A DNA stretch of 64,000 bases from Pseudomonas iranensis (GTDB taxonomy: Bacteria > Pseudomonadota > Gammaproteobacteria > Pseudomonadales > Pseudomonadaceae): positions 3,224,001-3,288,000 of the forward strand of contig NZ_CP077092.1 in assembly GCF_014268585.2 (NCBI RefSeq). Reading direction: 5' to 3'. The position numbers and the translations under genes are program-made. Under the pieces are notes generated by a model, which worked only from the letters and a program-made list of their open reading frames with translations, was not told the origin of the DNA and searched no databases. Position 1 is the first letter of the stretch, and each line of letters starts with the position of its first letter. Shown piece by piece: positions 1-64,000 of this stretch.

Positions 1-932
1 GCATGACTCTGGCGCAGAAACACCGGCAGGTCGGCGCTCAACCGGGCGAAATGCCGATCCTGACAAAACGGCCCGGCACCCAACGCACGACCGACTTCAC
101 GCATCACCTGTTCAGCAGACTGTTCAACCACGGCGCGGGCGCGGCGGGCGAGCAATTCAGCGTCGGCCTCGGGCTGCGCATCGATTTGCAGCGCGCTGAA
201 GCGCAACACATCGGCTGCCGCTTGCAGTGCTGTGTCAGTCGCACCGAGATGGGCGAGGGCGTGCGGTTCATCGCGTTGCGCGCAATGCTGACGCAGCCCT
301 TCGGCAATCCGCCGTGAAGCGCCATACCAGCAAGCCGCGATACCGATCCCGCCTTGCCAGAAACCCGGCCGTTGCAGGTAATCACCGGGGTTGCCGATGG
401 CCTGCGCTTCGGCGTTGTCGAACAGCACTTCAACGCTGCCGGTGGCCGCCATGCCCACCGCTTGCCAGCCTTGATCGGTGATGGTCACGCCAGGTTGATC
501 GAGTGCGACTGCAACCAATTGCTGCTGACCGTCCGCGTCCCATGCGGTAAGCAAGGCGTGGCTGAGCACCGCAGCGCCAGAGCACCAGGCCTTGCGCCCG
601 TTCAGCGTCACCATATGCCCGGCCGGCGTGACTTTCACCCGCGCCTGCGGCGGTTCGGCGGCCCACATGCCCCACGTGCTGCCCGGGGTTGGCGTACCGC
701 CCAATTGCTCGATGATCGCCAGCGCGTCGGTGTGGCCCTCATAGAGTTTGCACAGGCCTAAATCGTGTCCACCGACTTCCGAGAGACGCTGAAAGCGCTC
801 CAGCGTGTGACCGCTGCCGGGTAACGGCAAGCGGTCGAGGCCGGCCTCGACCATTGCCCGCAGGCAACGGCCGAGGGCGTTGGTGTCGGCGTAATCTGGC
901 GGACGGCGGGCCAGATAATGTTGAAAGTCCAT
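1..932 (-). CDS. Acyl-CoA dehydrogenase family protein (3' end outside the window)
   Basis: About 310 residues are visible from the ATG at 932; the reading frame stays open to base 1, so the C-terminus is missing. The N-terminal part (VGGHDLGLCKLYEGHTDAL) looks like the helical acyl-CoA dehydrogenase N domain, the middle is the beta domain, and the end (RLSADLPVFLRQSH) matches the C-terminal helical domain of flavin acyl-CoA dehydrogenases. The expected role is FAD-dependent alpha,beta-dehydrogenation of an acyl-CoA; the substrate cannot be read. The start lies one base after the glgX stop, so translation is probably coupled. Co-transcription with glycogen genes is odd for such an enzyme. Family call is fairly secure, substrate unknown. 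Confidence 0.8.
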   Translation of the reverse strand, partial: MDFQHYLARRPPDYADTNALGRCLRAMVEAGLDRLPLPGSGHTLERFQRLSEVGGHDLGLCKLYEGHTDALAIIEQLGGTPTPGSTWGMWAAEPPQARVKVTPAGHMVTLNGRKAWCSGAAVLSHALLTAWDADGQQQLVAVALDQPGVTITDQGWQAVGMAATGSVEVLFDNAEAQAIGNPGDYLQRPGFWQGGIGIAACWYGASRRIAEGLRQHCAQRDEPHALAHLGATDTALQAAADVLRFSALQIDAQPEADAELLARRARAVVEQSAEQVMREVGRALGAGPFCQDRHFARLSADLPVFLRQSH

Positions 933-933
933 A

Positions 934-3093
934 TCAATCTTCTTCGTCACGTTGCAGTTCGAACAGCAGCAACGAACGCCCGGTCACCGAATATTCATGG
1001 CCGAATTCAAAGCGCTCCTGGCCGCGAATCGACGGCTGATTGGTGTCGATCATGCAGGTCCAGAAGCCGCCGTCCGGCACTTCCGGCAGGGTGAAGTTGA
1101 CGATGTCGTGGTGTGCGTTGACCACCAGCAACAGGGTCGCGTCGGCACCTTTGCGGCGGATGCCGGTTTCCTGCGCGCGTCCGTCGAGCAGCATGCCGAG
1201 GCAGCGGTTGTGCGCATCGTGCCAGTGCTCGGTGGTCATCTCGGTGGCGTCCGGTGCCAGCCAGGTCACGTCCTTGACGCCGATGTCTTCGTTGTACTCG
1301 CCGACCAGGAAGCGTCCGCGACGCAGGATCGGATAAGTCAGGCGCAGCTTGATCAGGCGTTTGACGAACTTGAGCAGGGCCTTGCCGTCCTCGCTCAGAT
1401 CCCAATTGACCCAGCCGATCTCGCTGTCCTGGCAATAGGCGTTGTTGTTGCCGTCCTGGGTGCGGGCGAACTCGTCACCGGCAACGATCATCGGTGTGCC
1501 CTGGGCCAGCAGCAGGGTGGCGAAGAAGTTGCGCATCTGCCGATGGCGCAAAGCGTTGATTTCCGGATCGTCGGTCGGACCTTCGACGCCGTGGTTCCAC
1601 GACAGGTTGTTGTTACTGCCGTCCTGGTTGTTCTCGTCGTTGGCTTCGTTGTGCTTGTCGTTGTACGAGACCAGATCGTTAAGGGTGAAACCGTCGTGGG
1701 CGGTGATGAAGTTCACCGACGAATACGGCCGGCGCCCGCGCTGGTTGAACATCTCACCGGAAGCGGTCATGCGGCTGGCGAAATCGGCAAGCTGAGCGTC
1801 GTCACCTTTCCAGAACGCACGCACGGTGTCGCGGAACTTGTCGTTCCATTCGACCCAGCCCGGCGGAAAGTTGCCGACCTGATAGCCGCCGGGGCCGCAG
1901 TCCCAAGGTTCGGCGATCATTTTCACCTGACGCAGCACCGGGTCCTGACGGCAGGCGACGAGGAAGCTGTGGCGCTCGTCGAAACCATCGTGGTAGCGGC
2001 CAAGAATGGTTGCCAAGTCGAAGCGGAAGCCATCGACGTGCATCTCACTGGCCCAGTAGCGCAGAGAGTCAGTGACCATTTGCAGCACGCACGGGTGGCT
2101 CAGGTCGAGCGTGTTACCGGTGCCGGAATCGTTGATGTAGTAGCGCTTGTCGTCCGGCATCAAGCGGTAGTAGGAGGCGTTGTCGATACCGCGCATCGAC
2201 AGGGTCGGGCCTTGCTCGTTGCCTTCGGCGGTGTGGTTGTAGACCACGTCGAGAATGACTTCGAGGTTGGCATCGTGCAGATGCGCGACCATTTCCTTGA
2301 ATTCGGCAATCTTGCCACTGGCCAGATAACGCGGGTCCGGGGCGAAGAACGCAATGCTGTTGTAGCCCCAGTAGTTGGTCATGCCCTTTTGCAGCAGATG
2401 CTGATCGTTGACGAAAGCATGGATCGGCAGCAGTTCGACAGAAGACACACCGAGCTTGCGAATGTGCTCGAGCACGTCGTCGACCATCAGACCGCCGAAA
2501 GTGCCACGCAGGTTTTCCGGCACCGACGGGTGACGCATGCTGATGCCGCGCACATGGGTTTCATAAATGATGGTCTTGTCCCACGGCACGCTGACGCGAT
2601 GGTCGTTGCCCCAGGTGTGCGCCGGGTCGATGACCTTGCACTTGGGCACGAATGGCGCGCTGTCACGCTCGTCGAAACTCAGGTCGGCGTCGGGGTGGCC
2701 GATGGTGTAGCCGAACAGCGCCTCCGACCATTTCAGCTCGCCGACCAATTGCTTGGCGTATGGGTCGATCAGCAGTTTGTTGTGGTTGAAGCGGTGACCA
2801 TTGGCCGGGTCATAAGGACCATATACGCGGTAGCCGTAGATCAAGCCAGGATGCGCATCCGGGAGGTAGCCGTGGTAAATCTCATCGGTGTATTCCGGCA
2901 GCTCGATGCGTTCGAGCTCGACCTCGCCGGCATCGTCGAAAATGCACAGCTCGACCTTGGTGGCGTTGGCGGAAAACAGAGCAAAGTTCACCCCCAGACC
3001 ATCCCAGGTCGCACCGAGCGGGAAGGGCAGGCCTTCACGGATTCTCGACGGCTCGGCTTGCGCAGCGGGTTCGGCTTTCTTTGGACGGGTCAT
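934..3093 (-). CDS. glgX: Glycogen debranching enzyme GlgX
   Basis: A 719-residue GH13 protein that hydrolyses alpha-1,6 branch points of glycogen or limit dextrin in the cytoplasm. An N-terminal CBM48-like domain (about 20-150) precedes the catalytic barrel. Visible GH13 motifs are LDVVYNH (281-287), DGFRFD (354-359, nucleophile D359), AEPWD (acid E395) and TAHDG. The frame is open further upstream, but the ATG at 3093 is chosen because an AGGAG-like site sits 6-8 bases before it; the longer version would start inside a REPIN. It lies downstream of a REPIN-bearing gap from the treY/DUF2934 part of the operon. Its job is to supply linear maltooligosaccharides to TreY/TreZ and MalQ. Confidence 0.95.
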   Translation of the reverse strand: MTRPKKAEPAAQAEPSRIREGLPFPLGATWDGLGVNFALFSANATKVELCIFDDAGEVELERIELPEYTDEIYHGYLPDAHPGLIYGYRVYGPYDPANGHRFNHNKLLIDPYAKQLVGELKWSEALFGYTIGHPDADLSFDERDSAPFVPKCKVIDPAHTWGNDHRVSVPWDKTIIYETHVRGISMRHPSVPENLRGTFGGLMVDDVLEHIRKLGVSSVELLPIHAFVNDQHLLQKGMTNYWGYNSIAFFAPDPRYLASGKIAEFKEMVAHLHDANLEVILDVVYNHTAEGNEQGPTLSMRGIDNASYYRLMPDDKRYYINDSGTGNTLDLSHPCVLQMVTDSLRYWASEMHVDGFRFDLATILGRYHDGFDERHSFLVACRQDPVLRQVKMIAEPWDCGPGGYQVGNFPPGWVEWNDKFRDTVRAFWKGDDAQLADFASRMTASGEMFNQRGRRPYSSVNFITAHDGFTLNDLVSYNDKHNEANDENNQDGSNNNLSWNHGVEGPTDDPEINALRHRQMRNFFATLLLAQGTPMIVAGDEFARTQDGNNNAYCQDSEIGWVNWDLSEDGKALLKFVKRLIKLRLTYPILRRGRFLVGEYNEDIGVKDVTWLAPDATEMTTEHWHDAHNRCLGMLLDGRAQETGIRRKGADATLLLVVNAHHDIVNFTLPEVPDGGFWTCMIDTNQPSIRGQERFEFGHEYSVTGRSLLLFELQRDEED

Positions 3094-3141
3094 GATTGCT
3101 CCTGCAAAAAAACGGGACAGTTCAGGCAATGAGATTTCCTG

Positions 3142-3230
3142 GTGGGAGCGAGCCTGCTCGCGAAAGCGTCGGTACATTCGACATTTTCACCAACTGACCT
3201 AGCGCTTTCGCGAGCAGGCTCGCTCCCACA
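3142..3230. repeat. REPIN (two inverted REP sequences)
   Basis: GTGGGAGCGAGCCTGCTCGC and its inverted copy flank about 40 unique bases. The same arms recur at 15567, 39717 and 50811. It sits in the 238-base gap between DUF2934 and glgX, where a folded transcript could stabilise upstream mRNA or dampen readthrough. Confidence 0.9.
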
Positions 3231-3281
3231 GGGTTGTGTGTTGTTCCCAAAAATGGGCTTTCTTCGGGGCGCAAGAACCCC

Positions 3282-3303
3282 TGTGGCGAGCACGCTCGCC
3301 ACA
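3282..3303. repeat. Single REP-like palindrome
   Basis: The sequence TGTGGCGAGCACGCTCGCCACA is an almost perfect palindrome just after the REPIN and 28 bases before the DUF2934 stop codon. Its arms (GTGGCGAG/CTCGCCAC) differ from the GTGGGAGC class, so it may be another REP family or a transcript-end hairpin. Confidence 0.5.
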
Positions 3304-3331
3304 CAGTCATTCAGTTCAAAAATGGATCGGG

Positions 3332-3670
3332 TCAGTTCGCCGGAGGCTTCTTCGCTGCTCGCGGCTTTTTCTCGGCAGCCTTCTCGCCCGGCGGGGCTAC
3401 TTTGGGCGTGGCCGCCGGCTTGGCTTTCGCTGCCGGTTTGGCTTTGGCGGTTGCCGGAGTCTTGCCGTCGGTGCTTTTTGCTGCTGCGGCTGTAGTCTTG
3501 CCAGCCACCTTGCTGCCCGCCGCTTTCGGTGGCTTCTTGGGTGCCAGCGCTTCGGCCTCGGCCAGCTTGCGCGCCATTTCCCAATGACGTTCTTCGTGGC
3601 CTTCAGGTTTCCCTTCCGACTCCCAGATCTGATAGGCGAATTCGCGAATGCGTTTATCGTCAGTGCTCAT
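3332..3670 (-). CDS. DUF2934 domain-containing protein
   Basis: A 112-residue protein. Residues 1-45 (RIREFAYQIWESEGKPEG, then EERHWEMA) match the short DUF2934 domain found in many proteobacteria. Residues 46-112 are a low-complexity Lys/Ala/Pro tail resembling histone-H1-like or nucleic-acid-binding tails. An AGGAG site lies 7 bases before the ATG. It starts 21 bases after the treY stop, inside the glycogen/trehalose operon, a position where pseudomonads often carry such a gene. Function unknown; the basic tail suggests contact with DNA, RNA or another polyanion. Confidence 0.85.
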   Translation of the reverse strand: MSTDDKRIREFAYQIWESEGKPEGHEERHWEMARKLAEAEALAPKKPPKAAGSKVAGKTTAAAAKSTDGKTPATAKAKPAAKAKPAATPKVAPPGEKAAEKKPRAAKKPPAN

Positions 3671-3691
3671 CGCAATGCTCCTGAACTGAAC

Positions 3692-6466
3692 TCATGCTTG
3701 TGTTAAGTGTTGGATAAAGAGATTGACCGGGACATCCCCCAGCGCTTCGCTGACATTCAGCTCCCTGTTTTGTGTGACTACGGTGCTGGCAAAAAGTCCC
3801 TTCAGGTTTGCATCCGAAGCGGCAGACGGTAAAACCACCCGCGTATCGCCCCAGCGCAGCGCATCGACCTGCGGGATGGCACTGTTTTCCAGCAACGTCG
3901 CGCAACGCACCGGCACCACCACAATCGCCCGCACGCCCAGATGTTCACGCGCGAATGCCAAGACGTTGTGCGCCTGACTGCCCAGCACTTCCAATGGCTG
4001 GTAATCGCCTCGACGGAACAGCTCGCTGTGTTCCTTGCGCAGGTTCAACACCTCACTGATCAGCGCCTGTTTGATGCGCCCGTCACGCCAGTCCTTGAGC
4101 AGTTCGGTACCCGGCACGGATGCCTGCAACGCTTGCTCGCGGGCGGCGTAATCCACCGGGCGGCGGTTGTCCGGGTCGACCAGACTGAAGTCCCAGTACT
4201 CGTTGCCCTGGTACAGATCCGGCACACCCGGCACGGTCATGCGCAGCAAGGTTTGCGCCAGCCCGTTGAGCGCGCCGGCAGCGGCGATGCTGTTGACGGT
4301 CTTGCTCAGCGCCGCACGCAGCAACTCGCCTTCTTCACCGGTCAGCAGCTTTTCCGTGAACGCCTGTGCTGCGTTTTCATACGCTTCGTTCGGCGCGCTC
4401 CAGCTGCTTTGCAGCTTGGCTTCGCGCAGGGCTTTCTGTTGCCACTGCCAGATGCGCTTGGCGTATTCGGCGAAACCGGCCTTGTCGTCGTCCCGTAGAT
4501 CCAGCGGCCAACTGCCGAGCAATGCCTGATAGAGGATAAGTTCGTCGCCCGCGGAAGGCGCGTCATCTTCGATGCGCACCGGGCGGGCGAGGGCGCGCCA
4601 CAATTCGACCTGATCGGCGTACCAATGGCTGCGCTCGCTGAGTACGGCCAGCCGGGCGCGGGTGTCTTCGCCGCGCTTATGATCATGGGTAGCAGTCGCG
4701 AGCAGGTTGTCAGGAAACTCGGCCATGCGCTGTTGATTGAGTTCGTGGAACTCGCTGACCGGCGCACTGAATTGTTCGGTGTTGTAACCGACATCATTGC
4801 GCGACAACAGCACCGCCGAGCGATACAGCGCGGTATCTTCCACGGCTTTGGCTGCTGCCGGCGAAGTCAGTTGCTGGAAACGCACGCAGGCATGCTTGAG
4901 GATCTTGCGCGAGCGACCCCGTGGCTTGCGGCGCCACGGCGTGCCGCCGAGCCAACTGGCGACCGAGTCGAGCACTGGCCAGTCGGCTTCGCTGAGGGTT
5001 TGCCGCGCACCGTCCATGGCGTGCTGGAAAATCGCTTCGTCCTGCTCGGACCGGCCCATGGCGCTGATGTAAGTGCGATAAACCGGGAAGTGCACGATCA
5101 ACGCATGGAGCACGCGGCGAATCGCGCCCAGGGTCAGGTCGCGGGTCATCAAGTCATCACGCGAAACTTGATGCAGGGCCTGCGCGACACTTTCGAAGTC
5201 GCTGGCCAGCGAGCCGTTGAGGATCTGCTGGCGGGCCAGTTGCGCTTCTTCCATGAACGCAGCCGGGCGCTCGGTGCGGCGCTGCCAGAGTTCGCCCAGT
5301 ACATGTTCGCCGTCCGGGTCGTGTTGCAGCAGCGACAGCTGATTCATGAACTCGTAGCCGGTGGTGCCGTCGACGCTCCAGTCGCGGCGCAGGGTTTCGC
5401 CCTCGCCGAGGATCTTCTCGACATAGATCGGCAGATGACGTCCCGGCGCCAAGTGATCAAGGCGACGGCGCAATTTGCGGCAGTAGCCACGCGGGTCGGC
5501 GAGGCCGTCGATGTGGTCGATGCGCAAGCCGTCGACCAGACCTTCTTCGACCAATTGGAAGATTTTGCCGTGGGTCGCTTCGAACACCGCCGGACGCTCG
5601 ACGCGCAGGCCGCCAAGCTCGTTGATGTCGAAGAAGCGCCGCCAGTTGATGTCGTCCGCCGCCGTGCGCCAACTGGCCAGGCGATAACTCTGCCGTTCCA
5701 GTAACTCGTGGAGCTTGTGGAAGCCTTCCTCGGTGGTGGAATCGTACTGTGCGAGGTTGCCTTCGATAGTCGCCAGAACACGCGGATCGCTGGCCAGCTC
5801 GCGCAACTCTTGCTTGAGCGGCATCGCCAGCGAATGTGCGTCGGTCTGGTAGCTGAGTGTGCTGAAGCGATCTGCCAGAGACTTCAGCGTGTCGTCGGAC
5901 TTGAGCAGCTCGCCATAGTTGTTCGGGCAGATCGGGAAGTGGTGGTCGTAATGCTCGACGTAAAAAGTCCCGGTCTGCGCGTTGAATTTGAGCTTCAGCG
6001 TGCCTTCCTGCAACGCCACGCCGTAATCACTGCCAAGGAACGGCAGCAGCAACTGGCCTTCCATCAACGGGTCCGGCGAGTGCCACTGAATGTCGAAGAA
6101 CTCGCCGTACGGGCTCAGGCGTCCCCATTCCAGCAGGTCGAGCCACCACGGGTTGTCGTTGCCGCCCACGGCCATGTGGTTGGAAACGATGTCGAGGATC
6201 AGCCCCATGTTGTGTTCGCGCAAGGTGCTGACCAGTCGGCGCAATGCCGGCTCGCCGCCCAGCTCCGGATTGACCTGGGTCGGGTCGACCACGTCGTAGC
6301 CATGCATGGAACCGGCGCGCGCCGCCAGCAATGGCGAGGCATAGATATGGCTGATGCCGAGGCGGGCAAAGTACGGCACCAATGGCGCCGCTTGTTCGAG
6401 GGTAAAACCTTCATGAAATTGCAGGCGCAAGGTGGCGCGCAGTGGCTGGATTTGCTGTTGATTCAT
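3692..6466 (-). CDS. treY: Maltooligosyltrehalose synthase TreY
   Basis: A 924-residue GH13 enzyme that isomerises the reducing-end alpha-1,4 bond of maltooligosaccharides to an alpha,alpha-1,1 bond, giving maltooligosyltrehalose. Motifs: SHIYASPLLAAR and GSMHGYDVVDP in the N-terminal barrel, DIVSNHMA (92-99), VDGLRIDHID (nucleophile D317), YVEKIL (acid E350) and ATHDHKRGEDTRARL, typical of TreY. The ATG overlaps the malQ stop by four bases (ATGA), so expression is coupled. TreZ is two genes upstream and completes trehalose release. Length fits the family. Confidence 0.95.
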   Translation of the reverse strand: MNQQQIQPLRATLRLQFHEGFTLEQAAPLVPYFARLGISHIYASPLLAARAGSMHGYDVVDPTQVNPELGGEPALRRLVSTLREHNMGLILDIVSNHMAVGGNDNPWWLDLLEWGRLSPYGEFFDIQWHSPDPLMEGQLLLPFLGSDYGVALQEGTLKLKFNAQTGTFYVEHYDHHFPICPNNYGELLKSDDTLKSLADRFSTLSYQTDAHSLAMPLKQELRELASDPRVLATIEGNLAQYDSTTEEGFHKLHELLERQSYRLASWRTAADDINWRRFFDINELGGLRVERPAVFEATHGKIFQLVEEGLVDGLRIDHIDGLADPRGYCRKLRRRLDHLAPGRHLPIYVEKILGEGETLRRDWSVDGTTGYEFMNQLSLLQHDPDGEHVLGELWQRRTERPAAFMEEAQLARQQILNGSLASDFESVAQALHQVSRDDLMTRDLTLGAIRRVLHALIVHFPVYRTYISAMGRSEQDEAIFQHAMDGARQTLSEADWPVLDSVASWLGGTPWRRKPRGRSRKILKHACVRFQQLTSPAAAKAVEDTALYRSAVLLSRNDVGYNTEQFSAPVSEFHELNQQRMAEFPDNLLATATHDHKRGEDTRARLAVLSERSHWYADQVELWRALARPVRIEDDAPSAGDELILYQALLGSWPLDLRDDDKAGFAEYAKRIWQWQQKALREAKLQSSWSAPNEAYENAAQAFTEKLLTGEEGELLRAALSKTVNSIAAAGALNGLAQTLLRMTVPGVPDLYQGNEYWDFSLVDPDNRRPVDYAAREQALQASVPGTELLKDWRDGRIKQALISEVLNLRKEHSELFRRGDYQPLEVLGSQAHNVLAFAREHLGVRAIVVVPVRCATLLENSAIPQVDALRWGDTRVVLPSAASDANLKGLFASTVVTQNRELNVSEALGDVPVNLFIQHLTQA

Positions 6467-8541
6467 TGGTCACGCTCAGAGGCTTGAAGGCGCGCGCAGG
6501 CCAGCAGTTCCAGGCGGCGGGCGGCATCGGGGCCGTCCAGCAACGCTTCGCTGGGACCGGGCAAACGTCGCGACCAGTTCGGATGTGAATCGGTGGTGCC
6601 AGGCAGATTCGGCTGTTCATCGATACCCAAGGCATCTTCCAGCGGCAGCAGGACCAGCGGCGCGCGGGTGTGGCCGAGGAAACGCACACTGGCATCGACC
6701 ACTTGATCGGCTTCGTGGGACTCTTCGCGGAAGTTCTGCGGATCCTGGCGCAGCGCATCGCGCAGGCCTTCGCGTTCACGCTCGCGATGCCGGCGCCAGT
6801 CGATTTCGCCATTGGCATCGACCAGACCGAGGCGTGCATTCCAGTCGATGTCACGACCATGCCACCAACCGTTGAGTGTCGGCAGGTCATGGGTGCTGGT
6901 GGTCGCCAAGGCATCATCCGGCCAGTCGAGAATCGGTTTGAAACGGGTGTTGTCCTGTTCGAACAACAGCACGCGCATGCCCAGGATTGACCGCGCGGCA
7001 AGTTTTTCCCGCAGGCCTTCCGGCACGGTGCCGAGGTCTTCGCCGAGCACGATGGCCTGATGCCGATGGGATTCCAGGGTCAGCAGGCGCAGCATGTCGT
7101 CGAACGGGTAATACAGATAGGCGCCATCGGCCGGGGCGGCGCCGTTGGGAATCACCCACAGGCGTTGCAGGCCCATGACATGGTCGATGCGCAAGCCTCC
7201 GGCGTGGGCGAAGTTGGCGCGCAGCATGTCGATGAAGGCGCGGAAACCGTTGCGGATCAGCCCTTCCGGCGAGAACGCGGAAATGCCCCAACCCTGGCCG
7301 CTGCGATTGAGGATGTCCGGCGGCGCGCCTACGGTCAGCGAGGCGAGCAATTCGTCCTGAAAACTCCAGGCCTGGCTGCCAGCGCCATCAGCACCGACGG
7401 CGAGGTCGGCGATCAGGCCAATGCCCATGCCGGCACTGCGCGCGGCAGTTTGCGCGCGTTCGAGGCAGCGATGGATCAGCCATTGGCAGAAGGCGAAATA
7501 ACCGATGCGCTCGGCATATTCCTCGGCAAACGCGCCCAGCGCCGCACCGCGCGGGTCGTGCCAGTGTTCCGGCCATTCGCGCCAGTCGAGACTTTCGCCA
7601 CGGGCGGCGCGCATTTCCTGAATCGCTTCAAAGCGGCAATGGTTCTCCAGCGCTTCGCCACCGGCGTGACGAAAACTGGCGAAGTCGGCGTGCAACGGAT
7701 GCTCACCAGCGACAAAACCGTCATATAAGGCTTGCAGCAGCTTCTGCTTTGCTTCGGCAGCGGTCGGCCAGTCGATCAGCTTGAGATTTTCCAGCTGCTC
7801 GAACTGCGCGGCCAGGCCACTGGCATCAATTGCATCACGCAACGCGCGTTCGCCGAGAATGCTCCCCGGCGCGGCATACAGTGAATTTAGAAACAAACGA
7901 CTGGACGGCGAATAAGGGCTGTAGCGGCCATTGTCTGCGCTGAACATCGCGTGCATCGGACTGATCGCCAGCGCATCAGCGCCGCGCTCACCCGCTACAC
8001 GAACCAGTTCCTCCAGCGCCTGGGTGTCTCCAAAACCACCGTCACCCGGACGGCGCAGCGAATACAACTGGGCGCTCAGACCCCAGGCGCGCGGGATCGG
8101 GCTATCGACCGCATCGGCGACGCTGAAGCAGCGTTCAGGCGCCACGGCGAGCGTGAAATACTGATCGGCGATATGCACTTGCTGGTAACCGACCGGAATC
8201 AAGCCGGGCAACATGGCTTCGTTGTCCAGCTTCAGGTTCATCTGCGAGCCGTCTTCAAGATGGATTTCGCAGGGGGTTTCCGGTGAGAAATAGCGACTCA
8301 GGTCGAGGGCAACGCCCACGTCGCAAGTCAGCAGGGGTGGCAAATGGCGGTCTTGCTGGACTTCTTGCAATTCCAGCAGGCTGGCATCGATTTCCTGCGC
8401 GGTGCTGGCGGGGTGGCCGAGTCCGATCAGGACATTGCGCAACACAGCAGGAGCGACTTTTTGCTGACGCCCGTTGGCGTCGATCCAGTCGACGGCAAGG
8501 CCGGCTCGACTGGCGAGTATTTCCAGTTGCGCATCGCTCAT
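6463..8541 (-). CDS. malQ: 4-alpha-glucanotransferase (amylomaltase) MalQ
   Basis: A 692-residue GH77 enzyme that transfers maltooligosyl units between alpha-1,4 glucans, recycling short maltodextrins too small for TreY. The family motifs are all present: GGLRIDHVMGL (nucleophile D453), LGEDLGTVP (acid E501) and STHDLPTLNGWW. The N-terminal 140 residues form the extra beta domain seen in E. coli-type MalQ. The stop overlaps the treY start and the start overlaps the treZ stop, each by four bases, so the three enzymes form one translationally coupled block. GGAGAG precedes the ATG. Confidence 0.94.
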   Translation of the reverse strand: MSDAQLEILASRAGLAVDWIDANGRQQKVAPAVLRNVLIGLGHPASTAQEIDASLLELQEVQQDRHLPPLLTCDVGVALDLSRYFSPETPCEIHLEDGSQMNLKLDNEAMLPGLIPVGYQQVHIADQYFTLAVAPERCFSVADAVDSPIPRAWGLSAQLYSLRRPGDGGFGDTQALEELVRVAGERGADALAISPMHAMFSADNGRYSPYSPSSRLFLNSLYAAPGSILGERALRDAIDASGLAAQFEQLENLKLIDWPTAAEAKQKLLQALYDGFVAGEHPLHADFASFRHAGGEALENHCRFEAIQEMRAARGESLDWREWPEHWHDPRGAALGAFAEEYAERIGYFAFCQWLIHRCLERAQTAARSAGMGIGLIADLAVGADGAGSQAWSFQDELLASLTVGAPPDILNRSGQGWGISAFSPEGLIRNGFRAFIDMLRANFAHAGGLRIDHVMGLQRLWVIPNGAAPADGAYLYYPFDDMLRLLTLESHRHQAIVLGEDLGTVPEGLREKLAARSILGMRVLLFEQDNTRFKPILDWPDDALATTSTHDLPTLNGWWHGRDIDWNARLGLVDANGEIDWRRHREREREGLRDALRQDPQNFREESHEADQVVDASVRFLGHTRAPLVLLPLEDALGIDEQPNLPGTTDSHPNWSRRLPGPSEALLDGPDAARRLELLACARLQASERDQ

Positions 8542-10340
8542 AGGCGCTCTCCATCCAGGGGGTGCATAACGGGTGCGGCCGTGAGGCTGACAAGCGCGGT
8601 GTACGCCGGCAGTTGGTTCGGGTCCGACAGTTCGACTGCGGCTGGCTGTTGAAACAACCAGTCGGTATCAGTCTGTGCAGGGTTGACCACTGGCGTGTCA
8701 CTGAGGTTCAGGTCAATTCGCAGCTCACTACCGTTGCCCAGCCGCCAGCGTGCGCTGACCGCGCCATGGCCGAGCATCTGCGCGCCCAGAGCCTGGGTCC
8801 CGGAGAGGTTGGGAATGATGTATTGGTGCCGCAACTTGAGCAGTTGCCGATACAGCTCTTGGGTCTGCTGTTGCAATGGCGTGCCGCTGCCGGATAATCG
8901 CGGCTGCGAAGCGTGGAAGGTGCTTTCGGCATTCGGATCGGGGATCTGTTCGCGCTTGTGCGGATCGGTAAAGGCACTGAATGCGGCGAACTCGTTGCGC
9001 CGACCTTCACGCACCAGTTCCGCCAGTTCACCGTGATGGCTGGTGAAAAACAGGAACGGTTGCTCGGCGGCAAATTCATCGCCCATGAACATCAGCGGAA
9101 TCATCGGCGACAGCAGCAACAACACTGTCGCCGCTTGTACCGCACGGGGGTCGGCGAGCTGATGCAGGCGCTCGCCAAAGGCGCGGTTGCCGATCTGGTC
9201 ATGGTTCTGCAGAAACAGCACGAAAGCGGTGGAGGGCAGATGTTCGCTCGGCTCGCCACGGGGTTCGCCATGACGAGTGATGTGGCCTTGGAAAACAAAG
9301 CCCTGACTCAGGCAGCGCACCAATTGCTCGGTGGGTTGCGCGGCGTAGTCGGCGTAATAGGCGTCGGTTTCGCCGGTCAGCAGCACGTGCAAAGCGTTAT
9401 GGCCGTCATCGTTCCACTGCGCGTCGTAGTCGGTCTCAAGCAGGCTCGACTGGTTCAGCTCGTTTTCGACGGTCAGCCAGACGTGCCGGGTCGGGTCGAT
9501 CTGCTGGCGAATGCGTCGGGCCAGATCGCTGAGGAAGTCGGGATCTTCAATTGCGTGCACCGCGTCCAGGCGCAAACCGTCGAAACGGTATTCGAGCAGC
9601 CACATCAGCGCGTTTTCAATGAAGAACTCGCGCACTTCCGGACGGCGGAAATCGATCGCCGCGCCCCAGGGCGTGTGCTTGTCCTCGCGGAAAAAGCCTT
9701 TGGCGTAACGATGCAGATAGTTGCCGTCGGGACCGAAGTGGTTGTAGACGACGTCAAGAATCACCGCCAGGCCATGGCCGTGGGCGGTGTCGATCAGGTG
9801 TTTGAGTTGTTCCGGTGTGCCGTAGGAGGCTTGCGGTGCATAGGGCAGTACGCCGTCATAGCCCCAGTTGCGATCACCGGGGAATTGCGCCAGCGGCATC
9901 AGTTCGATGGCGGTGATGCCCAGCGCCACCAGCCGCGCCAGATGCTGTTCGACTTCGGCAAAACCACCGAGCGCACCGACGTGCAGCTCGTAAATCACCG
10001 CTTCACTCCACGGCCGACCATTCCAGGTCGTGTGCCGCCATTGGTAGGCATGGGGATCGACCACCACACTGTGGCGGTCGAGGTCGCCATCCTGTGCCCT
10101 GGAGGCCGGGTCCGGCACCTCCAGTTCGCCATCGATGCAATAACGGTAGCGACTGCCCGCCGGGCAATTGGCCTTGATTACAAACCAACCGTCGCCCTGA
10201 GGCAGCATGGGCAACGATTTTCCATCTTCCAGTTCCACACTGACGTAGAACGCGTCAGGCGCCCACAACGCAAACTGCGTGTGCTCGGCATCCAGCATGA
10301 TCGCGCCGTGGGGCCAGGTTTCTTGGGTCCTTGACGGCAT
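8538..10340 (-). CDS. treZ: Maltooligosyltrehalose trehalohydrolase TreZ
   Basis: A 600-residue GH13 enzyme that releases free trehalose from the maltooligosyltrehalose made by TreY. An N-terminal beta domain (about 10-100) precedes the barrel, which shows LDVVYNHFGPDGNYLH, FDGLRLDAVHAI (nucleophile D259), VENELN (probable acid E292) and LQNHDQIGNR, the TreZ signature set. The ATG at 10340 is preferred over a TTG three codons upstream because GGGAG lies nine bases before it. It starts 17 bases after the glgA stop and overlaps malQ by four bases. Confidence 0.95.
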   Translation of the reverse strand: MPSRTQETWPHGAIMLDAEHTQFALWAPDAFYVSVELEDGKSLPMLPQGDGWFVIKANCPAGSRYRYCIDGELEVPDPASRAQDGDLDRHSVVVDPHAYQWRHTTWNGRPWSEAVIYELHVGALGGFAEVEQHLARLVALGITAIELMPLAQFPGDRNWGYDGVLPYAPQASYGTPEQLKHLIDTAHGHGLAVILDVVYNHFGPDGNYLHRYAKGFFREDKHTPWGAAIDFRRPEVREFFIENALMWLLEYRFDGLRLDAVHAIEDPDFLSDLARRIRQQIDPTRHVWLTVENELNQSSLLETDYDAQWNDDGHNALHVLLTGETDAYYADYAAQPTEQLVRCLSQGFVFQGHITRHGEPRGEPSEHLPSTAFVLFLQNHDQIGNRAFGERLHQLADPRAVQAATVLLLLSPMIPLMFMGDEFAAEQPFLFFTSHHGELAELVREGRRNEFAAFSAFTDPHKREQIPDPNAESTFHASQPRLSGSGTPLQQQTQELYRQLLKLRHQYIIPNLSGTQALGAQMLGHGAVSARWRLGNGSELRIDLNLSDTPVVNPAQTDTDWLFQQPAAVELSDPNQLPAYTALVSLTAAPVMHPLDGERL

Positions 10341-10357
10341 TTTCTGCAACTCCCTGG

Positions 10358-11944
10358 TTATTTGTGGCTGGCTTTACCCAACGCCTTGGCGACCAGTTGT
10401 TCGTAAAGTTCGGCGTAGGGTTCAACCGCTTTGCTCCAGTTGAACGGTGCAGCCATGGCGCGGCAGCGCATGGCATTGAGCAATTCCGGGAAGGCGAAGA
10501 CCTTGAACGCGCGGCTCAGGGCTTCTTTATAGCTATCAACGGTGGACTCATCGAAGAGGAAACCGGTGACGCCGTTTTCAATGGTGTCGGCCAGACCGCC
10601 GGTGTTGCGCGCGACCGGCAACGATCCGAAACGCTGGGCGTACATCTGGCTCAGGCCGCAAGGCTCGTAACGCGAAGGCATCAGCAGGAAATCGCTGCCG
10701 GCGAACATGCGTCGGGCATCGGTTTCGTTGAAGCCGATGCGTACGCCGATCTGGCCAGGAAAGCGCAGGGCCAGTTCACGCATGGCTTGCTCTTCTTCCG
10801 GCTCACCACGGCCGATGATCGCGATCTGGCCACCGTTCTGCACGATGTACTCGGACACCGCTTCGGTGAGGTCGAGACCTTTCTGATACACGAGACGCGA
10901 AACCACGGCGAACAACGGGCCAGTCGAATCGTTCAAGCCAAACAGCTCACGGACATGCGCCGCGTTGATCGCTTTGCCTTCCCAGTCGCCGATGGCGAAC
11001 GGGGCAAACAGGTGCGGGTCGGTCGCCGAATCCCAGCTCTCATCGATGCCGTTCGGGATGCCGCTGAGCAGGCCTTGCTGGGTCTTGGCGGCAAGGAAAC
11101 CGTCGAGGCCACAGCCGAAGTCCGGGGTGGTGATCTCTTGCGCATACGTCGCGCTGACGGTGGTGATGTGGCTCGAATAGGCCATGCCGGCCTTGAGGAA
11201 CGACATCTTGCCGTAGAACTCCATGCCTTCCTGTTGCAGGGCATGGGTGGGAATCCCCAGCTCCGGGCAGGAACCAAGGCTGGTCACGCCTTGATAGGCA
11301 AGGTTGTGAATGGTGAACAGCGTTGGCGTGCGCTGCCCGCGCCAGTGCATGTAAGCGGGCGCGAGGCCAGCCGGCCAGTCATGGGCGTGCACCAGATCCG
11401 GGCGCCAATGGATTTGCGCAAGATTGGCGGCGATGTCGGCAGCGGCCAGGCCGAGACGGGCGAAGCGGATATGGTTGTCCGGCCAGTCGCGACCGTTGTT
11501 GGCGCCGTAAGGGCCACCCTCACGCTCGTAGAGTTCAGGGCAGATCAGCACGTAGATCACCAGGCCATCGGGCATGTCCATGCGCCCGATCTTGCAAGGT
11601 GGCAGCGCGGCGTGGCCACCCAGCTCGCCGATGATGTGAATCGGGTTTTCGCTGTGCACCACTTGCGGATAACCGGGGATCAGCACCCGCACATCGTGCA
11701 GATGGGCCATGGCCCGGGGCAGGGCGGCGGAGACGTCACCGAGGCCGCCGGTCTTGACCAGATCGGCGATTTCCGAAGTCACGAACAACACTTTTTTCTT
11801 GTTGGGATTCTGGCTTGCTACCGGAGCAAGCGTCTTGGTGCCGGGTACGTTGATCTGTCGGCTGCCGGGAACACTGATGGTGCTCGATTCTCCAAGCGAC
11901 TGGTGAGCACGCTCTCCCTGAATATCCAATGCCGCACTGATCAT
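10358..11944 (-). CDS. glgA: Glycogen synthase GlgA
   Basis: A 528-residue GT5 retaining glucosyltransferase extending alpha-1,4 glucan, normally from ADP-glucose. The Rossmann start KVLFVTSEIADLVKTGGLGD (51-70) carries the KTGGL sugar-nucleotide motif, and the C-terminal domain has SRYEPCGLSQMYAQRFG and NTGGLADT. About 50 residues precede the first strand, longer than the E. coli enzyme, but GGGAG before ATG 11944 supports this start; the frame remains open further upstream without a better one. It is the first gene of the operon, so its leader probably carries the main promoter. Confidence 0.94.
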   Translation of the reverse strand: MISAALDIQGERAHQSLGESSTISVPGSRQINVPGTKTLAPVASQNPNKKKVLFVTSEIADLVKTGGLGDVSAALPRAMAHLHDVRVLIPGYPQVVHSENPIHIIGELGGHAALPPCKIGRMDMPDGLVIYVLICPELYEREGGPYGANNGRDWPDNHIRFARLGLAAADIAANLAQIHWRPDLVHAHDWPAGLAPAYMHWRGQRTPTLFTIHNLAYQGVTSLGSCPELGIPTHALQQEGMEFYGKMSFLKAGMAYSSHITTVSATYAQEITTPDFGCGLDGFLAAKTQQGLLSGIPNGIDESWDSATDPHLFAPFAIGDWEGKAINAAHVRELFGLNDSTGPLFAVVSRLVYQKGLDLTEAVSEYIVQNGGQIAIIGRGEPEEEQAMRELALRFPGQIGVRIGFNETDARRMFAGSDFLLMPSRYEPCGLSQMYAQRFGSLPVARNTGGLADTIENGVTGFLFDESTVDSYKEALSRAFKVFAFPELLNAMRCRAMAAPFNWSKAVEPYAELYEQLVAKALGKASHK

Positions 11945-12477
11945 ATGTATCTCCCGTGTGTGATCTGATTCTTGTCTCGAACAAGCTGTTTCGTGGCCAA
12001 GTCCTGTGGCCGGGCGCAAAGGCGCCACGCATCGGTGAGCAAATGCTGACCCAACACGCGCAAGCAGAATGGGTGGTGAGGCCGTTGCAAGGATTACACC
12101 AGTCGCTTTCGCCCAGTTGTTCTGATGACCTGTGGCGTGAAGCAAAAGTTTCGACTTTTTTTCGTCGGTATGACCGAGTGGTTTGGCCACTGAAAAATCA
12201 GTCTAGGCCAGATCCTAGAGCGGGTCGGGACAAATGGGTAAATTGTTCGACAATCGGTTGTGTCGGAATGTTAGCGAGGGTCCAGGAGGGGAAACGCTCC
12301 GACGAAGGGCATGTTTTTCGGTCAGCGGGAGCCAAAATGGTGACTGGGCAGTCACGATTTTGTGGTAGGGGATGGGCGAGTTGCACCGTTGTGGTGCGAG
12401 GGGGTTTCAGCGTGGTATCTGAAATGACCCCTTCGCGAGCAGGCCTGTTGCAGCAACTGAACTTTAAAGTGATGGAA
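11945..12477. promoter_or_regulatory. Non-coding gap and leader of the glgA operon
   Basis: This 533-base stretch separates two leftward genes. No convincing gene is present. The minus strand contains CTAGACT (12200-12206), one mismatch from an RpoS-type extended -10 (CTATACT), about 256 bases before glgA; a stationary-phase or osmotic promoter would fit the pathway, but this is a weak match. A half REP (cttcgcgagcaggcct, about 12430-12446) lies just after the end of the upstream gene. The + strand around 12270-12390 is rich in GGA/GGGA motifs without a clear sRNA structure. Confidence 0.35.
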
Positions 12478-13431
12478 TCAATTCAACAGACGCACCGGCT
12501 CCCCAGTTGCCCAACCCTGAATATCCTCGATCATCTGCCGGAAGAACTGCTCGTAATTCTGCCGACTGACATAGCCCACATGCGGCGTGGCGAGGACATT
12601 GTCCAGCGTGCGAAACGGGTGCAGGGCCGGCAAAGGCTCTTGCTCGAACACGTCCAGCGCTGCCCCGGCAATGCGCCGTTTCTGTAGCGCCTTGATCAAC
12701 GCCGCTTCATCGACGATCGGCCCGCGAGCAGTGTTGACCAAAAGCGCGCTCGGTTTCATCCACTCCAGCGCTTGGGCATCAACCAGACCGCGACTGCGTT
12801 CACTGAGCACCAGATGCACCGACAGCACGTGGGCCTGCTCGAACAGTTGCTGCTTGCTGACGTACGTCACGCCGACCTGTTCCGCGCGTTCGGCGGTGAG
12901 GTTCTCGCTCCAGGCGATCACGCGCATGCCGAACACCTGGCCGAACTGCGCGACCCGCTGGCCGATGCTGCCCAAACCCAGGATTCCCAGGGTCTTGCCA
13001 TGCAGATCGCCGCCGAGGCCCTGTTGCCACTGGCCGGCGCGCAAGGCATTGGCTTCCTTCACCAGATCACGGGTGGCCGCCATGATCAGCGCCCAGGTCA
13101 GTTCCGGTGCGGCATGTTTGTAACTGTCGGTGCCGCAGACCTTGATGCCCAGCGCTGCAGCGGCCGGCATGTCCAGCGCCGCATTGCGCATGCCGCCGGT
13201 GACCAGCAACTTCAGATTGGGCAAGCGTCCGAGCAAGTCGGCGTCGAAACGCGTGCGTTCGCGCATGACGCAGATCACCTCGTACTGGCCGAGGCGCTCG
13301 GCCAGTGTCGCGTTGTCGGCCGGGTAATCATGCACAAAGGTCACTTCACCGATGCTCTCCAGCACGGACCAGTCGACCACGTCGCGTGCCACGTCCTGCC
13401 AGTCATCGATCACTGCAATCTGCACCGTCAT
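12478..13431 (-). CDS. D-2-hydroxyacid dehydrogenase family protein
   Basis: A 317-residue NAD(P)-dependent oxidoreductase of the D-isomer-specific 2-hydroxyacid dehydrogenase family, with a split catalytic domain and a central Rossmann domain (about 105-285). GLGSIG (152-157) is the dinucleotide loop, NTARGPIVDE holds the substrate-binding arginine, and ATPHVGYVS carries the catalytic histidine. AGGTAA precedes the ATG and the gene starts 12 bases after the stop of the upstream hydrolase gene. The substrate (glyoxylate/hydroxypyruvate, phosphoglycerate or another 2-oxoacid) cannot be determined; the sequence is not a standard SerA because it lacks a C-terminal ACT domain. Confidence 0.88.
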   Translation of the reverse strand: MTVQIAVIDDWQDVARDVVDWSVLESIGEVTFVHDYPADNATLAERLGQYEVICVMRERTRFDADLLGRLPNLKLLVTGGMRNAALDMPAAAALGIKVCGTDSYKHAAPELTWALIMAATRDLVKEANALRAGQWQQGLGGDLHGKTLGILGLGSIGQRVAQFGQVFGMRVIAWSENLTAERAEQVGVTYVSKQQLFEQAHVLSVHLVLSERSRGLVDAQALEWMKPSALLVNTARGPIVDEAALIKALQKRRIAGAALDVFEQEPLPALHPFRTLDNVLATPHVGYVSRQNYEQFFRQMIEDIQGWATGEPVRLLN

Positions 13432-13443
13432 CGGCTTACCTCA

Positions 13444-14490
13444 TCATGGAGCGGAAGGAGTCTTGCCCAGCCAGCCGAGCAACGCCTGATGGAATTTCTC
13501 CGGTTCTTCCATTTGTGGCGCGTGGCCCATGCCCGGGAATTCGATCAGCGTCGACTGCGGAATCAACTTGGCGACCTGTTTGCCGAGCACCTCGTAGTGG
13601 CCGATTTTCGCTTTGACTTCCGGCGGTGCGAGGTCCTTGCCGATGGCGGTGGTGTCGGAGGTGCCGATCAGCAACAGGGTCGGCATCTTCAGGTCCTTGA
13701 ACTCGTAGTACACCGGCTGGGTGAAGATCATGTCGTAGATCAGCGCCGAGTTCCACGCGACCTGGGTCTTGCCCGGACCTTTGCTCAGACCGGCGAGCAT
13801 GTCGACCCAGCGATCGAATTCGGGCTTCCAGCGGCCGTCGTAATAAGTGGTGCGCTCATAGTCGCGAATGCCCTTGGCCGTGACCTTCAACTCACGCTGA
13901 TACCACTGATCGACGGTGCGATAGGGAACACCGAGGGCTTTCCAGTCTTCCAGACCGATCGGGTTGACCATCGCCAATTGATCGACCTGCTCCGGGAACA
14001 GCAGCGCATAACGGGTGGCGAGCATGCCGCCGGTGGAGTGGCCGAGCACAGTGGCTTTCTGAATGCCCAACGCCTTGAGCAATTGCTGGGTGTTGGTCGC
14101 CAGTTGCTGGAAGCTGTACTGATAGTGCTCGGGTTTGCTGGAGGTGCAGAAGCCGATCTGATCCGGCGCAATCACGCGGTAGCCGGCATCGCTCAAGGCC
14201 TTGATCGAACTGTCCCAGGTCGCCGCGCAGAAATTCTTGCCGTGCATCAGCACCACGGTGCGGCCGTTGGCCTTGCCATTGGCGGCGACGTCCATGTAAC
14301 CCATTTGCAGCTTCTGACCCTGGGATTCGAAGGCGAAGTGTTTAAGCGTGTAGGGGTATTGGAAGCCTTGCAGCTCCGGGCCGTAGGCAGGCCCTTCGGC
14401 GGGGGCGGTTTCAGTGGCCGCTTGCGCCATTAATGGCAGGGCAGCGCTGAGGACGAGGCCGGGCAGCCAGCGGGAAAGCGTGACGGACAT
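13444..14490 (-). CDS. Secreted alpha/beta hydrolase
   Basis: A 348-residue protein with an N-terminal signal peptide (residues 1-25, ending AQAA), so probably periplasmic or exported. The alpha/beta hydrolase fold shows HGKNF at the oxyanion region (83-87), the nucleophile elbow GHSTGG (S152), an Asp in LLIGTSDTTAIG and the catalytic histidine in GMGHAP near the C-terminus. AAGGAG precedes the ATG; a longer frame upstream has no support. It lies 12 bases upstream of the dehydrogenase gene and is likely co-transcribed. The substrate (ester, lactone, haloalkane or epoxide) is not evident. Confidence 0.88.
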   Translation of the reverse strand: MSVTLSRWLPGLVLSAALPLMAQAATETAPAEGPAYGPELQGFQYPYTLKHFAFESQGQKLQMGYMDVAANGKANGRTVVLMHGKNFCAATWDSSIKALSDAGYRVIAPDQIGFCTSSKPEHYQYSFQQLATNTQQLLKALGIQKATVLGHSTGGMLATRYALLFPEQVDQLAMVNPIGLEDWKALGVPYRTVDQWYQRELKVTAKGIRDYERTTYYDGRWKPEFDRWVDMLAGLSKGPGKTQVAWNSALIYDMIFTQPVYYEFKDLKMPTLLLIGTSDTTAIGKDLAPPEVKAKIGHYEVLGKQVAKLIPQSTLIEFPGMGHAPQMEEPEKFHQALLGWLGKTPSAP

Positions 14491-14576
14491 AAGCACTAAC
14501 TCCTTGAAAATTGGCCGACTCTGGAAGGTCGGGATTACGCCGACGTTAAACAAAGGCAATCACAGGAAGGGTTGGT

Positions 14577-15011
14577 TCAACCGAGCCAGCCCAGTGTCAG
14601 CAAGGCCAGCACGCCATAGCGCGCGCCTTTGGCCAGGGTGACGATCAACAGAAAGCGCCCGAGCGGTTCGCGCATGACGCCGGCAATCAAGGTCAGCGGA
14701 TCGCCAATCACCGGCAGCCAACTGAGCAGCAGCGACCAATGCCCATAGCGCTCGTAGTGCTTGCGCGCCTTGGCCATATGCCGCGGACTGACCGGGAACC
14801 AGCGTCGATCCTGAAACCGCTCGATGCCACGGCCCAGCCACCAGTTGACCAGTGAACCGAGCACGTTGCCCAGCGTCGCTACCGCGAGTAAACCCCACAG
14901 CCAGTAACGCTCGCTGACGATCAGGCCGACCAGCAGCGCCTCGGACTGCAACGGCAACAATGTCGCCGCGCCAAACGCAGCAAAGAACAGGCCGAAGTAG
15001 GCTGCCCCCAT
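14577..15011 (-). CDS. YqaA/DedA-like inner-membrane protein
   Basis: A 144-residue membrane protein with about four hydrophobic segments (near 3-22, 30-52, 92-112 and 118-143). The pattern NVLGSLVNWWLGRG and PVIGDPLTLIAGVMR is that of YqaA proteins, a short branch of the DedA/SNARE-associated family linked to lipid scrambling and membrane homeostasis. The ATG shares one base with the TGA of the DUF411 gene (TGATG), implying coupling. Specific function unknown. Confidence 0.82.
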   Translation of the reverse strand: MGAAYFGLFFAAFGAATLLPLQSEALLVGLIVSERYWLWGLLAVATLGNVLGSLVNWWLGRGIERFQDRRWFPVSPRHMAKARKHYERYGHWSLLLSWLPVIGDPLTLIAGVMREPLGRFLLIVTLAKGARYGVLALLTLGWLG

Positions 15012-15457
15012 CAACGGGCCGGGTAGTCCGCCACTACCACGTCAGCGCCGTCCTTCTTCAGGCCGATCACTTGGTACGCATCGCTCATGCCGTCCATTTC
15101 CATGCCCGGCGAGCCCATTGGCATGCCCGGTGCAGCCACACCCAGCAGATCGTCGCGCTTGCTCAACGCAAGCACCTGATCGGCCGGCACATGGCCTTCG
15201 ACGAATTTGCCATTGATGATCGCCGTGTGGCAGGACGCCAGACGCGGTGGTACGCCGTGCTGCTGTTTAAAGCTGCTCATGTCGCTTTCGACGTGGTCTT
15301 CGACTTTGAAGCCATTGGCTTCGAGATGGCTGATCCACTTTTTGCAGCAGCCGCAATTGGCATCGCGGTGCACTTCGATCGGGATCAGTTCGGCGGCTTG
15401 CGCCAGGGAGGAGATGAACAGGGCGCTCAGGGCGAGCAGACGCAGTTGGCTTCGCAT
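15011..15457 (-). CDS. DUF411 metal-binding periplasmic protein
   Basis: A 148-residue protein with a signal peptide (1-21, ending AQA) and a DUF411 domain of thioredoxin-like fold. Its CGCC cluster (in DANCGCCKKW) and LASCHTAIINGKFVEGHVP motif are typical of this family, usually associated with copper handling. The Met-rich stretch PGMPMGSPGMEMDGM could add copper(I) ligands. It is the first gene of a pair with the YqaA-like membrane protein. No copper-responsive operator was recognised upstream. Confidence 0.85.
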   Translation of the reverse strand: MRSQLRLLALSALFISSLAQAAELIPIEVHRDANCGCCKKWISHLEANGFKVEDHVESDMSSFKQQHGVPPRLASCHTAIINGKFVEGHVPADQVLALSKRDDLLGVAAPGMPMGSPGMEMDGMSDAYQVIGLKKDGADVVVADYPAR

Positions 15458-15566
15458 GGGAATGGGCTCTCGACTCGGTGAAGGTCAGCAAGAACGCATT
15501 TTGACCTGTTTTCCCGCTCCTACATCAACTGAGTGTTTCCAGTTGCTACAAAACACCCGAACCATT

Positions 15567-15654
15567 GTAGGAGTGAGTCTGCTCGCGAATGCGGTTGACC
15601 AGCCGCAGCTCCAGTGACTGAAAAATCGCTTTCGCGAGCAGGCTCCGCTCCCAC
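15567..15654. repeat. REPIN
   Basis: An inverted pair, gtaggagtgagtctgctcgcgaatg and cgctttcgcgagcaggctccgctccc. The left arm is degenerate (gtaggagtgagt) and the right arm has a one-base insertion (aggctCcgctccc), so this copy is decaying. It lies between the MCP stop and the start of the DUF411 gene. Confidence 0.85.
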
Positions 15655-15698
15655 AGGGGATTGGCGTAAAGGCCAACATCCCCGTGGTCGCGGTTGGC

Positions 15699-17690
15699 TT
15701 AACTGACCTTGAACCGCCCCATGATCGCGCTCACGCGGCTGTTGGCTTCGAGCAACTGGCGGGTATTCAGCTCGCTGGCCTGGCCGCTCTGCACCAGTTC
15801 GTCGACCATGTGGCGGATCTGCACCATGCTGCGGTTGATCTCTTCGGTCACTGCGCTTTGCTGTTCGGCGGCGGTGGCGATCTGCGTGCTGAGGCTGTTG
15901 ATGTGGCTGACCGAACCGGCCATTTCGTCCAGCCCCGAGTTGACGCGGGCGGTGGCGTCAGCGGCGGACTGGCAACTGGCCTGGGTGTTTTCCATGGCAC
16001 TGACCGAGGAACTGACGCCTTGGGTCAGACGGGTCAACATCTCGTTGATTTCCGAAGTGCTGGCCTGAGTGCGGGCGGCGAGGGCGCGGACTTCATCCGC
16101 TACCACCGCAAAGCCGCGCCCCTGTTCACCGGCCCGGGCCGCTTCAATCGCGGCGTTGAGGGCGAGCAGGTTGGTCTGCCCGGCAATCGCACCGATCACG
16201 CCGAGGATTTCGGTGATGCGCTGGGCGTCCTGCTGCATGTTTTCAACTTTGTGTGTAGCGCTGGCCACTTCGTCGATCAGCGCGACCACGCTGTTGGTCG
16301 CTTCACCCACCACGACGCGCGAGCGATCGGCGTTTTCATTGGCGCGCTGGGTGAACGCAGCGGTTTCAGCGGCATTCTGCGCCACGCTTTCAGCGGTGGA
16401 GCTCATTTCGGTAATGGCGGTGACGGTCTGGTCGGTTTCCGAGGCGTGACGCAGCAGAATCTGGCTGGTGTGCGCCGAAGTGCGTTGCAGATTGTCGAGG
16501 CTGGAGGCCATGGCGCCGGTGGCCTGGGTGACTTCGCCGATCATGTTCTGCAAATAGACGATGAAGGTGTTGACCGAATGGCCGATGGCGCCCAGTTCGT
16601 CCTCAGCGCGAATGGTGATGCGGCGGGTCAGGTCGGCGTCACCGCTGGACAGTGAATCGATGTTGGCTTTCAGAGCCTTCATGCGCTGTACCAGTTTGCG
16701 AATCGCGTAAACCTGCAACAGCACCAGCAGGATCACCAGCGGAATCTGGATCAGGCTGAGACTGTTGAGCACATCGTCACGCTGGGCGGTGAGCATTTTG
16801 GTCGGCAGGGCGGTGGCGAGGAACCACGGTGTGCCCTCGATAGGGCGCATGAAGAATGTGGCGTCTTCACCATTGTTGTCGAACTCGACGCGTTGCGCTT
16901 TATCGCGGTTCTGCAGGCCGGTCTTGATCTGATTGATGAAGGTCGAGCTGGCTGCCAGTTCGCTGATGTTCTTCAACACGATCGGACCGCTGATGCGCGA
17001 GCTGTTGCTGATGATCTTGCCGTCAGCCTCAACGATGAGCATTTCGGCGTTGAGGTCTTTTTCCTTTCGCGCCACCAGGTCGTTGAAGAAGCCCAGGGTC
17101 ACGTCGATGGTCGAAACGCCCCAGGCGCTGCCGTTCTTGTAGATGGCCATGGCGCAGTTGGTGCGCGGCTCGGCACTGGCGTCGTCCTTATAGGCAGCGG
17201 CCCACGCGCACTGGCCGCGCGGGGTGGCCATGCCGCCCTTGTGCCAGCTCTGGTCGTAGTAGTTCGGTGCGGCGTCGCTGTTCCAGAACGTATTGACCTT
17301 GAGCTGACCCGAGGCATCCCGGTGCCAGAAGGTGCTGAACTTGTTGCGGCCGGCTTCGCGCTGGCCGGGCAACGGCCAGATACCGCCGCCAAAGACTTTC
17401 AGTTCGCCGTACTGATCCACCAGCCCTGGCAGCACCACGTCGATGGCGGCGCTGTCGAGCAGGGGGATGGTCTGGGTGATGCTGCGTTGCTGCGCCTGCA
17501 CCTTGTTCAGTTCGCCCTGAATCTGCACGGCGACTTCGGCGATGCGGTTGAGCACGACCTTCTCTTCGGTATCGCGCAGGGTCGGTGCGACCAGTTGGCT
17601 GATGCCGACCACGGTGAGCACGGACAACAACAGGATGAACAGAATCAGAAACAGCGTGTAGCGAGCCTGAATAGTGCGCAGTGCGGGCAT
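15699..17690 (-). CDS. Methyl-accepting chemotaxis protein with dCache-type sensor
   Basis: A 663-residue transmembrane chemoreceptor. A first membrane segment (about 11-33) is followed by a periplasmic domain of about 270 residues with dCache features (SQSWHKGG-like region, [21 protein letters not shown]), a second membrane segment (about 318-338), a HAMP region and the cytoplasmic signalling domain with the conserved hairpin tip ([20 protein letters not shown]). It should relay ligand binding to CheA/CheW. No ligand can be assigned by eye, although dCache receptors often bind amino acids or related small molecules. A FliA-type promoter lies 65 bases upstream. Confidence 0.93.
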
Positions 17691-18043
17691 GGAACTGATC
17701 CTTGAGCGGCGTTTTTGTTGGAGGGCAGGAATAAAACAGGGCGGGTATCACAGCGTATCGTCGTTACGGGCGGAAGCTTTAGGTACTTGCGCGCCGAAAG
17801 AACTCAGGGCGATGACCGGTTGGTATCGGGATTGGTACATCCCTCGCAATCGCCACAGTTGTTACATCCTGATGACGGCGCTGAACCAATGTTTACGGGC
17901 TGCAGGCTTGTGTCGCGAATGTACGAGATTTGTAAAAAAGCGCACAAATGACTTGGTGCGATCAGGCGCATCGGCCGATACTCGCGCCCATTCAATTGGT
18001 TGGAACAAGGACATTTCATGCTCATTGCACAAGGAATCCTCGC
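17691..18043. other. Divergent intergenic region between MCP and hypothetical gene
   Basis: These 353 bases contain the leftward FliA promoter for the MCP and the leader of the rightward gene at 18044. GCCGATAC at 17974-17981 matches seven of eight bases of a FliA -10 on the + strand, 63 bases before the 18044 ATG, but no TAAA lies at the right distance. No gene is seen here. Confidence 0.5.
17755..17781 (-). promoter_or_regulatory. FliA (sigma-28) promoter for the chemoreceptor
   Basis: On the minus strand TAAA (17778-17781) is followed by exactly 15 bases and then GACGATAC (17755-17762). The consensus is TAAA-N15-GCCGATAA, so the -35 and spacing match fully and the -10 matches six of eight. 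This places the receptor in the flagellar late regulon. Confidence 0.75.
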
Positions 18044-18571
18044 ATGACGATCGGCTATACCGGCGCCTGGGAAAGCAAGGCGGGCGTAATGGTCCGTGAT
18101 ACCGGGGCGAAAAAGCAGGTTTCGCAGAGCGTCAAGGTGCAGCAGATGCTGACGCTGGTCGGCAATGATCCGAACGCGTTGAACGTCGCTGAGATGGATA
18201 AGCAGGGGCTGCGCAAGCAGATCAAGGGCTTCGACCCGGCCAACGTTTCCGTCAAGCAACTGGGTAACCTCAGCGAGTTTCTGCGCGGGCGTGGGCTGAT
18301 TTCTGAAATTACCTCGATCACCTTGCTCAATGCCGGTGACAAATTCGACCGCTTCGGCGTGCAGAAAGACCCGGAGGCGAAGTTCAACGCGCTGGAATAT
18401 TTCGCCACGCAGCTCGATGCCATCCAGACTAACAGTCTCAATGGCAATTACTACGGCAAGAGCCTGATTCCCGAATTCAAGAAAGCCATTTACGTCCTGC
18501 AGAATCTCAAGACCTATGGCGAAGGCAATGCGGCAGTTCCGTCCGACAAAGGCCTGAAGGCAAAGGCCTGA
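18044..18571 (+). CDS. Hypothetical protein, 175 residues
   Basis: Not recognised. The protein is soluble-looking, without signal peptide or membrane segments, with a mixed alpha-helical character and a Lys-rich C-terminus (KGLKAKA). AAGGA seven bases before the ATG supports this start. An overlapping 263-codon frame on the opposite strand (17804-18595) is considered a shadow because it has no ribosome site. The gene is divergent from the FliA-controlled chemoreceptor and has a partial FliA -10 upstream, so a motility link is conceivable but weak. Confidence 0.7.
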   Translation: MTIGYTGAWESKAGVMVRDTGAKKQVSQSVKVQQMLTLVGNDPNALNVAEMDKQGLRKQIKGFDPANVSVKQLGNLSEFLRGRGLISEITSITLLNAGDKFDRFGVQKDPEAKFNALEYFATQLDAIQTNSLNGNYYGKSLIPEFKKAIYVLQNLKTYGEGNAAVPSDKGLKAKA

Positions 18572-18616
18572 CATCTGCCGATGAAGCCCGCTCATCCGTG
18601 TGCGGGCTCGGGCTGT

Positions 18617-19552
18617 TTACACCGCAGCCATGGCTCGCCCAGTGAGTTGACGTTGTGCCTGGTCGTGTAACTGCTGCATGTGCGGGCAATGCAATGTCAG
18701 CTTGCGCGTGCGGTAGCCGCGATGAAACAACGTCAGCCAGCCTCCTGGATTGTCTTGCGCAGGCGCCAGACCGGTGAAAGCAAAACCGATGGCGTTAAGA
18801 CTGTGCAGATCCACGGCAAACTGTCGCGAAAGCTGTAGACGAATCGAAACCAGCCAGTGCCCGGGCAGCGTTCTCAGCTGATCGAGCAGTTCCGGTTCGA
18901 GTTTTTCCACGAGCATTTCATGCCGATTGCCATGTTGTTGAACCTGAACCGAGGGCCCGCGCCAGCATGCTGCGCTGGGCGAACAGCCAAACGCCGTCGT
19001 CATACGCTCCATGAACGCACGGTAGCGGGTTGGCCACGGCTGCTCCGGCAGCGGGCGCTGATAGCCGTCTATGGCGCGGACACCCAAGACGATCGACTCC
19101 GGTGTTTTGCCGCCAAAGGGTGAGCGGACATAGTCCGGCAACAGTCCGGTGTTATGAAAACCGAGACTGATAGCCATGCGTTGGGTATAGGGGTGGTGGG
19201 TGACCTGTTTGATCGAAACGCTGCGACAACTCAACGCCTGTGCATGAGTCAGCAGTTGCGCGCCCAGCCGCGTGGCGATGTTCTTGCCGCGGGTATCGGG
19301 ATGCACGGCGCTCAAGGCCAGTTCGGCATCGTGCGAGTCATCGCTTTGCCGGTACAGCGTGGCATGGCCACGAATCCGTTCACCCTCGACCGCAACCAGT
19401 GAGTGCCAGCGCTTGGCTGCGTGGTTCTGATTGATCAGGCAGGGCAGGTAGACGTCGCTTTGCACGTAATGATCGCCGTACACCTCGCGAAACAGTTCGC
19501 TGACGGCCGTGGCGTCGCTCTCACGGTAATTGCGCAGGATCAACGGTTCCAT
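18617..19552 (-). CDS. GNAT-family N-acetyltransferase with C-terminal extension
   Basis: A 311-residue protein. Residues about 3-150 form a GNAT domain: LILRNYRESDATAVSELF, then ALSAVHPDTRGKNIATRLG, where RGKNIA is the acyl-CoA pyrophosphate loop. About 150 further residues of unrecognised sequence follow (170-311). The ATG at 19552 is chosen because GGGAGG sits about six bases before it; it overlaps the end of the PaaK-like gene by 32 bases, so the two are coupled. It is the last gene of the Lux-like operon and could acylate an amine or hydroxyl of the pathway product; that role is inference. Confidence 0.8.
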   Translation of the reverse strand: MEPLILRNYRESDATAVSELFREVYGDHYVQSDVYLPCLINQNHAAKRWHSLVAVEGERIRGHATLYRQSDDSHDAELALSAVHPDTRGKNIATRLGAQLLTHAQALSCRSVSIKQVTHHPYTQRMAISLGFHNTGLLPDYVRSPFGGKTPESIVLGVRAIDGYQRPLPEQPWPTRYRAFMERMTTAFGCSPSAACWRGPSVQVQQHGNRHEMLVEKLEPELLDQLRTLPGHWLVSIRLQLSRQFAVDLHSLNAIGFAFTGLAPAQDNPGGWLTLFHRGYRTRKLTLHCPHMQQLHDQAQRQLTGRAMAAV

Positions 19553-20861
19553 CACGCACCTCCCTGTCATGTTGGTCATAGCATCGATGATCGACGATTC
19601 GCAGGCTTTTACCTGCGCGAGGATGGCGCACGAGATCCTCGAAGCCGCAGCTCTGGATACGCAGCTCCAGCAGTCGAGCGTCTCGCAGTGGGGTTATCTG
19701 CGGGTAAAGTTCGATCAAACGAGTCTCAAGTGTGCCGTCAATGCCGGACGATCGTGCGTTCGCCACATATTTCAATGTCAGCACATCCCTGTCGTCGACC
19801 TGTTCAATCACCAATTGCCAATCGTCGCTGCCAGTCGTGCACCTTACGGTGTCGCTGATTTCATCCGTCATCAGCGACAGGATCCCGACCCGCACGCGCT
19901 GGCTGCTACAGCTGCGGCCCCTGAGCGCGAATTTGCGTTGCGCCGTGCCCACCGGTTCGCGCCAGCACGCCAGGTCACCCACGGGATAGCGGATCAGCGG
20001 CATCAAACGGCGATGGAGGTTGGTCAATACCAGCACACCGGTTTTGTCGCAGTCATCGATCCGTGCCCCTGTGTGCGGGTCGATGATCTCCAGCAGAACG
20101 TGGCCGTCAGGCGTGCGGTGTTCGCCCTCCATGCAGTCACGGTGGCTGGCACCGATAAATCCACCGTCGACGCTGGCGTAGCCAATGGAGGCAATGCGCG
20201 CATTGGGCAGCACTTGCCGGAGCAGTTGCCGTTGCGAGGCGAACAGGCTCTCCCCGCCGTACAGCACGCTGTCAATCATCGGCAATACCCGCTTGTGTTG
20301 CTTGAGCCAACCGGCAAAGGTCAATAGCTGCGCGGGCGGGCCGGCCAGCACGTTGATCCGGTGTTGCCCGATGGCATCGGCCAGCCTCGCCGGGTCAACG
20401 TCACCGGTAAACGGAAATTCGGTGACAGCCGGTGTAACGTGGGCCAGGGAATCGTGGATAAACAGGAAACTGGCATAGAGGTCGCCGGCGAAAAACAGAT
20501 TGGCTACTCGGTCGCCGGGGTTGAATTGCGCGCTGAGACTGCGGCCGAAGTCCTCGGCCGTGCGTTGCCATTCAGCGCGCGTATAGACCGACAGTCGGCC
20601 GCCACCGGTTGACCCGCCGGTCTTGAAGACCAGCGCAGCCCGTACGGGGGCAGTCAAGACTGCCCATTCATCAAGGTTCTCGCTGCCAGTCCAGAATCCT
20701 GCAGGATCGAGCACAGGCCATTCACTCAGTCGGTTGAGCGCCTCAGGAACCTTGGCGAGACAGTTGTTGTAGTAGGGCGAATGCTGACGGACAAAGCCCA
20801 TCAATTCGCCAATCGGGTCGTTTTTTTTCACGATGTCTTCTTCTTGTTTCGAATAAGCCAA
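19521..20861 (-). CDS. PaaK-like AMP-dependent acid activating protein
   Basis: About 446 residues related to phenylacetate-CoA ligase/CapK-type adenylating enzymes. KTGGSTGGGRLSVYT is the P-loop-like ATP motif, SVLYGGESL and IGYASVDGGFIG are core motifs, and LIRYPVGDLACWREP corresponds to the YxxGD adenylate-binding motif. It is clearly paralogous to the C-terminal half of the neighbouring LuxC fusion protein. The start is uncertain: TTG at 20861 lacks a good ribosome site, and GTG at 20828 with a purine-rich AAGAAGAAG upstream is an alternative. It starts 14 bases after the fusion gene and overlaps the GNAT gene. Likely role: ATP-dependent activation of a carboxylic acid. Confidence 0.8.
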   Translation of the reverse strand: MAYSKQEEDIVKKNDPIGELMGFVRQHSPYYNNCLAKVPEALNRLSEWPVLDPAGFWTGSENLDEWAVLTAPVRAALVFKTGGSTGGGRLSVYTRAEWQRTAEDFGRSLSAQFNPGDRVANLFFAGDLYASFLFIHDSLAHVTPAVTEFPFTGDVDPARLADAIGQHRINVLAGPPAQLLTFAGWLKQHKRVLPMIDSVLYGGESLFASQRQLLRQVLPNARIASIGYASVDGGFIGASHRDCMEGEHRTPDGHVLLEIIDPHTGARIDDCDKTGVLVLTNLHRRLMPLIRYPVGDLACWREPVGTAQRKFALRGRSCSSQRVRVGILSLMTDEISDTVRCTTGSDDWQLVIEQVDDRDVLTLKYVANARSSGIDGTLETRLIELYPQITPLRDARLLELRIQSCGFEDLVRHPRAGKSLRIVDHRCYDQHDREVRDGTVDPAQLP

Positions 20862-20875
20862 CTCACGTTCGAACG

Positions 20876-23278
20876 TCAGCGGCGAGAGTCAATGACCAAC
20901 GGCGTCTTGCCGCTGTATTTGTTCTGAATAAAGGTCACGGGCAAGCATTGTTCTATGTGCAGAACCAGTACTCCGGTGTCGACGGCGCTCATCAGGGTCG
21001 AATTATTGGCGAGCCGTGCCCTGACCGCGTCGGCTGCAAGTTCGCTGTGCACTTGCAGCCGCTCGATGCCCTCTGCGCTGTGGTCCAGACGCAACTGAAA
21101 CGGAACTTGCAGTCGTGTCGCCAGTTCGCTCAGAGAGATAAAGTAAGTGCCGATACGCAGCAGCGTGCCGTGGCGTTGCAACAGTTCGAAGCGCGGCGAC
21201 TGCAGTCCGCAGGCGCAAACGCCCGGCAGCCAGCGCCCGGTGTCGCCAAGCTCATAACGCTCAACGATCTGACCGCCGTCGCGGGCGAGGGAGGTCACCA
21301 CCAGCCGGCCGACTTGATCATCGACAATCGTTACATCCTCATCGAACGCGACGACTTCCAGCTGCTGGATATCATTCATCAAATGGAACACCCCGTCCGC
21401 TGAAGCCTGGCACGCATGGCCAAGCGGGCCGGCATCGACGCTGCCGTAGATCGCCGAGCGAATGAGCACGACGCCACAACTGCGCAGCAATTCACGGTTC
21501 TGCTCGCTGAGGTGCTCGCCACCCATGAAGACCTTTTCGACCCCGCCATAAGCGCGCAGACGCTCCTGCTCGTTGAGGAACAGGCGATGCAGCGTGCCGG
21601 GCATGCCGACCAGCACATTGACCCGCTGTTCGATGATCAATTGGGCAATTTCCCGATAGTCTTCATCGGCCGGGGCGGCCATGGGCAGATGCGTCACCTG
21701 CAGGCATTCCAGCGCTTTGTTGAGGCTCAGAAAACCGGCGTAGAGCCCGCCACAGTAGAACAGGTTCATGACCCGATCCCGCGCCGGATCGAGGCCGGCG
21801 GCGAACAGGCCGTCAGCCGTTGCGCGCATCTGACGATCGAAATCGCGATAGCTGTAGCCAGCCAGCGCAGGGGTGCCGTTACTGCCGCCGGAACGAAAAT
21901 ACAACTGCGCCTGAGCATTGACGGGTTGGGCGATGAAGGCCGCTTTGTCCATGATCGGAGCGCGCGACTTCGCCGGTAATGGCGCTACATCGAGACGGGC
22001 CTGTCTTGGCAATTGCGCGGTCGCCAGACTCACCGATACCCGCCGACTCAGACGTTGTAACGCATAGACGCCGTCATGGGGCTCGCCCTCGTAACCATCA
22101 TGAATGCTGTCGATCGGTGCGATACGCGTAACCCCGGCTGCGATCAGCGTCCGGGTCAGCTCGACAATGCGCGGTTGCGCGCACACCAGCGCACAGCTTT
22201 GCAAGACGTTGCGCCATGGCTGCAGGGTGGCGGTCAGCAGTGCCATCGGCACGGGATGCAGCAGCACGCTACGAAACAGCGGCGACGGCGCAAGTTGCCG
22301 GTTATGTGCCCAGATCACCCGCCAGCCAGAGCCATTCCAGACCTGTCCGGTTTGCCCGGCAAAGCTCTGCGCCAGACTGGCCATTTGCGTGTGCATGGTG
22401 ATCTGTGAAGCTTCCTGAAGCGTTGGTAACAAAGCGGGCCATTGTGCTGCACGTCGCTTTAGCGCCTGCGCCAGGCGTTCACCGATATCGCACAAAACCT
22501 GCGGATCGTCGCTGTCCACCAGCACCCACTGCGGGCTGGAACAGGCCTGCTGATCCAGGCGGCAGACTTCATCGGCCACGGCATCGAGCGCCTCGGGTGT
22601 GGTCGCTTCAGGGGTGAGATAGACAAAGCTGATGCGGTGCCCCCAATCAATCCAGCGACAACCCGGCGCCAACTGTTGCCGAATGGCTTGCAGCGCCGCT
22701 TCGCCACCCCACGCTGCGACACCGTTGGCATGCTTGCATAACTGGCCCGTCTGCTCGGAGCTCACGGGGATAACCGCCACGTAACCGGGCAATTGCCCGC
22801 TCGCATCGCACGCTACCAACGCGCTCAGCAGTTGCGCCGTCAGGCCTTGATCGCTGCGGCTGGGTCGCAACCAGTTGATGTTGCCGGCCAGCAGACTTTC
22901 GACCACGGCGCAAAAGGCCAGAAGCGGCGCGTTGGCGGGCGTGATGTGCACCACCAGTCCGAGCGGACGCCAGGCTTCGAAGCGCGGCTGGCGATAATCG
23001 ATACGGCGCAATGAATCGGCATCCGCGCCGAGTTCACGCTGGCGCTTGTAGAGCAAGGCCTCAGGCTGGCAGAAATCGATCAGGGCCTGACGTTGTTCAG
23101 GGTCGAGAGGCAGATCCGCGTTAGCGCTGCGCAGATGCTCGGCAAAGGCTGACACGGTTTTGATCACCGTGCTGCTGTCGAGTGATGCCTCCAATTGCTG
23201 CGGCAATGCCTGTTGCAAATGCTGCAGTGCGTCGTCGAGGCTATAAGTGTCGTGCAGTTGTCCATTGATCAAGTACAT
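20876..23278 (-). CDS. LuxC-like acyl reductase fused to a PaaK-like adenylating module
   Basis: An 800-residue two-domain protein. Residues about 10-425 resemble LuxC, the aldehyde-dehydrogenase-like fatty acyl reductase of bioluminescence: PLGLVVHITPANAPLLAF, SLLAGNINWLRPS, and LDQQACSSPQ with C246 at the place of the LuxC catalytic cysteine. Residues about 440-800 are PaaK-like, with RSGGSNGTP (462-470), VFMGGEHLSEQNRELL, YGSVDAGPLGHAC, YELGDTGRW and a CACG pair. One chain could therefore adenylate an acid and reduce the activated acyl group to an aldehyde with NAD(P)H. GGAG lies nine bases before the ATG, one base after the luxE-like stop. LuxC is normally a free-standing subunit, so the fusion is unusual. 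Confidence 0.85.
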   Translation of the reverse strand: MYLINGQLHDTYSLDDALQHLQQALPQQLEASLDSSTVIKTVSAFAEHLRSANADLPLDPEQRQALIDFCQPEALLYKRQRELGADADSLRRIDYRQPRFEAWRPLGLVVHITPANAPLLAFCAVVESLLAGNINWLRPSRSDQGLTAQLLSALVACDASGQLPGYVAVIPVSSEQTGQLCKHANGVAAWGGEAALQAIRQQLAPGCRWIDWGHRISFVYLTPEATTPEALDAVADEVCRLDQQACSSPQWVLVDSDDPQVLCDIGERLAQALKRRAAQWPALLPTLQEASQITMHTQMASLAQSFAGQTGQVWNGSGWRVIWAHNRQLAPSPLFRSVLLHPVPMALLTATLQPWRNVLQSCALVCAQPRIVELTRTLIAAGVTRIAPIDSIHDGYEGEPHDGVYALQRLSRRVSVSLATAQLPRQARLDVAPLPAKSRAPIMDKAAFIAQPVNAQAQLYFRSGGSNGTPALAGYSYRDFDRQMRATADGLFAAGLDPARDRVMNLFYCGGLYAGFLSLNKALECLQVTHLPMAAPADEDYREIAQLIIEQRVNVLVGMPGTLHRLFLNEQERLRAYGGVEKVFMGGEHLSEQNRELLRSCGVVLIRSAIYGSVDAGPLGHACQASADGVFHLMNDIQQLEVVAFDEDVTIVDDQVGRLVVTSLARDGGQIVERYELGDTGRWLPGVCACGLQSPRFELLQRHGTLLRIGTYFISLSELATRLQVPFQLRLDHSAEGIERLQVHSELAADAVRARLANNSTLMSAVDTGVLVLHIEQCLPVTFIQNKYSGKTPLVIDSRR

Positions 23279-23279
23279 A

Positions 23280-24410
23280 TCAGTGATTCTCCAGTAATTC
23301 AGCAGCCGCCAGTGCGCAGCTTCTGCCCGCCGTGGTGCCGGCGCGGCCGTGCAGTTCGAACCAGTCGCTGGTCAATCCGCAGCCGCAACTTGCGCCCGGG
23401 TGCAGCGTGGCCAGATCGCTCATGACCACGGCGTGAGCAGGGCTGGAAGCGATGTAAGGCGAGACGAACCCGAGCAGGCCTTGCTGGCCATAGGGCAGCA
23501 ATGAAAAGTCCCGCGGATCGCGAATCAACACCCGCGAATACACCGGCGCATGAAAATGGTGATGGGCGCATTCGATGTAAGGCACGGCATGCTCGACAGC
23601 GCCGTAGCCGTCTCGGCAGCGGACGGGGTCGATGCCCAGTTGCCGGTGGATTTGCGCATATAGCTGTTGCTTTGGGATTTCCTGCGCGGCCTGGGTTTTC
23701 CAGCCGCCGCCAAAAAATGCCAGCGAACCGGCGGGTAATTGCAGATCCTGCACAGCGGTAGCCTGCATGCGTTGCAGGGTCTGCCAGAGGAACGCCGGAA
23801 AGCCGAAAATTCTTACCGGCAAACCTTCTTCAGCGAACGACTGCAACGCGGCGATGACGCCGAACGCATCGAATTGATGGCCGCTGCCGGTAAGGCGCAA
23901 GGCATGGAACACGCGGTTGACCGGGGCAAACTGGCAGAGAAACTGGTCGGTGAAGGAAGTGCCGAGCGTTATGCGGCCCTCGGGTTCATGGCTAAGCAGC
24001 AGGTAGTTGCATGGCGTCTGCGGCGTGTCCCAGCCGTAATGGCGGAAGATCTGCGCGACCATGAATTGCGCGCTCGCCAGGCTGCGCTCGTCGTAGCGCA
24101 TGCGGCTCTTCTGTCCGCTGGTGCCCGATGAAGTCAGTTCGAGGGCATCGGCGCCGGTACTGCTGAGCAAGAGGTGTTGCTTGAAGAAACTGGCGAAGAT
24201 CGGCGGCAGTCGCGACCAGTCATCGAGCTTGTCGAGATCCTCGGGCGCAAGTGCATGGGCCTTGAGCCAGTGCTGATAGCCGGGCGTATGGGCGCAGTGG
24301 AAGCGGCTGATTTCTGCCATTGCCCGATCAAACAGATCGGGAATTGTGGAATCCGCGCAATAGGGATCCGTCAACGCGCACAGCGCGTCGGTAAAGGGCA
24401 AGTGAGTCAT
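23280..24410 (-). CDS. LuxE-like acyl-protein synthetase
   Basis: A 376-residue adenylating protein of the LuxE family, which activates a carboxylic acid with ATP and passes the acyl group to its own cysteine before handing it to LuxC. Visible: ELTSSGTSGQKSRM (P-loop), SLAFFGGGWK, a glycine/acidic RDGYGAVEH and a C-terminal CGCG region. C365, 12 residues from the end, lies where Vibrio LuxE has its acyl-accepting cysteine (C364). AAGGAAC precedes the ATG at 24410; a TTG one codon earlier is less likely. It lies ten bases after the transporter gene and one base before the LuxC-like gene. Confidence 0.87.
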   Translation of the reverse strand: MTHLPFTDALCALTDPYCADSTIPDLFDRAMAEISRFHCAHTPGYQHWLKAHALAPEDLDKLDDWSRLPPIFASFFKQHLLLSSTGADALELTSSGTSGQKSRMRYDERSLASAQFMVAQIFRHYGWDTPQTPCNYLLLSHEPEGRITLGTSFTDQFLCQFAPVNRVFHALRLTGSGHQFDAFGVIAALQSFAEEGLPVRIFGFPAFLWQTLQRMQATAVQDLQLPAGSLAFFGGGWKTQAAQEIPKQQLYAQIHRQLGIDPVRCRDGYGAVEHAVPYIECAHHHFHAPVYSRVLIRDPRDFSLLPYGQQGLLGFVSPYIASSPAHAVVMSDLATLHPGASCGCGLTSDWFELHGRAGTTAGRSCALAAAELLENH

Positions 24411-24419
24411 CAATGTTCC

Positions 24420-25667
24420 TTATTGAGGCGAAGCCACATCAGGCGTGGTGGTTTGCAGGAGGTGGTACATCAGGGGCAGGCACATCAGCCCGCCGAATGC
24501 GGCCCACATAGCGAAATATTCAAGACGGGCGCCGCCACCGATGGCGGCAATCAGCGAACCGCCGAGCCCCATGACGGCAATCGAAATCATGCCGGTCAGC
24601 GCCGATACCAGCCCTTTGCTGTCATCACTGGAAAACAGCGCCAGGCGATACACTGCCGCATTGCTCATGCCCAGCCCGACGGCGTAGAGCGCCACGCTGG
24701 CCACTACCGGTCCAGGTCCGGCACCGAGCAATGCGCACGCCGCCAACAGCAGCAGACCCAGACAGAACGGCCAGAGCGCCAGTTGAATCAATTGCTGCAA
24801 TGAGTGGCTCTGCAGCAAGCGGTCGAGAATCAGATTGCCGGCGATCACCGCAGAAAATACCGGGATCTGCCACAGGCCATATTCCAGTGACGTCAGTTCC
24901 AGAACCCGCACCAGCAGCAACGGTGCGAGGCCGATCCAGGCAATCAGCGGCAGACTCATCAGGCCCAGCGCCAGACTGGCGCAGAGGAAGCGCGGATTGC
25001 CCAACAGCGCGGCGTAGCGCTGCGAAGTGCGGCGCAAGGAGAAAGGTACTTGGGGATTTCGATGCCCGTCGCGGCGCTCGACGCCTACGGTTTCCGGCAT
25101 CCACAAATACAGACCGAGCCACACCAGCGCGGCGCCGCCGCCGAGCAGCAGAAAAATCTCGCGCCAGCTCAGCCATTCCAGCAGCACTATGCCAAGCAGC
25201 GGCCCGAGCAGCGGCGACAACAGAGCGACATTGCCCAGCAGCGCCATGAGCCTGACGGCGTCAGCTTCGCAAAAAACCTCCTGCAACGCCGGGTAGCTCA
25301 CCGCTACGAGAAACCCCAGCCCCATGCCTTGCAACAGACGCAACAGGTTGAACGCTTCAATACTGTGGGTTAAAAAAGCTGCCGCGCACGACAAACCGAA
25401 CAGTGCGCTGCCAATCAACAACAGCGGCCGGCGGCCGAATTGATCGGACAACGGCCCGAGGAACCACTGCAAGCAAACGCCACCCAGCAGATAAAGATTG
25501 AACGCATTGGGTACATGCCGCGAGTCTGCCTCGAGGTCGGTTGTCACGGCCAGCATCGCCGGCATGATCACGTCGCTGCCCATGTAGGTCAGGAGTTCGA
25601 AAGCGGTCAGCGCCAGACAGAAACCTGCCACTTGGCGGGGGCCGATGTTGATAAGTGTTCTCTGCAT
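24420..25667 (-). CDS. MdfA-like MFS drug/product exporter
   Basis: A 415-residue major facilitator protein with about 12 membrane segments. The N-terminus closely follows E. coli MdfA: an acidic pair spaced as in MdfA E26/D34 (ELLTYMGSD), then QWFLGPLSDQFGRRP (motif A) and RLLQGMGLGF. MdfA exports chemically varied lipophilic or cationic compounds by proton antiport. As the first gene of the Lux-like operon it most likely exports the product or protects against a toxic aldehyde. ATG 25667 has AGGG at a workable distance; the ATG two codons upstream is too close to it. Confidence 0.88.
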   Translation of the reverse strand: MQRTLINIGPRQVAGFCLALTAFELLTYMGSDVIMPAMLAVTTDLEADSRHVPNAFNLYLLGGVCLQWFLGPLSDQFGRRPLLLIGSALFGLSCAAAFLTHSIEAFNLLRLLQGMGLGFLVAVSYPALQEVFCEADAVRLMALLGNVALLSPLLGPLLGIVLLEWLSWREIFLLLGGGAALVWLGLYLWMPETVGVERRDGHRNPQVPFSLRRTSQRYAALLGNPRFLCASLALGLMSLPLIAWIGLAPLLLVRVLELTSLEYGLWQIPVFSAVIAGNLILDRLLQSHSLQQLIQLALWPFCLGLLLLAACALLGAGPGPVVASVALYAVGLGMSNAAVYRLALFSSDDSKGLVSALTGMISIAVMGLGGSLIAAIGGGARLEYFAMWAAFGGLMCLPLMYHLLQTTTPDVASPQ

Positions 25668-26021
25668 GAGCATCCCTGTTTATCGGTTGTAGGAAGTTCG
25701 CAGAGCCTAGGCGCAGACCTGTGCCGGACCTAGCCGTTTGCTGCGTCAGCAGATTTCAAAAATTTACGGCATGTTTAAAGGGCTGGCGCAAAGCCAAACG
25801 TGTTTACCTTGGCTGGTGTTGTGGCAGAAACAACAATGCCCGCTTTGGCGCGGGCATTGTTTGCATGACATCAGGTGGACGGTTGAGCCCTCTTGCAGCC
25901 AAAACGCTTCGGCGGCTGTAACATGAGCGCCGTTTGCATCGACGCATGCCCGCAATCGGTCAAGCGCATGACATGCACGCGGATACACACCGGATTCATT
26001 CCATCGTTTCAGGAAACCGCA
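25668..26021. other. Divergent intergenic region upstream of the Lux-like operon
   Basis: No gene is supported in these 354 bases. The promoter of the leftward operon must lie here, but no strong -35/-10 was recognised. CCTAGG at 25707 and CCTAG at 25729 give short inverted arms 80 bases or less from the exporter start, possibly an operator. A perfect hairpin occupies 25832-25861. Confidence 0.5.
25832..25861. terminator. Perfect 11-bp hairpin, terminator-like, no gene assigned
   Basis: AACAATGCCCG and CGGGCATTGTT form a perfect 11-bp stem around an 8-base loop. Short T-rich sequence flanks it on both strands (TTGTTTGC on +, TTGTTTC on -), so it could terminate in either direction. No open reading frame ends here, leaving an unannotated small RNA or an attenuator as options. 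Confidence 0.5.
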
Positions 26022-26210
26022 ATGACCCAGAAGCAACGCTTGATTTATTCGATTCTGATCGCCCTGTCCGTACTGGCGATCATGCTGGGCCTGTCCTGGC
26101 TGCAAAACGCCGGCATGATCACCGAGAAAACTTTCCAGTACGTCGCGATCGGCGTGGCGGTGGTTGTCGTGGTGATCAATGGCGTGATGCGCCGCAAGGT
26201 CAAGCCGTAA
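26022..26210 (+). CDS. Small two-helix membrane protein, 62 residues
   Basis: Residues about 8-28 and 38-57 are hydrophobic, separated by a short loop (QNAGMITEKT), and the C-terminus is basic (RRKVKP), predicting both termini in the cytoplasm. AGGAAA lies seven bases before the ATG. It resembles small conserved pseudomonad membrane proteins of unknown role. It is convergent with the Fur-like gene, 18 bases away. Confidence 0.72.
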   Translation: MTQKQRLIYSILIALSVLAIMLGLSWLQNAGMITEKTFQYVAIGVAVVVVVINGVMRRKVKP

Positions 26211-26228
26211 CGGCGAGCACCCGGTGCC

Positions 26229-26606
26229 TCATTCGTGGTTGAGGACCGCTGCAGCCTGCGGGTGCAGGCTGTAACTCTTGTCGGCGTTGAAGGTGATCAC
26301 GCCTTCGGCGCACAAGCGTTTCAGCACTTCGCGCACGCTGAGAAACGACAACGGCACGTCCAGATCGAGCAACTGGCTATGCACGCCACGTACGCCCAGG
26401 CGACGATTGCTCTGTGCTGCCACGAGCAGGGCGTCGATGACTTTCAGGCGAATCAGGCTGGTGCGCAGGCCGAAACTCTTCAGTAGCACGCGAATACGCT
26501 CGTTGCCCGGACGCTCGCCGCGCTGGCTGAAATTGCCAGAGTGCGAACTCATGGAAACGCCCTGTGGCGTCTGGCTACCGTCCGTTGGTAGTTGCGAGTT
26601 GTACAT
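26229..26606 (-). CDS. Fur-like winged-helix protein lacking the metal-binding domain
   Basis: A 125-residue protein. Residues about 35-115 (SFGLRTSLIRLKVIDALL, GVHSQLLDLDVPLSFLSVRE, VLKRLCAEGVI) follow the pattern of the Fur DNA-binding domain, including the helix that precedes the recognition helix. The His/Cys-rich dimerisation and metal domain of full Fur (about 150 residues) is absent, and the C-terminus ends soon after the wing. The ATG at 26606 has an excellent AGGAG; a longer frame from 26663 does not. Similar proteins are named Fe2+/Zn2+ uptake regulation proteins. It is divergent from pvdQ. Confidence 0.72.
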   Translation of the reverse strand: MYNSQLPTDGSQTPQGVSMSSHSGNFSQRGERPGNERIRVLLKSFGLRTSLIRLKVIDALLVAAQSNRRLGVRGVHSQLLDLDVPLSFLSVREVLKRLCAEGVITFNADKSYSLHPQAAAVLNHE

Positions 26607-26763
26607 GCGATTACTCCTTTTCAGAGCCAGATCGGGAAAGGTTTTGTTGCGCTCTCTAAACAAGACGTTTCAGCACGACAAATCATGAAAGAAAAGATGT
26701 AGAAATTTCGTCGCAAATTCGTTTCGGCCTTGTGATGCCGGCCTCGTCCCGAAGGATTGCCCG

Positions 26764-26787
26764 CTAAATTTTTTTCCTCAGCTTCGT
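26764..26787 (+). promoter_or_regulatory. Candidate PvdS-type (iron starvation) promoter of pvdQ
   Basis: GCTAAAT (26763-26769) followed 15 bases later by CGT (26785-26787) resembles the iron-starvation promoter, TAAAT about 16-17 bases from CGT, recognised by PvdS-type ECF sigma factors. The spacing is one base short. It lies 63 bases before the pvdQ start codon. Confidence 0.55.
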
Positions 26788-26849
26788 TTCTTCGTCAGGC
26801 TCATTGCGCGTGGACGCAGGGGCAATCGACCTTTCGATCAGGAGCAAGC

Positions 26850-29189
26850 GTGATTATTTCCAGGCAACTCACCGGGCTGGCCCTCGCCAGCACCTTGTTC
26901 GGACTGAGCCTGTCGGCCCATGCACTGAGCCCGGCTGCACAAACCAGCGCCGATATTCGCCGCACCAGTTTCGGCGTGCCGCACATTCGTGCCGAGAACG
27001 AACGCGGGCTTGGCTTCGGCATCGGTTACGCCTATGCCCAGGACAACCTGTGCCTGTTGGCCAACGAGATCGTCACCGTCAACGGTGAACGCTCGCGTTA
27101 CTTCGGGCCGGAACAGTTCACTGTCGAACAACGGGAAAACCGCGTCAGTGATGTGTTCTTCACCTGGCTCAATGCTCCAGAAACGGTCGAAACCTTCTGG
27201 CAGGCGCAACCGGCGCAGGTCCGCGACCTGGTCGAGGGTTATGCCGCCGGCTACAACCGCTATCTGGGCGAACGGCGCCAGCAAGGATTGCCGCAGCAAT
27301 GCCAGGGCGAGTGGGTACGTGATATCAGTGCCGAAGATCTGGTCAAACTGACGCGGCGCCTGTTGGTGGAAGGCGGGGTAGGGCAGTTCGCCGAGGCTCT
27401 GGCCGCCGCTACGCCGCCGCAAGCGACCGCACAGGTCAAGCAGGATGCCGAGGCGTTCCAGTTGGCCGACGCCCGTCAGCAACGTTTCGCCCTGGATCGC
27501 GGCAGCAACGCCGTGGCAGTCGGCAGCGAGCGTTCGTTCAACGGCCGTGGCATGTTGCTGGCCAACCCGCATTTCCCATGGGTCGGCGGCATGCGTTTCT
27601 ATCAGATGCACTTGACCATCCCCGGCAAGCTCGATGTCATGGGCGCCGCTTTGCCGGGTCTGCCGATGATCAACATCGGTTTCAACCAGCATCTGGCCTG
27701 GACCCACACTGTCGACTCGTCGAAACACTTCACCTTGTATCGCCTGCAACTCGATCCAAAGGATCCGACCCGGTATCTGCTTGACGGCAAGTCGCTGCCG
27801 CTGAACAAACAGACGGTTACCGTGCAGGTCAAGCAGGCTGACGGCCAGGTCGTGCCAGTGAAGCGCGATATCTACAGCTCGCAGTTCGGTCCGATCGTGC
27901 AATGGCCGGGCAAGCTCGACTGGGACAAGCAATATGCCTACAGCTTGCGCGATGCCAACCTCGACAACGATCGCGTGCTCAACCAGTGGTACGCGATGAA
28001 CCAGGCCAGCAATCTCAAGGATCTGCAAAACGCTGTGCACGAAATTCAGGGTATCCCGTGGGTCAACACCCTGGCGGTGGATGACCAGGGCCAGACGCTG
28101 TACATGAACCAATCTGTAGTGCCGAACGTCAGCGCCGAGAAACTGGCCAAATGCAGCGATCCGCGTGTCGGCCTGCGGATGATTGTGCTGGACGGTTCCA
28201 ACAGCGGCTGTGCCTGGGACATCGATCCGCAAGCGGCACAGAAGGGCATTTTCGCGTCCAGTCAGTTGCCGCAATTGCTGCGCAAGGATTTCGTCCAGCA
28301 TTCCAACGATTCCGCGTGGCTGGCCAACCCGGCGCAACCGCTCACCGGCTATTCGCCGCTGATCAGCCAGGAGGGCCAGCCACTGGGCCTGCGCTCGCGA
28401 TTCGCACTGGATCGCCTCGATGTCTTGCGCAAAAAAGGCCCACTGGCAGTCAAGGATCTGCAGCACATGGTAATGGATGACCAGGTGTATCTGGCGACGC
28501 AGGTCATGCCTGATCTGTTGATTTTTTGTGGCTCTGATCTGGGCAATGATGCGGCGAAACTGAAACCTGCCTGTGCCGCCCTCAAAGCCTGGGATAGTCG
28601 CGCCAATCTGGATTCCGGGCTCGGTCTGGTGCATTTCCAGAACATCATGCAAGCGCTGCTCGAATCGCCGGACATCTGGCGTGTTGCGTTCAATCCGGCA
28701 GATGCGCAAAACACCCCGCGTGGTCTGGCGGTCGAGCAGCCCGCAGTTGCCAAAGCGCTGCGCGAGGCCATGCTGGCGTCGGTCGAACTGACCGGCAAAA
28801 TGGGCCTGAAACCAGGCACGCGCTGGGGCGATATTCAGGTGGTCAGCAGTGGCGGGCGGCAGACGCCGATTCATGGCGGGCCGGGGACGCTGGGCATTTA
28901 CAACGCGATGCAGAGCGTGCCCCGTGAGGATGGCAAACTTGAAGTGGTCAGCGGCACCAGCTATCTGCAAGTGGTGAGCTTTGATGAAAAAGGCCCGCAC
29001 GCCCAAGGGCTGCTGGCGTTCTCGTTGTCCAGTGATCCGATGTCGAAATACTCGCGGGATCAAACTGCTGCATTTTCGAAGAAGCAGTGGAGTGTCCTGC
29101 CATTCACTGAGCAACAGATCAAAGCGGACCCGCAGTATCAGGTGCAGACGATCAAGCAGGATCAGGCAGGGAAGGTGGCAGCGCAGTAA
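26850..29189 (+). CDS. pvdQ: Pyoverdine-maturation acylase PvdQ (Ntn hydrolase)
   Basis: A 779-residue periplasmic Ntn hydrolase that removes the fatty acyl chain from the pyoverdine precursor; PvdQ enzymes also cleave long-chain acyl-homoserine lactones. A signal peptide (about 1-26, ending SAHA) is followed by the alpha chain (SFGVPHIRAENERGLGFGIG, LTRRLLVEGGVGQFAEAL). The autoproteolytic Gly-Ser at 218/219 (DRGSNAVAV) starts the beta chain with S219 as N-terminal nucleophile. The sequence follows P. aeruginosa PvdQ closely over its whole length, for example LLANPHFPW, MRFYQMHLTIPG and HTVDSSKHFTLYRL. The GTG start has GGAG eight bases upstream. Confidence 0.92.
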   Translation: MIISRQLTGLALASTLFGLSLSAHALSPAAQTSADIRRTSFGVPHIRAENERGLGFGIGYAYAQDNLCLLANEIVTVNGERSRYFGPEQFTVEQRENRVSDVFFTWLNAPETVETFWQAQPAQVRDLVEGYAAGYNRYLGERRQQGLPQQCQGEWVRDISAEDLVKLTRRLLVEGGVGQFAEALAAATPPQATAQVKQDAEAFQLADARQQRFALDRGSNAVAVGSERSFNGRGMLLANPHFPWVGGMRFYQMHLTIPGKLDVMGAALPGLPMINIGFNQHLAWTHTVDSSKHFTLYRLQLDPKDPTRYLLDGKSLPLNKQTVTVQVKQADGQVVPVKRDIYSSQFGPIVQWPGKLDWDKQYAYSLRDANLDNDRVLNQWYAMNQASNLKDLQNAVHEIQGIPWVNTLAVDDQGQTLYMNQSVVPNVSAEKLAKCSDPRVGLRMIVLDGSNSGCAWDIDPQAAQKGIFASSQLPQLLRKDFVQHSNDSAWLANPAQPLTGYSPLISQEGQPLGLRSRFALDRLDVLRKKGPLAVKDLQHMVMDDQVYLATQVMPDLLIFCGSDLGNDAAKLKPACAALKAWDSRANLDSGLGLVHFQNIMQALLESPDIWRVAFNPADAQNTPRGLAVEQPAVAKALREAMLASVELTGKMGLKPGTRWGDIQVVSSGGRQTPIHGGPGTLGIYNAMQSVPREDGKLEVVSGTSYLQVVSFDEKGPHAQGLLAFSLSSDPMSKYSRDQTAAFSKKQWSVLPFTEQQIKADPQYQVQTIKQDQAGKVAAQ

Positions 29190-29211
29190 ACAGTCGTCGC
29201 CTGAAACAAAC

Positions 29212-29251
29212 GAAGGCCGCCTCCCGCAAGGGACGCGGCCTTCAGCTTTTT
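29212..29251 (+). terminator. Rho-independent terminator of pvdQ
   Basis: GAAGGCCGC and GCGGCCTTC form a perfect nine-bp stem, followed on the + strand by AGCTTTTT. It overlaps the last codon of the convergent fecR-like gene. Confidence 0.8.
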
Positions 29252-30243
29252 GGTGGACGCTGCGGCATCGAATTGATTACCGGGTTGCCTTCTTTGTTGC
29301 GAGTCAGGTAGACCGGCAGTACTTTCGGCAGGCTGTTGGCGAGGTTGTTCATCTCTTTGATGTTGTAGACACCGCCCACGCGGATCGCGCCGGTACTGGT
29401 GTCGGCCAGCATCAACGGCTTGTCCAGGTAACGGTTGATCAACGGCAGAGCGTCGTGCAGCGCGAGGTTGTCCAGTATCAGTCGGCCGCTGCGCCACGCC
29501 AGCGAGGTATCGCCGGGGTAGGTCTGGCTGATTTGCGGTGCGTAATCGCCATGTCGGTAGCGTGCCTGCATCGATGGACTCAGACGCAAGCCGTCGCCCG
29601 GCAGATCGCGATTGCTGCTGACCAGCACCGAACCCTCGACCAGATTGACCCGCACCTGATCTTCGTACATCCACACATTGAACCGGGTACCGGTCACGCG
29701 GATCTTGCCGTCACCAGCGCGCACCACAAACGGATGAGACGCGTCATGGCTGACATTAAAAAACGCCTCGCCCTTGTTCAGTGTGGCGCGACGTTCATTC
29801 TTGTAATTGCTGAAAGTCAGGTCGGTGTTCAGGTTGAGTTCCAGCTGGCTGCCGTCACTCAGAGTGATCTGACGCACACTATCGGTGGCGGCGTAATGCT
29901 GATAGCTGTTGGGTACCCAGCCCAGATTCCAGCCGCTGTAGGCCGCGAGCGGCAAGCCGATAGCGCAGGCGCCGGCGATTACGGCGAACTTGCGCCACGA
30001 ACGCAAGGGCTTGCGCTGCGCCGCGAGCGCCTCGGGCTCGGTTCGAGGCAGATTCCCGGCGACTTCCCAGATTTCCTGCATCGCTTCGTATTCGAAGGCA
30101 TGCAGCGGATGGGCATCGTGCCAGGTTTCGAATGCGCGACGCTCCTCGTCCGTGCAGTCAGCGGCGTGCAGACGCATGCACCAGTGCGCGGCGGCATCGG
30201 TGATCGCATCGTATTCGGCTTCCGAGAGAGTGTCTTGGGTCAT
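29242..30243 (-). CDS. Orphan FecR-family anti-sigma/sensor protein
   Basis: A 333-residue inner-membrane regulator. Residues about 10-60 form the N-terminal cytoplasmic DUF4880 domain (ITDAAAHWCMRLHAADCTDEE), a single membrane segment lies near 85-103, the FecR domain about 118-215 (RQITLSDGSQLELN, GEAFFNVSHD, VRVTGTRFNVW-like), and the C-terminal domain (LPLINRYLDKPLMLAD) probably meets a TonB-dependent receptor. AGGA precedes the ATG. FecR proteins normally sit beside an ECF sigma factor and a receptor; neither is present here. Confidence 0.88.
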   Translation of the reverse strand: MTQDTLSEAEYDAITDAAAHWCMRLHAADCTDEERRAFETWHDAHPLHAFEYEAMQEIWEVAGNLPRTEPEALAAQRKPLRSWRKFAVIAGACAIGLPLAAYSGWNLGWVPNSYQHYAATDSVRQITLSDGSQLELNLNTDLTFSNYKNERRATLNKGEAFFNVSHDASHPFVVRAGDGKIRVTGTRFNVWMYEDQVRVNLVEGSVLVSSNRDLPGDGLRLSPSMQARYRHGDYAPQISQTYPGDTSLAWRSGRLILDNLALHDALPLINRYLDKPLMLADTSTGAIRVGGVYNIKEMNNLANSLPKVLPVYLTRNKEGNPVINSMPQRPPKS

Positions 30244-30396
30244 TGACTGGTCCTGATTTCGCTCATTCTAACCTTGCCGGCAGGCTGCCGAGAACATCTG
30301 TCATGGCATTTGCCCATCAAGGTGGAACTTATTTTTCCCTGTGGCGCCCAAAAAAACAGGAAGCAAATGCCTACTATCCATAAATGGAGTGAAAAA

Positions 30397-30666
30397 ATGA
30401 TCAAAAAGACATTCGCAGCCCTGATTGCCACCGCCGGTTTGCTCAGCGCCGGTGCCGCCCTGGCGGACAAGCCAGGCGCAGGCTGGATCACCATCGAAAA
30501 AGCCATCGAGGTCGCCAAGACCAAAGCCGGCTATGTCGAGGTCTATGAGATCGGCGCCGACAATGACGGCTACTGGGAAGGCGAAGGGCGCAAGGCCGAC
30601 GGCATTGTCTACGAATTCCGCATCGACGGCGCCTCGGGTAATGTGCTCCGCGACCAAAAGGACTAA
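30397..30666 (+). CDS. Periplasmic PepSY-domain protein
   Basis: An 89-residue protein with a signal peptide (1-23, ending ALA) and a single PepSY-like repeat: AGWITIEKAIEVAKTKAGY then YEFRIDGASGNVLRD. PepSY domains often inhibit proteases or bind metals and signals; the exact role is unknown. GGAG lies eight bases before the ATG. It is divergent from the FecR-like gene and followed by a strong terminator. Confidence 0.82.
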   Translation: MIKKTFAALIATAGLLSAGAALADKPGAGWITIEKAIEVAKTKAGYVEVYEIGADNDGYWEGEGRKADGIVYEFRIDGASGNVLRDQKD

Positions 30667-30690
30667 GCCTCAAAGACAGGCTATTGTAAT

Positions 30691-30724
30691 AAGTGCGCCG
30701 GCGTTTAGCCGGCGCACTTTTTTG
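30691..30724. terminator. Bidirectional terminator
   Basis: AGTGCGCCGGC and GCCGGCGCACT form an 11-bp stem around GTTTA, followed by TTTTTTG on the + strand. It ends the PepSY transcript and lies immediately before the stop codon of the large leftward gene. Confidence 0.88.
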
Positions 30725-30725
30725 T

Positions 30726-33700
30726 TTACGGTACAGATACCATCTGGCTTGAGACCGGCGCTGGCAGCGGAATGGGCGCCGGCAGGGGGTCCAGCTCTCG
30801 GCCCATTTCGCTGATGAGTAATGCGATCGAGTCGGCGTTGGCCAGTATCACGTCAACACGTGCCTCGTCAGAGACTGGACTGCGAAACGCCTTGCGTGCC
30901 TCGGCAAGGGTTTTGGTTTTAGTCAGGGTCAGAATTTTTTGATAGTCATCGGCGTGCGATGGTACCTGGTCGATGTCCACCCAGTTCCCCAGATCATCTT
31001 TCTCCAGGAACAACTTCGCAGGTGGTGTAGCGCGCGACAGCGATTTACGCAGGCGATCAAGATCATCCTTGAGCAACTGGCCGTCCGCAGTGGTGGTGTC
31101 GATAAGGCTGGGAAAGGGTGCCATCGCCTCTACTGCAGCCAGATCTTCGCTATCGCAGACCAGATGCGACAGTTCATGGAGCAGAATGACGGCCCGAGCG
31201 TGGGAGTCCACGTTGAATCTGGGAGGCAGAAACTCCGTATAGGCGTTCAGCCCCGGATTGAAGAAGTGCTGGGTAAAGTGGACGATCTTCTTGCTGTCCT
31301 GCTTGAAAACGAAGGCAACCGTATCGTCACCGTAGCGCTTGTTCAGGCCAGCAAAGAAGCGATCGGTGTAGAGCAAGTCATCCTTGGGATCCGTCAGCTC
31401 ACGGCACAACGGGATGATGACCTTCTCGAACTTCCTCAGCAGCGCCGGCGTAACCTGTGCCACGTCAAAAAAATCCCTGAGCACTCGCTCAACCCGCGTG
31501 CCTCCCAGGTTATCGCGGTGAATGACGAAGTTATGCAGGCAATTGAGCGCGTAGGCTCTTGCCCGGATGACGGCCTGCTGTATCACGAAAGCCCTGGCGG
31601 GAGAGGTGCGGTTGATCTGTGCCATGCCTTTGGCCTGGACCTTTAGCACGACTGAGCGTTCCTTTTCGACATTTTCTTGCAATGTTTTCGGTCGCTTGCG
31701 TCGGCAGCGCTGCACGGTCTGGCCGTCGCGAGCAATGATCAGTCTTGAGTTTTTTTCCTCAAGTAGCGGTCCTGCACTGCCATCCTTCTTGCGCATAAAC
31801 CATTTTTTTTCCGCCTTGACGACGGAATAGACCTTGCCGGCAATCGCGACATAATTTTTCGCGGTGGATGCGTCGCGATAAACCAGTTTACTGGCCTCAA
31901 GCTTGAGGCTGTTCAGCGCCTTGCTGGTTTCAAACGATTGCAAGCTAACACGAGCAGGGGCAGCGGGCGGCACTTTCGCCCAGCGCGCGGCGGCTTGTAC
32001 CGTCGTGTCAGTAACGTCAGGAGTTTTTACCTCAGAGGCAAATTCAGAGGTTGCCGTTTCCGCCTCGGTTTCCCAGGACAAACGTCCCAGGCTGAACAGC
32101 GAGATTGCCCCCGCAATAAAGTTCTTCAGGCCCTGCGCCCAATGGTGATCCTGAAGGCCTTCGGCGGATTCCTTGAAGTCCTGATAGCTTTTCCAGAGAA
32201 AAAACAAAGAGGCGAGTTTGCCCGGCAACAAGTGCGGCACCAGGCGCACCCCGTGACTGAAGAGAAACTTTGCCGCTTCCCAATCCGCCTGGGCATTGAT
32301 CTGTGGCTGACTTTTGAGCAATTGCAGCAGGAGGTTGAGGGTGTCTTTGTGAAACCGCTCGAGCACGTTGCTGCTGATAGCCTGACTTTCAACCGTGATC
32401 TCGCTGGGTTTGCCAATCGTCGTTTGTAACAGGTTCCTGAACACGGCCTGCTGGTCTTCAGGCAGACGCCGGATGATCAGATCCTGAAAATGCCCGGGAG
32501 TATTCAGTGCATCGATCAACTGCACCTCGTTTTCGAACTCGCGAAAAACGAATCTGGAATAGGGCGCATACAGCACCCGTGGCCCTGTTTGCCCCGATCC
32601 TGGCCCGATGACATATAGCCCGAGTGCGTCGACGGGATCAGCGCCACCGGTCTTGATCAACGATAGCGGGCAAACAATCGCGTGGGCTCCCTCGACCGTG
32701 GTGCGAGCTACTCCATCGGGCATGTCGAGCACTTGGCAAATATAGTCATAACCGTTCCCGGACAGTTGTTGCTGCAACTTCAATGCGTGCGCGTGTTGCA
32801 TCAACTGCCAGGGCAACTGACGGACGAAACGTTTTTTACTGACGCGCGCAGCCTCATTGGCACCGGACAGCGCGGCAGTCACTTTGCGTGCATAGGTCGT
32901 GACCACTTCCAGCGATTGCAGCAGTTGCCGCACGGCGGACTGATCGAAGTTTTTTGGTAAAGCCGTGGCTGTTTTCGCCGCCACCTTGAAACCGCTGCCC
33001 TGCACGACGTTGTAGTGATGCAGGGCAAATTCCAGCAGGTCGCAGGCCGGGCCTGCAAGCGTCAGGTTCGGAGTGATCTGAATGTCCTGCGGCTTGAGTC
33101 GGTTATTGGGGTATCTGGTATCGAGCAGTGTCTTCAGCGTTTGCTCGATGTGGGTGGCCAGGGGCGGAACGCCCTCAAGGAAATCCTTGCCATCGATAAA
33201 CGCGAGCCGCACTTCGTCCAGCAGCGCTAGTTGCGTGTGCTGTTCCGTCATTGGGGCCATGCGCAACCAGTCGGGGTAGTCCAGATGACGGGCGACGCTA
33301 CGGGCGATATCGATGGCTCGGCGCAGATTGGTATCGATGACGGTGGCTTTCATTTCGGCAAGTAACTTCGCCAGCGTGTCTTCGTCCTTGATGCACGTGC
33401 GTAATAGCTCACACTCGGCCATGTAATGTTCAATAGCCGATTGCATGCGATCACTCGACACACTCCCTTCTATCAACTCGAAATTGCCAAGCGTGTACTG
33501 CTGATCCAGGCGCCGTTGCCTCGTTGGCAGATTTTCCAGCAGGATTTGACTCTGGTTGTTGTCGTCGAGCCGTCGTTGCAGTTGTTTGCGCGCAGTCTCG
33601 ATATCGTTGAAGGATTCCAGGCCATTGGCTGGTGTCCAGAGAATCGCGCGTCCGGAGTGCGCGACATCCATGCCACCGCGCTCGGTCAACAGCACACAAT

Positions 33701-35579
33701 GAGCAAGCGGCAGTGCCTCACTCTGGCCGGCGCATTTCACGGTCATTGACCAGGCGTCCGGGCGAAAGCCATTGAGCGACTGGCGCTCGGCGCGTGTCGG
33801 GTGCCCTGTATCGAACACGGTATGGATAATCTGTCGTTCGGCCTCCAGCCACGAACCACTGAGAGTTCTCAGCTGTGCTTCGCCGCGCATAGCCGCCTCG
33901 AATGCCTGCGCCAGCTTCCAGCCAATGCTTTCTACAAAGCCGCGCTGCTCCCGACTGCTCGCGGTCGGCTGGTTCTTGAAGTTGCCGGTCAGGCTGTCCA
34001 GCGTTCGTTGCAGACTCGTCTGCAGTTGCTCGGCCTTGTCCGCCTGCACCAGTGACGATGGCGGCGCACTGGCAAACAAAGGTCGGGTGCTCCAGCGCTC
34101 ATTGGCGTCAAGCCTGAGCAGGCGCTGATGGATCATTGACCGGATATCCAGCGCCTTGTCGAACAGCGCGTGAATATCGCTGGTGCGTTCGCTCTGACGA
34201 AACGACTGCAGGGCAAATTCAATGTTCTGCCGCTGTTTGGTGAGGACTGCCTCAAACAGGGTCGTCATGATTTCGCCGCCGATGTTTTCCCCTGACACCT
34301 GAGCATCGGTAAAACCAAGGTAGCGTTTGCGCTCCTCCAGGCTCATCAGCCCGTACAGTTCATCTTCGTGTCCGGCAGCACCGAGTTTTGCCGTCAGTGT
34401 CTGTTTGAGATCGGCATAGTCATTGAGTACCTGCACGCCTTCGCTGGGCGTGTAGAGGTAGGCTTTGTCATGATTAATCATCAACGACCCGGCCAATTCG
34501 ACCTGGACGCTGTCTTCGCGCAAGCACACGGTTTCGAAGGTTGGCCTGCGCACGGCTACGTTCGGCTCGCGGATCAGACTGTGCAGGGCGTCGAACTCAC
34601 TGGCGGAGAGAATTTCCGTTTCGCGCTTGATCATCAAGTCCGCGCGCGCCTGATCCATCAGTGTCTGGGCGAAGAGGGTGCGTCGCGGCGAGCCCTCGAA
34701 TGAAGCAGCATTCCAGTAACCTTCGAGCTGCCGAAACAACAGCATGGTCAGTTTGCCCGATGCGCAGTTGATTGCAGTCGCCCACGCTGATTGATCATCA
34801 GTGCCGGGGAGACGGGTGGGATGGGAAAATTCAACGGTCTGACCCTGCGGCCAGCCCTGACGGCGAAAATGCACCAGCAACGCTTCAGTCAGTGAGTGTG
34901 AATCAAGCCACTGTCTGTCTTGGCCGGAGGAGGCGGGTGTCTTGACGGTGTAAAAACCGACTCGGGTTTGCGACTGCTGCAGGTCGCCAAAATGTGGCTT
35001 GAGCAGATCGTCGAGAATTGCTTGCAGCAGTGTAGTGAGCGACGGCAAGCGTTTCAGTTCGTCCACGAGGTCGCGTGCGCAGGCTTCCTGCGAATCGGTG
35101 ATTGCTGTTTGTTGATCCTCGAATACATCACCTGTGATGGTTTCGCGGGTGATGGTAATGCCGCGTTTCTCCACCAGCTCCTTGCGCAGCGAAACGTTTA
35201 GAAAAGCCAATAGATCGTCTTGCTCGTCTGCATTGTCGAGGCGCGCTTGCAACGCCTCCGTCAGCGCCTGGTCATCGCTGTATTTTTTCAAGCCGTCGTA
35301 GGGGGTGTACAGAAACATCCCGTCATCATCAGGCGCCGCGCCAAGAATGAAACTGCCAGCCAGAGGTACAGGCAATTGCTTGTCGGCGTTGAGCAGAATG
35401 CGTTCGGCCAGCATCGGCGGAGTTTGTGCGCTGCGCAGGGTCTGGGTGGCCAGCTGCACATGCGCGAGCCAAACAAAGTCTTTGCTGTTGAAACCGTGTG
35501 TTTTAGCCAGGCCGGCATGCAGGCCAGGGGATTTCAGAATGTCGGGGAACAGCAGTGGTGCGGTCGGACTGGACATCAT
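30726..35579 (-). CDS. DUF6543-like giant toxin candidate with C-terminal HELSH protease-like domain
   Basis: About 1617 residues. The N-terminus (about 10-250) resembles the DUF6543/dermonecrotic-toxin-like N domain of large pseudomonad proteins. At least three, possibly four, copies of a module with a core like GMFLYTPYDGL or KAYLYTPSEGV, each followed by a 30-residue helical stretch, are spread through the body. The C-terminal domain contains HELSH (1468-1472, DNA 31164-31178), an acidic DSED shortly after and a late NADSIAL motif, an arrangement like aspzincin (M35-type) metallopeptidases. There is no signal peptide, so a secretion-system route is possible but unproved. No immunity or chaperone gene was recognised next to it. 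The two adjacent ATGs at 35579/35576 have only a weak ribosome site; a longer frame reaches 35711. Confidence 0.68.
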   Translation of the reverse strand: MMSSPTAPLLFPDILKSPGLHAGLAKTHGFNSKDFVWLAHVQLATQTLRSAQTPPMLAERILLNADKQLPVPLAGSFILGAAPDDDGMFLYTPYDGLKKYSDDQALTEALQARLDNADEQDDLLAFLNVSLRKELVEKRGITITRETITGDVFEDQQTAITDSQEACARDLVDELKRLPSLTTLLQAILDDLLKPHFGDLQQSQTRVGFYTVKTPASSGQDRQWLDSHSLTEALLVHFRRQGWPQGQTVEFSHPTRLPGTDDQSAWATAINCASGKLTMLLFRQLEGYWNAASFEGSPRRTLFAQTLMDQARADLMIKRETEILSASEFDALHSLIREPNVAVRRPTFETVCLREDSVQVELAGSLMINHDKAYLYTPSEGVQVLNDYADLKQTLTAKLGAAGHEDELYGLMSLEERKRYLGFTDAQVSGENIGGEIMTTLFEAVLTKQRQNIEFALQSFRQSERTSDIHALFDKALDIRSMIHQRLLRLDANERWSTRPLFASAPPSSLVQADKAEQLQTSLQRTLDSLTGNFKNQPTASSREQRGFVESIGWKLAQAFEAAMRGEAQLRTLSGSWLEAERQIIHTVFDTGHPTRAERQSLNGFRPDAWSMTVKCAGQSEALPLAHCVLLTERGGMDVAHSGRAILWTPANGLESFNDIETARKQLQRRLDDNNQSQILLENLPTRQRRLDQQYTLGNFELIEGSVSSDRMQSAIEHYMAECELLRTCIKDEDTLAKLLAEMKATVIDTNLRRAIDIARSVARHLDYPDWLRMAPMTEQHTQLALLDEVRLAFIDGKDFLEGVPPLATHIEQTLKTLLDTRYPNNRLKPQDIQITPNLTLAGPACDLLEFALHHYNVVQGSGFKVAAKTATALPKNFDQSAVRQLLQSLEVVTTYARKVTAALSGANEAARVSKKRFVRQLPWQLMQHAHALKLQQQLSGNGYDYICQVLDMPDGVARTTVEGAHAIVCPLSLIKTGGADPVDALGLYVIGPGSGQTGPRVLYAPYSRFVFREFENEVQLIDALNTPGHFQDLIIRRLPEDQQAVFRNLLQTTIGKPSEITVESQAISSNVLERFHKDTLNLLLQLLKSQPQINAQADWEAAKFLFSHGVRLVPHLLPGKLASLFFLWKSYQDFKESAEGLQDHHWAQGLKNFIAGAISLFSLGRLSWETEAETATSEFASEVKTPDVTDTTVQAAARWAKVPPAAPARVSLQSFETSKALNSLKLEASKLVYRDASTAKNYVAIAGKVYSVVKAEKKWFMRKKDGSAGPLLEEKNSRLIIARDGQTVQRCRRKRPKTLQENVEKERSVVLKVQAKGMAQINRTSPARAFVIQQAVIRARAYALNCLHNFVIHRDNLGGTRVERVLRDFFDVAQVTPALLRKFEKVIIPLCRELTDPKDDLLYTDRFFAGLNKRYGDDTVAFVFKQDSKKIVHFTQHFFNPGLNAYTEFLPPRFNVDSHARAVILLHELSHLVCDSEDLAAVEAMAPFPSLIDTTTADGQLLKDDLDRLRKSLSRATPPAKLFLEKDDLGNWVDIDQVPSHADDYQKILTLTKTKTLAEARKAFRSPVSDEARVDVILANADSIALLISEMGRELDPLPAPIPLPAPVSSQMVSVP

Positions 35580-35807
35580 CGGAGCTCTGAACGGGGCGCC
35601 ATCAGGCAGGGACTCGACAGTAGGCCCCCAGCCCGGAGCAGGTGCGGTAGATGGATACCGCACGCGCCGGATCGAAATGTGAGGTCGGCGCCGCCAGCCA
35701 TTGCCGTGCAATCGAAGGGTTGACAGCTGACAGCTCTGGCGGGGTTAATCGGTGGGCAAATTGACCGTACGCTGTTGTTCCCTCCAATAATCATTCTGGA
35801 GCTTCAG

Positions 35808-36836
35808 ATGTCTGCGCCACACGATCAGGGCACGCCCACGTTATCCCTCGAAGCACTCACGCAACTGCTTGAAACGATTTTCCTGCGCCACGGCACTTCC
35901 AGCGAAGTGGCCCGGGTACTGGCCGCCAATTGCGCCGGCGCCGAGCGCGATGGCGCGCACAGCCACGGTGTATTTCGCATTCCCGGCTATGTCTCGACAC
36001 TGAGAAGCGGCTGGGTAAATGGCTACGCGGTACCACAGGTAGAAGACGTCGCCTCGGGTTTTGTCCGCGTCGATGCCGGCAATGGTTTTGCTCAGCCAGC
36101 GTTGGCCGCCGCCCGGCCTCTACTGGTGGAAAAAGCGCGTAGCGCCGGGATCGCAGTGCTGGCGATTCGCAACTCGCATCACTTCGCCGCGTTGTGGCCG
36201 GACGTCGAGCCGTTTGCCGATGAAGGTCTGGTCGCGCTGAGCGTGGTCAACAGCATGACCTGCGTGGTGCCCCATGGCGCCGACCGGCCACTGTTCGGCA
36301 CCAACCCGATTGCCTTTGCCGCGCCAAGGGCCAATGCCGCGCCGATTGTTTTCGACCTCGCCACCAGCGCCATCGCCCATGGCGATGTGCAGATCGCGGC
36401 GCGCAAAGGTGAAAAACTTCCGGCCGGGATGGGCGTCGACAGCCTCGGTCAACCGACCCAGGACCCCAAGGCGATTCTCGAGGGCGGGGCGTTGCTGCCG
36501 TTTGGCGGGCACAAGGGGTCGGCGCTGTCGATGATGGTCGAGCTGCTGGCGGCGGCTTTGACCGGCGGCAATTTTTCCTTCGAGTTCGACTGGTCCAACC
36601 ATCCTGGCGCGAAGACGCCATGGACCGGCCAGCTGTTGATCGTCATCGACCCGAGCAAAGCGGCGGGGCAGAGCTTTGCCCAACGCAGCGAGGAACTGGT
36701 GCGGCAGATGCACGGGGTCGGGCTCAAGCGTTTGCCGGGGGATCGGCGGCATTTGCAGCGCAGTCGGTCGATGGCGCAAGGGATTGCGCTGGATGAGCAG
36801 ACGTTGGGGCAGTTGCGGGAGTTGGCGGGGGAGTGA
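35808..36836 (+). CDS. dpkA: Delta1-piperideine-2-carboxylate/Delta1-pyrroline-2-carboxylate reductase
   Basis: A 342-residue NAD(P)H-dependent enzyme of the malate/L-lactate (Ldh2/DpkA) family that reduces cyclic imino acids to L-pipecolate or L-proline in lysine and D-amino-acid catabolism. The sequence follows the P. putida DpkA pattern closely (ERDGAHSHGVFRIPGYVSTL, IAVLAIRNSHHFAALWPDVE, ALLPFGGHKGSALSMMVELL). HSHG carries the probable catalytic histidine. GGAG is seven bases before the ATG. It is a monocistronic gene, with a repeat and terminator after it. Confidence 0.92.
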   Translation: MSAPHDQGTPTLSLEALTQLLETIFLRHGTSSEVARVLAANCAGAERDGAHSHGVFRIPGYVSTLRSGWVNGYAVPQVEDVASGFVRVDAGNGFAQPALAAARPLLVEKARSAGIAVLAIRNSHHFAALWPDVEPFADEGLVALSVVNSMTCVVPHGADRPLFGTNPIAFAAPRANAAPIVFDLATSAIAHGDVQIAARKGEKLPAGMGVDSLGQPTQDPKAILEGGALLPFGGHKGSALSMMVELLAAALTGGNFSFEFDWSNHPGAKTPWTGQLLIVIDPSKAAGQSFAQRSEELVRQMHGVGLKRLPGDRRHLQRSRSMAQGIALDEQTLGQLRELAGE

Positions 36837-36877
36837 GTCTTTTGTTGTTCTGACGATTGCAGTGATAAGGTCAAAAG

Positions 36878-36914
36878 CCCCTCACCCTAGCCCTCTCCCA
36901 GAGGGAGAGGGAAC
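36878..36914. repeat. Short palindromic repeat (CCCTCTCCC family)
   Basis: CCCCTCACCCTAGCCCTCTCCCAGAGGGAGAGGG contains inverted arms CCCTCTCCC/GGGAGAGGG. A larger relative lies at 55433-55579. It follows dpkA and may act as a transcript-end structure. Confidence 0.7.
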
Positions 36915-36993
36915 TGACCGCGTGGTTTGGGCGAGATACGCCGACTTGGGGTACCGAGGTGAATTCAGTAATGGAAAAGCAAAGCGGTGGGCA

Positions 36994-37026
36994 TAAAAAA
37001 AGCGAACCCTGAGGTTCGCCTTTTTC
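36994..37026. terminator. Bidirectional terminator between dpkA and DUF883 gene
   Basis: GCGAACC and GGTTCGC form a stem with loop CTGA, flanked by seven A residues on the left and five T residues on the right, so it can terminate both the rightward dpkA transcript and the leftward DUF883 transcript. Confidence 0.85.
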
Positions 37027-37038
37027 CGTGCGCCTGAC

Positions 37039-37356
37039 TCAGCGACGGCCGAGTAGCAGGCCCACCACCAGACCGAAACCGGCGGAGATCGCTACGGTTT
37101 GCCATGGATGGCCACCGATGTAATTTTCCGTGGCTTCAACGGCGGGTTTGGTGCGGTCGCGCACGCTGGACACCGAATCCAGTGCCAGCTGCAGCTTCTG
37201 GGCGATTTGTGCGCGCAGGGTTTCTGCTTCTTCGCCTACCAGTGAAGCGCTGCTCTTGAGCAGTTTGTCCGATTCTTCGATCAGCGCCTGAAGCTCGCTG
37301 AAAGCTTGATCCTTGATTTGCTCTTCGGCAGCTTGCGAGGCGGTTTTACGGGCCAT
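37039..37356 (-). CDS. DUF883 (ElaB/YqjD-like) membrane-anchored protein
   Basis: A 105-residue protein: a long amphipathic helix (about 5-75, QAAEEQIKDQAFSELQALIE and onward), then a C-terminal glycine-rich membrane segment (HPWQTVAISAGFGLVVGLLLGRR region). This is the layout of ElaB/YqjD proteins, which are tail-anchored in the inner membrane and can bind ribosomes in stationary phase. The ATG at 37356 has AGGAG seven bases upstream; a longer frame lacks one. Confidence 0.88.
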   Translation of the reverse strand: MARKTASQAAEEQIKDQAFSELQALIEESDKLLKSSASLVGEEAETLRAQIAQKLQLALDSVSSVRDRTKPAVEATENYIGGHPWQTVAISAGFGLVVGLLLGRR

Positions 37357-37510
37357 TGGGTGACTCCTTGCAGGTGAATGGACAGTGACCAATGGAGTGT
37401 AGCGGCAGGTGAAAAGTTGCATGTCATTCGTGGAGAAGGGAAAAACCTGCACCGGAGATTTGTGTCGAGCGTGTAAGATGTCGCCATTTTACGCAGCAGG
37501 ATAAATCCCC

Positions 37511-37765
37511 ATGAGTTTCAATCTGGCCGACAAATCCCTCGCAGAGCGCGCAGCGCTGGAAGACGAGAAATCCCGTCTGTTCGAACTCTGGCAGAACAAT
37601 CTGGGCAAAGCCAAAGGCGAAGCCGCGCGCTTGTTTGGGGAGCGCTCCAAGCGCAAGGGCAAATGGGCCGAGTGGGTTCGCGCCGAGCTGGACAGCATGT
37701 CGCCGCCGGAATTCGCCAACATGGTGCGCAGCGAAGTCAATCGCCTGATGGCGGCGAACAAGTAA
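37511..37765 (+). CDS. Conserved small helical protein, 84 residues
   Basis: Function not recognised. The sequence is strongly charged and helical (AERAALEDEKSRLFELWQNN), with a central basic patch (GERSKRKGKW). No signal peptide or membrane segment. It seems to be a pseudomonad small protein. It is convergent with the LysR gene, six bases apart. Confidence 0.72.
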   Translation: MSFNLADKSLAERAALEDEKSRLFELWQNNLGKAKGEAARLFGERSKRKGKWAEWVRAELDSMSPPEFANMVRSEVNRLMAANK

Positions 37766-37771
37766 AGCGCG

Positions 37772-38686
37772 TCACGCCTGGGTGAACGTGGCGGCAATCG
37801 CCTCGCGAACCTTGAACAGCACCGGATCGATCTGCGTGCTGGTACGCCAGCCCAGTTCCACCGGATAGCGCGGCAAAGCCAAAGGGCAGGGCAGCAATGC
37901 CAGTCCGCTCAGCGCCGCGATGCTTTCTGCGGCATGGGCCGGGATGGTCGCCACTGCCTGACTGCCCTTGAGCAGGAAGGGCAGCGCGGCGAAATGCGTG
38001 GTCGACGCGCATACCCGGCGACTCAATCCCACAGCCGCCAACCCTTCATCGGTAATGCCGATAAAACCGCCCGACGACACCAGAATGTGCTCGCGCTCAA
38101 CGAACTCCTGCAATTCGATCTGCTGCTGGCCCGGTGCAAGACTGCCCGGATCAACCAGGCACGCATAGCCGCCTTCCCCCAACACCTGACGACTGAGCAG
38201 GCGCTCGGCAAATCCTCCGGCGGTGATCGCCAGGTCAATGCTGCGCTCCATCAACGCACGGGCGACGATCTGGCTGTGGGTCTGGCGGAATATCAGCCGC
38301 AGTTTCGGCGCACGACGGGCGATTTCCTTGATCAAGCGGCGGCCGTAGGCAATTTCAAAATCATCTGACAGACCGATCGCCACCGAGCGCCCCTCGTACT
38401 GATTGGCCGCTGGATCAAGCATGGCCAGACTTTGCCGGCATTTATTCAGGGCATCGCTGATCACCGGTTTCAACTGATTGGCCTGCAGGGTCGGCGCCAG
38501 TCCGCGCCCGGTGCGTACGAACAACTGATCGCCATACACCTCGCGCAAGCGACGCAACGCCGCGCTGACCGCCGACTGCGTTACGCCCAGGCGCAGGGCG
38601 GCGCGGCTGGCACTGGATTCCTCGTGCAGCGCTTCGAAGACTTTCAGCAGATTGAGGTCGATGTCGGCGATATTCATTTGGTTCAT
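37772..38686 (-). CDS. LysR-family transcriptional regulator
   Basis: A 304-residue LysR protein with the N-terminal helix-turn-helix (ASRAALRLGVTQSAVSAALR, about 27-46) and a periplasmic-binding-protein-like effector domain (about 90-300). It is divergent from a nitrilase gene, 84 bases apart, so it probably controls it. No clear T-N11-A operator was resolved. The start may be ATG 38686 or the in-frame ATG at 38677; neither has a strong ribosome site. Confidence 0.9.
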   Translation of the reverse strand: MNQMNIADIDLNLLKVFEALHEESSASRAALRLGVTQSAVSAALRRLREVYGDQLFVRTGRGLAPTLQANQLKPVISDALNKCRQSLAMLDPAANQYEGRSVAIGLSDDFEIAYGRRLIKEIARRAPKLRLIFRQTHSQIVARALMERSIDLAITAGGFAERLLSRQVLGEGGYACLVDPGSLAPGQQQIELQEFVEREHILVSSGGFIGITDEGLAAVGLSRRVCASTTHFAALPFLLKGSQAVATIPAHAAESIAALSGLALLPCPLALPRYPVELGWRTSTQIDPVLFKVREAIAATFTQA

Positions 38687-38770
38687 ATCATTCAGCAGTG
38701 GGCAGGGCTTTATTCATGATCGCGTGACGCTGGAGAATCGGCAACACCTGAACCTGATGGAGTAAACACG

Positions 38771-39694
38771 ATGGCTAAATCCATAGTGGCGGCGTTGCAG
38801 ATCGGCGCCTTGCCCGGTGGCAAAGACGAAACCCTTGAACAGATCCTTTCTTGGGAAGATGCAATCCGCGACTCCGGCGCTGCGCTGGTGGTAATGCCGG
38901 AAGCCTTGCTCGGTGGTTATCCGAAAGGCGAAGGTTTCGGCACCCAGTTGGGTTATCGACTGCCCGAGGGGCGCGAGGCCTTCGCGCGGTACTTTGCCAA
39001 CGCCATTGATGTGCCTGGCGCCGAAACTGAGGCGCTGGCCGGATTGTCAGCGCGCACCGGGGCCAATCTGGTGATCGGTGTGATCGAGCGCGCCGGCAGC
39101 ACATTGTATTGCACTGTGCTGTATTTCGATCCGCAGGCCGGGCTGCTCGGCAAACACCGCAAGCTCATGCCCACCGGCACCGAGCGACTGATCTGGGGCA
39201 AGGGTGATGGTTCGACGCTGCCGGTGTTCGACACCCAGGTCGGCAAGCTTGGCGCGGTGGTCTGCTGGGAAAACATGATGCCGCTGCTGCGCACGGCGAT
39301 GTATGCCAAGGGCGTTGAGGTCTGGTGTGCGCCGACCGTTGACGAGCGCGAAATGTGGCAGGTCAGCATGCGCCACATCGCCCATGAAGGCCGCTGCTTT
39401 GTGGTCAGCGCCTGTCAGGTACAGGCCTCGCCGAATCAGTTGGGGGTGGAGATCGCCAACTGGCCGGGGGATCGGCCGTTGATCGCCGGTGGCAGCGTGA
39501 TCGTCGGTCCGATGGGCGATGTCCTGGCGGGGCCGTTGCGTGGCGAGGCGGGGTTGCTGACGGCGCAGATCGACACCGATGAACTGATCCGCGCGCGGTA
39601 CGACTACGACGTGGTCGGCCACTACGCGCGGCCGGATGTCTTCGAGTTGAGCGTTGATGAGCGCGCGAAGCCGGGGGTGCGGTTCAACTCCTGA
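38771..39694 (+). CDS. Nitrilase
   Basis: A 307-residue cytoplasmic carbon-nitrogen hydrolase converting a nitrile to the carboxylic acid and ammonia. The catalytic triad is visible as E44 ([13 protein letters not shown]), K131 ([12 protein letters not shown]) and C165 (VVCWENMMP), with the nitrilase-type CWEN context rather than amidase. Full length matches bacterial aliphatic/aryl nitrilases; which substrate class cannot be told. The divergent LysR regulator is the likely controller. Confidence 0.9.
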
Positions 39695-39716
39695 CCTTGA
39701 AACTTGCAGAGAACCT

Positions 39717-39804
39717 GTGGGAGCGAGCCTGCTCGCGAAGACGTAGGCACCTGCAATATTGGAATTGCCTGAACTACCGCTTTCGCGAGCAGGCTCGCTC
39801 CCAC
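39717..39804. repeat. REPIN
   Basis: GTGGGAGCGAGCCTGCTCGCGAAG and its inverted copy CGCTTTCGCGAGCAGGCTCGCTCCCAC, separated by about 37 bases. It lies between the nitrilase and the convergent LEA lipoprotein gene. Confidence 0.92.
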
Positions 39805-39841
39805 AGGGGTTGTGTGTTGTTCTGCCGATTGGGACCGCTGT

Positions 39842-40315
39842 CTACCACGTCGCCGCACTCGCTTTAGGCAAGCTCAACTTGCCGCTGTCGGTAAAGCGCA
39901 TCGTGCCAAACAAACCGCCCGCCAGTTTGCCGCGCAGTATGTAGGGCAGGTTGTCGAGGCTTTGCGTCTGGCTCAGGCCCAAGGTCTGGCGCAGGAACGA
40001 GAACGCCGAGACGCTGACGGGTACCGTGACAATGGCTTCAGAGAAACGCGGGATCGAGCCGCTCTGATCGCTCACGCCGGACGCCAGCGAATGGCCATTA
40101 ACCTCCAGATCCAGCGCGATGCCGTTGTAATCGATCGCCGTTTCATTGGGGTTCTGTACGCGCAGCTTGATCGCGAAGCGTACTTCCAGTTCCTGACTGG
40201 GCAGCGGTTCGAGGCCGACCACGTTGATGTTCACCGGGTCGCGATTGGGAAACAATGCGCAGGCACTGAGCGACAACAGCAGAAGCGACAGGGTGACGGC
40301 GTGGAGGTGGCGCAT
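39842..40315 (-). CDS. LEA type 2 family lipoprotein
   Basis: A 157-residue protein with a lipoprotein signal (LSLSAC, C19) and a water-stress/hypersensitive-response (LEA14/WHy) domain: LEVRFAIKLRVQNPNETAIDYNGI is typical. LEA2 proteins protect against desiccation or membrane stress; in pseudomonads the exact role is unproved. The residue after Cys is Ala, so outer-membrane sorting is likely. A terminator lies upstream, so it has its own promoter. Confidence 0.85.
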   Translation of the reverse strand: MRHLHAVTLSLLLLSLSACALFPNRDPVNINVVGLEPLPSQELEVRFAIKLRVQNPNETAIDYNGIALDLEVNGHSLASGVSDQSGSIPRFSEAIVTVPVSVSAFSFLRQTLGLSQTQSLDNLPYILRGKLAGGLFGTMRFTDSGKLSLPKASAATW

Positions 40316-40328
40316 AAAAAACTCTCGA

Positions 40329-40367
40329 CAAAAAAGGGCTGAACCGTTGCCGGTGCAGCCCTTTTTT
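40329..40367 (-). terminator. Terminator of the NCS2 permease gene
   Basis: AAAAAAGGGCTG and CAGCCCTTTTTT form a long stem around a 14-base loop; a T tract follows on either strand. It lies 13 bases after the permease stop codon. Confidence 0.85.
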
Positions 40368-40379
40368 CGAGGCGCGACG

Positions 40380-41846
40380 TCAGCGGTTCAACTGTGCGAC
40401 AGCCGGCGCTTGGCCGGGTTCACCTTTGGCGGTGACGTCGGGGTTTTCCATGACCTGCAGGATCGAAGCTTCCGGGTCGAAATCGTCTTCTTCCAGCTCG
40501 ATGAATTCCTCGGGCAGGAAGATGTTCAGCACGATAGCGCACAACGCGCCAACGGTGATCGGCGATTCGAAGATATTGCGCAGCGCTTGCGGCAGTTCGC
40601 GCAGGACTTCCGGCACCGCCGCGATGCCCAGGCCCATGCCCAGGGAGATCGCCACGATCAGCATGTTGCGACGATGCAGGCCGGCCTCGGCGAGGATCTT
40701 GATCCCGGCAACGGCGACGGTGCCGAACATCACCAGCTCGGCGCCGCCCAGCACCGGTTTCGGCATCAGTTGCAGCACCGCGCCGATCATCGGGAACAAA
40801 CCGAGCAACACCAGCAGCCCGGCGATGAAAAACGCCACATAGCGGCTGGCCACGCCAGTCAGCTGGATCACGCCATTGTTCTGCGCGAACGTGACCATCG
40901 GCATGCTGTTGAACACTGCCGCCATGGCCGAGTTGAGGCCATCGGCGAGCAGGCCGGATTTGATGCGACGGATGTACAGCGGGCCTTTCACCGGTTGCCG
41001 CGAGATCATCGAGTTGGCGGTCAGGTCACCGGCAGCTTCCAGCGGCGACACGAGGAAAATCACCGCCACCGGCACGAACGCCACCCAGTCGAAATTGAAG
41101 CCGTACTTGAACGGCACCGGCACGCTGAACAGCGGCACCTCGGGCATCGAAGCGAAATCCACCGTGCCCATCAGCCATGCCACTAAGTAGCCGAGGGTCA
41201 GGCCGATGACAATCGCGCCCAGGCGCAGAAACGGCACGTCGACTCGGTTCAACACTACGATGGTGCCGATCACCAGTGCCGCGAGAAACACATGGCTGGC
41301 CGCGCCAAGATCTGGCGCACCGAAGCCGCCGGCGATGTCGGTCATCGCCACTTTGATCAGCGACAGGCCCATCAGCGTGATGATCGTGCCGGTCACCACC
41401 GGCGTGATCAGCATGCGCAGTTTGCCGATGAACTGGCTGAGCACCACTTCGATGAACGCGGCGAAGAAGCACACGCCGAAGATCGTCGAAAGGATTTCGT
41501 CAGTGCCACCGCCACGCGCCTTCACCATGAAACCGGCGCTGAGGATCACACTGATGAAGGAGAAACTGGTGCCTTGCAGGCAGAGCAGACCGGAACCCAC
41601 CGGGCCGAATCGCTTGGCCTGGACAAACGTGCCGAGGCCGGAGACGAACAGCGCCATGCTGATCAGGTAGGGGATTTCACTGTGCAGACCGAGGGCGCCA
41701 CCCATGATCAGGGTCGGGGTGATGATGCCGACGAAGCTGGCCAACACGTGCTGCAATGCTGCGAACACCGTGGCGGTCAGGTGCGGACGGTCGTTGAGGC
41801 CGTAGATCAGGTCGTTGTTGCGCGGGGTTTTGTCAGAGGCGGTCAT
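40380..41846 (-). CDS. NCS2 (NAT) nucleobase permease, xanthine/urate type
   Basis: A 488-residue inner-membrane transporter with about 14 hydrophobic segments. The NAT signature QNNGVIQLTGVASR is that of the E. coli xanthine permeases XanP/XanQ rather than the uracil permease UraA, so the predicted substrate is xanthine or uric acid by proton symport. The acidic tail (EFIELEEDDFDPEA) is cytoplasmic. The start at 41846 has only a weak ribosome site. No purine catabolism genes are adjacent. Confidence 0.85.
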   Translation of the reverse strand: MTASDKTPRNNDLIYGLNDRPHLTATVFAALQHVLASFVGIITPTLIMGGALGLHSEIPYLISMALFVSGLGTFVQAKRFGPVGSGLLCLQGTSFSFISVILSAGFMVKARGGGTDEILSTIFGVCFFAAFIEVVLSQFIGKLRMLITPVVTGTIITLMGLSLIKVAMTDIAGGFGAPDLGAASHVFLAALVIGTIVVLNRVDVPFLRLGAIVIGLTLGYLVAWLMGTVDFASMPEVPLFSVPVPFKYGFNFDWVAFVPVAVIFLVSPLEAAGDLTANSMISRQPVKGPLYIRRIKSGLLADGLNSAMAAVFNSMPMVTFAQNNGVIQLTGVASRYVAFFIAGLLVLLGLFPMIGAVLQLMPKPVLGGAELVMFGTVAVAGIKILAEAGLHRRNMLIVAISLGMGLGIAAVPEVLRELPQALRNIFESPITVGALCAIVLNIFLPEEFIELEEDDFDPEASILQVMENPDVTAKGEPGQAPAVAQLNR

Positions 41847-41963
41847 GGTGATGTGCGCGCCGCAAGGCGGGGCCGGGTCAGAAAATGGGTGCGCAGAATG
41901 CCGGAAGAGGGCGGCGAGGGCAACGAGCAATAACTGCCTGAAAGGTCAGGTTTTACTGCCTTT

Positions 41964-42092
41964 GTGGGAGCGAGCCTTCTGATCGTTCCCATGCTCCGCG
42001 TGGGAATGCCGCCCGGGACGCTCCGCGTCCCTTCCAGAGCTGGAACGCGGAGCGTCCCTTGAGGCATTCCCACGCAGAGCGCGGGAACGATC
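41964..42092. repeat. Compound palindromic repeat next to a truncated REP
   Basis: A REP half (GTGGGAGCGAGCCT, 41964-41977) is cut off and followed by a second repeat, 41981-42092, with inverted ends GATCGTTCCC...GGGAACGATC and inner arms GGGACGCTCCGCGTCCC and GGAACGCGGAGCGTCCC. This second family looks like another genome-wide element that inserted into or replaced a REPIN. Confidence 0.8.
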
Positions 42093-42142
42093 AAACGTGC
42101 CTCGATCAGCAATGGAAAAGCGCCCGTGGCATACTCCCGCGC

Positions 42143-43261
42143 ATGACTTTCGACTCCCCCCTCAGTGCCTGGCAATACGCAGTCGACCACAAGGGTTTCA
42201 TCCAGGATGAAGCCCAGGAACACGCGGTCTGGGCCTTGCAAAAATGCCATGAAGCCTTGCACGCCGGTGCCCGTTCGGTCGGCGGCGTGTACCTGTGGGG
42301 GCCGGTCGGGCGCGGCAAGACCTGGTTGATGGATCAGTTCTACCTGAGCCTGCGGGTGCCAGCGCGGCGTCAACACTTTCATCACTTCATGGGCTGGGTG
42401 CATCAGCGTTCGTTCCAGCTCAGTGGCATCGCCGATCCGTTGCGCGCCTTGGCCAAAGAGCTGGCCGGCGAAGTGCGCGTGCTGTGCTTCGATGAACTGT
42501 TCGTCAATGACATCGGCGACGCGATCATTCTCGGCCGGCTGTTTCAGGTGATGTTCGAGGAAGGTGTGGTGATCGTTTGCACGTCCAACCTGCCGCCGGA
42601 TGATCTGTACGCGGACGGCTTCAACCGCGACCGTTTCACGCCGGCGATTGCGGCGATCAAGGCGCACATGACCGTGGTCGCGGTGAATGGCGCCGAGGAT
42701 CATCGCTTGCACCCGGGGGCGATCGAGCAGCGTTATTTTGTTCGCGCGGATGATTTACCGAGCGCACTGGAGGCCGTGTTCAAGTCGCTGGCTGCAGATG
42801 AGACTGTCAGCGAGAAGCCAGTCGCCGTGGGCCACCGCACACTCAACGTGGTGCAAGCCAGCGAATCCTTGCTGTGGTGCCGCTACAGCGATTTGTGCGA
42901 ACAACCTTTCGCCGCCATGGACTTCATCGCCCTGTGTGATCGCTACCGGGCTATTCTGTTGAGCGAAGTACCGAACCTCAGCGCACAGAAGCGCGAGGGA
43001 CGCATTGCGCGCGGTACCGAAGACGGCGCTGAGCGTGTGGTCGCCGGCGACCGAGAATTGCCGCAATTGTCGGTACATGATGACGGCGTTCGCCGCTTTA
43101 TCGCGCTGGTCGACGAATGCTACGACCGCAAGGTGCCGCTTTACGTCGAGGCAAGCGTACCGATGGACGCGCTGTACACCGAGGGCTATCTGGAATTCCC
43201 GTTCCGCCGCACCCTCAGCCGTTTGCAGGAGATGCAGTTGCAGCGTTTCGCCGAAGCTTGA
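42143..43261 (+). CDS. zapE: Cell-division ATPase ZapE (AFG1-like)
   Basis: A 372-residue AAA-type ATPase. Walker A is GPVGRGKT (53-60), Walker B LCFDELFVND, and the later CTSNLPPDDLY and QRYF segments are typical of AFG1/ZapE. ZapE acts at the Z ring late in division in E. coli, and mitochondrial relatives link to protein quality control. The ATG at 42143 follows a repeat with no obvious ribosome site; the longer frame from 42059 runs through the repeat and is rejected. Confidence 0.88.
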   Translation: MTFDSPLSAWQYAVDHKGFIQDEAQEHAVWALQKCHEALHAGARSVGGVYLWGPVGRGKTWLMDQFYLSLRVPARRQHFHHFMGWVHQRSFQLSGIADPLRALAKELAGEVRVLCFDELFVNDIGDAIILGRLFQVMFEEGVVIVCTSNLPPDDLYADGFNRDRFTPAIAAIKAHMTVVAVNGAEDHRLHPGAIEQRYFVRADDLPSALEAVFKSLAADETVSEKPVAVGHRTLNVVQASESLLWCRYSDLCEQPFAAMDFIALCDRYRAILLSEVPNLSAQKREGRIARGTEDGAERVVAGDRELPQLSVHDDGVRRFIALVDECYDRKVPLYVEASVPMDALYTEGYLEFPFRRTLSRLQEMQLQRFAEA

Positions 43262-43279
43262 GAGAAGAGGGCGCCCGAC

Positions 43280-43861
43280 ATGAGTCAACCGCTGTCCCAT
43301 CATTTGCTGACCATGGCCTACCAGAATGCCTGGGCCAACCATCGCCTGGCCAAGGCCTGGACCCAGCTCGACACCACTGAACTGGCGGCGCCACGGGTGA
43401 GCTTCTTCCCCGGCATCCGCCTCACGCTTAATCACATCCTCACCTGCGACTGGTTCTACGTCGACGCGCTGGAGCGCGAATTGCGCGGGGACGAGCCGCA
43501 CCCGGATTGCTACGTTTTCTTCAATGCAGACGAGCCGTTTACCGATGCCGCAACGCTGCGTGCCGAACAGGCCCGCGTTGATCGCCGGCTGATCGCCTAT
43601 TGCGAGCAACTGCGCGATGCCGATCTGGCGAGAATCGTCACTATCGCTCGCGACGAACCGCAACATGACAGCCGCCTGCGCATGCTCTCGCACCTGTTCG
43701 AACACCAGATCCATCATCGCGGCCAGGTGCACGCGATGCTCAGCGGCACGACGGTAAAGCCACCGCAACTGGATGAATTTTTCTGTATCGGCGAAAGCGC
43801 ATTGCGCGCCGAAGACTTCGCCGAACTGGGCTGGACTGAAGAGCTCATCTGGGGCCATTGA
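43280..43861 (+). CDS. DinB/YfiT-family putative metalloenzyme
   Basis: A 193-residue four-helix-bundle protein. Three candidate metal histidines are seen in LNHILTCDWFY and HQIHHRGQ, the DinB pattern. DinB proteins include thiol transferases and hydrolases; the reaction here is unknown. It follows zapE by 18 bases, so it is probably co-transcribed. Confidence 0.85.
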   Translation: MSQPLSHHLLTMAYQNAWANHRLAKAWTQLDTTELAAPRVSFFPGIRLTLNHILTCDWFYVDALERELRGDEPHPDCYVFFNADEPFTDAATLRAEQARVDRRLIAYCEQLRDADLARIVTIARDEPQHDSRLRMLSHLFEHQIHHRGQVHAMLSGTTVKPPQLDEFFCIGESALRAEDFAELGWTEELIWGH

Positions 43862-43865
43862 CCGC

Positions 43866-43951
43866 AAAAGATCGCAGCCTCGTTGCGCTCGTCAACTCCT
43901 ACACATATCGGACCGTAGGAGCTGACGAGTGCAACGAGGCTGCGATCTTTT
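43866..43951. repeat. Palindromic repeat (AAAAGATCGCAGCC family)
   Basis: AAAAGATCGCAGCCTCGTTGC and its inverted copy GCAACGAGGCTGCGATCTTTT flank inner arms AACTCCTAC/GTAGGAGCT. Another member lies at 59502-59579. It may serve as a transcript end for the DinB gene. Confidence 0.85.
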
Positions 43952-44062
43952 GATCTTCAGCTTTTCAAGTTGCCCTCTCCGGCGCACCCAAGCTAATGTC
44001 CCCCCTAGGCCTTCCAGCTAGCACCTTGCGCGCCGGGGCTCTTTGCTTAATCGGGGATGGAA

Positions 44063-44560
44063 ATGGATTCCGCAGAAATACTCGTACTTCAGGCCAGCTA
44101 CAGCAACCCGGTGCATGCCGAAGCCGTTGGCATCGTGCTCAACCACTATGCCGAGGACCCCATGGGCGGCGGTCATTCCCTCGACCCCGACCTGCTGCGC
44201 CGCCTGCCCGAAGAACTCGCCCGCCGCCCGCATGCCTTCAGCGTGCTGGCCTTCGTCGGCGGCGAACCGGCCGGGCTGGTCAACTGTTTTGAAGGGTTCT
44301 CCACTTTCGCCTGCAAACCGCTGGTCAACGTCCACGACGTCGCCGTGGTCGGCAAATTTCGCGGCCTGGGGCTCAGTCAAAAAATGCTGCAGAAGGTAGA
44401 AGAAATCGCCCGCCAGCGTGGCTGCTGCAAGATCACCCTGGAAGTGCTGGAAGGCAACGCTGTGGCGCAGGGTTCGTATCGCAAATTCGGCTTTGCACCG
44501 GGGATGTTCAATCCGGATCACGGACGGATGCTGTTCTGGATAAAGGACTTGCAGGCCTGA
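44063..44560 (+). CDS. GNAT-family N-acetyltransferase
   Basis: A 165-residue acetyl-CoA-dependent transferase with a complete GNAT fold. VNVHDVAVVGKFRGLGLSQK contains the RGLGLS acyl-CoA loop, followed by CKITLEVLEGNAVAQGSYRKFGF, the usual strand and C-terminal helix. The ATG at 44063 has GGGG about six bases before it; an ATG two codons upstream lacks a site. The acetyl acceptor is unknown. Confidence 0.85.
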   Translation: MDSAEILVLQASYSNPVHAEAVGIVLNHYAEDPMGGGHSLDPDLLRRLPEELARRPHAFSVLAFVGGEPAGLVNCFEGFSTFACKPLVNVHDVAVVGKFRGLGLSQKMLQKVEEIARQRGCCKITLEVLEGNAVAQGSYRKFGFAPGMFNPDHGRMLFWIKDLQA

Positions 44561-44587
44561 AGGCTCCTCACCGCAAATCACCAACAT

Positions 44588-44615
44588 AAAAAAAGGCGCC
44601 CCAATCAGGGCGCCT
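44588..44615 (-). terminator. Terminator of the small secreted protein gene
   Basis: AGGCGCCC and GGGCGCCT form an eight-bp stem around CAATCA, followed on the minus strand by seven T residues. Confidence 0.85.
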
Positions 44616-44675
44616 AACTGTCATCTCCCGGGCCAGAGCGGAGCCACGGAAGGTTCATCGGTTGCTCGGTAAAAT

Positions 44676-44885
44676 TCAGTCGCGATAAGACTCGGTCACC
44701 TGGGCCGTCTGGTCAGCAGGGACGCGAATTTCTTTCGCACTGGAGTCGGCCTTTTGCTCGCTTTGCGCGTGCTGGACCGGGAAATTTTCGTAGTAATAAC
44801 GCATCCGTTCGGCACCGCCTTCAGCGAAGGCGCTGGTGGAACCGAGGGCGAGCAGGGTGGTGAGAATGAAGGTAGTGGTTTTCAT
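44676..44885 (-). CDS. Small secreted protein, 69 residues
   Basis: The N-terminus is a signal peptide (MKTTTFILTTLLALGS to the FAEGG region, cleavage near residue 22). The mature part is hydrophilic (YYYENFP, then QKADSSAKEIRVPADQ). AGGAGG five to six bases before the ATG is strong. Function unknown; likely periplasmic. Confidence 0.75.
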   Translation of the reverse strand: MKTTTFILTTLLALGSTSAFAEGGAERMRYYYENFPVQHAQSEQKADSSAKEIRVPADQTAQVTESYRD

Positions 44886-45031
44886 GGTGCCTCCTACTGA
44901 ACAAGTGGGAGTCGGTTCGTCCGTGAAGCAGACCGCGAAAGAAGTCTGCGTCGCGGCCATTAACAATGGGTTAACGCTGGTTCAGCGCAAATATTGCGGC
45001 GTATTACAGAAACAATGCGATCGATAGGCAC

Positions 45032-45055
45032 AAAAAAGGACCTTCTCGGCCCTTT
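45032..45055 (-). terminator. Terminator of cptA
   Basis: On the minus strand AAAGGGCCGAGAAGGTCCTTT (one mismatch in the stem) is followed by TTTTTTG, just after the cptA stop codon. Confidence 0.65.
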
Positions 45056-45061
45056 GTCGTT

Positions 45062-46804
45062 TTACTTCTGCGCGACTTCCGCCGGATCCGGGTGCTTTGG
45101 CTTCATCAAACTGAAGTCAATCAACGCCCGCCGCGGTGCCTGATACGGATCGCCAATCAGCAGCTTGCGCGGTACGAAGCTGTCGCTGACCAGGCTTCTA
45201 CTGCGATCCAGTTCATCGGAGCTCAACCCGGCCAAGTCCGCCCAGGTATGAATGAGCTGCGAGCTGCTGTACGGGCGGCTGAGGTCGCCGGCGAAGTTCC
45301 AGTCGTGGTTTTCCTTCCACTTCGGCGAGGCCCAGGCCATGAACGGGATAGTGTACATCGGCGCGGTCGGCTTGTTTTCGTTGCGCCCCAGCGTGCCGTG
45401 GCCGGCGGAGTCGAAGACATCCTCACCGTGGTCGGAAAGGTACAGCAGGAAGCCATTCGGGTCGGTTTTGGCGTAGTCCTTGATCAGGCTCGAGACCACG
45501 AAGTCGTTGTACAGCACGGCATTGTCATAGCTGTTGTAAGTCGGTACCTGATCGTCACGCACGCCAGCCGGAACGCCCTGGCGATCCTTGAACTTGTCGA
45601 ACGTCGGCGGATAACGGTACTGATAGCTCATGTGCGTGCCGAGCAGATGCACGACGATCAGCTTGCGCGGCGCCGCATCGGCCAGCGCCTTGTTGAACGG
45701 CTCGATGACGTCGCCATCGTATTGCGCCGAGTTCTGGTTGCGGTTGTTGTTCAGGTACACCTGCTCGTCAGCCTGTTCGGAGAAGGTCGTGAGCATGGTG
45801 TTGCGCTTGGTCATGGTCTGCTGGTTGGTGATCCAGAAGGTCTTGTAACCGGCCTGTTTCATCACGCTCACCAGCGATGGCGTCGACAGGTACAGATCCG
45901 GGTTCTGCTCATCGGCGAAGGTCAGCACTTGCTGCAGCGCTTCGATGGTGTAAGGGCGCGGGGTGATGACGTTGTCGAAAACCGCCAGTTGATCCTTGAG
46001 CTTGTCCAGTTCCGGCGTGGTGTTGCGCGGGTATCCGTAAAGACTCATGCGCTGGCGGTTGGTCGACTCGCCAATCACCAGCACCAAAGTCGCCGGTTGC
46101 CCGGCCGAGGCGTCCTTGAGGTTTTTCAGCGGCGCGATCTTGCTGGCACTGTCGAGCATGCCTTGCATGTCCCCCAGCGTTTCCAGATAGCGGTGATAGG
46201 CCACAGCCATCTGCCACGGCACGGCAGGCTCGATGCGGGTTTCGAATTTCTCGAAGCCTTCAGCGAAATTGCCCATGCGCATGGTTTGCTTGACCAGCGG
46301 GTAGCCGACCACGGCGATGACAATCGCCGTCGCCGCTACCAGCGCGCGACCACGCGGCATGTACACAGGGCGCAGGCGCGTCCACAGAAACCAGGCAAAC
46401 GCGGTATGGGCGAGGAACGCCGGGATCATCCACCAGGCGAAATACTGGGTCATGTACTCGCCGGCTTCCGACACGTTCGACTCGAACATGATGAAGATGA
46501 CGCTCTGCGAGAATTCCTGCTGATAAATGAAAAAGTAGCCGAGGCTGGCCATCGAGCAGGCCCACAGCACCACACCGATGATCGCCGCGAGCAGGCGAGT
46601 CTGTTTGGGGAACAGCAGCATCGGCGCCAGCCACAGCGCGCTCATCACGAATGCCTGACGAAATCCGGTGAAGCCGGACGTGCCAGTCAGCTGGATCAGC
46701 AGTTGGGTAATACCCGAGAAGTACCAGAAGAAGACGAACAGCCAGATGAATCCGGCCCAGTCGAACCCGGTCGCAGTCGTTTTGCTGCGTTTGAACAATG
46801 CCAT
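45062..46804 (-). CDS. cptA: Phosphoethanolamine transferase CptA
   Basis: A 580-residue inner-membrane enzyme of the EptA/OpgE sulfatase-like family. Five N-terminal membrane segments lie within about 1-175, followed by a periplasmic alkaline-phosphatase fold. T248 in VLVIGESTNRQRMSLYGYPR is the phospho-acceptor, and SDHGEDV near the end is a metal motif. It follows E. coli CptA closely over its whole length (KTFWITNQQTMTKRNTMLT, LIVVHLLGTHMSYQYRYP), so transfer of phosphoethanolamine to the lipopolysaccharide core is expected. GGAG precedes the ATG. Confidence 0.9.
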   Translation of the reverse strand: MALFKRSKTTATGFDWAGFIWLFVFFWYFSGITQLLIQLTGTSGFTGFRQAFVMSALWLAPMLLFPKQTRLLAAIIGVVLWACSMASLGYFFIYQQEFSQSVIFIMFESNVSEAGEYMTQYFAWWMIPAFLAHTAFAWFLWTRLRPVYMPRGRALVAATAIVIAVVGYPLVKQTMRMGNFAEGFEKFETRIEPAVPWQMAVAYHRYLETLGDMQGMLDSASKIAPLKNLKDASAGQPATLVLVIGESTNRQRMSLYGYPRNTTPELDKLKDQLAVFDNVITPRPYTIEALQQVLTFADEQNPDLYLSTPSLVSVMKQAGYKTFWITNQQTMTKRNTMLTTFSEQADEQVYLNNNRNQNSAQYDGDVIEPFNKALADAAPRKLIVVHLLGTHMSYQYRYPPTFDKFKDRQGVPAGVRDDQVPTYNSYDNAVLYNDFVVSSLIKDYAKTDPNGFLLYLSDHGEDVFDSAGHGTLGRNENKPTAPMYTIPFMAWASPKWKENHDWNFAGDLSRPYSSSQLIHTWADLAGLSSDELDRSRSLVSDSFVPRKLLIGDPYQAPRRALIDFSLMKPKHPDPAEVAQK

Positions 46805-47015
46805 TCAGCGCTCCAGCTCAATCATCAGACCCACGCCGGAAACGCTTCCATGACACCGACGAACAGAGGCCGTACGCGCAGGCACGGCCAGAATGGGGCG
46901 GAGTATCCCCAAGGGCTTGTGAAAGATTTGTTAAGCGCCGCGTTTGTTGAGTATCAAGCGGTCAGAGGTGCAACGTGTCGGGAACGACGGGGGCCGTTCC
47001 CGATGCAGGCGGGGA

Positions 47016-47198
47016 TCAGGCGTGGGGGGCGCGCTGGACAACCGGACGCGGTTGCGGCTGCGAGCCCTGGGTCAATGCGCGCAATTGCGCCAATTCGTGC
47101 TTCAACTGGTCGCGCTCGTCTTTCAACTGGCGCAATTCATCGCGACGGATCGTAACGTAGAGGGTTTGTGGCGGCATTGCTGTGTGTACTGTGCCCAT
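47016..47198 (-). CDS. Small coiled-coil protein, 60 residues
   Basis: The middle (RRDELRQLKDERDQLKHELA) is a heptad-type coiled coil, followed by a Gln/Pro-rich tail. GAGGTGAGC sits just before the ATG, which supports translation. Function unknown; it has no signal peptide. Confidence 0.65.
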   Translation of the reverse strand: MGTVHTAMPPQTLYVTIRRDELRQLKDERDQLKHELAQLRALTQGSQPQPRPVVQRAPHA

Positions 47199-47473
47199 TG
47201 CTCACCTCGCAAATGGCGTGCATCAACTGTAAGTCACTCCTCGTTCCGAGGCGCTTGATTTACTATCGGCGCCAATTTTGATTTCTTTTGCCCTGGAAGG
47301 GAACTTTTTTATTTTTCATGGTCGGTGTGTCTTCGGCAGGATTCGGGGCGTTATCACTCTGGATCGGGCACAATGCCCGGAAACTTCATCGCAACGCTCT
47401 GGACTAACCTCCATCAGTCGCGTTGGGCTATAACCAATGACACACATTTATTTGTAGTAAGGAGCATCAGCAC

Positions 47474-48454
47474 ATGCAACTCGGGATTATTGGACTGGGC
47501 CGCATGGGCGGCAATATTGCGCGACGTCTGATGCTCAACGGGCACACCACCGTTGTTTACGACCGCAATACCGCTTTCATCGATAACCTGGTCGCCGAGG
47601 GCTCCACTGGCGTCGCCGACTTGCCAGCGCTGGTCGCCGGCCTCGACAAGCCGCGCGCGGTCTGGGTCATGCTGCCGGCGGGCGCACCGACCGAAGACAC
47701 CATCAACACCCTGAGCGAACTGCTCGAACCCGGCGATACCATCATCGACGGCGGCAACACCAACTACAAGGACGACATTCGTCGCGCAAAGACGCTGAAC
47801 GAGAAGGGCCTGCATTACATCGACGTCGGCACCTCCGGCGGCGTCTGGGGTCTGGAACGCGGCTATTGCATGATGATTGGCGGCGACGCCGAGACGGTCA
47901 AACGTCTGGATCCGCTGTTCGCCGCACTGGCGCCGGGCATGGGCGACATCCCGCGCACCAAGGATCGCAAGTCCGATGACCACCGTGCCGAGCACGGTTA
48001 CATCCACGCCGGCCCCGCCGGGGCCGGGCACTTCGTGAAGATGATTCACAATGGCATCGAGTACGGCATGATGGCCGCATTCGCCGAGGGCTTCGACATC
48101 CTCAAGACCAAATCCAGCGAACGCCTGCCGGAAGATCAGCGATTTGATCTGAACGTGGCTGATATCGCGGAAGTCTGGCGTCGTGGCAGCGTGGTTTCTT
48201 CGTGGCTGCTGGACCTGACTGCCGATGCGCTGGCCAGCGATCCGAAGCTCGACGGCTTCTCCGGCTCGGTCGCCGACAGTGGCGAAGGCCAATGGACCAT
48301 CGAAGCGGCCATGGAGCAAGCGGTGCCGGTACCGGTGCTGTCCAACTCGCTGTTCTCCCGTTACCGCTCACGCGGGCAGGGCACCTTCGGTGACAAGATC
48401 CTGTCGGCACAACGCTTCGGCTTCGGCGGCCACGTGGAGATTGCCAAGAAATGA
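47474..48454 (+). CDS. gnd: 6-phosphogluconate dehydrogenase, decarboxylating (short form)
   Basis: A 326-residue enzyme that oxidatively decarboxylates 6-phosphogluconate to ribulose 5-phosphate. GLGRMG (7-12) is the cofactor loop, [18 protein letters not shown] and [12 protein letters not shown] are substrate and active-site motifs. At about 330 rather than 470 residues it belongs to the short YqeC/GndA type, often NAD-dependent. AAGGAG precedes the ATG. The stop overlaps the zwf start (ATGA). Pseudomonads mainly use the Entner-Doudoroff route, so this pair gives the oxidative pentose phosphate branch. Confidence 0.93.
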
Positions 48455-49974
48455 CCCGTACGATCCGCAGAAAATCCAAGGCAGAACCCGCACCACCGAC
48501 CACGCTGTTCCTGTTCGGTGCCCACGGCGACCTGGTCAAGCGCTTGCTCATGCCGGCGCTGTACAACCTCAGTCGCGACGGCCTGCTCGACGAGAATCTG
48601 CGGATCGTCGGCGTTGATCACAACGCCATTACCGATGAAGCCTTTGCGCACAAGCTCGAAGACTTCATCCGTACCGAAGTGGCGGCGAAGGTCGGCAAGG
48701 GCGATCAGATGCTTGATCCGGCCTTGTGGGCCAAGCTCGCCAAAGGCATCAGCTACGTCCAGGGCGATTTCCTCGACGACAGCACTTATTCAGCCCTGGC
48801 GGCGAAAATCGCCGACAGCGGCACCGGCAATGCGGTGTTCTACCTGGCCACCGCGCCGCGTTTCTTCAGTGAAGTGGTGCGCCGCCTCGGCAGCGCCGGT
48901 TTGCTCGAAGAGACTCCAGAAGCATTCAGAAGGGTGGTGATCGAGAAGCCGTTCGGCTCCGACCTGCACACCGCCGAAGCCTTGAACGCCTGCCTGCTCA
49001 AGGTCATGAGCGAAAAGCAGATCTACCGGATCGACCACTATCTGGGCAAGGAAACCGTGCAGAACATCCTGGTCAGCCGGTTCTCCAACAGCCTGTTCGA
49101 AGCGTTCTGGAACAACCATTACATCGACCACGTGCAAATCACCGCGGCGGAAACCGTCGGTGTCGAAACCCGTGGCAGTTTTTACGAACACACCGGCGCG
49201 CTGCGCGACATGGTGCCCAATCACCTGTTCCAGTTGCTGGCCATGGTCGCCATGGAACCGCCGGCTGCTTTCGGCGCTGACGCGGTGCGCGGTGAGAAAG
49301 CCAAAGTGGTCGGGGCGATTCGTCCCTGGTCGACGGAGGAAGCCCGGGCCAACTCGGTGCGCGGTCAGTACAGCGCCGGCGAGCGCGATGGCCAGCCATT
49401 GAAGGGTTATCGCGAAGAAGCCAACGTCTCGCCCGACAGCACCACGGAAACCTACGTGGCGCTGAAGGTGATGATCGATAACTGGCGCTGGGTCGGCGTG
49501 CCGTTCTATCTGCGCACCGGCAAGCGCATGAGCGTGCGCGACACCGAGATCGTCATCTGCTTCAAACCGGCGCCGTACGCGCAGTTCCGCGACACCGAAG
49601 TCGACGAGTTGCAGCCGACTTACCTGCGTATCCAGATCCAGCCAAACGAAGGCATGTGGTTCGACCTGCTGGCCAAGCGCCCGGGGCCGGCGCTGAACAT
49701 GGCCAATATCGAGCTGGGTTTTGCATATAAGGATTTCTTCGAGATGCAGCCTTCCACCGGCTACGAAACCTTGATCTATGACTGCCTGACCGGTGATCAG
49801 ACGCTGTTCCAGCGTGCCGACAACATCGAGAACGGTTGGCGAGCCGTGCAGCCTTTCCTTGATGCGTGGCAGCAGGACGCCAGCGTCGAGACTTATGCGG
49901 CCGGCGAAGATGGCCCGCAAGCTGCCGAAGATCTCCTGACTCGTGATGGTCGCGTCTGGCACAGCCTGGGATGA
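48451..49974 (+). CDS. zwf: Glucose-6-phosphate dehydrogenase
   Basis: A 507-residue enzyme making 6-phosphogluconolactone and NAD(P)H from glucose 6-phosphate. [16 protein letters not shown] is the cofactor-binding start and [10 protein letters not shown] contains the catalytic His/Lys signature; EKPFGSDL is also conserved. It overlaps gnd by four bases and the HAD gene by four. As the gene pairs with gnd rather than pgl/eda it corresponds to the second Zwf of P. putida-type genomes (ZwfB); that name is inference. Confidence 0.94.
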
Positions 49975-50792
49975 GTGATTTGTCGAAACAACCGATACGT
50001 TTTCTGCTCAGCGATATGGACGGCACGCTGTTATTGCCGGATCACACACTGAATCAACGCACCATTAACGCCGTTCGCTCGTTGCGCGAGGCCGGCGTGC
50101 TGTTCAGCCTCGCCAGCGGCCGCCCGCCGAAAGCCATGTTGCAGCAGATCGAGGCGCTAGGCGTTGATCTGCCGACAGCGGCGTTCAATGGCGGCACCAT
50201 CGTCAAACCGGACGGCACTCTGTTGGCCGCGCATTATCTGCCGGCGACGACCGCGCTGATTGCTCTGGCGCAGTTTGCCGATCAGCCGGACGTGGAAATC
50301 TGGGTGTTCAGCGGCGGTGACTGGCTGCTCAAGGACCCGCACGGGCCGATGGTCCCGCGTGAACAGAGCGGCCTCGGCTATCCGCCGGTGGTGGTCGAGA
50401 GTTTCGAACCGTATCTGGAGCGTATCGACAAGATCGTTGCCACCAGCAACAACACTGAGTTGCTGATTGAGCTGGAGGCGCAGCTGTTGCCGAAGGTCAA
50501 CGGCATGGCGCAAGTGTCGCGCTCGCAGCCGGTGTATCTGGACGTCACTGCGCTTGAGGCCAACAAAGGCACCGCGCTGACAACAATTGCCGAATACCTC
50601 GGCGTACCACTGGAACAGACCGCCGTCATCGGCGATGGTGGCAACGACCCGGCAATGTTCAAATGCGCCGGGCTGTCGATTGCCATGGGCCAGGCGGAAG
50701 AGGCGGTGAAGCGCCAGGCTGACGTCGTTACCGCATCGAACACCGAAGACGGCGTGGCACAGGCGATCGAAAAGTACATCCTCCCGCGCTGA
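49971..50792 (+). CDS. Cof-type HAD-IIB sugar phosphatase
   Basis: A 273-residue HAD hydrolase. Motif I is LLSDMDGTLL (nucleophile D15), motif II LASGR, and motif IV GDGGNDPAM; the middle holds a type IIB cap. Substrates of this group are sugar phosphates or nucleotides. The start overlaps the zwf stop by four bases, so it is in the gnd-zwf operon and may trim a phosphorylated sugar overflow; that is inference. Confidence 0.88.
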   Translation: MSDLSKQPIRFLLSDMDGTLLLPDHTLNQRTINAVRSLREAGVLFSLASGRPPKAMLQQIEALGVDLPTAAFNGGTIVKPDGTLLAAHYLPATTALIALAQFADQPDVEIWVFSGGDWLLKDPHGPMVPREQSGLGYPPVVVESFEPYLERIDKIVATSNNTELLIELEAQLLPKVNGMAQVSRSQPVYLDVTALEANKGTALTTIAEYLGVPLEQTAVIGDGGNDPAMFKCAGLSIAMGQAEEAVKRQADVVTASNTEDGVAQAIEKYILPR

Positions 50793-50810
50793 CCCGACAC
50801 AAAACCCAAT

Positions 50811-50897
50811 GTGGGAGCGAGCCTGCTCGCGATGAAGGCGCACATTCAACACCTTCTTTGCCTGACCCAACTCATTCGCGAGCAGGCTCGCTCCCAC
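50811..50897. repeat. REPIN
   Basis: GTGGGAGCGAGCCTGCTCGCGATG and the inverted CATTCGCGAGCAGGCTCGCTCCCAC, separated by about 40 bases, between convergent HAD and nhaB genes. Confidence 0.9.
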
Positions 50898-50915
50898 AGG
50901 GTTATTCAGTGTGGC

Positions 50916-52418
50916 TTAGAGCCAGTAGCTCACCGCATACCAGCCCAACGAGCCCATCACCACCGTGTACGGTACCGCCATCCACACCATGCGTCCGTAC
51001 GACAAACGCACCAGCGGCGCGATCGCCGAGGTCAGCAGGAACAGAAATGCTGCCTGACCATTCGGCGTCGCCACGCTCGGCAGGTTGGTCCCGGTGTTGA
51101 TCGCAATCGCCAATGTCTCAAAATGCTCCCGGCTCATGTGCCCGGCGAGGAACGCCTGTTTCACTTCGGTGATGTAAATGGTCGCGACAAACACGTTATC
51201 GCTGATCGCCGAGAGCAGGCCGTTGGCGATAAACAACATCCCCGGCTGCTGATCCACCGGCAATGCCAAAACCCAGTGGATCAGCGGCGCGAACAGCTGC
51301 TGATCATGGATCACCGCCACCACGGCGAAAAACACCACCAGCAGCGCGGTAAACGGCATGGCGTCCTTGAACGCGCTGCCCAGGCGATGCTCGTCGGTGA
51401 TGCCGGTAAACGCAGTGATCAACACAATCACCATCAAACCGATCAGGCCGACTTCAGCCAGGTGAAACGCCAGGCAACCCATCAGAATCAGCGCCGCCGC
51501 GCCTTGCACCAGCAGCGCTGCCGTCTGACGAGGCGTGCGTTTGGCGTTGTCCTCGGCAGCGTAGTTGGCCAACACAGCGCGGACGTTGTCCGGCAGCAGC
51601 GTGCCGTATCCGAACCAGCGCAGCTTCTCCAGCAGCACGCAAGTAACCAGACCCGCCACCAGTACCGGCAGCGACACCGGGGCAACTTTCTGGAAGAACT
51701 CGCCGAAATGCCAGCCCATCTCATGGCCGATCAACAGGTTCTGCGGCTCACCGACCAAGGTGCAGACGCCACCGAGCGCTGTGCCGACCGCACCGTGCAT
51801 CAGCAGGCTGCGCAGGAAAGCGCGGAATTGATTGAGGTCTTCGTGGTGCAGGGTCGGCAGATGCTGATCGTCACTGAATTCGCTGTCCTGACGGGGATCG
51901 TTGCCCGACGCCACCCGGTGATAAACCGAATAAAAACCCACCGCCGCACTGATGATTACCGCCGTCACCGTCAGCGCATCCAGGAACGCAGAAAGAAACG
52001 CCGAGAGAAAGCAGAACATCAACGCCAGCGCTGCTTTCGAACGTACGCCCAACAACAGCCGCGAAAACAGGAACAGCAGCAGATCTTTCATGAAGTAGAT
52101 TCCGGCAACCATGAACATCAGCAGCAGGATCACCGGGAAGTTGTGCAGCAACTCATCGTAAAGCGCTTGCGGCGTGGTCATCTTCAGCAGCAGCGCTTCG
52201 ATCAACAACAAACCGCCCGGCATTAACGGATAACACTTGAGCGCCATGGCCAGGGTGAAGATGAATTCGATCACCAGCAGCCAGCCTGCGGCGACAGGTC
52301 CCGCGGTAAATAGCACCAAGGCATTGAGGATCAGAAAACCGACGATGGTCGCCTTGTACCAGCGTGGCGATTGCCCGAGGAAGTTGTGCGCGAACGCTTG
52401 GGCGATTGAACCGGACAT
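50916..52418 (-). CDS. nhaB: Na+/H+ antiporter NhaB
   Basis: A 500-residue inner-membrane antiporter that expels sodium in exchange for protons. The N-terminus [17 protein letters not shown], the central [11 protein letters not shown] and [17 protein letters not shown] near the end are NhaB signatures, and about 12 hydrophobic segments are seen. AGGAG precedes the ATG. The 248 bases upstream hold only a short palindrome (GATCCCGA/TCGGGATC, 52494-52515) and no gene. Confidence 0.93.
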
Positions 52419-52666
52419 CGGCTGCTCCTTTTATTTAGAAGCGCGAAAGTTGCCGGATGTGTCGAGTAAGATCAAGTAGTGGTCGCGCCTTACGATCCCG
52501 AAAAAGCTCGGGATCCGTTCATCGATACAACAGCGGGCCGTCGAGGCATGTCTCGGCGGCACACTATTCTGCGCAAGGGAATATCCGAGCCGATCATCCA
52601 GCTCGTGTAATCACCAGCAGGGGGAAGTTGATTTGAGTTCCTTTTCCGCTCAGATCCGCAGCAAGC

Positions 52667-53287
52667 TCAATTGACCACTACGATCCGCATGTCGGATATT
52701 TGATTATTAATCCCCCAAGCGGTGAACCGCTGGGGACCCGCTTGAAGGCCTTCCACCTTAGCTCTCCATTCCCCGGATGGGGCAACTTCAAGATTCTGCA
52801 CACGCCTACCATTGTGCAGCAGTCCGACGGAGGTCTCGGGCTGACTGAAACCGACAATTATCAAGCTGCTATAGGAGGTACTGCCGCCTTCGTGGATTTC
52901 CCGGTTGCCAGAATCACTGATGGAGTCGATATAGGTGTAGTCCTCCGGCACTATTTCGATTTGCCAATAAGGGGGTAATGCGCTCTCGGCGCCTCGAACA
53001 TAATACAGGTGCGCCCCCAGTTCCTGATTCTCCAACGACACCTTGAACTCGCCATTGGCCATCGACACGTGAGCTTGAAGGTAGGTGTTTTTGTCAGCAA
53101 TTCCAAGAGCCTGATCATCAGCCGTCGAGCCAGTAAGCGTGAACGTCCTGCTCTTGGTGCGGCCACCGTCCTTGATGGACCGGCCACGGTCATCAACCAC
53201 TTTCAGGATCTTTGGAGCGCTGTCTGATTTTCCATTCGCAGAAAAGATCTCGGTCTGCGAGTCGGTAGGTCTCAATTTATCAGTCAT
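52667..53287 (-). CDS. Hypothetical protein with Ig-like repeat
   Basis: A 206-residue protein not recognised by name. The second half (YIDSISDSGNREIHEGGSTS, then VGLLHNGRRVQNLEV and GEWRAKVEGL) reads like a bacterial Ig-like or big-repeat domain. No signal peptide is seen. AAGGAA precedes the ATG at 53287. Base composition is a little lower in GC than the housekeeping neighbours. It may belong with the other Ig-like gene at 57144. Confidence 0.65.
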   Translation of the reverse strand: MTDKLRPTDSQTEIFSANGKSDSAPKILKVVDDRGRSIKDGGRTKSRTFTLTGSTADDQALGIADKNTYLQAHVSMANGEFKVSLENQELGAHLYYVRGAESALPPYWQIEIVPEDYTYIDSISDSGNREIHEGGSTSYSSLIIVGFSQPETSVGLLHNGRRVQNLEVAPSGEWRAKVEGLQAGPQRFTAWGINNQISDMRIVVVN

Positions 53288-53429
53288 TTTGAATTCCTTT
53301 TTCAGGTAGTACACGCAGCCATCTGCGCGCCCTGTCATCTGATCCCTGATCAAAGGAGACGTCTACTGTCAGAAATTACAGGTACAGCTATCTATCCGAC
53401 AGACGGTAAGTCCGGGTGCAGGTGTCGAC

Positions 53430-54719
53430 TTATTGATTCAAATAACGCGCAACCACTGCCCGATAGTTTCCATCCAACGAGTAACCACCAACGACAATGC
53501 CTCCGTCAGCCTGCACGGCCAACGAATTGGCTGTATCAAGACTTCGTCTCAAGCGCGTGCGCAACCAACCGTGGCCGTGGCCGAATTCTGGGTCGAGGCT
53601 GCCATTGAGTTGAAACCGTGCAACCATGAAGTCGGCTTCAATCCCGCCAATAGTTGCCCCCACGGCGATGATTCGACCGTCACTCATTAGCTGGGCGGCG
53701 TTCCATTGGCAGCCGCTGGGACCGATGTCCAAGACGTGTGGCTGGCCATGGTGACTGTGCAAGTCGGGCCGGCCATTGGCGTGCAGGACGAACGTCAGAC
53801 AGCGAATCGGATCGCGGCTGCTGCCGAAGCAGTAGAGCCTGTCGGCGGACTCGATGATCTGGCTGACCTGAGCGCTTTTGCCATGGGCCTTGAAGGACAT
53901 GAAGCCGTCTACGGCAAAACGTTCGTCCAGCCTGCCATCGGGTTGATACACCGCCAACAGGCCTTGTTGAGGAAAGTCGATGCAACCCGCCACCACGATG
54001 CGGCCGTCCTTTTTCAACAAGAGAGTGCTCAGCCAGGTATTGAGCAGCAGATGGCGCACCACGACGAATCCGCGCCCGTTGAACGATTCGTCCAGGCTGC
54101 CATCGGGGCGAAGGCGGATCAGCATGCCGGCGTGATCGGCGAGGCTGAAATTATGATTGGCGATCAGCAGAATGCGGCCGTCGTCCTGCAGCGCAAAGTC
54201 GCAGGCTTCGACACCCGGCACGCCCGGCGGTAACCAGTTGTCGCGGGTGCCCATGGACAGCTCGCCGGGCAGGCGCACGATCTGGAAGCCGTCATCACCG
54301 AAGGTTCGGTCTGGCTGGCCGTTGGCATCGAACATGGCGAGGGCGGGCAGGGTGCGATGGGTATTTTCATAATGCAGGCCGGCCAACAGGATTCTTCCGT
54401 CGGGCAGCACCTGGACCTTGCCGGCCTTGGCTTCGAAACCGTTAACGAAGCTGCTGATCACGCTGCCCTGATCACCAAAGGACAGATCGGCCGAGCCATC
54501 CGCCAACAGCCGCGCCAGGCCAAATCGGCTACCTTTTGGCGTGCCAACTTTGGCCGCGACCAGAATCCGCCCCTGTGCATCGAGCGCTACATGCTGAGTC
54601 TGGCTCGATAGACTGCCGGCAAAGTACACCTGCGCAACACCGCCAATGGCGAATGCCGAGTCGAGCGAACCGGGGTTGTTCCATGCAGTAGGCAGCGCAA
54701 AAGCGTTCAGGGTGGACAT
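53430..54719 (-). CDS. Delta-60 repeat protein
   Basis: A 429-residue protein built of about seven copies of a repeat of roughly 55 residues with a core such as LLADGSADLSFGDQG, MFDANGQPDRTFGDDG or LRPDGSLDESFNGRG, each followed by DGRILLAG-like strands. This is the delta-60 repeat (TIGR02608-type), predicted to form a beta-propeller-like array. No signal peptide. ATG 54719 has AGGAG eight bases upstream. Function unknown, perhaps a surface or toxin-related protein. Confidence 0.82.
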   Translation of the reverse strand: MSTLNAFALPTAWNNPGSLDSAFAIGGVAQVYFAGSLSSQTQHVALDAQGRILVAAKVGTPKGSRFGLARLLADGSADLSFGDQGSVISSFVNGFEAKAGKVQVLPDGRILLAGLHYENTHRTLPALAMFDANGQPDRTFGDDGFQIVRLPGELSMGTRDNWLPPGVPGVEACDFALQDDGRILLIANHNFSLADHAGMLIRLRPDGSLDESFNGRGFVVVRHLLLNTWLSTLLLKKDGRIVVAGCIDFPQQGLLAVYQPDGRLDERFAVDGFMSFKAHGKSAQVSQIIESADRLYCFGSSRDPIRCLTFVLHANGRPDLHSHHGQPHVLDIGPSGCQWNAAQLMSDGRIIAVGATIGGIEADFMVARFQLNGSLDPEFGHGHGWLRTRLRRSLDTANSLAVQADGGIVVGGYSLDGNYRAVVARYLNQ

Positions 54720-54933
54720 GCCCGCATCTCCTTGCGAGTTGAGCAAAACCGGGGACCCGGTCGGCTAACTGCACGAGCGAAACATTCAATCCCTGAACCG
54801 CGAGAAGTACAACTGGATGAACTAACAGAACGACGGTCGCACTGTGCCAGAACAGTGTCTTGTTGAACCAGTCGCAAGCATGCCAAGCATTCCCGTAAAA
54901 CTGGCCTGACAAGTTACGGTTTACCAATATGAA

Positions 54934-54964
54934 AAGGGCGGATGACTTTGCGTCATCCGCCCTT
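54934..54964 (-). terminator. Terminator
   Basis: AAGGGCGGATGAC and GTCATCCGCCCTT form a 13-bp stem ten bases after the stop codon of the 54974 gene. The T tract on the minus strand is short (TTTC). Confidence 0.75.
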
Positions 54965-54973
54965 GTTCGGTTA

Positions 54974-55240
54974 TCAGTGTGGCATCGACCACGATTGCAG
55001 TGTGTGGCCGTCTTCGCTGAGCTCAGCGCGGGCCTGTTGCAGCAGTTGTTCGAGTTGCGCCGGGTCAGAGTAGGCGCTGCTCGGGATCTGTTTGCGACCG
55101 ATGTGGGAATTGGTGCGGTCGACGACGGTCAGGCTCAGTTCGCCATTGCCGTCTTGTGGCGCCCAGGCTACGCATTGAAAAGGCTTGAACGCGTGGTTGG
55201 CAATCAAAAGAGCTTCGTTGATACGCAGCGGGGCAGTCAT
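54974..55240 (-). CDS. Conserved hypothetical protein, 88 residues
   Basis: Soluble, no signal or membrane segment. LRINEALLIANHAFKPFQCV and LSLTVVDRTNSHIGRKQIP are conserved-looking, but no domain is recognised. AGAAGA before the ATG is a modest ribosome site. It has its own terminator. Confidence 0.65.
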   Translation of the reverse strand: MTAPLRINEALLIANHAFKPFQCVAWAPQDGNGELSLTVVDRTNSHIGRKQIPSSAYSDPAQLEQLLQQARAELSEDGHTLQSWSMPH

Positions 55241-55763
55241 GGGGTCTTCTCTCTATTGGCGCCCAATCAAGTGATGTGCCGTCGGTTGGGCTTACCGTGC
55301 GGCGGGTTACTTGTACTGATGCACGCAACCGGGGGGCGGGTCACACTTGAAACAAAGAAATTTCATGTTCTTTACATAACGGCCGTTCGCTTCGGTAGTC
55401 CTGCACATGTCAGGACACCGCGCTGAATTCACCCCTCACCCCAGCCCTCTCCCCGAGGAGAGGGAGCCGACTTGTGGGCTTCTCAAACTTGGATTCGGCT
55501 CGATAATTCAGGTCGGTGTAACTCGAACAAACACCACGGTCAGTTCCCTCTCCCTGGGGAGAGGGCTAGGGTGAGGGGCCGCTCTCTGACACAACACAAA
55601 TAGTCGATAGCTAACTAACAACCAGTTTTCTTATAACTCTTTCATCAAGCTTCATATAAGCAATCGATACAAGCCCCCGTCAAAATCTTGCTAGTGTTAC
55701 AACCGGGTCTGCCAAATGACTGTTTTTACAATCATTTATAAAATTTGGCGCCAAGGAGCAGTC
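55241..55763. other. Divergent intergenic region with large inverted repeat
   Basis: These 523 bases contain no supported gene. 55433-55579 is an inverted repeat (see that entry). The AT-rich segment 55600-55740 before the sigma-54 activator probably holds its promoter, but no -35/-10 or -24/-12 stood out. Confidence 0.5.
55433..55579. repeat. Long palindromic repeat (CCCTCTCCC family)
   Basis: CCCCTCACCCCAGCCCTCTCCCCGAGGAGAGGG on the left is inverted as CCCTCTCCCTGGGGAGAGGGCTAGGGTGAGGGG on the right, about 80 bases apart. A shorter relative follows dpkA at 36878. Confidence 0.85.
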
Positions 55764-57089
<1,326 letters not shown>

Positions 57090-57143
57090 GGACCAAGCTC
57101 AGAAAATATACCTTCAAGAGATGAAGTACATAAAGTTTCATGC

Positions 57144-59357
57144 TCATATGCGCGAAATTTTTTTAATAAAAATGTTATCCAAAAAACTGATGCCCGGAAC
57201 CCACAAATCGATTCGAAAATCGCCAACGACGGTTGCCGCAAAAAAGGTGCCACTCAGAGTCTGCCAATCGGAACTGGGTGTGATTATCTCGCTAAATACA
57301 TTCAAGTCATTTTGTCTTACCTCAATGTGTGAGTCCTTTTGAATTCGGCAATCAAAACTCCAGTAATATTTTTCGCCGGGTTCAATTTGAGGGAAGTATT
57401 TCTTAATAAAAATGGCGGCAAGGCCACCATTTGGATTAGAGGCTAGATAATAATTCCCAGCGACTTGCTCGATTCTTGAAGTCCATGATTGAGGCGCCTT
57501 TAATGTCCATTCATTCCAATCGCTGTTTGAGAAAGTGGTGAGATCTTCGAAACCAACCGTCAGAAGGTAAAGTCTGAATTTACATTTGGTGGCTTCCTCC
57601 ATAACTGCTTCGCTAAACAATGCCACATTTAGTGAGATCTCGATTCCCGAGTCATCTTTACACCCCCGCAACCACTCCACCTCCGCTAAATAACTAAGCC
57701 CCACCCCCTGATCATGCACCGCCCCCACAAACTGCTCCTTAACCCGCTCCCCACCACCCGCAAACGTCTCCACGTATTTCAACCAGATCGGCAACCCCGC
57801 CCGCTGAAACGGCCAAGCCTCACACAACACCTTCGTATCATCCTTGATCAACCCAACTTCCAACTCGTCTCCAAGAAACCCCTCAAGCTTCGGCATCGGC
57901 ATGCTTGACTGCAGCAACTCGCCAATCTTCAATTCCACACTCTGAACCGGCGTCCCTTGCCCACCACTGATCACCCGGTATTTCAATACCACCGTGCGCT
58001 GCAGATTCGCCCCGGTAATCGAGAAAGGAATCTTGAACTCGACTTTGGTTTGCCCAGCTGCCACGACCTTTTCCTCTGGCGGCACTGAACCGTCCCCCGG
58101 ACGTCCGACCACTTCCAGCTCAAGCCTGTCATTGGCGTTCAACTTCAAGTTATCGAACAGCACCGTGAACCCATTTTGCTGAACATTCGCGACATTCGGG
58201 TCAAGCATCAGGTTCAACGCTTCGGGTACCGTCGGTGGCTGCAACTGGCTGACTTCACCGGTTACGGTGACGCTGGCATCGTGGGACGCGCCGACAGGCA
58301 GGGTGCCCCGCAATACTTGATATTTCGCTTTGGCCGAACCGCCACCCAGCGCCCGCACTGAAGCGTTGGGGATTTTGAAGGTGATGTGGCCCGGCACTGA
58401 CGTGACCGTTAGTTTCAGCGGGCCGACAACAATTGGCTGTCCCTCAGCCGGAGTACCGGTCCAGGTCAAGTGGACTTCGTCGCCGACCTCGAAAGGCGGG
58501 GATGACGTGGAGTAAACCAGGACAGTCACGTCGCTGCTACCCAGGACCTTGAGGTCTATCACTGTGACGACTTTGTCATTGACCAGAACGGACGGTGCTG
58601 GCAAGCGCTCGGTCAGATCCACCGTCACATATGTGAATTTCGCCCAAGGGTCTTTATGATCAGTGAGATTGCCAACACGGTCTACCACACGGAAGGTGAC
58701 CGGAATATCGCGGCCGCTGCCCTGTCGTTTGATGACCGGCTCGGTAAAGGTCACGAAGATCGGATGATTGTCCGGATCGTCGATTTGCTCCCGCGTCACT
58801 GGATAGAAAGACACTTCTTCGTCTTTCCACTTGCCAACGACCCGGTCGCAAGTGGCGATGTTCTGGTAGTGCTCAATGAGCATCCGAATTCCGCCCTTGG
58901 CCATTTCCGCATCCACTCCCTTGGATGGATCCGGTACTAGGCTGTATTTGAGGCCTGAGTGCCCCGGCTCGCTGTCGGTATCTTCGCCGCCGGGGCGGTT
59001 GAGCTTCACCCACATCAGCAACTCCCCGGACTTGACCGGTTGCTGAGGAAAACGGGTGACGGTATAAAACACCTTGGCGGAGTCATTGGTGATGAATCCA
59101 ACCGGGACTTCAAATCTCAGCCGCTGGACCGTGGTGTCGCTGATTATTTGTGTTTTGACCGGCGTGTCGTCGTTATCCCAATGCAGTTCGCATTTGTCGT
59201 CCAGTGCCAGATTCAACCAAGCGTCGACAAGTAAAACAAGGTTTCCGTCTACGATGGACTCTAATGAAATACCACCGTGGTAAATCTCCGGTGTCTCCAG
59301 CTTGGTAGCCGAGGGAATATGAGGCGGAAACAGGTCTGATGCGAGAAGAGTGGTCAA
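57144..59357 (-). CDS. Large Ig-like protein with AT-rich C-terminal jelly-roll module
   Basis: A 737-residue protein of repeated beta-sandwich modules of about 100-150 residues (patterns such as VDAWLNLALDDKCELHWDND and LKLNANDRLELEVVGRPGDG). The last 130 residues (FEDLTTFSNSDWNEWTL, then LDNIFIKKI at the end) read like a galactose-binding/CBM-type jelly roll. DNA for about the last 180 codons (57144-57680) is clearly richer in A/T than the rest. The start is TTG with AGGAG eight bases before it. No signal peptide is evident. It lies between a sigma-54 activator and the fap operon. Role unknown, possibly surface binding. Confidence 0.72.
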   Translation of the reverse strand: MTTLLASDLFPPHIPSATKLETPEIYHGGISLESIVDGNLVLLVDAWLNLALDDKCELHWDNDDTPVKTQIISDTTVQRLRFEVPVGFITNDSAKVFYTVTRFPQQPVKSGELLMWVKLNRPGGEDTDSEPGHSGLKYSLVPDPSKGVDAEMAKGGIRMLIEHYQNIATCDRVVGKWKDEEVSFYPVTREQIDDPDNHPIFVTFTEPVIKRQGSGRDIPVTFRVVDRVGNLTDHKDPWAKFTYVTVDLTERLPAPSVLVNDKVVTVIDLKVLGSSDVTVLVYSTSSPPFEVGDEVHLTWTGTPAEGQPIVVGPLKLTVTSVPGHITFKIPNASVRALGGGSAKAKYQVLRGTLPVGASHDASVTVTGEVSQLQPPTVPEALNLMLDPNVANVQQNGFTVLFDNLKLNANDRLELEVVGRPGDGSVPPEEKVVAAGQTKVEFKIPFSITGANLQRTVVLKYRVISGGQGTPVQSVELKIGELLQSSMPMPKLEGFLGDELEVGLIKDDTKVLCEAWPFQRAGLPIWLKYVETFAGGGERVKEQFVGAVHDQGVGLSYLAEVEWLRGCKDDSGIEISLNVALFSEAVMEEATKCKFRLYLLTVGFEDLTTFSNSDWNEWTLKAPQSWTSRIEQVAGNYYLASNPNGGLAAIFIKKYFPQIEPGEKYYWSFDCRIQKDSHIEVRQNDLNVFSEIITPSSDWQTLSGTFFAATVVGDFRIDLWVPGISFLDNIFIKKISRI

Positions 59358-59501
59358 GGCTGATGCTCCTGAACATGCTGATCACGGGCGACCAGACAGT
59401 GCAACTATCAGAAGTTAATTACGTGAAAAGCACACCTGTCATACCTGACAGGTGCGGGCATGTTTCCGATGAATGGTCGATGAGCAAAAAGCCTGAAAAT
59501 C

Positions 59502-59579
59502 AAAAGATCGCAGCCTTCGGCGGCTCCTGCATTTGGATTGCGTAATCCCTGTAGGAGCTGCCGAAGGCTGCGATCTTTT
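59502..59579. repeat. Palindromic repeat (AAAAGATCGCAGCC family)
   Basis: AAAAGATCGCAGCCTTCGGC and its inverted copy, with inner GGCTCCTGC/GTAGGAGC arms. The same family is at 43866-43951. It begins nine bases after the fapF stop codon and can act as its transcript-end hairpin. Confidence 0.85.
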
Positions 59580-59587
59580 GCTTTTGC

Positions 59588-60904
59588 CTAGAAGTAATAC
59601 GGGAATTTCAGGCTGAACGAAAAGTCCGGCGCATCATCGGTCATGCCGATCGACAAGTTCGGCACGATCGTCAGGTTGTCGGTTGCCGCAATCGTCATGC
59701 CGACGTTGAAGTAACCGGCGTTCGCATCACTGGAAACCACCGATTCCCAATCGCCGCCGTCCTGTTTCAGCTTGCTCTTGCGTTGCACCAGGTCGGAGAC
59801 CGAGAACGACATACTCATCTTCTCGTTGAGCGCAAAGGCGATACCGGCGCCGATCTGGAAGCTGTCGCCAATCTTCACCTTGCCCGGGGTTTTCTGGTTG
59901 ACCGTGGAGCTGATGTCGTCGAACGACTCCTCGAGGTTGTGGGTGTAGGAGAGGCTGCCGAACAGCACGGCCGGGTCGAACGTCTTGACCAGCGAGATCC
60001 CCGGGGTGATCGACCAGACGCCGTTGCCGGTGGGCAGGGTGTCGGGGACGAACAGGTTGGAGTTGGCGTCGGTCTGGCGCAGCTTGATGCCGAACGGGTC
60101 TTTGCCGGTCGGCGCCTTGACGCGCAAGGTGACGACGGCGTCCGGGGTGTTGACCGACTCGTCGAGGAATTTGTAGGCGATACCGAAGTTGACGTCGCCG
60201 ATGGTTGGATCCTTGGTCACGGTTTCTTCGGTAGTTACACCTGCCGCGCCCTGATTGCCGCCGCCGGACTGATACGTCGACTCGCGATAGACCACCGGCA
60301 CGTTCAGGTCGAACTGCCAGCGATTGTCGAAGTTGTAGCGGCCGGTGAGGTCCAGGGTCCAGGTGTCGGCCTTGATCCGGTCGAGGTTGATGTTGCCGAG
60401 GAAGATCGAATCCAGCGCAAGGAACCCGTTCAGGATCAACTGACGGGTGTCGTAGCGCGAATAGGTCAGGCCGGTTTCGACGCTGAACTTGCCGCCGCCA
60501 AAGAAACCACTGGCTTCGTCATACAGGTTGGAAACGCTCTGTGCCGGTTGTGAATCATCGGCCAGTGATTGACCGTAGGACGCGCCACTGCCCCCGGCGG
60601 CGCCTCCCGATGCAGCGGCCGCACCGGTGCCTGTGGCGGCTCCGGCGGCGACGCGATTGCCTTTCATGTCGGACGGCGATTTGGCCAGCCGTTTTGGCGG
60701 TGGGGCGGCGGGTGTTTCTTCTACCTGGCGGACCCGTTGTTCAAGTACCGCCAGCGCTTGTTGTTGTTGTTCGTATCGTTGTCTCAGTTCCAGAAGTTCC
60801 CGTTTCAGGGCTTCTACATCGGCGTCGGGTGCTGCTTGCAGCATTGCCGCCGGGAGAAGGGTACTCAAACACACTGCAGCACGCAGTGATACTGATCGAT
60901 ACAT
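59588..60904 (-). CDS. fapF: Amyloid secretion channel FapF
   Basis: A 438-residue outer-membrane protein that exports Fap amyloid subunits. Signal peptide at 1-25 (ending LQAA), a coiled coil at about 27-62 ([19 protein letters not shown]), a Gly/Ala-rich linker (83-115), then a beta-barrel from about 140 to the terminal aromatic FPYYF. This layout matches FapF. AAGGGACGG precedes the ATG. It is the last gene of the fap operon, 45 bases after fapE. Confidence 0.92.
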
Positions 60905-60949
60905 GAATAAGCCGTCCCTTTAAGCCCAATGATCGAGACTCAGCGTAGT

Positions 60950-61696
60950 TCAATATCCGATATTGCGTAGGGCCCCGAGTTGGGTCAGGTTGCAATCCAG
61001 TGCACCGGCGCTTCTGCCGTTATTGTTAAGTACGACGTTGAGTTGCGTAAGGTTGTTGACCACGTTGGCGCTGCCCAGCAATCGGGTGTTCTGCAGCAGC
61101 CCGCCCTGGGCGACCTGCTGCAGTGCGGTGCCTTGATTGCCGCTGGCCTGAATGGCCATCTGCACGCCACCGCCATTGGCTGAAACCGCAACACTGCCGG
61201 CGCCGTTGCTACCGGTGATGGTTTGCCCGGCGACGAGGGCCTGGCCTTGCGACGGCACCAGTGCCGGCGCCTGACTGGCTTCGCTGACGTTGATCGCGAC
61301 GTTGTTGTTGGCGGTGTTGCCATCGCCGGCCGCACGCACGCTTTGCGTAACGCCCTGGCTGCTGTTGAGGCCGGCGCCACCAATCACAGTGCCAGTGCCC
61401 AATGTGGGCGTACTGCCGTTGCCCGACTCCTTGATGGTCGAGACATAGAATTCCGGTTTGACGGTTGCGGCCTGGATCTGCATCGAGGTCGCGGCCCCGA
61501 TCAAGTCGCCGCTGGCGTTGCGCCAGGTGCTGCTCATGACAATGCCGAAGCTGATGATCCGCCCCGGCATGACGTAACGACCGCGCAGCTCGGCGAGCTC
61601 GTGGTCCTTGATTTCGATGGGTTTGAATCCGGCATGGGCTAAACCTGACGCACTCGCTGCCAGGCAGGCGGCGGCCAGCCAGTATGAGCTTTTCAT
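60950..61696 (-). CDS. fapE: Fap amyloid accessory subunit FapE
   Basis: A 248-residue secreted protein: signal peptide (1-23, ending AHA), then an Asn/Gln/Ser/Gly-rich body with amyloid-like NNNVAINVSEASQAPA and NVVNNLTQLNVVLNNNG segments. FapE is a minor extracellular component of Fap fibres. Start ATG 61696 is chosen for its GGGAG site; the ATG at 61714 is less supported. It follows fapD by 43 bases. Confidence 0.88.
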   Translation of the reverse strand: MKSSYWLAAACLAASASGLAHAGFKPIEIKDHELAELRGRYVMPGRIISFGIVMSSTWRNASGDLIGAATSMQIQAATVKPEFYVSTIKESGNGSTPTLGTGTVIGGAGLNSSQGVTQSVRAAGDGNTANNNVAINVSEASQAPALVPSQGQALVAGQTITGSNGAGSVAVSANGGGVQMAIQASGNQGTALQQVAQGGLLQNTRLLGSANVVNNLTQLNVVLNNNGRSAGALDCNLTQLGALRNIGY

Positions 61697-61739
61697 CTGC
61701 TGCTCCCGGGACATCCAGTCCCATTCTCTAACTCGGCGA

Positions 61740-62420
61740 TTAAAAGAAGTCGCTCTGAATGAACCCGAAATCCATCAATTCTGCATCTTTGACCGGGTTG
61801 AAACTGTCCAGCGAGTTCTTCGCCGTCAGCGGCACGGGAGGGCTGCGCAAGGCGTTGGCCTTGTCGTAACCGGGGCCGACGATGGCAAAGACAATGCCGT
61901 TCCAACCTTTGACAAAGTCGTCGTGCTTGTAGCGCTTGTGGCCGAGAACCGGGTCACCGATGTAAACCCAATCCTTGTCCGAACGCTGCAGGACGACGAA
62001 GTGCTTGTAGCCGCGAATGTCCATCAGGACCACCACCGGAATGGTCACCGCTTCGAGTTTCTCGGGCGGGATCCGGTAGCCACGGGCACGCATGCCGATG
62101 CTTTCTACGTAGCGCTTCATGTCGAGCATGGAGAAACCCTGGGTTCGCACCAGGTCCTGGTCAGCGTTGACCAGCATGCCTTTGATGATGTGCTCCTCAT
62201 CGACGTCGAGCCAATAGGCCTGGCGCAGAACCGTTGCCAGTGCGGCTGCGCCGCAGCTGAAATCGGTTTTCTGTTCAACGATGTCGGCAAACTTGCGCTC
62301 ACGAATGCTTTGCACGTCCTTGTAGACCAGCACGCCACCCGGCAGGGCAGCGACCGGCATCTGGGCTGCCTGAGTCAGGCCGCACAGACAAAGCAGAGCG
62401 AGGAGGGCAGGGGTCCGCAT
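61740..62420 (-). CDS. fapD: FapD, C39-type cysteine protease
   Basis: A 226-residue periplasmic protease of peptidase family C39 required for Fap fibre export. Signal peptide at 1-19. Catalytic C56 (DFSCGAAALATVLRQ), H140 (GYKHFVVL) and D156 (YIGDPVLGH) are all present. It is the first gene after the fapC-fapD hairpin, so its level may be lower than that of fapC. Confidence 0.92.
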   Translation of the reverse strand: MRTPALLALLCLCGLTQAAQMPVAALPGGVLVYKDVQSIRERKFADIVEQKTDFSCGAAALATVLRQAYWLDVDEEHIIKGMLVNADQDLVRTQGFSMLDMKRYVESIGMRARGYRIPPEKLEAVTIPVVVLMDIRGYKHFVVLQRSDKDWVYIGDPVLGHKRYKHDDFVKGWNGIVFAIVGPGYDKANALRSPPVPLTAKNSLDSFNPVKDAELMDFGFIQSDFF

Positions 62421-62446
62421 GATCGAATACGCCTTGTGGAACCTGG

Positions 62447-62472
62447 GAAAAAAGCCCCGTTGCCGGGGCTTT
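62447..62472 (-). terminator. Strong intra-operon terminator or attenuator between fapC and fapD
   Basis: On the minus strand AAAGCCCCG and CGGGGCTTT form a perfect nine-bp stem around GCAA, followed by a T run. It lies 14 bases after the fapC stop and 26 before the fapD start, so it should reduce transcription of the export genes relative to the fibre subunit. Confidence 0.85.
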
Positions 62473-62486
62473 CGTTTCGATCGCGA

Positions 62487-63470
62487 TTACATGCAGGCTT
62501 TGCAACCTGCGGCGATGGACAGCGAGTTGCTTTGTTGGTTGCCGACACCCGCCGAGACGTTGGCTCCGCCGTTGCCGGAGAAGTTGTTCATCGAGTTGGT
62601 CATGTTGGCGTTGTTGACGACTGGAGTTTTCCAGCCATCTTTGGTCAACACTTGTTGGGTGGTGACGCCAGCGAGGCCAAAAGTACCCACGGCTTCGAAC
62701 TTGGCTTTCTGATCATCGTTGCCGCCATGGCCGCCGCCACGGTTGCCCCAACCGCCGTGGTTGTCGTCTTCGATGGTCGCGGTGCCTTTGGCTTTGAACG
62801 CGCCAGCGGCTGCATAAGTACCGGTGAGGGTGTCGGTTTTGTAAGCCTGCACGCCTTTGTTTTCCACGACCAGGCCAGTCGAGGACTGGTTGGCAGAAGC
62901 GGCAGCCTGCGCTACACGACCACCGGAAACGGCGATGGCGAGGTTGTTTTTCTGTTGGTTGAAGTTGCCCGAGCTCACGTTGATGCCGATGTTGCCGGAA
63001 CCGTTGTTGCCTGCATTGTTGAGCGTGGCGTTGTTGAAGGTGGACGAGTTTTTCACGTAGTTGTTGTTGTTCACCTGAGTCGCGCTCGAGGCGGCAACAG
63101 CATTGCCGAAGATAAAGCTTTCGTCAGCGGTGGCCAGTGCAGCAGCGTTGTCCTGCTGGTTGCCGTCGCCGGCGGCGACGTTGGCGCCCATGTTGCCGTT
63201 GGAGCCGTTGAGCGAGTCGCTGGCATTGGCGTTGTTCAGGGTGCCCTGGTTTTTCACCACGTTGCCGTCGCTGTTTTGCGCATCGAGTACAGCGGCGCCG
63301 GCGCCGGCGGTGATTTGCAGCAGTTGTTCAAGATTCGGACCTTGTGGCTGGCCGTGACCGTTGCCATGTCCATTGCCATGCCCGTTACCACGACCGTCGG
63401 CCTGTGCTGCCATTGCCATCACTGCTGCGAGTGCGAAAACCAGTGGTTTGAGAGCCATTGTAGGTTTCAT
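62487..63470 (-). CDS. fapC: Major Fap amyloid subunit FapC
   Basis: A 327-residue secreted fibre-forming protein. Signal peptide at 1-24, then a Gly/Asn/His-rich tract of GNGH repeats (28-40), and three amyloid repeats at about 69-113, 137-181 and 284-320, each with a core like NGNMGANVAAGDGNQQDNA or NGSGNIGINVSSGNFNQQ. Linkers separate them, the second long and His/Gly-rich (near 238-251). The terminal CKAC (323-326) is a CxxC found in Fap subunits. GGAG lies eight bases before the ATG. It follows fapB by 73 bases. Confidence 0.92.
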   Translation of the reverse strand: MKPTMALKPLVFALAAVMAMAAQADGRGNGHGNGHGNGHGQPQGPNLEQLLQITAGAGAAVLDAQNSDGNVVKNQGTLNNANASDSLNGSNGNMGANVAAGDGNQQDNAAALATADESFIFGNAVAASSATQVNNNNYVKNSSTFNNATLNNAGNNGSGNIGINVSSGNFNQQKNNLAIAVSGGRVAQAAASANQSSTGLVVENKGVQAYKTDTLTGTYAAAGAFKAKGTATIEDDNHGGWGNRGGGHGGNDDQKAKFEAVGTFGLAGVTTQQVLTKDGWKTPVVNNANMTNSMNNFSGNGGANVSAGVGNQQSNSLSIAAGCKACM

Positions 63471-63543
63471 GGTTGTTTCTCCGTCGTGCTTATTAGTTGG
63501 TTAAGTGTTGGGACTTTTCTAATTGCACTGCTTTTTGTTTGGG

Positions 63544-64000
63544 TCAGTCTGCGACCCGGATGCTCAGGGTGTTAGCCATTCGGTTCCCCACCCCGGCACT
63601 CTGGTTCACCTGGATTACCCCGCGGCTGCCGGTGAAGGCCTGATCACTGGTGGTGACCTGGCGACTGCCGATTGAGGTACCAGTTGCTCCTGAGCTCGGT
63701 AAAAACGCCACGTTCTGTTGTGAAAGGGCGCTGTCGTCAACGCTCTGCGGGCCGGCACTGATGCTGACGCGCGTCACGTTGGCCATTTGGTTGTTGGCAC
63801 CGGCGCCCTGGTTCACACCGAGGATGCCGTTGCCATTGCTGAAAGAGTTGCCGCCGATATTGGCGCTCGCGTCGATGGCGCGGCTGGCGGGTGTGTCGAT
63901 GGTCTGCCTGACGCTGGTGGTGGCATGGGCTTCGGTGCCGATGGCAATCGCCTTGGTGTTGGCTTGTTGCATCTGGTCACCGGCGGCCTGGTTGACGTTG
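63544..64000 (-). CDS. fapB: Minor Fap amyloid subunit FapB (5' end outside the window)
   Basis: The C-terminal 151 residues of an Asn/Gln/Ser-rich protein with amyloid repeats: NVNQAAGDQMQQANTKAI, GILGVNQGAGANNQMANVT and GVIQVNQSAGVGNRMANTLS. These match the pattern of FapB, thought to nucleate FapC. The frame is open to the window edge, so the start, signal peptide and first repeat are lost. fapA should lie further right. Confidence 0.85.
   Translation of the reverse strand, partial: NVNQAAGDQMQQANTKAIAIGTEAHATTSVRQTIDTPASRAIDASANIGGNSFSNGNGILGVNQGAGANNQMANVTRVSISAGPQSVDDSALSQQNVAFLPSSGATGTSIGSRQVTTSDQAFTGSRGVIQVNQSAGVGNRMANTLSIRVAD

Follow-up and report, generated by a model that had tools for sequence, protein, structure and literature searches.

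Organization of the operon

The window, namely the whole 64,000-nucleotide stretch of Pseudomonas iranensis DNA analysed here, contains five open reading frames (ORFs), all on the minus strand between positions 25667 and 18617, which code in order for MFS, LuxE-family, LuxC–PaaK, PaaK-like and GNAT proteins. These features, along with the counterparts that we assign to them in the leupeptin operon (see below), are as follows:

24420..25667 (-): MFS exporter resembling MdfA, which probably corresponds to the transporter adjoining leupABCD (Pfam/NCBIfam matches and locus comparison)
23280..24410 (-): LuxE-family acyl-adenylate/acyl-protein synthetase, putative leupA counterpart (PF04443, PDB 7xc6, alignment)
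20876..23278 (-): LuxC–PaaK fusion, putative leupB counterpart (identity to K. michiganensis P0231)
22040..23122 (-): LuxC acyl reductase domain of the fusion (PF05893, residues 53–413)
20879..21979 (-): PaaK-like adenylating domain of the fusion, residues ~434–800 (TIGR02155 over residues 434–688, PDB 4r1l)
19521..20831 (-): second PaaK-like adenylating enzyme, putative leupC counterpart (NF045666, TIGR02155, PDB 2y27)
18617..19552 (-): GNAT acyltransferase, putative leupD counterpart (PF00583, residues 26–141)

The start sites (25667, 24410, 23278, 20831 and 19552) were placed by alignment with relatives and by ribosome-binding sites judged by eye; for the second PaaK-like gene a GTG at 20831 was preferred over a TTG at 20861. 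With these starts the successive intergenic gaps are 9, 1 and 44 bp and the PaaK-like and GNAT genes overlap by 32 bp, a spacing that would be compatible with a single transcript. A promoter scan returned one site, on the wrong strand, against 2.5 expected by chance, and terminator-like sites number 11 versus 7.2 expected by chance. The tightly spaced or overlapping Lux-like set of five genes described in the initial annotation is borne out by the ORFs and by Pfam and NCBIfam, with a spacing of 1–44 bp.

Protein families and key residues

The MFS protein is recognized by PF07690 (MFS_1; 115 bits) and scores 328 bits against the NCBIfam MdfA subfamily, under its cut-off of 439. The LuxE-family protein matches PF04443 with 85 bits (cut-off 24.9) and the LuxE chain of PDB 7xc6 with E 7.5e-12, is 60–64% identical to homologues from Xenorhabdus, Rugamonas and an Enterobacterales MAG, and is the single LuxE match in the whole genome. 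Close to its C-terminal end, Cys366 (counting from the TTG at 24413) is invariant in all eight aligned sequences. The LuxC domain of the fusion matches PF05893 with 352 bits (cut-off 21), and its Cys246, which aligns with a cysteine of LuxC in 7xc6, is invariant in 10 of 10 aligned fusion sequences. Across the genome, LuxC matches comprise the operon (354 bits) and one other place, which at 25 bits also lies above the 21-bit cut-off.

In both PaaK-like parts the AMP-binding Pfam match is weak (22.7–22.8 bits, under the cut-off of 29.9), and the NCBIfam PaaK model matches them with E 4e-13 and 1e-11, far under its equivalog cut-off. The domain in the fusion matches PDB 4r1l (E 2.1e-10) and displays FRSGGS, YGSVDAGP, GD and SGK stretches, invariant or nearly so in the alignment, which we take to be adenylation motifs. 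The second PaaK-like protein scores 97 bits against NF045666 (cut-off 300) and 49 bits against TIGR02155 (cut-off 646), matches PDB 2y27 (E 5e-11), and is 41–56% identical to seven homologues. The GNAT protein matches PF00583 over residues 26–141 (40 bits, E 5e-10) and is 34–64% identical to seven homologues; its C-terminal ~150 residues have no Pfam match. Overall, the ligase and reductase residues are intact, namely Cys246 of LuxC, Cys366 of LuxE and the principal conserved segments of the two PaaK modules, in alignments of 10 (LuxC–PaaK), eight (LuxE) and eight (PaaK-like) sequences drawn from organisms other than Klebsiella. As the initial annotation had it, there is no carrier protein among the five products, in which Pfam likewise detects no NRPS, condensation or carrier domain; nor were luxA, luxB or luxD found in these or in the six neighbouring proteins scanned.

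Membership of the LuxE and LuxC families could point to a Lux-like reductase of a fatty or other simple carboxylic acid, yielding an aldehyde unrelated to peptides, and several database entries do read long-chain-fatty-acyl-CoA reductase. However, the LuxE and LuxC scores (53.3 of 550 and 57.6 of 750 bits) fall far under the equivalog cut-offs, such an activity leaves two extra PaaK modules and the GNAT unexplained, and the gene set fits the leupeptin operon as far as its published description extends; we consequently hold it to be quite improbable. Phenazine-type carboxyl activation and reduction is carried out by EhpF/EhpG, and some PaaK ligases form benzoxazole. The similarity of the PaaK-like modules to phenylacetate-CoA ligase and to other PaaK-like ligases in the PDB, weak as it is, would accord with such aryl or phenazine-type chemistry, but no aromatic-ring gene is present in the operon (Pfam) or was seen by eye to recur alongside it, and the homology to LeupB runs over the full length. 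We dropped an EhpF/EhpG-like phenazine acid reduction, as no chain named EhpF occurs among the PDB matches at E <= 0.01, and regard the aryl or phenazine-type reading in general as highly implausible.

Conservation, distribution and genomic surroundings

The LuxE, LuxC–PaaK, PaaK and GNAT genes occur together and in the same order in all 80 fetched loci; hence, the arrangement is not a chance one. Homologues of the MFS gene lie directly upstream of the enzyme set in 69 of the 80; the 11 Xenorhabdus loci all lack one. The joint conservation and the family assignments that the initial annotation anticipated are thereby both recovered, with neither dispersal of the enzyme genes nor their placement in unrelated families by Pfam. 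Within Pseudomonas the fusion is present in 60 of 298 genomes, and a comparison of the flanks in 53 of these 298 (operon present in 39, absent in 14) shows that operon-bearing and operon-free flanks differ by about 7.3 kb at one site. Searches across the class and the phylum (E <= 1e-40) recovered the fusion in 1 of 369 genomes (the window's own) and 2 of 398 (its own and one other), respectively.

Comparable gene sets also occur on plasmids: one from Salmonella carries the LuxE, LuxC–PaaK, PaaK and GNAT genes in the window's order, and one from Streptomyces codes for LuxE-, LuxC–PaaK- and PaaK-like proteins along with annotated MFS and GNAT genes in a rearranged order. The GNAT of the latter shows marginal similarity to that of the window (E 2e-4 to 0.05); between the two MFS proteins there is no match. 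Three I36 peptidase-inhibitor genes lie near this Streptomyces set. No further biosynthetic gene was seen to recur beside the set in eight loci judged by eye (four from Xenorhabdus and four from other genera). Clustering of the flanks was confounded by ORFs called on the antisense strand of GC-rich DNA. The words LuxE and LuxC occur in the literature on flagellin glycosylation in Aeromonas and Enterobacteriaceae; flagellin acyl modification was dropped as a candidate function, as the neighbourhoods inspected showed no recurrent sugar genes.

Correspondence to the leupeptin operon

The initial annotation knew of no described pseudomonad pathway with this set, but that the set is undescribed does not hold: in Klebsiella michiganensis, leupABCD with its transporter constitutes an operon that makes leupeptin without an NRPS (PMC8283571, PMC11480411). 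For the genes of that operon we have names and coordinates only; we take the family of leupB from its match to P0231 and that of leupA from its size, while leupC and leupD are assigned on the model of the Salmonella and Xenorhabdus sets. The published primer leupB_r, when reverse-complemented, reads EQLKDH, which sits at residue 47 of P0231, the 801-residue LuxC–PaaK protein of K. michiganensis; this marks P0231 as LeupB and places the leupB start at 316482. If leupA begins at the cluster start, 315353, and ends one base before leupB, it would be 375 residues long, as is the LuxE-like protein of Salmonella. With families so assigned, the order LuxE, LuxC–PaaK, PaaK and GNAT with an adjacent transporter is common to both operons. 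The four enzyme genes span 5.79 kb in the window as against 5.83 kb in strain CAV1374, where the transporter is likewise adjacent (PMC8283571). The window's fusion is 51.2% identical to P0231 over 803 aligned positions, i.e., its full length, and 51.9% to a Photorhabdus homologue, which is itself 53.8% identical to P0231. The operon of the window thus matches a known type, of which it would be a member, rather than an undescribed set. No report of a Pseudomonas leupeptin operon was found among the literature matches listed.

In a LeupB tree computed without the Pseudomonas copies that diverge furthest (G103, G109, G126 and G189), the ten Pseudomonas sequences group into a single clade of their own (support 100), which lies outside all other proteobacterial sequences, with Streptomycetaceae as the root and the rest as one clade (support 68). 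Since the Pseudomonas clade branches outside at this support, the reported leupeptin producers do not firmly bracket it. LeupC and LeupD are the most diverged, with 44–46% and 37–40% identity, respectively, to Xenorhabdus and Salmonella.

Predicted product and pathway

We propose, with a probability of about 0.84, that the locus is a Pseudomonas form of the leupeptin operon, directing the synthesis of a leupeptin-type N-acyl peptide aldehyde without an NRPS and its export as a protease inhibitor. Given the match to leupABCD, the substrate is likely to be a short peptide carrying an acyl group instead of a fatty acid, and the Lux-like genes would thus most likely make a protease inhibitor rather than a fatty aldehyde. 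Of the chemistry suggested earlier, carboxyl activation, aldehyde reduction and the exporter agree with the families and residues; a fatty-acid substrate, as in bioluminescence, now appears unlikely.

For Pseudomonas, the most likely product is predicted to be N-acetyl-Leu-Leu-argininal or a close analogue. To make N-acetyl-Leu-Leu-argininal takes three adenylating modules together with a reductase and an acetyltransferase, a complement that the operon encodes. LeupD (GNAT) would acetylate the amino group of leucine from acetyl-CoA, while LeupC and the C-terminal half of LeupB, as ATP-dependent PaaK-like modules, might between them form the two peptide bonds via acyl-adenylates. LeupA (LuxE-like) would then adenylate the carboxyl of the finished peptide, which may pass onto its Cys366 and thence to Cys246 in the LuxC half of LeupB, where the thioester would be reduced to the aldehyde with NAD(P)H as the reductant. 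The MFS protein would export the peptide aldehyde.

Within the leupeptin-type reading, the same machinery could have as its main Pseudomonas product another acyl-peptide aldehyde, differing in cap or residues, or a derived pyrazinone. The separate, fully supported LeupB clade and the low conservation of LeupC and LeupD lend themselves to this, as does the variation among leup products, a lysine analogue having been detected alongside leupeptin once K. oxytoca ATCC 8724 (now K. michiganensis) was induced (PMC11480411); under the usual laboratory media the operon of K. oxytoca stays silent. The same source traces leupeptin-derived pyrazinones to leup operons in Photorhabdus luminescens and Xenorhabdus bovienii. 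However, Salmonella and Xenorhabdus show an equally large LeupC and LeupD divergence and the same gradient of conservation (A>B>C>D); the divergence, tested as an indicator that the product has changed, therefore does not serve as one. An altered product is on balance doubtful.

The Pseudomonas carriers are largely named species that we take to be plant- and soil-dwellers. More tentatively, one may speculate that about a fifth of Pseudomonas species bear an as yet uncharacterised branch of leupeptin biosynthesis, with a distinct peptide aldehyde that acts on proteases of plants, protists, insects or neighbouring microbes, or is matured to a pyrazinone signal. If the locus is read as a leup operon, many Pseudomonas species are predicted to secrete a serine/cysteine protease inhibitor; this might be relevant to the way in which pseudomonads living on roots and leaves cope with the papain-like proteases of plants or predators. 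Several database entries label these proteins as long-chain-fatty-acyl-CoA reductase, acyl-CoA reductase or phenylacetate-CoA ligase.

Comparison with known systems

With luxCDABE the operon shares the LuxE and LuxC families, including the LuxC cysteine aligned with Cys246, but its LuxC is fused to PaaK and both families score far short of the Lux equivalogs. The phenylacetate-CoA ligase PaaK is a distant sequence relative of its PaaK-like modules; in contrast to PaaK, these are present in two copies, one of them fused to LuxC, and miss all PaaK equivalog cut-offs. The predicted product would fall in the same class, peptide aldehyde protease inhibitors, as the NRPS-made antipain, flavopeptins and leupeptin of Streptomyces, and as livipeptin, made by a tRNA-dependent enzyme and an NRPS (PMC10548850); however, the five proteins of the operon have no NRPS or carrier domain (Pfam). 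From leupABCD and its transporter it differs in the separate clade formed by the Pseudomonas LeupB copies and, with respect to Xenorhabdus, in the 11 loci that lack an upstream homologue of the window's MFS gene. Nevertheless, it is this system, as far as its published names and coordinates go, that the operon most resembles, in its four enzyme genes, adjoining transporter, near-equal span and 51% identity in LeupB, the Klebsiella protein compared.

Operon structure and surroundings

The five-gene Lux-like operon proposed in the initial annotation is present, with closely spaced or overlapping genes for an MFS exporter, a LuxE-family synthetase, a LuxC-PaaK fusion, a PaaK-like protein and a GNAT. 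Their starts were corrected by alignment with relatives and by ribosome-binding sites judged by eye, which leaves intergenic gaps of 9, 1 and 44 bp and a 32 bp overlap between leupC and leupD. None of the four enzymes reaches an NCBIfam equivalog cut-off, and the exporter is MdfA-like, yet scores 328 bits against a cut-off of 439.

Features of the window
25667-18617, minus strand (leftward): MFS exporter, LuxE-family synthetase (leupA), LuxC-PaaK fusion (leupB), PaaK-like protein (leupC) and GNAT (leupD), starting at 25667, 24410, 23278, 20831 and 19552, respectively
26757-29189, plus strand: penicillin amidase family protein (473 bits)
30726-35711, minus strand: ORF of 1661 aa whose residues 891-1070 match Pfam ToxA_N (dermonecrotic toxin N-terminal)

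Distribution of the gene set

A scan with one genome per species gave 127 relatives, the best 80 of which are mainly Pseudomonas (fluorescens, koreensis, mandelii, frederiksbergensis, chlororaphis, viridiflava and others), alongside Xenorhabdus, Rugamonas, Chromobacterium, Parachitinimonas and one Enterobacterales MAG. The initial annotation had called for a search for conserved neighbourhoods, and homologues of the four enzyme genes occur in the window's order at all 80 of these loci. Gene set, order, homology and conserved residues are direct observations. An MFS homologue lies immediately upstream in 69 of the 80, and at one locus (L055) a single open frame spans both the MFS and LuxE matches; none was found directly upstream in the 11 Xenorhabdus loci, one of which (L105) covers only ~1 kb upstream. 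We take the four or five genes as the unit because the flanking genes of Pseudomonas differ from those of other genera. Homologues of the window's penicillin amidase protein form a neighbour cluster present in 50 of the 80 loci.

A protein search found the fusion in 60 of 298 genomes of the window's genus, its own included, as one full-length frame in 58 and as two frames in G280 and G293, reflecting either decay or assembly error. Among evenly drawn genomes it occurs in 1/369 of the class (the window's own) and 2/398 of the phylum (again including the window's own). The distribution of the leup-type set is patchy. A Chromobacterium query matched Photorhabdus, Klebsiella, Burkholderia, Chitinimonas, Janthinobacterium and Ensifer proteins among the best 120 of 686 matches, and these taxa pointed to leupeptin.

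Relatives are also contained in Salmonella and Streptomyces plasmid records:

Plasmid-borne sets
L114, CP054717.1, 105717-111475: Salmonella enterica; LuxE, LuxC-PaaK, PaaK, annotated GNAT
L117, CP053580.1, 62538-67415: Salmonella enterica; LuxE, LuxC-PaaK, PaaK, no annotated GNAT
L116, NZ_CP108162.1, 2809-12347: Streptomyces; PaaK, MFS, GNAT, LuxE, LuxC-PaaK

Both Salmonella plasmids are IncF and typed conjugative, and their leup-like genes are labelled by enzyme family with the pathway unnamed. The Streptomyces order differs from the window's, with identities of 51% (LuxE-like), 40-41% (LuxC-PaaK-like) and 36% (PaaK-like); its MFS and GNAT are known by annotation, the GNAT being marginally similar to the window's and the MFS showing no similarity to the window's MFS. 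Three I36 peptidase-inhibitor genes near this set, on the opposite strand, fit a protease-inhibitor role.

Chromosomal site and phylogeny

The left flank gene has matches at E <= 1e-20 in 70 of the 298 genomes, of which the 53 at E <= 1e-60 were kept and 17 dropped; in all 53 the right flank gene lies on the same contig within ~10 kb. The operon occupies 39 of these sites, which cover 39 of the 60 operon-bearing genomes, with flank spacings of 7.6-7.9 kb (26 genomes) or 9.9-10.0 kb (13), and the 14 sites without it span 0.4-0.9 kb (6) or 2.6-2.7 kb (8). In each pair the occupied sites exceed the empty ones by ~7.3 kb, and the operon itself measures 7.05 kb. Separately, ~2 kb of extra DNA lies between the same flanks in 21 of the 53 genomes, independently of the operon (13 with, 8 without). 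Four of the 14 empty sites were fetched: in G011, ~35 residues of the GNAT 3′ end persist at 77% identity (L118, 2826-2930), which makes loss of the operon by deletion probable there, and the other three gave no operon trace at E <= 1e-3.

A LeupB phylogeny was built by maximum likelihood from 37 proteins, with two Streptomycetaceae as the root and without the four full-length Pseudomonas copies from the 298-genome search that diverge most. The ten Pseudomonas sequences in it form a single clade (support 100) next to the remaining Proteobacteria, which group together with a support of 68. The reported leupeptin producers therefore do not clearly bracket Pseudomonas.

Correspondence to leupABCD

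In K. michiganensis, leupABCD and an adjacent transporter occupy a fixed insertion site (CAV1374, 315353-321183), according to the available text of PMC8283571. We linked gene names to sequences through the published leupB reverse primer, whose reverse complement encodes EQLKDH. In P0231, a LuxC-PaaK protein of K. michiganensis, this stretch stands at residue 47, which identifies P0231 as LeupB and places the leupB start at 316482. Between the cluster start at 315353 and one base before leupB there is room for 375 codons and a stop, which equals the Salmonella LuxE-like protein in length, so that by size and place the Klebsiella LeupA is LuxE-like. The window fusion shares 51.2% identity with P0231 and 51.9% with the Photorhabdus homologue P0142, which was compared as a protein sequence; these two share 53.8%. 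LeupC and LeupD are the most divergent of the set, those of Salmonella and Xenorhabdus being equally far apart.

Proposed biosynthesis

Leupeptin is N-acetyl-Leu-Leu-argininal. Its assembly takes an N-acetylation, the formation of two peptide bonds and the reduction of one carboxyl, and hence three carboxyl activations. The operon supplies one GNAT, three adenylating modules, one reductase and one exporter. As LuxE and LuxC act as partners, LeupA most likely activates the carboxyl destined for reduction, passing it from its invariant Cys366 to Cys246 in the LuxC half of LeupB. With LeupA serving reduction, the two PaaK modules would form the peptide bonds. For the window operon we infer substrates, ligase assignment, export and biological role.

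Comparison with described systems

Among the papers listed by our literature searches (up to 20 per search) none describes a Pseudomonas leup operon, and the founding paper may name the genus; we know of no leup-type metabolite from Pseudomonas. The available text of PMC8283571 does not name Pseudomonas, and of the 17 mentions in PMC11480411, the 12 that could be viewed concern pyrazines or references.

The aldehyde chemistry of the initial annotation stands in part: activation, reduction and export would fit the leup route, but the set is not undescribed, as it matches leupABCD plus transporter in the available portions of PMC8283571 and PMC11480411. By its sequence we regard the window operon as a further case of this already described kind, with a predicted product. 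The accessible part of PMC11480411 assigns leupeptin biosynthesis to the leup cluster and shows no leup deletion strain compared chemically. There, m/z 427.30 agrees with N-acetyl-Leu-Leu-argininal; leupeptin and its Lys analogue were detected in Neu5Ac-induced K. oxytoca ATCC 8724 (now K. michiganensis); leupeptin-derived pyrazinones are attributed to the leup clusters of Photorhabdus luminescens and Xenorhabdus bovienii; and a homoarginine form comes from Xenorhabdus and Photorhabdus, but is absent from K. oxytoca. The leup route is distinct from NRPS synthesis, as the available text of PMC10548850 has it.
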